Of a DNA stretch of 34,317 bases, positions 1 through 34,317 are shown in pieces (positions within the stretch are counted from its first letter, which is position 1; every line of letters starts with the position of its first letter). The stretch covers positions 1-34,317 of the forward strand of contig CANOSP010000018.1 of NCBI GenBank assembly GCA_947569705.1, given 5' to 3'. The notes beneath the pieces are model-generated. The model made no database searches and had not been told where the DNA came from. It saw nothing but the letters and a program-made list of their open reading frames with translations. The stretch is from an uncultured Erysipelotrichaceae bacterium. GTDB taxonomy: Bacteria; Bacillota_I; Bacilli_A; Erysipelotrichales; Erysipelotrichaceae. The position numbers and the translations under genes were made by a program.

Positions 1-2380
1 TTTCATAAAACTTCAAATCTTCTGCGGCAGCTACTCCGACATTGATTGTCACAGGTATTTCCTTTGTACTCCAGTTATCCGATACAGTTACAGTAATATG
101 ATAACTGTTTACTCCTAAATTCGCTGTTGTTTTAATTACTCCTGTATTAGCATCTACACTGAAGAAACTTGCATTTCCTACTCCCGGCTTTAAACCATAG
201 TGATAAGTAGTGGTAGTACCACCGATTGTATCAGGTGTACCAAGTGTTCCGTGAATTGTACCGATAATTCCCCCTGTACTGATATTGGAATCAGAAGCAG
301 TAAAGGTTGGAATTGTAGTATCTGATGAATTAGAATGAGGTGTTACACTTCCGTCTACTTCTCGATAGATCACAATTTCTTTTTCTACAGAAGCAGAATT
401 ATAGTTATCATATCCGCTACTTGGATCATCATCCACCGTTGCTTTGATCTTTACTTTACCGAATGCATTACTTCCCGTATAAGTAATCGCTCCTGTATCA
501 GGATTGATACTGATGAGAGACACATCTCCACCGCTCACACTGTAGGTGATCTTCGTTCCGGTATTTGGATTCGCTGTCGCTGTTTCATTCCACGAAGTAG
601 CGGCATCACTGATTGATTTCTTTGTCTGCGATGGATCATTAAAAGCGATGGATAAATCTGTCTTTTCTACAGTGAAGGATGTACAAACTTTGGTATCAGA
701 TGTAGCTGTTGTAGGATCACCGTTCGCATCTTTCGCACTCACACAAAATTTATAAGTTCCTGCCTTTAATCCCCCGTTCACTAAATCAGGCGCACCGCTC
801 TTGATTTTTACATTCAATGAAGTACTGCTTGAAGCACCACTACTGTTTAAGCCGTCTATTTCAAAGTTTTGATAAGTATTATCTCCGTTAGTTTCCAGTG
901 TGTAAGTTAGTGGCATTACTCCTTGCGGATTGACTGTAATCTTTCCTACTGCTTGTCCTGCATTCACATTCTTACTGAATTCATAATCATTACCGGCACT
1001 CGCTCCACTCTGCGGTGTCTGCGTATAAGTTATTTTATGCGGACTGACTATTTCTAAAGGTAATACATCTGTAATCGCGCTGGAGTCTGCAGGAGCAGTG
1101 CTATTCTCATCATAAGCCTCATTTACAATTCCAATTTTATATTTTCCAATCGGAATACTGGATAAATCCAGTTCATAGGTTCCATTCCCCTTCGCTGCTT
1201 CTAATGGCTGATAATACAAAAAGTCACCATTTTCATTAAAAATTAAAGCTGATACAGTATAAATACCCCCGTTTCCATCACTTCCCACCTGTGCATCTGC
1301 GTTAAGATAAACTGAATTATTCATAACTGTTTTATTTATTACACTATGTGAAGCATTTTCTATTTGATTGAAAACAGTTGAAGCGGTTAAAGAAGAATTT
1401 TCCATTCTTAACTTCATTGGTGAACCGACCGCATCTGAATATAAAGCGGTATAACTGGCAGGAAGATTAGGGATTGTAATATTCGCTAAACCAGTTGATG
1501 TACCCTCACTTATAGCAAATACGGCATCTGCAATATCTATATTGGCAAAAGGGCGTAATGCATATTGCCGTCCGCTTGATTCCAAACCGCTATTAGTGTC
1601 TATACCACTTCCCGCAGGCACATTGGTACCGGTGGAAGCTTCTATATAATAATTTATATATCTTCTAGCACCATTGTCATGGTAAAAGGATCCGCTCCAA
1701 TAATTTTCATTAAATTTAAGGTCATTAAAATTAAGAAATGTAATAAAATTAGCATCACCTATATAAAAACTTCTTTTATTATAACTGGTGCTCAATACAT
1801 TTAAACTACCTTTACAATTAGCTTGCGATAAGCCGATTGATGTCAATAATGGAATTAATTCTCCAGTATTTTGATAGGTAAATATCGTCTGATCTTTCAT
1901 ACTTATTGTTCGATTCACTTGATCAATTACCTGATATAGTTTTGAATTGGTATAAAGGGCATAACTGGATCCGTCACCATTATTTATATAATCTGAAGTT
2001 GTTAGACCGGTTGTGGTATGTCCAATAGATTTTGTTGTGAGCGTTAACCATGAAGTAATTGATTGTAGCTGTGTACATGTACTGTCATATACTGGGCAGT
2101 TATAGCTTGTATAAATAGCTTTCTCAATTAGTTGTAAAGAAATCGGTTCATTGTATTCCGGATTCATCGTTCCCAATAAAACACGATCACCTTTTTGAAA
2201 TTCCACTTGATTAACACTTAAATTCGCTGGTGCTTTATTCACTCTGCCCGTAACCGTCCCACCGGCAATATAGCTATTTGTAGAAGCACTTAAATTATGA
2301 TTGTCATCTTTAGAATACATATATGATATAGAAAGACTACTTAATAAGCAAATAAATAAAACTAAAGATTTTTTAAGCAT
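1..2380 (-). CDS. Large secreted surface protein with cadherin/Ig-like repeats (N-terminal part, runs off the window)
   Basis: Reading the minus strand from the ATG at 2380 gives an open frame of 793 codons with no stop before position 1, so only the N-terminal part is present. The start has a good SD (GGAAAGGAG, 8 bases before ATG). Residues 1-20 form a signal peptide (MLKKSLVLFICLL core, no lipobox seen). Residues ~30-420 are an unrecognised Asn/Ser/Thr-rich domain with a motif RQYALRPFANIDIADAVF that resembles modules I recall from secreted proteins of gut Bacillota. From about residue 445 onward there are tandem beta-type repeats with cadherin-like signatures such as FFSVDANTGVIKTT and ISINPDTGAITYTG, starting near residues 445, 573 and 692. 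An adhesin or cell-wall-associated role is an inference; the C-terminal anchor lies outside the window. The gene sits downstream of a membrane-bound sigma factor gene on the same strand but is separated from it by a terminator. Confidence 0.85.
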   Translation of the reverse strand, partial: MLKKSLVLFICLLSSLSISYMYSKDDNHNLSASTNSYIAGGTVTGRVNKAPANLSVNQVEFQKGDRVLLGTMNPEYNEPISLQLIEKAIYTSYNCPVYDSTCTQLQSITSWLTLTTKSIGHTTTGLTTSDYINNGDGSSYALYTNSKLYQVIDQVNRTISMKDQTIFTYQNTGELIPLLTSIGLSQANCKGSLNVLSTSYNKRSFYIGDANFITFLNFNDLKFNENYWSGSFYHDNGARRYINYYIEASTGTNVPAGSGIDTNSGLESSGRQYALRPFANIDIADAVFAISEGTSTGLANITIPNLPASYTALYSDAVGSPMKLRMENSSLTASTVFNQIENASHSVINKTVMNNSVYLNADAQVGSDGNGGIYTVSALIFNENGDFLYYQPLEAAKGNGTYELDLSSIPIGKYKIGIVNEAYDENSTAPADSSAITDVLPLEIVSPHKITYTQTPQSGASAGNDYEFSKNVNAGQAVGKITVNPQGVMPLTYTLETNGDNTYQNFEIDGLNSSGASSSTSLNVKIKSGAPDLVNGGLKAGTYKFCVSAKDANGDPTTATSDTKVCTSFTVEKTDLSIAFNDPSQTKKSISDAATSWNETATANPNTGTKITYSVSGGDVSLISINPDTGAITYTGSNAFGKVKIKATVDDDPSSGYDNYNSASVEKEIVIYREVDGSVTPHSNSSDTTIPTFTASDSNISTGGIIGTIHGTLGTPDTIGGTTTTYHYGLKPGVGNASFFSVDANTGVIKTTANLGVNSYHITVTVSDNWSTKEIPVTINVGVAAAEDLKFYE

Positions 2381-2415
2381 ATATATTCTCCTTTCCTTCA
2401 CCCATATTGATTCGC

Positions 2416-2445
2416 ATTATAATTAATTTCCAATATATGGAACTA
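2416..2445 (-). promoter_or_regulatory. Possible promoter of the surface protein gene
   Basis: The minus strand has TATAAT at 2421-2416, 36 bases before the ATG. No good TTGACA lies at the right distance upstream (AGTTCC at 17 bases), so the -35 element is poor or the promoter depends on another sigma factor or an activator. A short inverted motif, TTCC-N7-GGAA, lies just upstream of the -10. Confidence 0.35.
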
Positions 2446-2455
2446 TTCCTGCCAA

Positions 2456-2499
2456 ACAAAAAAATCCCCGATTACACCTTACAGACAAGATGAAATCAG
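2456..2499 (-). terminator. Rho-independent terminator of the sigma factor gene
   Basis: On the minus strand CTGATTTCATCTT (2499-2487) pairs with AAGGTGTAATCGG (2480-2468) across a 6-base loop, with one T-T mismatch and two G-U pairs, and is followed by GGATTTTTTTG. It separates the sigma factor gene from the surface protein gene. Confidence 0.7.
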
Positions 2500-2536
2500 A
2501 GTCAGTTCGATTTTTTTTAATCCGATCAAACTTTTT

Positions 2537-3574
2537 TTATAATAAACCAAGATACGCTGCTTCCCAGCCTATTTCCTGTAAGCGGCGATAATAAGAACAG
2601 TTGCTTGATTTTAATGCATCATACAGCGGTTTAAGATGATATAATTCTTCCTTGCTCATTGCTTTTAATTCAACCTCACAATGCGCAAAAACAAGTAATG
2701 AATAATAAACCTGATAAGGAGATTTATAAGTTACACCGTCAAGTTCTAAGGGTTCAAAAATCTGTTCATTTTCTAAATAGCGCATATGCGAATCCGTTGG
2801 TTTCAAATAAGACAATACACCGGCAGAAAGTGCAATCACAAGGGATAATGCACCGATAGCGATTGCTTGTAATACATTTCCTGAAAATGTGTTTTTTATT
2901 TTTCCCAAAAAGCTTGTTTCGATTACGGGAGAACCCATACCGATGTCAAAGGCATGAAAGAAAGCCGCGGTTAAAATACCCGGTGTAATCTCTTTGAAAT
3001 CCAGTTGGACACCCTCTTTTTTCTCATACTCTACCACTTTCTTCTTCAATAAATTACGTGCCGCAAATAATCGCGATTTTACCGTACCTACCGGCATATC
3101 CATAATTTCAGCGACTTCTTCCATACTTAATTCCCGATAATATGTCAGAATTAACAGTATACGATATTTCTGCGGTAATTCATCGATTAAGCTGTTTAAA
3201 ACATCTATATCACTTTGCCTGCGATTCGCTTCTTTAGGCATCAAATACTCACGATATTCTGCTTCATTGTTTAACATACTGCTGGTATCCGGATCCACAG
3301 AAACATCCTTGCGGCGCGCAAATAAGTTATAGCACTTATTTACAATCATACGATGAAGCCAAACATCAAATGTCTTTGGATCCTTCAGCTGTTTAATTGA
3401 GCGATGAACTTGAATAAACGTCTGTTGTGCAATCTCTTTTGCATCATCATCGCTTTTACAAATGCGATAAGCACTATAATAAACAGACTGATAAAGCTGT
3501 TCAAATAAAAGATTAAAGGCTTCTTCATTTCCTGCCTGTATCTGTAAAATCAATGATGCATCTGTCTTATTCAT
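2537..3574 (-). CDS. ECF-type sigma factor with C-terminal transmembrane anchor and outer domain
   Basis: 345 residues from the ATG at 3574, chosen because AGGAGTG lies 7-9 bases upstream; an in-frame ATG 17 codons earlier (3625) has no SD and precedes a TTGACA/TATTCT promoter. Residues ~14-90 match sigma region 2 (AKEIAQQTFIQVHRSI, FDVWLHRMIVNKC). Residues ~125-180 match region 4 with its helix-turn-helix (LSMEEVAEIMDMPVGTVKSR). The usual ECF protein ends near there. This one continues through a linker to a hydrophobic helix at ~224-247 (VLQAIAIGALSLVIALSAGV) and then ~98 residues that should lie outside the membrane. No anti-sigma gene is adjacent. Inference: the tail anchors and may control the factor, replacing a separate anti-sigma protein. 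The downstream surface protein gene is a candidate target. Family assignment is sure; regulation is not. Confidence 0.9.
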   Translation of the reverse strand: MNKTDASLILQIQAGNEEAFNLLFEQLYQSVYYSAYRICKSDDDAKEIAQQTFIQVHRSIKQLKDPKTFDVWLHRMIVNKCYNLFARRKDVSVDPDTSSMLNNEAEYREYLMPKEANRRQSDIDVLNSLIDELPQKYRILLILTYYRELSMEEVAEIMDMPVGTVKSRLFAARNLLKKKVVEYEKKEGVQLDFKEITPGILTAAFFHAFDIGMGSPVIETSFLGKIKNTFSGNVLQAIAIGALSLVIALSAGVLSYLKPTDSHMRYLENEQIFEPLELDGVTYKSPYQVYYSLLVFAHCEVELKAMSKEELYHLKPLYDALKSSNCSYYRRLQEIGWEAAYLGLL

Positions 3575-3592
3575 AGAATCACTCCTGTAATA

Positions 3593-3621
3593 AGAATACA
3601 AATAACTAAAGCATTTGTCAA
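3593..3621 (-). promoter_or_regulatory. Promoter of the sigma factor gene
   Basis: Minus strand TTGACA (3621-3616), 17-base spacer, TATTCT (3598-3593). Transcription would start around 3586, leaving a very short leader that barely includes the SD. A second TATAAT at 3652-3647 lacks a convincing -35 and is the alternative. Confidence 0.6.
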
Positions 3622-3652
3622 TCAAAAATTTTACGAGATGTAAATAATTATA

Positions 3653-4261
3653 TCAAATAAAAGGTTTTATAAACAGGAAAGATGAGAAATATTGTTTGAT
3701 ATACACAGTGTGTCTTTAATCGCAATTATTCTTATTGATATAAAAATAAAAATGAAAAATTGTGCAAAAACAGCTGTGTTTTATTCGATGAGATTGCCGA
3801 TAACGAAAATCTATGTAATAATAAATATTTGATGTATGTAATGAAATGAGCAACCGTTTTCACCAAAGAAAGCAAGGATAAAAAAACAATATATACTTAA
3901 TTTAACATCAAAAAAACTAAGCAGTATTTATAAGTAAATGAATACTTTATCAATTAATTATATTAAAAATGCATATGACAGTAAAATCGCTGAATTAATC
4001 ACGTTGAATCTTTTCAGTAAACACAAATATTTATCGATGATACGAATAAAACGGAATGCTTCTTTGGCTTCATTTAACGCTCACAGAGAGTGATTTCTTA
4101 AGATACAACTCTTTAATCACAAATAATCATTTGATCTTTCTGTGCCTTTCATTGATGCTCTCTCAGTGAGTTTTTACGCAGCCAGAGATGAGTCAGAAAA
4201 CATATGATATGATGAAGTGTGTCATCAATTATCATAACAAACAACAGCACAGTCAGCCAAA
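3653..4261. other. AT-rich intergenic region, no gene seen
   Basis: About 600 bases between the tuf terminator and the sigma factor promoter. No open frame with an SD and no recognisable RNA gene was seen on either strand. The only structure noted is an imperfect 13-base inverted repeat (4080-4092 with 4158-4170) followed by TTTTT on the plus strand. Confidence 0.6.
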
Positions 4262-4292
4262 GCAATAAGAAAAAGAGTGCCGAAGCACTCTT
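4262..4292 (-). terminator. Terminator of the str operon, after tuf
   Basis: On the minus strand AAGAGTGC-TTCG-GCACTCTT is a perfect 8-base stem with a stable tetraloop, followed by TTTCTTATT. It lies 14 bases past the tuf stop codon. Confidence 0.92.
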
Positions 4293-4305
4293 ATATAATC
4301 ATTTC

Positions 4306-5490
4306 TTATTTAATGACTTCAGTTACGTTACCGGAACCAACTGTACGTCCACCCTCACGGATAGAGAACTTAGTGTTGTTTTCGATAGCGATCGGAGCGA
4401 TCAATTCAACAGTCATTTCTACGTTGTCGCCCGGCATAACCATGTCAGTGCCTTCCGGCAAAGTGATAACGCCTGTAACGTCAGTTGTACGGAAGTAGAA
4501 CTGAGGACGGTAGTTAGAAACGAACGGTGTATGACGTCCACCTTCTTCTTTAGTCAAGATATAAACCTGAGCTTTGAAGTTTGTGTGCGGATTAACAGAT
4601 CCCGGTTTTGCAAGTACCTGTCCACGCTGAATTTCATCACGGTTGATACCACGTAACAACGCACCGATGTTATCGCCGGCCTGTGCTACGTCTAACTGTT
4701 TACGGAACATTTCCAATCCGGTAATAACAGTCTTGCGAGTTTCGTGAATACCTACGATTTCAACTTCCTCACTTAACTTAACTTCACCACGCTCAACACG
4801 GCCTGTCGCAACAGTACCACGTCCGGTGATAGTCATAACGTCTTCTACAGACATCAAGAAAGGCTTGTCAGTTTCACGAACCGGATCAGGTACGAATTCG
4901 TCTACAGCTGCCATTAACTCTTGGATAGCGCCTACATAGTTTGCATCACCTTCCAATGCCTTTAATGCAGAACCGCGGATAACCGGAGCGTTGTCTCCGT
5001 CAAATCCGTACTCGCTTAATAATTCACGAACTTCCATTTCAACAAGGTCAACCAATTCTTCATCATCAACCATGTCGCATTTGTTCAAGAATACAACGAT
5101 GTAAGGTACACCTACCTGACGAGCAAGCAAGATATGCTCACGAGTCTGAGGCATAGGACCGTCAGATGCAGCAACAACTAAGATTGCACCATCCATCTGA
5201 GCAGCACCGGTGATCATGTTCTTAACGTAGTCAGCATGTCCCGGGCAGTCAACGTGAGCATAGTGACGATTAGCAGTCTGATACTCAACGTGTGCAGTAT
5301 TGATTGTAATACCACGTTCTTTTTCTTCAGGAGCACCGTCAATCTGATCATATGCAGTTGCCTGTGCCATACCGTCTTTTGCAAGTACGTTTGTGATCGC
5401 AGCAGTTAAAGTAGTTTTACCGTGATCGACGTGTCCGATAGTTCCAATATTCACATGGGTTTTGGAACGGTCAAATTTTTCTTTAGCCAT
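4306..5490 (-). CDS. tuf: Elongation factor Tu
   Basis: 394 residues, the usual length. EF-Tu is the GTPase that delivers aminoacyl-tRNA to the ribosomal A site. The G-domain motifs are visible: GHVDHGKT near residues 18-25, DCPGHADYV near 80, NKCDMVDD near 135 and SALKALEG near 173. Domains 2 and 3 follow, with [20 protein letters not shown] and the C-terminal TEVIK. The start has AAGGAGGAC upstream. It is the last gene of rpsL-rpsG-fusA-tuf, 72 bases after fusA, and ends at a strong terminator. No separate promoter was seen in the fusA-tuf gap. Only one copy is present in the window. Confidence 0.98.
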
Positions 5491-5562
5491 TTTTAAAATG
5501 TCCTCCTTAGTTTATTTCATTCTCAGATATATTTTAATTCAAACGCTTCATAAAAGCAACAA

Positions 5563-7641
5563 TTAATTGTCAGAACTGTTGTTTTTAATGATCTTTTCCG
5601 CAATACTCTTAGGTACTTCGGCATAATGGTCGAATTTCATCGAGTAGTTACCGCGTCCCTGCGTAAAGCTGCGCAGATCGGTAACGTATCCGAACATTTC
5701 AGAAAGCGGAATCATAGACTTAACAATAATCGCATTTCCGCGCTCTTCCTGATCGGTAATGCTTCCGCGTCTTGAGCTTACATCACCCATTACAGAACCT
5801 AAGTATTCCTGCGGTGCTGTAACTTCAACTTCCATGATCGGTTCAAGGATTACCGGTTTACATTTCTTTCCGGCTTCCTTCAATGCCATAGAAGCTGCGA
5901 TTTTGTATGCCATTTCGGATGAATCGACATCATGGTAGGAACCGTCAAATAAGGTTGCCTTAATATCGATAACAGGATAGCCTGCGACCATACCGCGATC
6001 TAATGCATCTTCCAAACCTTCCTGAGTCGGTTTGATGTATTCACGAGGTACGCTTCCGCCGACAGTCGCATCAACGAATTCAAAGCCTTTACCTTCTTCA
6101 TTCGGTTCAAACTTGATCCAAACGTGTCCGTACTGACCGCGACCGCCTGACTGTTTGATGTATTTACCTTCACAATCGGCAGTTGCGCGAATTGTTTCAC
6201 GGTAAGCAACCTGCGGCTGTCCGACATTGGCTTCTACCTTAAATTCACGACGCAAACGATCGACGATGATGTCAAGGTGCAGCTCACCGACACCGGCGAT
6301 GATCGTCTGACCTGTTTCTTGATCAGTATATGTTTTGAATGTAGGATCTTCCTCAGCCAATTTAGACAATGCAAGACCCATCTTATCCTGGTCAGCCTTT
6401 GTTTTCGGCTCTAATGACATACGGATCACAGGCTCAGGGAATACCATGGATTCCAAGATAACCTGTGAATTTTCATCACACAATGTATCTCCGGTTCCGG
6501 TATCCTTCAAACCTACGGCTGCCGCAATGTCACCGGCATAAACCATTTCGATTTCCTTACGAGCATTCGCATGCATCTGCACGATACGTCCGAAACGCTC
6601 TTTTTTACCCTTAGTAGAGTTATATACATAGCTTCCTGCTTTCGCTGTACCTGAGTACACACGGAAGTAAGCAAGTTTTCCGACAAACGGATCGGTTGCG
6701 ATCTTAAATGCCAATGCGGAGAACGGTTCCTCATCGCTTGAATTACGAACGATTTCGTTTCCGTCCATATCGGTACCCTTAATCGCAGGTACATCTAACG
6801 GTGAAGGCAGATAATCGATAACTGCATCAAGCACCATCTGTACACCCTTGTTTTTATATGCAGAACCACATAATACCGGGAAGAAATCACCGGCGCAGAC
6901 TGCTTTACGAAGCACTTTTTTGATCATCGGCACATCAGGTTCTTCACCCTCTAATACCATCATCATGAAGTCTTCATCATAATCTGCAAGATATTCCAAC
7001 AGTTTTGCACGATATTCTTCGCACAAATCCTTTAAATCTTCAGGAACCTCTGCTTCTTGAATTTCCGTACCTAAATCATTGGTGTAAATTTCAGCCTTAC
7101 GCTCAATAATATCAACAATACCGGTAAATGTGCTTTCCGCACCGATCGGTAATTGAATCGGGCAGGATTTTGCGCCTAAACGATCAACGATCGTACCGCA
7201 AGACATCAAGAAATCGGCACCTGTCGCATCCATCTTATTACAGAATACGATACGAGGCACACCGTAAGTAGTTGCCTGACGCCAAACAGTTTCTGTCTGC
7301 GGCTCAACACCTGCTTTCGCATCAAGTACGGTTACCGCACCGTCAAGTACACGCAGTGAACGCTCTACCTCAACGGTAAAGTCCACGTGACCTGGAGTAT
7401 CGATAATGTTGATACGATGTTCTTTCCACTGTGCAGTGGTTGCGGCAGAAGTGATGGTAATACCACGCTCCTGCTCCTGTGCCATCCAGTCCATCGTAGA
7501 AGCTCCGTCATGAGTTTCACCGATTTTATGGTTGACACCGGTATAATACAGAATACGCTCTGTAGTTGTTGTTTTTCCGGCATCGATGTGAGCCATGATA
7601 CCAATATTACGAGTTTTTTCTAATGAAAATGCGCGTCCCAT
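5563..7641 (-). CDS. fusA: Elongation factor G
   Basis: 692 residues, typical for the bacterial translocase EF-G, the GTPase that moves tRNA and mRNA through the ribosome. Residues ~10-70 carry the G-domain motifs [13 protein letters not shown] and [10 protein letters not shown], then [21 protein letters not shown] and [10 protein letters not shown]. Domain II (~300-400), domain III, domain IV ([28 protein letters not shown]) and domain V (MGDVSSRRG) follow in normal order. The start lies 17 bases after the rpsG stop. This is fusA of the str operon rather than a tetracycline-resistance or EF-G2 paralogue, judged by context and length. Confidence 0.98.
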
Positions 7642-7658
7642 TTTTCATGACTCCCTTC

Positions 7659-8129
7659 TTACCAGCGGTAGTGAGCAAATGCTTTATTTGCTTCTGCCAT
7701 TTTGTGAGTATCCTCACGTTTTTTCACAGATGCTCCGCTTCCGTTAGCGGCATCCATAATTTCAGCAGCAAGACGCTGTTCCATTGTTTTTTCGTTGCGC
7801 AGACGAGCGTAATTTACGATCCAACGCAGCCCCAATGTCAAACGTCTTTCCTGAGATACTTCAACCGGTACCTGATAGTTGGCACCGCCGACACGACGAA
7901 CCTTAAGTTCCAACATCGGCATAACATTTTCTAACGCTTCCTCGAATACTTCCATCGGTTTGCGTCCTGTTTTTACTTCAATAATATCAAACGCATTGTA
8001 CAGAATCTTCTGTGCAACTCCTCTTTTTCCATCAATCATGATTTTATTGATTAAACGAGTAACCAATTTGGAGTTATAAATCGGATCGACTAATACATCG
8101 CGTTTGGCAATATGTCCTTTTCTGGGCAT
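7659..8129 (-). CDS. rpsG: Small ribosomal subunit protein S7
   Basis: 156 residues, the usual size. S7 nucleates assembly of the 30S head by binding the 3' domain of 16S rRNA. The sequence [16 protein letters not shown] is a typical start, and [24 protein letters not shown] and LRWIVNYAR are core S7 segments. The gene lies 26 bases after rpsL. In E. coli S7 represses its own operon by binding between rpsL and rpsG; this short gap shows no clear equivalent. Confidence 0.97.
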
Positions 8130-8155
8130 GTGTATCCTCCTTTCATCATTGATGG

Positions 8156-8578
8156 CTATTTTTTAGCTTCTTTAGGTTTCTTTGCTCCGTATAATGAACG
8201 GCTCTGATTTCTGTCCGCAACACCTGCGCAGTCCAATGTACCGCGGATAATGTGGTAACGAACACCCGGAAGGTCCTTAACACGACCTCCGCGAATCAAG
8301 ACAACGCTATGCTCCTGCAAGTTATGTCCTTTGCCCGGGATATAAGCAGTTACCTCCATACCGTTACTCAAGCGAACACGCGCATATTTACGAAGTGCTG
8401 AGTTCGGTTTCTTCGGTGTCATCGTACCCACACGAGTACAAACTCCGCGCTTCTGCGGTGCGCTCAAGTTGGTAGGGCGGCGCTTTAATGAGTTGAATCC
8501 TCTGTTTAGAGCCGGTGATTTCGATACATTAACGCTCTTTTCACGACCTTTACGAATTAACTGGTTGATTGTTGGCAT
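8156..8578 (-). CDS. rpsL: Small ribosomal subunit protein S12
   Basis: 140 residues from the ATG at 8578. This start is chosen because AAGGAGGATATT lies immediately upstream and [12 protein letters not shown] is the universal S12 N-terminus; an in-frame start at 8602 has no SD. S12 lies at the decoding centre. The streptomycin-site lysines are wild-type: [11 protein letters not shown] (E. coli Lys42 region) and [13 protein letters not shown] (Lys87 region). It is the first gene of the str operon, downstream of its own promoter and a leader with two hairpins. Confidence 0.97.
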
Positions 8579-8596
8579 AATATCCTCCTTTCTCTT

Positions 8597-8654
8597 ACAC
8601 ACAATTCCTGGTGTGTCATTTTGAAGTGTAAATTTTATTCTCCTTGCGGAGAAT
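8597..8654 (-). promoter_or_regulatory. Structured rpsL leader (two hairpins)
   Basis: Two stems lie between the promoter and the rpsL SD. ATTCTCC-GCAA-GGAGAAT (8654-8637) is perfect with a GNRA-type loop. ACACAC-N8-GTGTGT (8616-8597) is a 6-base stem ending just before AAAGGAGG. Neither is followed by a U run, so these are not simple terminators. Control of translation or mRNA stability is possible but not shown. Confidence 0.5.
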
Positions 8655-8673
8655 CCAGAACACTTTCTTATAT

Positions 8674-8702
8674 ATGATAATGCATTCGTATCAGATTGTC
8701 AA
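8674..8702 (-). promoter_or_regulatory. Promoter of the rpsL-rpsG-fusA-tuf operon
   Basis: Minus strand TTGACA (8702-8697), 17-base spacer, TATCAT (8679-8674). The match to a vegetative promoter is nearly perfect, and it lies about 100 bases upstream of the rpsL start. Confidence 0.85.
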
Positions 8703-8872
8703 TTATTTTTTTAATGAATTTAACTATTTTTCACACAATATCCTATGCCTTTCCGGTAGCCTTATAAAATTGCATCATTTACAATGCAAAAGTGTGAGTT
8801 GATCTTTGAAATCAAGGGCCTTAACGCATATTCAATTCAGTAACTTTAAGAATATTTGATCCGTACCCGTAC
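8703..8872. other. Intergenic region between rpoC terminator and rpsL promoter
   Basis: About 170 bases with no gene. TGCATT and AATGCA copies near 8771-8786 form a small inverted repeat (TGCATCATTTACAATGCA on the plus strand). Nothing else could be assigned. Confidence 0.5.
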
Positions 8873-8917
8873 ATAAAAGAAAGTCTCCTTTCACAGCTTT
8901 CGCTGTTACTCAGAGAC
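8873..8917 (-). terminator. Terminator overlapping the rpoC stop codon
   Basis: On the minus strand GTCTC (8917-8913) pairs with GAGAC (8887-8883), enclosing an inner hairpin ACAGC-GAAA-GCTGT, followed by TTTCTTTT. The rpoC TAA stop lies inside the structure. It separates rpoBC from the str operon. Confidence 0.65.
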
Positions 8918-11900
8918 ATCGTTTAATATGTTTGCTTTTCTGAACAGAATTTCATCCTGAGGATCATCAATGATCGGTGGCAAATCCTCCACTCTGATAA
9001 AACCCGGAATTTCATTGCGGTCATTTACAAAAGACAAGATGTCATCATCTTCATCTTTACGATTGCGCTCTTCACGCTTTGCACGCAATTCACTTGCTTT
9101 CTCTTCTACGATATGGTTCATCGGACGATCCGCGAGGCAACCGGTTCCGGCAGGAATCAATTTACCGATGATAACATTTTCCTTCAAACCGATTAAATGA
9201 TCGCGTTTTGCTTTGATTGCCGCATCGGTAAGAACCTTAGTGGTTTCTTGGAAAGACGCTGCAGACAGGAAGGAATCCGTTTCAACGGAAGCCTTGGAAA
9301 TACCCAGCAATACCGGTTTAAAGGTAGCCGGACGTTTACCTGATAATAACGCAGTACGATTGATCTTGGTGATTTCCGTTAATGAAATCTGCACACCCGG
9401 ATTCAACTTCGTATCGTTGCCTTCCAGCACCACAACTTTGCGCAGCATTTGACGAATCATTACCTCGATATGCTTATCGCTGATTTCAATACCCTGACTT
9501 TGGTAAACTTTCTTTACTTCTTTCAAGATATAGTTTTGTACCTGACGTACACCTGCGACCTTTAACAGTTCCTTCGGATCAACCTGACCCTCGGTGATTT
9601 TGTCACCTGCTTCAACAATCGCTCCGACCTTCATCCAAGAACGAATTGCCTGTGTCGGCAATACCTTATGTGCAATGCTTTCCTTATCATTAGTGATGAC
9701 GACTTCCATTCCTGCGACACCTTCTAAAGTATCGATTGAAGTGATTTCACCGCTGATTTGAGCCAATACCGCAGCACCTTTCGGACAGCGCGCTTCAAAC
9801 AATTCTTCGACACGCGGCAAACCTTGTGTAATATCGCCGCCGTCAGCGCTTGCCACACCGCCGGTATGGAATGTACGCATGGTCAGCTGAGTACCCGGCT
9901 CACCGATTGACTGTGCCGCCATAATACCAACCGCTTCTCCGACTTCCACATCCTTACCGGTTGCCATATTTCTTCCGTAACATTTTTTACATACACCGTA
10001 AATTGATTTACATGTAAATGCCGAACGGATATACATACCGTCAACGCCGCTGTCTTCAATGCGTTTCGCAATCTCATCACTGATGAACTGATCGGATTCG
10101 ATCAAAATTTCACCGGTTTTCGGATCGGTCACTGTTTGTTTTGCATAACGTCCGCATAAGCGATCGTATAAGCTTTCAATTACGGTATTTGTCTTACGGT
10201 CAATAATCGGTTCTACCCAATAACCGCGGTCGGTACCGCAATCCTCTTGTTTTACGATAACATCCTGTGCTACATCGACAAGACGACGAGTCAAATAACC
10301 TGATTCTGCAGTTTTTAAGGCTGTATCGGTCAAACCTTTACGCACACCGTGGGTAGAGATAAAGAACTCGGACACATTCAGACCTTCACGGAAACATGAA
10401 TAGATCGGTACCTCGATAATTGACGGAACATATCCGCCCTTTGCCGATTTTGATTGAGACGGTTTTGCCATCAGACCGCGCATACCCGCCAACTGTGTAA
10501 AGTTTGAGGTATTACCGCGGGCACCGGAGCGAGCCATCATATTGATTGGGTTTTTACGATCCAAGGAAGCCAACAGAGAGTCAGCGATTTCATCCTTTAC
10601 ATCAGCCCACAGCTTATTCAAATGGCGTTCCCATTCCTGCATGGTCAGCTTACCTTTGGCACGCAGTGTTTTCAGCTGCTCGGCTTTTTGTTTACCGTAC
10701 TCTACCATTTCATATTTATTCGGTGCCACTTCAATATCCGCTAAGGATACGGTGATACCGGCTACGGTAGAATACTTGAATCCCATGTCCTTGACCTCAT
10801 CAAGAATCTGAGATGTTTTTTCGGTGCTGTAGCGTTTGAATACTTCACCGATAATTTTTCCCAAATCTTTTTTCTTAAAAGCCGGAACAATCGGCAATTC
10901 AGAAATTGCCTGTTTTACATCCTGTCCCATCTCTAAGAAATAGTGATCCGGAGTAGCTTCAAAGTTTTGCTTGGAAACTTCATTTAAATAAGGGAAATCC
11001 TCAGGGAACATACTGTTAAAGATTACCTTGCCGACAGTTGTCAACAAATACTTATTTTTCTGTTCTTCACTGAATCCGCTCTTATTCAGCGCATTGGCAC
11101 GAATCGCAATACGGTTATGCAAATGCACCTGTTTGGTATCACATGCCATCAGTACTTCGGCAACCGTGCCGTATACAGTACCTTCATGATCGGCATATGT
11201 ATTCCATAATGCCGCAGACTGCGGACAGTCTACCGCTTCATATTTATCCGCTTCTTTGCGGAATTCTGCTTCCGATTCTTCCATCGTTAAATAGAAGTTA
11301 CCCATAACCATGTCCTGTGACGGAGTAACGATCGGTTTTCCGTCCTTCGGACCCAAGATATTGTTAGAGCCTAACATCATGATTAATGCTTCGGCACGTG
11401 CATCTTCACCTAACGGTACGTGGACTGCCATCTGGTCACCGTCAAAGTCCGCGTTAAACGCAGTACATACCAACGGATGCAGACGAATCGCACGTCCCTC
11501 AACCAACTTCGGTTTAAATGCCTGAATACCGAGGCGATGAAGGGTCGGTGCACGGTTCATCAATACCGGATAACCGTCAATGACATCTTCCACAATATCC
11601 CACACGCGAGAATCCTGTCGATCGATCAGCTTTTCTGCTGTTTTCGGATTTGACGCAATCTCACGATTCACAATTTCATTAATTACAAACGGTTTAAACA
11701 GCTGAATTGCCATTTCCCGGGGAATACCGCACTGATACATTTTTAAATCCGGTCCGACGGCAATAACAGAACGACCGGAGAAATCGACACGCTTTCCTAA
11801 CAGGTTTTGACGGAAACGTCCTTGTTTACCCTTTAAGGAATGAGACAGTGATTTCAAAGCACGACCGCCGGCACCGGTGATCGGCTTGGAACGACGTCCG

Positions 11901-12793
11901 TTATCAATCAGCGCATCAACCGCTTCTTGAAGCATACGCTTTTCATTCTGTACGATGATTGCCGGGGTTCCCAGCTCCAACAGCTTCTTCAAACGGTTGT
12001 TACGAGTGATGACACGACGATATAAATCGTTCAGGTCACTGGTCGCAAATCGACCGCCGTCTAACTGTAACATCGGACGCAAATCCGGCGGAATTACCGG
12101 AATGACCGACAATACCATCCATTCCGGTTTATTGTCGGAATTACGGAAGGCTTCAATCGTATCTAAACGCTTAATTAATTTTTTGCGTTTTTCACCGCTG
12201 GCACTTACCAACTGTTCTTGGATATTCGCAAACTCCGCATCTAAATCGATTTCCTCCAACAGTGTTTTCGCAGCTTCAGCGCCGGTTTGTGCCACAAACA
12301 TACCCGGTCCGTACATAGCCACGTTTTCACGATATTCTTTTTCGGAAAGAATTTGCTTATAAGCAAGTTTTGTATCCTTCGGATCGGTCACAATCCAAGA
12401 TACGAAGTACACAACTTCCTCAAGCTGTTTCGGCGTTACATCCAAAAGCATCGCCATACGGCTCGGGATTCCGCGTAAATACCAAATGTGAGCAACCGGA
12501 GCTGCCAATTCAATATGACCCATGCGCTCACGACGAACGCTGGATTTTGTAATTTCAACACCGCAGCGATCACAGACTACGCCTTTATAGCGTACCTTTT
12601 TGTATTTACCGCAATAGCACTCCCAGTCCTTGCTGGGACCGAAGATGCGCTCGCAGAACAAACCGTCACGTTCCGGCTTCTGCGAACGGTAATTGATCGT
12701 TTCTGGTTTCTTTACTTCACCATGACTCCATTCATGGATACGTTCAGGAGAAGCTAAGCTTACCTGAATTGAGGCAAAATTGTTTACACTCAT
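8906..12793 (-). CDS. rpoC: RNA polymerase beta' subunit
   Basis: 1295 residues, somewhat longer than the ~1200 I recall for B. subtilis. It forms the catalytic cleft with beta. The N-terminal zinc site is seen near residues 60-80 ([18 protein letters not shown]). The catalytic Mg2+ loop [12 protein letters not shown] lies near residues 449-460, the second zinc site is CGTDRGYW with [13 protein letters not shown], and the trigger-loop region is [24 protein letters not shown]. The C-terminal part holds a charged stretch ([11 protein letters not shown]). The start follows the rpoB stop by 3 bases, with the SD AGGAGG inside the end of rpoB, so the two are translationally linked. Confidence 0.98.
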
Positions 12794-12796
12794 GTA

Positions 12797-15700
12797 TTAC
12801 GCCTCCTTTTCTTCATCATCTAAGTCATCGAAGTCTTCAATCAAGGTTTCTTCATCGTCTTCACTTAACTCTTCATCTAATTCTTCCACAAAGGCAAGTG
12901 TATCACTTTCGTCCTTTTCCAAATCGATATCAGTGTTAGGATCGATATCATCTTCGTCTTCCTCAGCTTCGATTTCCAAATTCATCAAATCAGCTTCATC
13001 TACGTCATCCGGCTGCATCTGATTCAGATTCACCGCATTGTTCTGTGTCTTATTATCATCCTCATCGCCTTTTTTCAAATCGACTTCGTTGCCTTCTTCA
13101 TCAAGCAGCTTCACATCGATTGCCAACGCCTGCAGCTCATGCTTCAAGACGCGGAAGGATTCCGGAATACCCGGATCAGGGATATTCTTACCTTTGATAA
13201 TTGCTTCATAAGTTTTGGTACGTCCGATAATATCATCGGATTTTACTGTCAGAATTTCCTGTAGCGTATGAGCGGCACCGTATGCTTCCAGCGCCCAAAC
13301 CTCCATCTCACCGAAACGCTGTCCGCCGTTTTGTGCTTTACCGCCCAACGGCTGTTGCGTTACTAAAGAGTACGGTCCTGTTGCACGTGCATGTAACTTA
13401 TCGTCAACCATGTGCGCCAGTTTGATCATATACATGACACCGACGGAAATACGCTCATCAAATGCTTCACCGGTACGTCCGTCATACAGCACTTGCTTAC
13501 CGTCCTTCGTCATGTTCGCTTCTTCCATAATGGAACGAAGTTCTTCATTATTGATACCGTCAAATACCGGAGTCGCAAATTTCACACCCAACTGTTTTGC
13601 CGCATATCCCAAGTGGATTTCCAGCACCTGCCCGATGTTCATACGAGACGGCACACCGAACGGATTTAACATAATATCAACAGGTGTACCATCCGGCATA
13701 TAAGGCATATCCTCTACCGGTAATATTTTGGAGATGACACCCTTATTACCGTGACGACCTGCCATTTTATCGCCTTCGGAAATTTTACGTTTCTGAACGA
13801 TATATACTTTGATCGTTTCATTGACTCCCGGCGGAAGCTCATGTCCTTCACTGCGTTTAAACACACGAATGGAATGAACAATACCGGCACCGCCGTGCGG
13901 AACCTTTAAGGAATTATCGCGAACCTCACGAGATTTCTCACCGAAGATTGCCAATAACAGCTTTTCTTCAGGAGAGATTTCACTTTGTCCCTTCGGCGTT
14001 ACTTTACCGACAAGGATATCGCCTTCCTGTACCTCGGCACCGACCATGATAATACCGCGGCTGTCCAAATTGCGTACCGCATTTTCGGATACGTTCGGAA
14101 TATCACGAGTGATTTCTTCAGGTCCTAATTTAGTTTCACGACAGTCAATATCGTATTCCTCAATATGCACTGAGGTATATACATCATCACGCACAAGACG
14201 CTCTGACATGATGATCGCATCTTCATAATTGTAGCCGTACCATGTCATATAGGCAATGGTTACGTTTTGTCCCAGCGCCAGCTCGCCTTTTTCCATTGAC
14301 GGACCATCCGCAAGAATGTCGCCTTTTTCAATCTGTTCGCCTTTCTTAACAATCGGGCGCTGATTGATTGAGGTTCCGGCATTGGAACGCTCAAATTTAC
14401 GGATATTGTATTCACGCGTACCCTCTGCTTCCGCTACAACAATACGCTGAGAATCTACATATTCCACAACACCGTCTGCCTTTGCTACGATTCCGGCACC
14501 GCTGTCCTTCGCAATTTTATATTCAATTCCGGTTCCGACATACGGAGAATGCGGATTTAACAGCGGAACTGCCTGACGCTGCATGTTGGCACCCATCAAG
14601 GCACGAGACGCATCGTCATTTTCCAAGAACGGCACGCAGGCTGTCGCTACCGATACAATCTGTTTCGGACTGACATCGGCAAGTTCTACTTCTTCACGCT
14701 TAGCGATGATCGTATCGCCGCCTTTACGAGCTACGACCTGTTCATTGATCAAGCGCCCTTCCACGACCTCATTCGCCTGAGCGATCACGTAATCCGCTTC
14801 TTCGTCTGCGGATAAATAAATCGCTTCTTCCTGTACGGTACCGTCGGCATTTACCAAACGATACGGAGTTTGAATAAAGCCGTATTCGTTGATTTTTCCG
14901 TAAGAGGTAAGATTGGAAATCAAACCGATATTCGGACCTTCCGGTGTTTCAATCGGACAAATACGTCCATAGTGAGAAGAATGAACGTCACGCACTTCAA
15001 AGCCGGCACGATCACGCGTCAGACCGCCCGGACCTAACGCAGAAATACGACGTTTGTTTGTTAATTCCGCCAAAGGATTCTGTTGATCCATAAACTGTGA
15101 AAGCTGTGAAGAAGAGAAGAATTCCTTAATCGCAGCCGTCAACGGACGGATATTGGTTAATTTCTTCGGTGTTAAGGTTGCGGTATCCGCAATGGACATA
15201 CGCTCCTTAACGACACGCTCCATGCGGCTTAAACCGATTCTGAACTGATTCTGAATTAATTCACCGACCGAACGGATGCGACGATTTCCGAGCATATCAA
15301 TATCATCCGTATCTCCGACACCGTCCATCACATTTAAGTTATAGGAATAAAGTGCATAAATATCGGATATTGTAATAGTGTGTTTATTCGCAAACGGGTC
15401 ATTACCCATTACTTTTACAACCGCATCATCATCGGTACGCACATAAATTTCCTGAATAGCGGCACCGACCAACCATGCATAAAGCTCGTTTCCGCCGTTT
15501 ACTGCCTGCTTGATCGCCTCACTGTCGCGCGCCGACATCGGTTTATTTTTCGTGCGCGGAATAAAGCCTTCCACATAGCACTCACCGCTGTCATTGTGCA
15601 GATCATTGCCCTGTGCATCACTGATGCGTCCCAGTACATACATGCGCTGACCGTAATTTAATACGGCATGAACATTTTCTTTTGTCAACAGAACCTTTTG

Positions 15701-17059
15701 TGCGAATACACCGCCGTGTACGCTCACTTTTTCGCTTTCCTGCATCAACAGCTTCACATCGGCTTCCGTTAACACAGTGCCTTCATATAAGGTTTTGCTT
15801 TTCAATTCTACATCATTGGCTAAAATACGTCCGACCAATCCCGCTTCATAAGCGGTTTCCACGACCACCGGATCCGGATGGGAGAACAACGGATTGAACG
15901 GAAACGCACGCATATGTACACCTTTTGCCAATGCTTCACGAAGCGCATTGCGCTCATCACGGTTGATCTTCGTACCACTTTCCATAAATACGGAACCGTC
16001 GGCATTCAAAATATCCTGTGCCAAATAATTCTTTTCAATGCGGTTGATCGCATTTAATTTTTTACGCAACTTAAAGCGTCCCGCTTTGGTTAAATCATAA
16101 CGGCGCGGATCAAAGAATTTCGCATTCATTAACGTGACGGAACCCTCTAAAGTAGGAATTTCATCTGAACGCTGATTCTCATAAATAGAAAGCAATGCTT
16201 CCTGTGTCGTTTTTACCTTATCGCTTAATAAAGTATGTTCGATTTCTTCATATTTACCGAATAACGTATCATATAAAGTCAAATATAAATTCATAAAGTC
16301 GCGATTTTCTTCATCGACCGGAATATCTTCGACAACATCTCTGCCTAATGCATGCAGGAATGTTTTGATCTGAGTAATATCCTGAGGATCATCACTGCGA
16401 TCCATATCCAATGACATACCCAATGCTTTAAACAGAATTGAGGACGGCATTTTACGCTTGCGATCGACGCTCACGCTCAAAAGACGACCGGTGGTCGCTT
16501 TTTTCAATTCGCTCATAAATTCCAGCCATGTTCCGCGGCTCGGAATCAATTCACACGCATAGGATTCCTTACCGGTTTTTTCTTCATAACCGGTTGAGAA
16601 ATAAGCACCCGGAGAACGAACGATCTGCGATACGATAACACGTTCCGCACCGTTGATAATAAAGGTACCTGTTTCCGTCATTAACGGGAAGTCTCCTAAG
16701 AATACATCTTCCCATTTGTTCATTACCTCGCCGGTCTGATTATCGGTAATCTCTAATTCCATGCGAGCCTTCAAAGGAGCCGCAAAGTTACATTCCCGAT
16801 ACTGCGACTGCTCTGCCGTATATTTCGGTTCACCGAATTCATAATCAATGAATTTCAGTCTGATGTTTCCACCATAGTTAGAAATCGGATATATTTCATT
16901 GAATACCTCTGCGATTCCTTCATTTTTGAACCATTCAAATGAGTTTGTCTGAATTTCTACCAAGTTCGGCAGTTCCAGATGTCCGCTTACCTTTGAATAG
17001 TCCCGACGCTCTGCCTTTTTACCGGAGGCGACAATACGATAAGGCTGTTTTTTGTCCAT
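12797..17059 (-). CDS. rpoB: RNA polymerase beta subunit, with acidic C-terminal tail and Asn at the rifampicin site
   Basis: 1420 residues from the ATG at 17059. An ATG 9 bases earlier abuts the SD (AAAGG at 17073-17069), so the second is preferred. Core motifs are all present: [64 protein letters not shown] and [14 protein letters not shown]. The residue aligned to E. coli His526 is Asn (residue 668, codon AAC at 15058-15056); this substitution is linked to rifampicin resistance in other bacteria, while Asp516 and Ser531 equivalents are unchanged. The span between RRYDLT and [10 protein letters not shown] is about 250 residues, roughly 100 more than I recall for B. subtilis. The last 92 residues contain 43 Asp/Glu. 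It is transcribed from its own promoter and followed by rpoC. Confidence 0.98.
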
Positions 17060-17088
17060 GTATGCCATCCTTTCTACATGTTTCTACC

Positions 17089-17127
17089 ACTAAAATTAGG
17101 GCAAGATATGCCATTTTAATTTTTAGT
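17089..17127 (-). promoter_or_regulatory. Hairpin in the rpoB leader
   Basis: On the minus strand ACTAAAAATTA (17127-17117) pairs with TAATTTTAGT (17098-17089) with one bulged A. An inner GGCA-N5-TGCC stem lies within. It occupies most of the leader between the promoter and the SD and has no U run after it. Confidence 0.5.
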
Positions 17128-17142
17128 ATTTTGCAATTTATT

Positions 17143-17171
17143 ATAATATCAATAGATAGTCAAGTTGTCAA
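17143..17171 (-). promoter_or_regulatory. Promoter of rpoBC
   Basis: Minus strand TTGACA (17171-17166), 17-base spacer, TATTAT (17148-17143). It places the start about 75 bases upstream of the rpoB ATG. Confidence 0.85.
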
Positions 17172-17391
17172 TCTTTTTTTGCCTTTTTTTGCCACTTTTT
17201 CTATAGAACAATGAATAAACCGAGACTTTTCTTGTTTTTATCGGTTGAAAGTCGATTGATTCATCATTTTATAGTGACAATAAGCAATTCGATTGAACAC
17301 TTGAAAATTCAAAAAACATTATGGCATAAATTATTCTCATTTACTGTCAAATTATCTTGTATTTATCAAGAAAAGCTTCTTCATTATCGCT
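17172..17391. other. AT-rich intergenic region upstream of the rpoBC promoter
   Basis: About 220 bases with long T runs and no convincing gene. A further TTGACA occurs on the minus strand near 17350 but has no good -10 at a normal distance. An AAGAAGCTTTTCTT inverted repeat just after the methyltransferase gene could be a weak terminator. Confidence 0.4.
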
Positions 17392-17997
17392 TTAAGCCTT
17401 GATCGCTCTTAATATATAATACCCCTTATCCTTTTGAATCACTTCGCAGTTGCCGAATATTGATTCAATATATTTTTTAGCGCTCTCCGCCCCCTGTGCT
17501 TTACGAATAACCACCCACAGACTGCCTTGTTTTAATAAGTGTTCACAGGCATTCGCAAATATCGGATAGATTACCTTTTTGCCGGCACGAATCGGCGGAT
17601 TGGTGATGATGTCAGTGAAGCTTTGATCGATTACCTTTTCATAAGCATCGGACACATGAACCGTAACCTCACATTGATTGTTTTGCGCATTTAGTTTCGT
17701 AAGCTCCACAGCACGCGGATTGATATCCAGCATTGTCACCTGTTTATCGGGATATGCCTTTTTCAGACTGAGTCCGATCACACCGTAGCCGCAGCCGACA
17801 TCTAACAGCGCATCACCTAACGTTTGATCGTGCTTATGCAGTGCATCCAACAGCACTCTTGATCCGTAATCGACATTATGCTTGGAGAATACCCCGTTAT
17901 CACTGATTAGTTTCAGGGTAATACACCAAAACCGGAAAGAAAATTCCTTCCGGTTTTCCGGTAAATGACGATTATCGGTAAAATAATGATTGTTCAT
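17392..17997 (-). CDS. Class I SAM-dependent methyltransferase, RsmC/YbxB type
   Basis: 201 residues. SAM-binding motif I is DVGCGYGVIGLSL near residues 81-93, motif II is VTMLDINPRAVEL, and the N6/N2-type catalytic motif is NPPIRAGK near 137. This pattern and the position between rplL and rpoB match the B. subtilis YbxB group, related to the 16S rRNA guanine-1207 N2-methyltransferase RsmC. That makes rRNA modification the likely role, though the substrate cannot be read directly. The SD is AAAGGCGGTGG. A terminator lies between rplL and this gene, so expression probably depends on read-through. Confidence 0.85.
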   Translation of the reverse strand: MNNHYFTDNRHLPENRKEFSFRFWCITLKLISDNGVFSKHNVDYGSRVLLDALHKHDQTLGDALLDVGCGYGVIGLSLKKAYPDKQVTMLDINPRAVELTKLNAQNNQCEVTVHVSDAYEKVIDQSFTDIITNPPIRAGKKVIYPIFANACEHLLKQGSLWVVIRKAQGAESAKKYIESIFGNCEVIQKDKGYYILRAIKA

Positions 17998-18011
17998 ATT
18001 ACCACCGCCTT

Positions 18012-18042
18012 TGGGAAAGACAAAAACCCTTTTCAGGGTTTT
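18012..18042 (-). terminator. Terminator after rplL
   Basis: On the minus strand AAAACCCT-GAAA-AGGGTTTT is a perfect 8-base stem followed by TTGTCTTT. It lies 28 bases after the rplL stop and just before the methyltransferase SD. Confidence 0.85.
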
Positions 18043-18069
18043 CGTGTTTTTATTCTGTTGTGATTGAAA

Positions 18070-18441
18070 TTATTTAACTTCAACAGTAGCGCCTGCTTCT
18101 GTCAATTTAGCTTTAATTTCTTCTGCTTCTTCCGGTTTGATGTTTTCTTTGATTACGCTTGGAGTCTTATCAACTAAGCCCTTTGCATCAACTAAGCCTA
18201 AGCCTGTAATTTCACGTACTGCCTTGATAACGGCAACTTTAGTTCCGCCTACATCAGTCAAAGTAACAGTTACTTCGCTCGGTCCTGAAGCAGCTGCAGT
18301 ATCAGCAGCAGCGGCAACCGCAACCGGTGCAGCCGCAGAAACACCGAATTTTTCTTCGATTGCTTCAATTACATCGTTTAATTCTAAGATAGTAGCTTCT
18401 TCTAAGTAAGCTAAGATATCGTCTTTTGTTAATTTAGCCAT
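18070..18441 (-). CDS. rplL: Large ribosomal subunit protein bL12 (L7/L12)
   Basis: 123 residues, normal length. The N-terminal dimerisation and L10-binding helices ([24 protein letters not shown] as the start region) are followed by an Ala-rich hinge at ~35-52 and a C-terminal factor-binding domain with [25 protein letters not shown] and [11 protein letters not shown]. It forms the stalk that recruits translation GTPases such as EF-G and EF-Tu, both encoded in this window. The gene lies 26 bases after rplJ with an AGGAGG SD. Confidence 0.97.
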
Positions 18442-18467
18442 GATTTATTTTCCTCCTGTTAGCTTTA

Positions 18468-18968
18468 TTACGCTTCCGCGCTTTCTTTTTGTTCTTTTAC
18501 TGCATTAACGGCACAAGCAAATTTGCGTACCGGTGACTGCAGACAACCCATGAATTTTGCGATCATGCCTTCACGGTTCGGTAATGTTGCCAGCTTCTGA
18601 ATTGTATCCAAAGCAACAACCTTGCCTTCTACAATACCGCTTTTCAACACCAATGCTTCGTGTTCTTTAGCAAACTTTGCAAGTACACGTGCCGGTGCTA
18701 CGGCGTCATCGCCGAATGCGATCGCATTAGGACCGATCAGGTCTTTCGCTAAATCGTCTGCACCTGCTTCTACTGCCGCACGCTGTGCCAAAGAGTTTTT
18801 GTACACCTTGAAATCTACGTTTTCGGCACGCAGTTCACGACGCAGTTTTGTAACCTCGGCAACAGTTAAACCGCGGTATTCAACTACTACGGTTGATTGT
18901 GCATTTTTCATCTTTTCAGCAATTTCGCTGACAACCGCTTTTTTGCTGTTGATGATAGCCTCGTTCAT
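18468..18968 (-). CDS. rplJ: Large ribosomal subunit protein uL10
   Basis: 166 residues, typical length. It anchors bL12 dimers to 23S rRNA. Visible are the RNA-binding N-terminal domain (VVVEYRGLTVAEVTKLRRELR, VYKNSLAQRA) and the C-terminal helix that carries bL12. It is the first gene of rplJ-rplL and lies behind an L10 autoregulatory leader. The SD is ACAGGAGGTG. Known biology of the family: the L10-L12 complex binds its own leader to limit expression. Confidence 0.97.
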   Translation of the reverse strand: MNEAIINSKKAVVSEIAEKMKNAQSTVVVEYRGLTVAEVTKLRRELRAENVDFKVYKNSLAQRAAVEAGADDLAKDLIGPNAIAFGDDAVAPARVLAKFAKEHEALVLKSGIVEGKVVALDTIQKLATLPNREGMIAKFMGCLQSPVRKFACAVNAVKEQKESAEA

Positions 18969-19012
18969 TTTTACACCTCCTGTTTTTTGTAATAATATAC
19001 CTGAAGCGTAAT

Positions 19013-19128
19013 ATAAGAAACGCCCGCACTCATAGACTTAAGCGCGGACGAAAGCTGATATATTTACTTTCTACCTCGGTAACATGATTAAGTCGTATGA
19101 CCGTTACTGTCTATGGTATATCATTTAC
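19013..19128 (-). promoter_or_regulatory. Ribosomal protein L10 leader with attenuator
   Basis: The transcript contains CCATAGACAGTAACGG (19117-19102) and TACCGAGGTAGAAAG (19081-19066), which match the L10 leader element I recall from Bacillota. It ends in a stem CCGCGCT-N10-AGTGCGG (19047-19024) followed by GCGTTTCTTATATT, an intrinsic-terminator shape. The terminator loop contains GTCTATG (19037-19031), which is exactly complementary to CATAGAC (19115-19109) in the upstream part, so two exclusive folds are possible. Confidence 0.85.
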
Positions 19129-19134
19129 TGTACT

Positions 19135-19163
19135 ATTGTAAGGGAAGTCTTACGAATTGTCAA
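19135..19163 (-). promoter_or_regulatory. Promoter of rplJ-rplL
   Basis: Minus strand TTGACA (19163-19158), 17-base spacer, TACAAT (19140-19135). It begins immediately after the rplA stop codon. Confidence 0.85.
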
Positions 19164-19168
19164 GACAA

Positions 19169-19852
19169 TCAGTCTTTAGAAACGCGGATTCCCGGACCCA
19201 TTGTTGTAGAAACTACAACATTTTTCATGTAAACACCTTTTACGGCTGCCGGACGAGCCTTCGCAATCGTATTGTAGATCGCATTGAAGTTATCTACCAA
19301 CTGCTGATCCTCAAAGCTTACTTTTCCGATCATCAGGTTGATATTACCTTCTTTATCTACACGGTATTCCACTTTACCTTTTTTAATATCCTCTACCGCT
19401 TTCGCTACATCCATTGTAACAGTACCGGTTTTCGGATTCGGCATTAAGCCCTTCGGTCCTAAGACACGACCTAATTTACCTAATTCACCCATCATATTCG
19501 GAGTTGCGACGATAACGTCAAATTCAAACCAGCCTTTAGCGATTTGATCTAACAACTCTTTTCCTCCGACATGATCAGCACCTGCATTTTTAGCCTCTTC
19601 TTCCTGCGGTCCCTGAGCGATCACACAAACGCGCTGTGTACGTCCGGTTCCGTGCGGCAATACCATTGCGCCGCGGATTTGCTGATCCGCATGACGTGGA
19701 TCGACATTTAAGCGGAAGCTCACTTCTACAGATGCGTCAAATTTCGCACAATTTGTTTCCTTTGCCAGCTTGATTGCTTCTTCAACCGAATAAGTCTTGG
19801 TACGGTCTACTTTTTTCGCAGCTTCAGCGTATTTTTTTCCTACTTTTGCCAT
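19169..19852 (-). CDS. rplA: Large ribosomal subunit protein uL1
   Basis: 227 residues, normal length. uL1 forms the mobile L1 stalk that handles deacylated tRNA and, in many bacteria, represses the rplK-rplA mRNA. Signature segments are [53 protein letters not shown] and the C-terminal GPGIRVSKD. The gene follows rplK by 18 bases. The rplJ promoter starts only 6 bases after its stop. Confidence 0.97.
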
Positions 19853-19870
19853 TTCGTTTTCCGTCCTTTC

Positions 19871-20287
19871 TTATTCAAAGCCTTCTACTTCAACGCCCAT
19901 GTTACGAGCAGTACCGGCAATGATACGCATTGCGGCTTCTACATCGTTGGCATTTAAGTCCGGCATTTTGTATTCTGCGATCTCACGCAGCTGATCCACT
20001 GTAATCTTTCCGGAAATTTCCTTCTGATTACCGGACGCCTTACTGATACCTGCTGCCTTTTTAATCATAATGGCTGCCGGTGTTGTTTTTAATACGAAGT
20101 CAAAGCTTTTGTCCTCGTATGCAGTAATGATGACAGGCACTAAATCGCCGCCGCGATCTCTTGTCGCATCGTTAAATGCGGAACAGAACTGCGGCATGTT
20201 GATTCCTGCGGATGCAAGTGCCGGTCCCGGTTTCGCGCCCCCTGCAGGGAACTGAAGTTTACAAACCTTTGCAACTTTCTTACTCAC
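19871..20287 (-). CDS. rplK: Large ribosomal subunit protein uL11, GTG start
   Basis: 138 residues from a GTG at 20287, giving (M)[16 protein letters not shown], a normal uL11 N-terminus. AGGAGG lies 8 bases upstream of this GTG; another GTG three codons earlier abuts the SD and is rejected. The family signature is seen in [23 protein letters not shown] and the rRNA-binding C-terminal domain in [31 protein letters not shown]. uL11 forms the GTPase-associated centre. The upstream leader contains an L1-type binding motif. The usual secE-nusG neighbours are missing upstream. Confidence 0.96.
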
Positions 20288-20317
20288 AAGACACACCTCC
20301 TATATTTTGTTGTCTTA

Positions 20318-20353
20318 TGCAGTGGTACGAGTCATTGCGAACTCTCCCACGCA
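20318..20353 (-). promoter_or_regulatory. L1-binding-type leader hairpin upstream of rplK
   Basis: On the minus strand TGC-G-TGGGAGAGT and GACTCGTACCACTGCA form GTGG/CCAC and AGT/ACT helices with asymmetric GAG and CGTA loops between them (20353-20318). The layout resembles the L1-binding site found in rplK-rplA leaders and in 23S rRNA. It lies about 30 bases before the rplK start, as expected for feedback control by uL1. Confidence 0.65.
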
Positions 20354-20358
20354 ATCTC

Positions 20359-20380
20359 AAAAGCACACAAAAACGTGCGC
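20359..20380 (-). terminator. Possible attenuator hairpin in the rplK leader
   Basis: On the minus strand GCGCAC-N6-GTGTGC (20380-20363) forms a 6-base stem with one G-U pair, followed by TTTTGAG. It sits between the likely promoter and the L1-type hairpin. The U run is short, so termination is uncertain. Confidence 0.35.
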
Positions 20381-20386
20381 CTATAT

Positions 20387-20415
20387 AGTTTACAATGAAT
20401 CACAAAAAAACGCAA
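20387..20415 (-). promoter_or_regulatory. Possible promoter of rplK-rplA
   Basis: Minus strand TTGCGT (20415-20410), 17-base spacer, TAAACT (20392-20387). Each hexamer has four matches to consensus, so the call is moderate. Confidence 0.45.
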
Positions 20416-20467
20416 TCCTTTTTTTCATTTTCTTGTTAAGTGCATCAGTGTATTGTCTTAGTCTTTC

Positions 20468-20505
20468 TATTTCCCAAAATCAACATTTTTTCATTTTGGG
20501 AAATA
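20468..20505. repeat. Perfect 13-base inverted repeat
   Basis: TATTTCCCAAAAT (20468-20480) and its exact complement ATTTTGGGAAATA (20493-20505) flank a 12-base loop. It lies in the 400-base gap between the EIIA gene and rplK. No long U run follows on either strand, so a terminator is not clear; a protein-binding operator or a mobile-element remnant are alternatives. Confidence 0.7.
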
Positions 20506-20684
20506 AAAGAGTGAATGACAGCTTATATAGTTATATATAAGAAAAACAGCGGCCTTTCATCGACTGCTTATCATTCTTACTATATTTTATATGTTGTTCT
20601 CATTATATTGCTTGAAACAAATCCGTACAGTCATTTATTCTGACTTAATCCGCTTTCATAGGAACGGCTCGCTTTTAATCTGCT

Positions 20685-21161
20685 TTATCGACAAGTAAAC
20701 AGCTTTTTCCCTCTGTTGACATTCATTGCGGTCGTTCTCGTTTGAATCGGATGCTGCTGATAATTTAATACTACTATTACCACAATTAAACCGTTTTCAA
20801 TCAATGCTTCCGCATCTTCAGTCAATGAAACAATCGGCATTGTGTTATCTACCGTATCATTGACATTCACATAATAATTAAAATGTTGTTCACTCAAATT
20901 ATGCTTTAATCCGATATGAACAAGCACTTCTGCCCCGTTTGTCGTTGTAATCGCAAAAGCATGACCTGTCGACGCAATCATGCTGACAGTGCCTTCACAC
21001 GGCGCATAGATCGTCCTTGTATTTAATTCCAAGGCAATTCCGTCTCCGACCATTTGATTGGCAAATGCTTGATCGCTGATATTCTCCAAACGGATAATTT
21101 TACCGTCTGCGATTGCTGAAATGCAGTTTACCGGTTTTCTAAGCCCTGTGAATAATCCCAT
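20685..21161 (-). CDS. PTS EIIA component, glucose family
   Basis: 158 residues, normal for a stand-alone EIIA-Glc-type domain. It accepts phosphate from HPr and passes it to EIIB. The two conserved histidines are present: His67 in ASTGHAFAIT and the phosphorylated His82 in AEVLVHIGLKH. Also visible are YAPCEGTV and the N-terminal PVNCISAIADGKIIRLENISD. The gene is read divergently from an EIIBC gene that lacks an EIIA domain, so the two probably work together. Its SD is weak (TTGGAGTGTG). The -10 may be TAAAAT about 55 bases upstream. A terminator-like hairpin lies further up. Confidence 0.93.
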   Translation of the reverse strand: MGLFTGLRKPVNCISAIADGKIIRLENISDQAFANQMVGDGIALELNTRTIYAPCEGTVSMIASTGHAFAITTTNGAEVLVHIGLKHNLSEQHFNYYVNVNDTVDNTMPIVSLTEDAEALIENGLIVVIVVLNYQQHPIQTRTTAMNVNRGKKLFTCR

Positions 21162-21244
21162 TCAAATCACACTCCAAATATTGCTTATTTATCTCTGTTT
21201 ATCATTTTATCATAGATAATACACGGATAACAGTTTTTTATCAT

Positions 21245-21269
21245 AAAAAAGCAGTATACTTCTTATACT
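21245..21269 (-). terminator. Terminator-like hairpin upstream of the EIIA gene
   Basis: On the minus strand AGTATA-N5-TATACT (21269-21253) is followed by GC and TTTTTT (21250-21245). It stands 84 bases before the EIIA start codon. An extended -10 (TGC-TATAAA, near 21317) lies upstream of it, so it could be an attenuator. Confidence 0.5.
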
Positions 21270-21385
21270 CATATTCTTTGTATAATTGATCAAATTTTTT
21301 ATATCTCGTTTATAGCATCGAATACATAAAGTGCCCTTAAAATAAATAATGATCCCTTACAAATGCTTATTTTTATAATTTTCAC

Positions 21386-21414
21386 TTGTATTTATTTTGT
21401 TTCTATTATAAAAT
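21386..21414 (+). promoter_or_regulatory. Promoter of the EIIBC-antiterminator operon
   Basis: TTGTAT (21386-21391), 17-base spacer, TAAAAT (21409-21414). The predicted start is near 21421, about 85 bases before the EIIBC ATG. Confidence 0.65.
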
Positions 21415-21426
21415 ACTAAAGAATTT

Positions 21427-21440
21427 TTAAAGCGCTTATA
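21427..21440 (+). promoter_or_regulatory. cre-like site (catabolite control)
   Basis: TTAAAGCGCTTATA matches 12 of 14 positions of the CcpA operator consensus TGWAAGCGYTWNCW as I recall it. It lies just downstream of the predicted transcription start, where bound CcpA would block elongation. Confidence 0.55.
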
Positions 21441-21504
21441 TTAAAATACATAAATATAATAAATAATACAATGATTTACTGATCCCAAAGGCAGGTGAAT
21501 AAAA

Positions 21505-22965
21505 ATGATGAAATATATGCAAAGGCTGGGTAAATCACTGATGCTGCCGGTATCAATTGTACCGATTGCGGCAATCTTAAAAGGAATCGGCTATTGGATT
21601 GATCCGATCGGGTGGGGAGTCAATAATATTACCGCTGCCTTTTTAATCGAATCCGGTGAGGCGATCATGAATCATCTGCCGCTGCTGTTCGCTGTCGGAA
21701 TTTCCGTCGGTATGGCAAAAAATAAAGATGTTTCTGTCGCGATCAGTGCCATAGTTTCTTATGCACTGTTAGATCATATCTTATCGGTTGAAACTGTTTC
21801 CTTATTTTCAAGCATTCCTGTTGAACAGGTCCATGAAGCATTTCAAAACTCCACAAATGCTTTTACGGGTATATTGATCGGACTGTCATGTTCCGCATTG
21901 TATAATCGTTACTATCAAACCAAATTACCTGATGCATTCTCATTTTTCAGCGGTAAGCGTTTTGTTCCGTTAATCAGTACTGCTGCCATGTTAGCGATTT
22001 CAATTGTGTTATTGTTCATATGGCCTTTTCTATATGATTTATTTATCGGTTTCGGTAAAATGATTTCAGATATGGGCCCTGTCGGTGCCGGAATCTATGC
22101 ATTTTTTAATCGTCTGCTGATTCCGACAGGACTGCATCATGCGATCAATTCGGTGTTTTGGTTTGATGTTGCCGGAATCAATGATATAGGGAAATTCTGG
22201 GGAACGATCGACGGCGGAATTATGGGTCAAACCGGCATGTATCAAGCAGGCTTCTTTCCGATCATGATGTTTGGTCTTCCGGCAGCTGCCTTGGCAATGC
22301 TTCATTGCGCACGCCCGCAAAAGAAAAAACAAGTGGCAGCGATTATGCTTTCCGCAGCCTTTGCTTCGTTTTTAACCGGCGTAACCGAACCGATTGAATT
22401 TTCCTTTATGTTTGTTGCGCCGTGGCTGTATTTGATTCATGCGTTGCTTACCGGTCTGTTTGTATTTCTTGCGGCAGGTCTTCAATGGCTGGCAGGATTC
22501 GGCTTTTCTGCCGGACTGATTGATTATATATTAAGTATTAAGGCACCGTTTTCAATGAATATCTTCATGCTTTTACCGATGGGAATTGTCTGTGCCGTTC
22601 TCTATTATACACTGTTCCGCTTTATGATTCTGCGTTATAATCTTTTGACACCGGGACGAGAGCAGGATGAGGACATTGTCATTGAAACACCTGCAGAACC
22701 AACAATTTTAATTACTGATAAGAATTATGATGAATTGGCTATTTTATATGTCGAAGCACTGGGCGGTATCGCAAATATTATTACGGTTGATAATTGTATC
22801 ACACGCCTTCGTATTGAATTAAAGGATATGAGCCTGATCAATGAACGTAAAATATTGGCAACCGGAATCGGCGGCATTGTCAAAAACGGAAAAGACAGCA
22901 TCCAAATAATCATCGGTCCGCAGGTAGATGCGATTATGAATTCATTAAACGATATATTGAGATAG
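21505..22965 (+). CDS. PTS EIIBC component, N-acetylglucosamine (NagE/NagP) type
   Basis: 486 residues. Residues ~1-390 are the membrane EIIC domain with many hydrophobic helices; ~405-486 are EIIB. The EIIC motifs FNRLLIPTGLHHAINSVFWF, DVAGINDIGKFWG and MYQAGFFPIMMFGLPAAALAM are characteristic of the N-acetylglucosamine group within the glucose family, and GVTEPIEFSFMF is the shared GITEP-type motif. The EIIB phosphorylation cysteine is Cys431 in VDNCITRLR. No EIIA domain is fused; the divergent EIIA gene likely supplies it. Substrate is inferred from motif resemblance. The SD is AGGTG, overlapping a stretch resembling a RAT element. The antiterminator gene follows by 10 bases. Confidence 0.92.
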   Translation: MMKYMQRLGKSLMLPVSIVPIAAILKGIGYWIDPIGWGVNNITAAFLIESGEAIMNHLPLLFAVGISVGMAKNKDVSVAISAIVSYALLDHILSVETVSLFSSIPVEQVHEAFQNSTNAFTGILIGLSCSALYNRYYQTKLPDAFSFFSGKRFVPLISTAAMLAISIVLLFIWPFLYDLFIGFGKMISDMGPVGAGIYAFFNRLLIPTGLHHAINSVFWFDVAGINDIGKFWGTIDGGIMGQTGMYQAGFFPIMMFGLPAAALAMLHCARPQKKKQVAAIMLSAAFASFLTGVTEPIEFSFMFVAPWLYLIHALLTGLFVFLAAGLQWLAGFGFSAGLIDYILSIKAPFSMNIFMLLPMGIVCAVLYYTLFRFMILRYNLLTPGREQDEDIVIETPAEPTILITDKNYDELAILYVEALGGIANIITVDNCITRLRIELKDMSLINERKILATGIGGIVKNGKDSIQIIIGPQVDAIMNSLNDILR

Positions 22966-22975
22966 GAGGGTTAAT

Positions 22976-23809
22976 ATGATTATCTTAAAGGTCTTTAACA
23001 ATAACAGTGTTGTTGCATTGTCCGATGATCGTCAGGACGTCATCGTCACAGGTGCGGGCGTTGGTTTTCATAAGAAGCCCGGTGATCGTATTGATGAGCG
23101 CAGAATTGAAAAGCAGTATGTATTACAAGATGAACATAAGAAACGCTTTGAGCAGTTATTGGCTGACATCTCCAATGTATGTTTTGAAATTACCGACTGG
23201 ATCGTAAAAAAAGCAACTCAGGAATTAAAAAAAGATTTCAGCAGCGAAATCTTCATTGCGATCAGCGATCATATTTCCTATGCGATGAAGCGTAAAAGTG
23301 AGGGTATTTATCTGCCGAATATTATTCTGAATGAAACCAAGGTTCTTTACAAAGAAGAATATGAAATCGGCTTAATGGCACTGGAGTATATAAAAAAACG
23401 CACCGGCTGCAAACTTGAAATTGATGAAGCCGGTTATATTGCCTTACATTTAGCGAACTTTGCCGTTGCGAATCAAGATAACAATGCCGTTAAAATAGTT
23501 TCCTTTACCAAAGAAGTCATTGATGTGATTCAAAACACGATGAATAAGCAGCTAGGTGAAAACACCCTCGCTTATGCACGAATCTCTATTCATCTGAAAT
23601 ATTTGTCAGAACGAATTTTCAGAAATGAGAAAGTGCAGTTGGAAGATACGACATATGATATACGTTCCATGTTGAAAATGGATCCGCGCTTATCTTTATG
23701 TATTAATCGTATCGACAAGCTGATTCGACAGAACTATAATTACGAGCTTTCTCCTGATGAACAAACTTATTTATGCATCCATATCAAACGTAATGTAACT
23801 TCAAGTTAA
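22976..23809 (+). CDS. Transcriptional antiterminator, BglG/LicT family
   Basis: 277 residues with the full family architecture. Residues 1-55 are the CAT RNA-binding domain (LKVFNNNSVVALSD, IVTGAGVGFHKKPGD). Two PTS regulation domains follow, ~64-170 and ~171-277. All four conserved regulatory histidines are visible: His99 (ISDHIS) and His158 (ALHLANF) in PRD1, His206 (SIHLKYL) and His269 (CIHIKR) in PRD2. Such proteins bind RAT sequences and prevent termination when their sugar PTS is active. SD AGGAGGG; co-transcribed with the EIIBC gene. A clear RAT-terminator pair was not found, so its target in this island is uncertain. Confidence 0.95.
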   Translation: MIILKVFNNNSVVALSDDRQDVIVTGAGVGFHKKPGDRIDERRIEKQYVLQDEHKKRFEQLLADISNVCFEITDWIVKKATQELKKDFSSEIFIAISDHISYAMKRKSEGIYLPNIILNETKVLYKEEYEIGLMALEYIKKRTGCKLEIDEAGYIALHLANFAVANQDNNAVKIVSFTKEVIDVIQNTMNKQLGENTLAYARISIHLKYLSERIFRNEKVQLEDTTYDIRSMLKMDPRLSLCINRIDKLIRQNYNYELSPDEQTYLCIHIKRNVTSS

Positions 23810-23818
23810 ATTAAGAAT

Positions 23819-23868
23819 AAGCAGTGAAGTCAAGTGTTTCACATGGACAACCAATACACTGCTTTTTT
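23819..23868 (+). terminator. Terminator of the EIIBC-antiterminator operon
   Basis: AAGCAGTG (23819-23826) pairs with CACTGCTT (23857-23864) across a 30-base loop, followed by TTTT. It lies just after the antiterminator stop. Confidence 0.7.
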
Positions 23869-24014
23869 CGTGCATTTGCGATCGAAAACACATTTCAATA
23901 ATCGAGGATCCATGAAATATTGTGTTATCATTTATCATTTCACAAAGTTTGCAGCGTTTAAAAAATATTTATTTTATCATCAAATGAATGTATGATTCAT
24001 TTCTGTTGCGCCTG

Positions 24015-24043
24015 TTGACGAAAAGAGAATATAAGACTATAAT
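24015..24043 (+). promoter_or_regulatory. Promoter of the zinc-ribbon membrane protein gene
   Basis: TTGACG (24015-24020), 17-base spacer, TATAAT (24038-24043). A small inverted repeat, AAAGCTT-TAAT-AAGCTTT-like, lies in the leader just before the SD. Confidence 0.8.
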
Positions 24044-24090
24044 AAAAAGGTGTGTGTAAAAGCTTTAATAAGCTTTCGGAGGTTGAGAAA

Positions 24091-24660
24091 ATGAGTACAT
24101 ATTACAAACACAAACAAAGTGAATCGATTGAGATTCCGTATTCTTTCTGTTGCGAGCATTGCTTAAAGGAAAGCGGCAAACTGGCTGCCACCATTGAAGC
24201 AACGGCTGAACTTAACAGCAATTTCAAAAACTTGAATGAAAAAAAACAGATGAAATTAGACGAAATGACGCATGAAAATCTTGTGAGAGAAGTAAAGCGT
24301 GCGCATACAAATGCGACAGAAAAACAAATTTATTCATTGGCATTTAAAGATGATTGTCCGTATTGCCATAAGCCGCAGTCATGGGCGATCAGCGGTGCGA
24401 AAAAGGATGTTTATTCTTGGCCGTTTGCCCTTGTAATTGTCGGTATCATAGTAGGAATCGGCGGTTATTTGTATATGGAAGAAAACAAGCTGATGATGGC
24501 TGCGATCTTTGCCGGTGTGTTCTTTGCATTGGCGGCAGGTGTTTTCGCTTATAAAATGATTCTGTTCAGCCGCAAGAAACAACAGGTATCAAATTCTTTA
24601 CAAAATAATCTTCCTACCATTGAATGGAGTGCGGTTCAACATCTTTTAGATGAAGCATAG
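24091..24660 (+). CDS. Unknown two-transmembrane protein with zinc-ribbon-like cysteines
   Basis: 189 residues from the ATG at 24091 (GGAGG SD, 8-base spacing); an upstream in-frame GTG is almost at the predicted transcription start and is rejected. I do not recognise the family. Two CxxC pairs, Cys21-x2-Cys24 (CEHC) and Cys89-x2-Cys92 (CPYC), could build one zinc ribbon separated by a charged helical stretch (~35-80). Two hydrophobic helices follow at ~107-125 and ~132-152, then a short charged tail. Inference: a membrane protein with a cytoplasmic zinc-binding head. It has a strong promoter of its own and converges on an XRE-type regulator gene that also has two membrane helices. Confidence 0.85.
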   Translation: MSTYYKHKQSESIEIPYSFCCEHCLKESGKLAATIEATAELNSNFKNLNEKKQMKLDEMTHENLVREVKRAHTNATEKQIYSLAFKDDCPYCHKPQSWAISGAKKDVYSWPFALVIVGIIVGIGGYLYMEENKLMMAAIFAGVFFALAAGVFAYKMILFSRKKQQVSNSLQNNLPTIEWSAVQHLLDEA

Positions 24661-24683
24661 ATTCATAAAAGGATAAATTAATT

Positions 24684-24748
24684 CATAAAAAAAGAGCGAA
24701 GTGTTTAAGCAAATCGATAAGAAGCTAAGCACTTCACTCTTTTTCTTT
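24684..24748. terminator. Bidirectional terminator between convergent genes
   Basis: AAAGAGCGAAGTG (24691-24703) pairs with CACTTCACTCTTT (24730-24742) with one C-A mismatch, flanked by A and T runs. It can serve the plus-strand membrane protein gene and the minus-strand XRE gene. Confidence 0.8.
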
Positions 24749-24804
24749 TGTCGCTGTCGGATTTTCGTTTTTTCATTCACTGTAATTACTCAACAAAGCA
24801 TAGT

Positions 24805-25314
24805 TTATCCTTGTCTTTTAATCATTCGTTTATTAAACGCTCGTATTTTCTTGCCATAGTGACTTGAATACAGCAACCCCACCATTAGCATTCCCACTGC
24901 AAATCCCTGCACAATATCCAATCCAACCGCTATTTTTGAATTATCATAAAGGCTCGTATCTTTCAAAAGCGTATAGGCTAATATTAAAAGCATCGCTGTA
25001 CCATTGCATATCCGCACCCGTTTATTGTATCGTTCTGCTTCTGTGTTTGTATAATTCACCGCCTGTAATACAGTATCTTGTATTTCTTTATCCATATTCT
25101 CGCTTTTCCTTTCTCCGTTCAGAACTTCCCGTAAGTCAACTTCATAATAATCTGATATTTCAATCAAAATATCTAAATCCGGCATATTGTAACCATTCTC
25201 CCAACGAGATATTGTTCTGTTTGATACATTAAATTTTTCTGCGATTTGTTCTTGGGTAAGTCCTTTTTGCTTACGAAGTTCTCTTAAGAACTTTCCGATT
25301 TTTTCTTGATTCAT
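24805..25314 (-). CDS. XRE-family regulator with two C-terminal transmembrane segments
   Basis: 169 residues. Residues ~5-60 are a Cro/C1-type helix-turn-helix (LRKQKGLTQEQIAEKFNVSNRTISRWENGYNMPDLDIL). After a polar linker, two hydrophobic segments occur at ~102-118 (ICNGTAMLLILAYTLL) and ~131-149 (GLDIVQGFAVGMLMVGLLY), ending in a basic tail. Such membrane-linked XRE proteins are common in Bacillota; the ligand is unknown. The SD AAAGGAG lies 7 bases before ATG. A TATAAT at 25335-25330 would give a very short leader and lacks a good -35. Confidence 0.9.
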   Translation of the reverse strand: MNQEKIGKFLRELRKQKGLTQEQIAEKFNVSNRTISRWENGYNMPDLDILIEISDYYEVDLREVLNGERKSENMDKEIQDTVLQAVNYTNTEAERYNKRVRICNGTAMLLILAYTLLKDTSLYDNSKIAVGLDIVQGFAVGMLMVGLLYSSHYGKKIRAFNKRMIKRQG

Positions 25315-25335
25315 TCTTTTTCTCCTTTCATTATA

Positions 25336-25483
25336 AGCCTATCAAAACCGTCAGATAAAAAACAGGACACAAAGCGAGAAATACCTTATTTTACTATCCG
25401 ACATGAGGTAATGTAGCTCTTGGTACAATAATACAGCGAAGGCAGGGTATTGTGTAGGGAGAACTACGAACTAATTATATAAA
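25336..25483. other. Intergenic region with a long imperfect hairpin
   Basis: No gene is seen between the atp terminator and the XRE gene. Positions 25413-25467 can fold into a hairpin: GTAGCTCT and TACAATA on the left with TATTGTGTA and AGAACTAC on the right, interrupted by mismatches, with a 17-base loop. Confidence 0.45.
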
Positions 25484-25519
25484 CAAAAAAATCAGCTGAG
25501 TGTTATACTCGGCTGATTC
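25484..25519 (-). terminator. Terminator of the ATP synthase operon
   Basis: On the minus strand AATCAGCCGAGT pairs with ACTCAGCTGATT with one C-A mismatch and a short loop (25519-25490), followed by TTTTTTG. It lies 6 bases after the atpC stop codon. Confidence 0.9.
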
Positions 25520-25524
25520 ATTGA

Positions 25525-25917
25525 TTATTTACCGTAAACATTAATACGATTGATTGCCTTAGCTAAAGCTACCTGAGCACGTTTGATATTTGTGCCTGAG
25601 TCCTTTTTTGCTAAACGCTGCTCGGCACGTTCCTTGGAACGATGGGCGCGTTCAATATCAATTTCTTCCTGTCCTTCGATCGCATCGGTCAAAATCTTTG
25701 CCTGATCATCTTGAAAATGCAGCATTCCGCCGGCTAATGCATAGTTCTTATAAACACCGTCGTTCATCAGCTGCAGTTTACAGGTTTCAAGCATTGCGAC
25801 TAACGGAGTATGATGCGGAAGTATTGTCATTTCGCCCTCGACACTGCGGACATGAACAGCCTCTACATCACTTTCTTTATATAGACCCTGCGGGGTTATG
25901 ATCTTGATATGGATCAT
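25525..25917 (-). CDS. atpC: F1 ATP synthase epsilon subunit
   Basis: 130 residues, normal length. The N-terminal beta-barrel (MIHIKIITPQGLYKESDVEAVHVRS, GEMTILPHHTPLV) is followed by a C-terminal helical hairpin with many Glu/Arg/Lys (IERAHRSKERAEQRLAKK region). Epsilon is part of the central stalk and can inhibit ATP hydrolysis. It is the last gene of the operon, 3 bases after atpD. Confidence 0.95.
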   Translation of the reverse strand: MIHIKIITPQGLYKESDVEAVHVRSVEGEMTILPHHTPLVAMLETCKLQLMNDGVYKNYALAGGMLHFQDDQAKILTDAIEGQEEIDIERAHRSKERAEQRLAKKDSGTNIKRAQVALAKAINRINVYGK

Positions 25918-25920
25918 AAG

Positions 25921-28177
<2,257 letters not shown>

Positions 28178-28181
28178 CTGC

Positions 28182-29702
28182 TTAACCTTCGATCAGCTTT
28201 TGATAGATCGGCGCAAATGCTGTCAGTGCCTGATTCAGCTTTGTCTCCAACGCTTCATCGAGTGCTTTGGCACGATTGATTTCATCAATAATATCCGCAT
28301 GTTCCCGCTTCATGTATTTCAACATTTCTTTTTCATAGCTGCGGACATTTTCTGGCGCAACGTCTTTCAAGAACTTATGCTTTGCCGCATAAAGCGAAAT
28401 CACCTGATCACAGACATTCATCGGATCATATTGATTCTGGATTAACAGCTGTGTCAATCGTTCTCCGTGATTTAATGTTTCTTTGGTTGTCGCATCAAGA
28501 TCACTGCCGAATTTCGCAAATGCCTGCATTTCTCTGAATTGTGCCAGCTCCAGCTTCAATGAACCGGATACCTGCTTCATCGCTTTGATCTGTGCCGCGC
28601 TTCCGACACGTGAAACGGATAAACCGCTGTCTACTGCCGGACGTACCCCGGCATTGAATAATTCCGTCTGTAAAAAGATTTGCCCGTCGGTAATTGATAT
28701 AACGTTGGTCGGAATATAAGCAGAAATATCACCTGCCTGTGTTTCGATAATCGGTAATGCGGTTAAACTGCCGCCGCCCAATTCATCATTCAGCTTCGCC
28801 GCACGCTCCAATAAGCGGGAGTGCAGGTAAAAGACATCACCCGGATATGCTTCACGTCCCGGCGGACGCTTTAATAATAATGACATTGTTCGATAAGCAA
28901 CCGCATGCTTACTTAAATCATCATAGACGATTAATACATCTTCGCCCTTTTCCATCCATTCCTCACCGATTGCGCATCCGGCATACGGTGCGATATATTG
29001 TAAAGGTGCCGGCTCAGAAGCAGTGGAAGCCACAATTGTTGTATAATCCAACGCGTCATGTGCGCGCAGTTTCTCGACGATTTGTGCGACAGTGCTCGCT
29101 TTTTGACCGATCGCCACATAGATGCATTTGATACCGGTATCCTTTTGGTTGATAATCGTATCGATCGCAATTGCCGTTTTGCCGGTTTGACGATCACCGA
29201 TAATTAACTCACGCTGTCCTCTGCCGACCGGAATCATGGAATCAATGATTTTTAAACCTGTCTGAAGCGGCTGATGTACACTTTTACGAGTCATAACACC
29301 CGGGGCAACACGTTCAATCGGACGATAAGCATCGCTTTGAATCGCTCCCTTGCCGTCGATTGCCTGACCTAATGCATTTACCACGCGTCCCAACATACAG
29401 TCTCCGACCGGAACCTCGACAATACGTCCGGTGCGTTTTACTTCATCGCCTTCTTTGATTCCGCGCTCATCACCCATCAGTACGGCACCTACATGATCCT
29501 CTTCTAAGTTCATCACCATACCGTATATATCACCGGGGAATTCCAAAAGCTCCCCCGCCATCGCATTCTGCAGTCCGTGGATTAATGAAATACCGTCTCC
29601 GACAGTAATAATCGTACCGGTTTCATCAATTTCCAGTTCTTCATCATATCGCTTGATCTGTTGCTTGATCAGCTTACTTATTTCTTCCGGATTTAAGCTC
29701 AC
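28182..29702 (-). CDS. atpA: F1 ATP synthase alpha subunit, GTG start
   Basis: 506 residues, normal length. The start is a GTG at 29702 overlapping the atpH stop (GTGA), so translation is coupled; a GAGGGTG SD lies inside atpH. Motifs: [15 protein letters not shown], the nucleotide-binding loop [13 protein letters not shown] near 169-181, [36 protein letters not shown] across ~285-310, and the arginine-finger region [12 protein letters not shown]. It forms the alpha3beta3 head with AtpD. Confidence 0.97.
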
Positions 29703-30265
29703 TTGCTTTCACCCTCACTTTCCGTATATTGATCACTTATTTTTGCCATATGCTTTAAATGTGCAAGATGTCCGAGAGCTGTATAATCCAGCACAACATC
29801 ATTGATCTTAATTCTCATGCCGGCAAGCAGTTCTTCCTCTATGGATAGATTTAACTCCACCTGCTTTGACAGCTTTTGTTCCAACAGATCAATCAAACGC
29901 TTTTGTTCGTCTGTCGACAGTTCTTTTGCACTTTTCACATAGGCAATGACAATATTGTGTTCTTTGCGGTATCGTTTCGCAAACTCTTTGGTGATTTCCG
30001 CTATTTCCTGAAATCTTCCTTTATCAATTAACAGCTTCAGAAAATTTAAAACCGTTACATCGGTATCTTTTCCGAATACCTCTTCTACACTTTGCTTTTT
30101 TTGTTCTTTCGCAATTTTCGGATGCTTTAAAATTTGAAAAAAAGCCTGATGAAGCATCAGCTGTTCTTCAATAAGTTGCAGCTGTTTCAAATAAGCTGCC
30201 GCTTTTTCTTCCTCAACAGCGATTTCATATAACGCATCACTGTAACTCAGTGCTAGGCTTGCCAT
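29699..30265 (-). CDS. atpH: F1 ATP synthase delta subunit
   Basis: 188 residues, normal for delta (OSCP homologue), which joins the F1 head to the peripheral stalk. Typical features are the N-terminal [17 protein letters not shown] helix, [13 protein letters not shown] in the centre and [25 protein letters not shown] near the C-terminus. The start overlaps the end of atpF by 13 bases and the stop overlaps the atpA start, so it is translationally coupled on both sides. Confidence 0.95.
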
Positions 30266-30777
30266 GTTTCATCACCTGCATGTTCGATAAAATCATCCAC
30301 ATAGCGCTTATGTGCCTGTTCATCTATTTCTTTATCTACGATTTGCTTCGCTGCTTCAAACGCCACATCGACAATCGCCTGTTTCATTTCTTCGCGTGCC
30401 GCTGTTTTTTCTCGTTCAATATCCGCAAGCGCCTTTGTTTTTATATTGTCTGCTTCCGACTTTGCGGCACTGATAATTTCGCGTTTTTCCGCTGCCGCAT
30501 TCGTTTTTGCGCTTTCCAGTAATTCGTGTGCTTCCTTGGACGCATTCGCTAATTGCTTTTCATACTCAGCCTTATATGCTTCTCCCTCAGAGCGCTGTTT
30601 TGCGCCGGAGTCAATATCAGCCTGAATCGCTGCCTGCCGAGCATCTAAAAAAGCCAAAACCTTATCCCAAAAAAAGCGTTTTGCGACAATCACAAGCAGA
30701 AAGGTGGATATACATACAATGATGACATCACTCGGGCTTAAACGTAAATACGCATAGATATCAAAATCTAAATTCAT
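30253..30777 (-). CDS. atpF: Fo ATP synthase b subunit
   Basis: 174 residues. One N-terminal transmembrane helix (~18-35, VIIVCISTFLLVIVAKRFFW) is followed by a long charged coiled coil (~40-165, rich in Ala, Lys, Glu), the standard peripheral-stalk layout. It lies 41 bases after atpE and overlaps atpH by 13 bases. The SD GAAGGAGGC is good. Confidence 0.95.
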   Translation of the reverse strand: MNLDFDIYAYLRLSPSDVIIVCISTFLLVIVAKRFFWDKVLAFLDARQAAIQADIDSGAKQRSEGEAYKAEYEKQLANASKEAHELLESAKTNAAAEKREIISAAKSEADNIKTKALADIEREKTAAREEMKQAIVDVAFEAAKQIVDKEIDEQAHKRYVDDFIEHAGDETWQA

Positions 30778-30818
30778 TTGTGAAAAAGCCTCCTTCCTTT
30801 ATCTTTTCTATCAGCTTG

Positions 30819-31064
30819 TTATGCCTTTAAGAAAATCAAAAGAAGGGCAATAATCAATGAATAGATACCGGTTGTTTCAGCCAATGCAATACCTAATACC
30901 ATGACACTTCTCACCTTGCCTGCCGCATCCGGATTACGTGAAATACCTTCTACTGCTTTACTGGCAGTCAAACTCTGACCGATTGCCGGTCCCACACCTA
31001 CTAACATTGCAATACCGGCAGCCAATACTGCCATACCTTGTACAAAAAATTCATTAAATTCCAT
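30819..31064 (-). CDS. atpE: Fo ATP synthase c subunit with Na+-type ion site
   Basis: 81 residues, two hydrophobic helices joined by the polar loop SRNPDAAGKV. The ion-binding carboxylate is Glu63. Gln30 in GPAIGQ, Thr64, Thr65 and Tyr68 in LAETTGIYSL match the positions of Q32, E65, S66, T67 and Y70 that bind Na+ in Ilyobacter tartaricus as I recall, with Thr in place of Ser66. This suggests Na+ coupling, though it is not proof. The SD is AGGAGGA, with a 60-base gap after atpB. Confidence 0.95.
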   Translation of the reverse strand: MEFNEFFVQGMAVLAAGIAMLVGVGPAIGQSLTASKAVEGISRNPDAAGKVRSVMVLGIALAETTGIYSLIIALLLIFLKA

Positions 31065-31124
31065 GTTCTTATCCTCCTGTAATGGTTATTTTTGTATATT
31101 ACGTTATGTTTCGTTTTTATTAGT

Positions 31125-31835
31125 TCAGTCCTGTTCCTCACAAACCTGTTCGCTTAAGAAGAAGCTTGACAGGGTAAAGAAGATATAAGTTTGAATCAAT
31201 CCGGAAAATATATCAAAATACGCATGCAGAAACGGTGTTGCGATATACATCAGCGCCGTAAACGGCATAAGCATTTTCAACAGCGTATATACCAGCATCA
31301 TAATAATGGAGCCGGCTAAGATATTTCCGAACAAACGCATCGACAGTGACACCGGAAGTGCCAGTTCTCCGACGATATTCAACGGTGTCATAATCCACAT
31401 CGGCTCTGCCAACTCTTTCATACGGGCAAGCAGTCCGCCTTTTCTGATGCCGTTATATTGAATCATGAAAAACATCATTAATGCCAATGCGATATTTACC
31501 GACAGATTCGATGTCGGCGGCTGCAGGCCTAACAATCCTAAAAGGTTGCTGCAAGCCATCATCATTACCAGTGTACCGAGTAACGGCAGATAATGACGCG
31601 TCTTTTCTTTTAAATTGTCCTTTAGAATATTTTGACATAAATCACAAACCATCTCGACAATTAAAAGAATGCCGCTCGGCGCTTTACGTACATCGGCTTT
31701 TTCAAATTTTTTGCCTGCCCATATAAAGAAGCCGCAAAAGATGATACATAAGATAAGCCAATTAATCACCGACTGCTGAAGCTCCAGTCGATATCCGCCG
31801 ATCATAATGATGAAGCCGTCAAAGCTGCTTTCCAT
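31125..31835 (-). CDS. atpB: Fo ATP synthase a subunit
   Basis: 236 residues with five or six hydrophobic helices. The essential arginine is in SLSMRLFGNILAGSII near residue 170; the last helices contain FDIFSGLIQTYIFFTLSSFFL. It forms the ion half-channels beside the c ring. The start shares one base with the stop of the preceding gene (TAATG). Length and motifs are normal. Confidence 0.95.
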   Translation of the reverse strand: MESSFDGFIIMIGGYRLELQQSVINWLILCIIFCGFFIWAGKKFEKADVRKAPSGILLIVEMVCDLCQNILKDNLKEKTRHYLPLLGTLVMMMACSNLLGLLGLQPPTSNLSVNIALALMMFFMIQYNGIRKGGLLARMKELAEPMWIMTPLNIVGELALPVSLSMRLFGNILAGSIIMMLVYTLLKMLMPFTALMYIATPFLHAYFDIFSGLIQTYIFFTLSSFFLSEQVCEEQD

Positions 31836-32209
31836 TAATCATCCTCCTTTCTGTGACGAAATGTATAAATCAGAATACATGCCTTATGAGCAAGCATTCC
31901 GATTAATAAAGCGACGATATGGGCGCCTTCTTTGATGCTGAAAGCGAACACTGCCGCATATACGAGATAGCGAAGCAGATAGGCACGATAGGCTTTTCCC
32001 TTTGGATTTTGCGTATCAGCCTCAAGACTGCTCGCTGATTGAATAATCATCTGAAAACCGATCAATCCGGTGAGTGCGCCGATCATAATACCGACGGCAA
32101 TTTCCTTACCGTAAGCCGGCATAATCAACGCTCCCGCTGCGCTCAGCACTACTGCTGTTACCAGTGTATAAATACGGATTTCACGATTCATCTTTTGAAG
32201 TTCGTTCAT
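31835..32209 (-). CDS. atpI: ATP synthase subunit I family protein
   Basis: 124 residues with four predicted hydrophobic helices (TLVTAVVLSAAGALIMP, IAVGIMIGALTGLIGF, YLLRYLVYAAVFAFSI, IVALLIGMLAHKACIL). The size, topology and position before atpB fit the AtpI/subunit I group, which helps c-ring assembly and possibly Mg2+ handling in other bacteria. It overlaps the preceding small gene by 4 bases (ATGA). Sequence conservation is low in this family, so the call rests partly on context. Confidence 0.8.
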   Translation of the reverse strand: MNELQKMNREIRIYTLVTAVVLSAAGALIMPAYGKEIAVGIMIGALTGLIGFQMIIQSASSLEADTQNPKGKAYRAYLLRYLVYAAVFAFSIKEGAHIVALLIGMLAHKACILIYTFRHRKEDD

Positions 32210-32394
32210 AGTTCATTCCCCAAACTTTTGATCATCATATATAAGGATGATGCAATCGCATAGGTCAAAAAGCCGAGCAGAAACAACGGTGATGTATGCA
32301 ACCATTCATCGATCGCATTTCCCGCGAATACGGCAAGCACGCAGGCAAGCGCCATGGTTGCCGATAAACGCATTACTCGTGAACCGTCTTTCAT
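32206..32394 (-). CDS. atpZ: AtpZ-like small membrane protein
   Basis: 62 residues from the ATG at 32394, one base after the upp stop (TAACATG). Longer in-frame starts at 32460 and 32427 would overlap the end of upp and lack a good SD; neither start has a strong SD, so coupling to upp translation is likely. Two hydrophobic helices (LSATMALACVLAVFAGNAI and PLFLLGFLTYAIASSLYMM) with a short WLHTSP turn match AtpZ proteins, which pair with AtpI in first-of-operon positions. The exact start is uncertain. Confidence 0.7.
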   Translation of the reverse strand: MKDGSRVMRLSATMALACVLAVFAGNAIDEWLHTSPLFLLGFLTYAIASSLYMMIKSLGNEL

Positions 32395-32395
32395 G

Positions 32396-33016
32396 TTATT
32401 TGGTTCCGAAGATGCGATCTCCCGCATCACCGAGACCCGGTACAATATAACCTTTTTCATTCAGTTTTTCATCCAATGCCGCTAAGTAAATATCCACATC
32501 GGGATGTGCGTTTTCCACTGCCGCAACTCCCTCAGGCACGCCGACAAGGCAAACAAGACGAATATTTTTTGCGCCCTGCTGCTTCACCATATCGATTGCC
32601 GCTACGGCACTGCCGCCGGTCGCCAGCATCGGATCTACAATCATCACTATCGCATCTTCAATTCCTTTCGGATATTTTTCAAAATATACGTGTGGCTTTA
32701 AGGTTTCCTCATCACGATATAAACCGACATGCGCTACCTTTACGGTCGGAATCAAATTACAGATACCGTTTACCATACCGAGTCCCGCCCGCAAAATCGG
32801 TACAAGGATAATATCCTTAGCGAGTTCACTTGTTTCACACTCTCTGACCGGAGTAGTGATCGTCACCGCATTCACCGGTAAATCGCGTGTAATTTCATAA
32901 GCCATCAAGCCGGCAATTTCATCTAAATTCTGACGAAAATCCTTGGTTCCTGTTTCTTTTTTGCGCATCTGAGTCAGCTTATGAGTGATCAGCGGATGCT
33001 TTAAAACATTTAACAT
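32396..33016 (-). CDS. upp: Uracil phosphoribosyltransferase
   Basis: 206 residues from the ATG at 33016 (AAAGGAGAAG SD); an in-frame start at 33058 has none. It makes UMP from uracil and PRPP in pyrimidine salvage. The PRPP-binding loop is [11 protein letters not shown] near residue 130, the substrate loop is [12 protein letters not shown], and the C-terminal [18 protein letters not shown] carries the uracil-binding end. Its link to the atp genes is also known in Bacillus. It is the first gene of the transcript that runs into the ATP synthase genes. Confidence 0.96.
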
Positions 33017-33068
33017 AAATCTTCTCCTTTGATGTGCTGTATTGTAACATTTCCGCACATTCCTGTAT

Positions 33069-33094
33069 TTAGACAGTTTGCTGATTGTGTCTAA
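33069..33094 (-). promoter_or_regulatory. Hairpin in the upp leader
   Basis: On the minus strand TTAGACA and TGTCTAA form a perfect 7-base stem around a 12-base loop, between the promoter and the upp SD. There is no U run, so its role is unknown. Confidence 0.45.
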
Positions 33095-33107
33095 TCAAAC
33101 TATGTTT

Positions 33108-33116
33108 ATTATAACA
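33108..33116 (-). promoter_or_regulatory. Extended -10 promoter of upp
   Basis: Minus strand TGT-TATAAT (33116-33108) is an extended -10 element; no good -35 is seen. The leader to upp would be about 85 bases. Confidence 0.55.
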
Positions 33117-33490
33117 TGATTGACAGGCTTTTTTTAGTGTAAGATTGCTTTTTTCATATTTTTTCCTATCGCATTCAAAAAAAGCAGACAGAACGATAAT
33201 CAAAAGCAAAATCTCATCGAATCGATGATGAAAGAACGCGGCTCACTGCTATTTTACCCCTTCAGAAACGAGTCATACCTAAACGTGTATTTCCGCATTT
33301 TTGATTTTCTTATTTTCGGATTGATTTGATCGAATACACATGGTATTTAAGCATCAGTATCGTACAGTAGGCTTTTTTCATGTTTTTAACGACAGTTTGT
33401 TTCCTATAGAAAAGCATTTGAAAATACTTATGGGTAAAGTTAATGGTTTAGGGCTTTTTACCTGTATTCAAAAAGCACGTTCACATACAG
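33117..33490. other. Intergenic region with no gene seen
   Basis: About 370 bases between the upp promoter and the cysteine-rich gene. Small structures only: TCATCG-AAT-CGATGA near 33215 and GGTAAA-N-TTTACC near 33430-33462. No open frame with an SD was found. Confidence 0.5.
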
Positions 33491-33496
33491 TATAGT
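33467..33496 (+). promoter_or_regulatory. Possible promoter of the cysteine-rich protein gene
   Basis: TTCAAA (33467-33472), 18-base spacer, TATAGT (33491-33496). Each hexamer has partial matches only. Confidence 0.35.
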
Positions 33497-33533
33497 GAGG
33501 CTGAAAGATGCCGTTCAGAAAGGGGATTATATT

Positions 33534-33788
33534 ATGTGCAACAACTGCTTTAACGGATGTGGATGCAATCACGACAATCACGGAGGATGCGATTTCAACA
33601 ATCGTCGCTGCGGATGCAACGACAACTGCTGCGATTTTGATTTCGGATGCGGTTGCGGATGCGGTACCTTCGCATTTGCTCAGGCTGCGAGAATCAATCA
33701 GCGCATTTTAGCACGCCGCGCTTGTGAGGATCGTGCCGCAATGCAGTATTTGCGTGCAATCAGCTGCGGCTGCCGCAGATGCTGGTAA
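33534..33788 (+). CDS. Small cysteine-rich protein of unknown function
   Basis: 84 residues from the ATG at 33534, chosen for the AAAGGGG SD 8 bases upstream; an earlier in-frame start lies at or near the promoter. Sixteen cysteines are present, twelve within residues 2-43 as CxxC, CxC and CC motifs mixed with Asn, Asp, His and Gly. Residues ~46-76 are a cysteine-poor amphipathic helix with Arg and Ala (FAQAARINQRILARRA), and the end is CGCRRCW. There is no signal peptide or membrane helix. Metal binding or a cross-linked structural role, such as in spore coats, are possible; neither is shown. A strong terminator follows. Confidence 0.8.
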   Translation: MCNNCFNGCGCNHDNHGGCDFNNRRCGCNDNCCDFDFGCGCGCGTFAFAQAARINQRILARRACEDRAAMQYLRAISCGCRRCW

Positions 33789-33820
33789 GATTCACCGTTC
33801 GCTTTACGCTGAGCTAATCT

Positions 33821-33868
33821 AAAAGGCTGCGACATCGGGAGCAATCTTGATGCATGCAGCTTTTTATT
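33821..33868 (+). terminator. Terminator after the cysteine-rich protein gene
   Basis: AAAAGGCTGC (33821-33830) pairs with GCAGCTTTTT (33856-33865) over ten bases including one G-U pair, with a 25-base loop and a T run. Confidence 0.75.
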
Positions 33869-34031
33869 CTGAATTACATTTTACAAAAAATGTTTTAATG
33901 TTTGCTTTTAAGGTTGCTTATTCGGATATTAAATATTTTTAGGATAAAGGCACTCTTTTTCATCGTGCAAATTGTGTAAATTAAAGATACAACAGATTAT
34001 TTTGTTTTATCATCAGATTATCACTTTTGCG

Positions 34032-34062
34032 AAAGAAAAACGAGACGATTAAATCTCGTTTT
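34032..34062 (-). terminator. Terminator overlapping the end of the Rpn-type gene
   Basis: On the minus strand AAAACGAGA (34062-34054) pairs with TCTCGTTTT (34045-34037), followed by TCTTTC. The TAA stop codon lies in the loop. Confidence 0.8.
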
Positions 34063-34317
34063 GATCGCATTGCGCTTTAATAAATTTACTGATTGAAGGT
34101 CGAAGCGACTCATCAATATCCAACAGGTCCATCACTTGATCCACTGTTTTATTTATTTTTTTCATCATCTTGATAACAATTAAACTTTGTCCTTCAATGA
34201 CTCCCTCATCACGCCCTTTTGCCATTCCTCTAGCCAATCCTTCATCAATAAAAACCTGAGATAAGTTACACATACCTTCAACCTCCCGTTCTGTTTTCTT
34301 TGTCATCATTATACCAT
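34049..34317 (-). CDS. Rpn/PD-(D/E)XK nuclease-family protein, C-terminal part (cut by window edge)
   Basis: The 86-residue segment from the ATG at 34309 has the typical C-terminal end of Rpn/transposase-like PD-(D/E)XK proteins: EREVEGMCNLSQVFIDEGLARGMAKGRDEG with its Glu/Gly/Lys repeat, then an amphipathic tail. These proteins are usually about 300 residues, and the frame stays open to the window edge, so the nuclease domain most likely lies beyond 34317. An alternative is a truncated remnant starting at 34309, which has no SD. The function in this organism is unknown; the family includes recombination-promoting nucleases. Confidence 0.65.
   Translation of the reverse strand, partial: GIMMTKKTEREVEGMCNLSQVFIDEGLARGMAKGRDEGVIEGQSLIVIKMMKKINKTVDQVMDLLDIDESLRPSISKFIKAQCDQNEI

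Follow-up and report, generated by a model that had tools for sequence, protein, structure and literature searches.

A gene in the window (the whole stretch of 34,317 nucleotides analysed here, which is contig C18 of a 2.13 Mb genome in 57 contigs, G000) encodes a membrane-tethered ECF sigma factor that probably acts, judging from sequence comparison, as sensor and switch in one protein for the surface-protein gene directly behind it, at a site whose surface-protein head is exchangeable. The sigma gene lies on the minus strand at the coordinates given by the original prediction, with its ATG at 3574, its stop codon at 2537-2539 and an AGGAG-type ribosome-binding site, read in the sequence, 5' of the ATG (Table 1). 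Sigma regions 2 and 4, predicted to be normal, were both matched in Pfam above cut-off and other sigma regions were unmatched, as in the ECF (group 4) class, and the nearest solved structures are those of sigma-E, AlgU and SigW. The AAC-type -35 and short -10 at fixed spacing that mark ECF promoters were found as NAAC-N17-NNNC in the intergenic regions, where they are assigned to these sigmas by covariation. The presence of a transmembrane helix C-terminal to region 4, as in sigmas of the ECF48/52/53 and IutY type, was rightly predicted and agrees with hydropathy and charge, but the helix lies at about residues 237-257, some 10 residues later than the 224-247 proposed, and it is followed by about 88 rather than 98 residues. 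In 65 homologs the hydropathy of the best helix has a median of 1.88 and is never below 1.53. Net charge is higher before than after the helix in 61 of them, a bias that fits a sigma inside and a C-terminus outside in a topology predicted from hydropathy and charge.

Table 1. Features of the sigma gene, its protein and the neighbouring surface-protein site in the window
Feature	Position	Strand	Basis
Membrane-tethered ECF sigma factor P0001, 345 aa	2537..3574	-	Translation, Pfam
Sigma region 2 (residues 6-92), with N79 and N83 as likely -10 readers	3299..3559	-	Pfam Sigma70_r2 at 23-89, promoter covariation
Sigma region 4 (residues 124-181)	3032..3205	-	Pfam Sigma70_r4_2 at 126-174, alignment
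Cytoplasmic linker (residues 182-236), F193 nearly invariant, without Cys-x-x-Cys zinc anti-sigma motif	2867..3031	-	Alignments, motif check
Predicted transmembrane helix (residues 237-257)	2804..2866	-	Hydropathy, charge
Predicted outer domain (residues 272-345): beta hairpin and six short helices, Y290 invariant	2540..2761	-	AlphaFold2, alignment
Vegetative sigma-type promoter of the sigma gene, TTGACA-17-TATTCT	3593..3621	-	Scan, family-wide enrichment
ECF-type surface-gene promoter: GAAC at 2508..2505, 17-nt spacer, TGTC at 2487..2484, after a T/A tract	2484..2508	-	Motif search
Surface-protein gene with signal peptide and repeats, running off the window and contig end	2..2380	-	Cadherin match over cut-off

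The CxxC motif was found between residues 100 and 257 in 0 of 65 sequences, and the family therefore lacks the zinc anti-sigma motif of ECF48/52/53. A search of the C-terminal part against protein families, proposed with the original prediction, gave no Pfam or NCBIfam match for the extension of the window protein, and the extensions of the 25 own-genome paralogs matched Pfam six times, every match being confined to one member and having an E-value no better than 0.017. It had also been claimed that no anti-sigma gene is adjacent, and the neighbours, named by eye, are indeed EF-Tu upstream and a secreted surface protein downstream. The suggestion that sensor, tether and sigma factor are combined in one chain is well supported: 65 homologs have the same layout, and the outer domain is under purifying selection. 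A promoter belonging to the sigma gene itself was likewise borne out, with a vegetative-type site of a kind that is enriched family-wide, whereas the proposed terminator could not be confirmed: a scan gave no terminator-like site between the sigma gene and the next gene, a stretch that holds the promoter of the latter.

The source genome carries 25 tethered-sigma copies including that of the window, to which the others are 26-38% identical, and hydropathy places a membrane helix at the same position in all 25. Two ordinary short ECFs of this genome also match the window sigma. A profile of the extension recovered tethered sigmas from all seven genus genomes examined, at 12 to 26 copies each: 25 in G000, 24 in G111, 26 in both G086 and G132, 22 in G050, 17 in G146 (86% complete) and 12 in G159 (66% complete), the five genomes with 22-26 copies being nearly complete. 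Outside the genus, one strong copy was found among 195 sampled genomes of the family, in a member of another genus (G038, E 1.5e-36), and samples of the order (294 genomes), class (395) and phylum (392) added no strong copies. Beyond the genus and G038, the family, order, class and phylum samples gave weak matches alone (E 4e-6 to 1e-3), several with in-frame stops, and all eight matching loci in viral contigs matched in the sigma part only. Relatives of the window sigma include a protein of Bacterium c-19 (98% identical), one of an uncultured Erysipelotrichaceae bacterium (75%) and one of Erysipelotrichales bacterium A81. The two ordinary short ECF genes (L030:5933-7205 and L031:5369-6617) each overlap the gene that comes next, which encodes a one-helix protein, an arrangement typical of sigma/anti-sigma operons, and the window itself holds at 24805-25314, on the minus strand, a helix-turn-helix regulator whose C-terminal half resembles, by eye, two membrane helices and which would be another DNA-binding protein with a built-in membrane part.

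We read the genes following 65 sigma copies (all 25 of G000, all 26 of G132, 13 of the 22 of G050 and the one of G038) and found the next gene of at least 120 aa on the same strand in 64, the exception (L088) lying on a 3.7-kb contig with an ORF on the opposite strand. A signal-peptide hydropathy threshold was passed by 62 of the 64 same-strand partners; the two that failed are both from G000, one a 137-aa fragment and the other (L019) just below the threshold. The gap from sigma to partner is 71-641 nt (median 256). Where both ends of the partner ORF are in the sequence (43 ORFs), its length is 1,641-2,066 aa in 36, and 37 carry GGAxT(G/A/S)(D/S) before a last helix and a basic tail. Four partners scanned against Pfam gave one cadherin and two MBG_2 matches above cut-off, and the start of the surface gene in the window was picked by its ribosome-binding site and signal peptide. 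There are two sortase genes in G000. The putative anchor motif is GGAxTGD (for example at L010:7694-7714) rather than LPxTG, with 25 exact DNA-level matches in the genome and 0 in a reversed control, and it is possibly an unusual sorting signal. Surface ORFs of four G050 loci (L095, L096, L097 and L100) end early, two of them sharing the last residues GIPCNDEN, and these may be broken genes, assembly effects or short forms.

Promoters of two kinds could be recognised at these sites. Upstream of the sigma genes, a vegetative-type promoter with at least 10 of 12 matches was present in 43 of 62 cases compared with 3-11 of 62 in ten first-order random sets; within the window stretch such scans gave 10 sites against 11.4 in its shuffles, i.e. 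no excess. For the surface genes, an ungapped expectation-maximisation search was run on 62 intergenic regions, leaving out two partners shorter than 300 aa and the exception L088, and was seeded with AAC and C at the spacing first seen by eye. The motif found consists of an A/T tract, [G/A/C]AAC, 17 bases and NNNC. In its strict form, [G/A/C]AAC-N17-NNNC, it occurs in 42 of 62 intergenic regions versus 4-12 in 30 dinucleotide-shuffled sets, and the same seeded search on 12 shuffled sets reached total scores of 772-849 versus 1,060 for the real set. A matrix trained on G000 ranked the intergenic regions of other genomes above their own shuffles in 35 of 38 cases. Five promoters scored below 9, and two of these, within 10 nt of the sigma stop codon, were set by hand and then used. 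Scores of at least 15 were obtained for 44 of 62 intergenic regions versus 1 of 62 regions upstream of sigma genes; autoregulation of the sigmas through an ECF promoter of their own is consequently not supported. Both the GAAC and the TGTC element of the surface-gene promoter in the window are kept in Bacterium c-19. No recognisable promoter of the NAAC-N17-NNNC type accompanies the single copy outside the genus (G038, locus L086, C3:188500-200500), which adjoins a surface gene of at least 2,855 aa and is a possible ancestor or transfer.

The -10 letters of these promoters covary with sigma residue 83. In G000, 14 different -10 tetramers occur among 24 called promoters, and TGTC is used six times, so that some pairs are not set apart by their -10 alone. 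An identical tetramer was seen in all 22 orthologous pairs in which both promoters were called versus 21 of 276 paralogous pairs. Covariation between sigma columns and promoter letters was calculated on 58 pairs (four with scores below 11 were dropped), cut to 36 below 55% sigma identity, and compared with 200 permutations, a null that ignores relatedness beyond the removal of redundancy above 55% identity. Among 320 columns, residue 83 ranks top for the first -10 letter (z 8.8; 95% null limit 5.44, highest null 6.68) and also for the second (z 6.3; 95% null limit 4.7), where it is less secure because one null run (6.63) exceeded the observed value. From residue 83 the first letter is correctly predicted for 28 of the 35 non-redundant pairs, compared with 0 of 35 by the majority letter, and the second for 26 versus 17 of 35. 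The third letter goes best with residue 79, at a z of 5.7 that is under the 95% null limit of 5.81 and close to that of residue 302 (5.6), and residue 79 predicts it in 28 of 35 pairs versus 25 of 35 by majority. Residue 193 is also above the null limit for the first letter (z 5.9), and in the non-redundant set M151 of region 4 covaries with the base that follows AAC (z 5.4).

Tallied over all 62 pairs, with orthologs counted, Asp83 occurs with CGTC, CGAC or GGAC (9/9), Met83 with CATC (4/4), His83 with CTCT (3/3) and Thr83 with CGTC (2/2). Asn83 goes with TGTC (15) or TGGC (2) in 17 of 18 promoters, the other being CAGC; Arg83 is found with GTTC or GTAC in 9 of 15 and also with GGTT, TATC and AATC, and the 11 sigmas with Lys83 have mixed tetramers. 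In M. tuberculosis sigma-H, N88 reads position -10 and N92 the -11 pair, with W81 forming a pocket (PMC6411747). N88 and N92 stand 7 and 11 residues after that Trp, and N79 and N83 of the window protein are equally spaced (+7 and +11) from the invariant W72; the Trp residues were matched by this spacing, with sigma-H itself unaligned, and E. coli sigma-E, which was aligned, has Asn at both places. In the present family residue 83 varies between paralogs along with the promoter letters, which sets it apart from the sigma-H case. The pairing is credible chiefly because covariation returns a residue known to read these bases, and from the ECF-type promoter in the intergenic region and the covariation of its -10 with residue 83 we conclude that each sigma very likely drives the neighbouring surface gene.

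Sigma and promoter stay in place while the coding sequence behind them changes. For every one of the 25 G000 sigmas there is a reciprocal best match in G132 (66-83% identical), and yet the head of the surface protein, defined as its first 450 aa, finds its best match in the head of the ortholog's partner in 0 of 22 pairs with usable surface genes, identities being 23-57% or none. Synteny of the sigma sites between these two genomes was seen in 12 of 25 ortholog pairs and not in 10, including that of the window, with no data for three, in a comparison limited by short contigs and small spurious ORFs. Between G000 and G111, in which sigma genes are 91-99% identical and 18 of the 24 G111 sites were read, the head is changed at 15 sites and kept at three (94-99.7%). 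The heads still align, at 28-59%, in seven of the 15 changed sites and do not in eight. At all 15, sigma and promoter stay, and the point at which homology is lost lies 0 to 454 nt downstream of the -10; relative to the surface start codon, it ranges from 462 nt upstream to 325 nt downstream. Three near-identical heads (98.8%, 91.6% and 82.9%) were found in different species behind sigmas that are 30-34% identical to each other, indicating that heads move and come to stand behind other switches. Identity in the stalk is about 75-83%, and along most of it copies from one genome are at least as similar as copies from different genomes. Genome comparison shows sigma and promoter as a fixed expression site whose variable head is replaced between strains.

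The outer domain is conserved site by site. Identities for orthologs (G000/G132) and paralogs (within G000), respectively, are 85.5% and 40.5% in region 2, 84.5% and 40.0% in region 4, 58% and 16% in the inner linker, 56.5% and 14% in the helix, 48% and 8% in the outer linker, and 74% and 29% in the outer domain. In 18 G000/G111 pairs, dN/dS is 0.07 in region 2, 0.05 in region 4, 0.18 in the inner linker, 0.23 in the helix and 0.24 in the outer linker, and its value of 0.12 in the outer domain (residues 284-345) indicates that this domain is under purifying selection. Y290 is invariant in 61 of 61 sequences. AlphaFold2, run with four sequences, modelled residues 262-345 with a pLDDT of 88.8 and pTM of 0.77, and the full-length protein with a mean pLDDT of 61 and pTM of 0.32, the sigma regions and outer domain being better than the rest. 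Neither Foldseek against the PDB (best E 1.5) nor VIA-align (best Z 4.1 over 62 residues) gave a clear solved relative of the outer domain, and a PDB profile search with the extension returned 0 matches up to E 1. The site-wise conservation together with the changes of head suggests that each site keeps a conserved sensor of its own, independent of the head that follows, which speaks against sensing of the site's own head.

On the evidence of these comparisons, the sensor-sigmas are most likely made constitutively, tethered and freed by proteolysis, each controlling a site with an exchangeable surface head. The vegetative promoters suggest that the sigma would be present but held at the membrane, and the tether would keep it inactive. 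A signal at the site-specific outer domain would then release or expose the sigma, most likely by two cuts of which the second would fall within the membrane and be made by an M50 protease. G000 encodes an M50 protease (C6:23602-24588), and since such proteases are present in 14 of 14 control genomes, its presence lends weak support to proteolytic release. The freed sigma would then initiate at the next gene's NAAC-N17-NNNC promoter, a step for which covariation argues strongly, reading the -10 letters via residue 83 and probably 79. As genome comparison shows, sigma and promoter stay fixed, and the head is replaced between strains and turns up behind other sigmas in other species. We give about an even chance to a wider proposal of sigma-keyed surface variation, in which some 25 fixed sites, each with a sensor-sigma and a promoter matched to residue 83, show heads pooled across species by horizontal transfer, and in which signal and head are re-paired over evolution, so that the lineage randomises the pairing of signal and surface.

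Two other accounts concern what the tether and the outer domain do. The sigma might never be cut and might work while tethered, with the surface gene transcribed at the membrane in coupling to secretion of its ~190-kDa protein and the outer domain acting by conformation or clustering; ToxR and CadC, which are membrane transcription factors, offer a parallel. The linkers flanking the helix, being poorly conserved and probably flexible, would give such a sigma reach, and a zinc anti-sigma motif and an anti-sigma family match are both absent. However, the poor conservation of the helix, at about 56% among orthologs and 14% among paralogs, makes it seem a plain tether rather than a signalling helix, and IutY, a studied sigma with a membrane extension, is freed by proteolysis (PMC8999054), and we consider permanent tethering unlikely. 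Alternatively, the outer domain could sense the surface protein of its own site as an assembly or feedback checkpoint, an idea favoured by the one-to-one pairing of the two genes and by the outside location of both parts. That the head differs at 15 of 18 sites with sigma genes still 91-99% identical, and that partner heads are best matches in none of the 22 ortholog pairs of two species, makes this improbable. A variant in which the outer domain recognises the shared stalk, the anchor or the signal-peptide end that stays at some sites may be considered, but such recognition alone would not explain why outer domains differ so strongly between sites (29% identity).

The two remaining accounts deny a function to the extension or a reality to the exchange. 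If the extension were a passive leftover, the sigmas would be constitutively active and all surface proteins steadily expressed; no known domain was found in it, which would suit that account, but the lower dN/dS of the outer domain than of the outer linker (0.12 versus 0.24), the invariance of Y290 and the confident predicted fold leave it very improbable. The head differences could also have arisen without replacement, through misassembly of repetitive genes or rapid divergence in place. Contig ends within surface genes are frequent, some of the genomes are metagenome assemblies, and alignable heads at seven of the 15 changed sites would fit divergence. Against this, the joins of sigma, promoter and head lie outside the repeated stalk, a single point, scattered between sites from 0 to 454 nt past the -10, marks the fall in similarity from 90-98% to almost none, three of 18 heads are unchanged, near-identical heads recur in other species behind unrelated sigmas, and Bacterium c-19 bears a strain name; we regard artefact or divergence as a highly doubtful explanation. 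Tethered sensor-sigmas that are released by proteolysis, with true replacement of heads, is the reading we prefer.

Sigmas with a C-terminal membrane extension are already on record, as ECF48/ECF52/ECF53 (SCO4117) and IutY (ECF243), and share with the window family the C-terminal fusion of an ECF sigma to a membrane helix and an outer part; proteolytic activation is reported for IutY and expected for ECF48/52/53 (PMC8999054). The extensions of ECF48/52/53 are described as having a zinc-finger anti-sigma domain (HxxxCxxC) and that of IutY as a fused anti-sigma for siderophore signalling (PMC8999054). A single sigma protein with a membrane extension is already known, and the window family is a variant without the zinc anti-sigma motif. 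Unlike these known groups, it has no CxxC in residues 100-257 and no family match, occurs in 22-26 copies in each of the five nearly complete genus genomes, and stands beside a surface gene in nearly all copies read. What is new here is that there is a set of such sites, that their promoter code can be read in part, and that targets are swapped while the sigmas before them stay constant; a literature search found no publication on such a sigma/surface-gene set (most subscription journals lay outside its scope).

Several known systems share parts of this arrangement. The ECF sigma, anti-sigma and SusCD arrays of Bacteroides likewise put many ECF switches, each at a surface-protein locus, into the genome of a gut bacterium, but there sigma, anti-sigma and receptor are separate proteins, whereas here there is one protein and the target coding sequence is exchanged behind the switch. 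Clostridium thermocellum SigI/RsgI provides several sigma switches with outer sensor domains and extracellular protein targets in a Gram-positive genome; it differs in that RsgI is a separate anti-sigma and SigI is not an ECF sigma, and we know of no target swapping as part of that system. In the expression sites of antigenic variation (Borrelia vlsE, Trypanosoma VSG), fixed sites take exchangeable variable coding sequence, but in the present case about 25 sites each have a sensor-sigma and promoter of their own, and head swapping is known from comparing genomes. Dozens of paralogous sigma-promoter pairs in one lineage, with a reading code that is partly visible in the sequence and testable, bear on the evolution of ECF specificity and on insulated switches. 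They also suggest that a Gram-positive gut commensal controls a surface repertoire that is large and changes fast by means of a single protein at each site, without a separate anti-sigma.

Three surface genes that stand second in a tandem have no sigma of their own (L136:448-5748 on contig C24, L135:1244-6277 on C28 and L134:8660-13375 on C2), each directly following another surface gene after an element of about 110 bp, and they may be co-transcribed or be silent head donors. The element forms a long hairpin (ACAGGTGTTTTT...AAAAACGCCTGT) flanked by GTAGACA/TGTCTAC, with examples at L135:1106-1220, L136:320-436, L134:13390-13504 and L010:7819-7935, and gave 41 profile matches in the searched loci, some of which overlap. 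It lies at most 120 nt past the stop codon in 19 of 37 complete sigma-linked surface genes (12 in one orientation, 7 in the other), is found inverted in some leaders before surface genes, and may terminate transcription, be mobile or serve as a site of recombination. The stretch with CACCTGTTT in 5' leaders, considered as a regulatory RNA, occurs in 6 of 62 leaders and is part of this element. The window contig ends inside its surface gene, and C28 (L135) probably continues it, because locus L064 of c-19 is similar to the window as far as the promoter and, beyond it, to C28:3713-7454 (86%); if so, G000 has two surface genes in the place of the single one of c-19.
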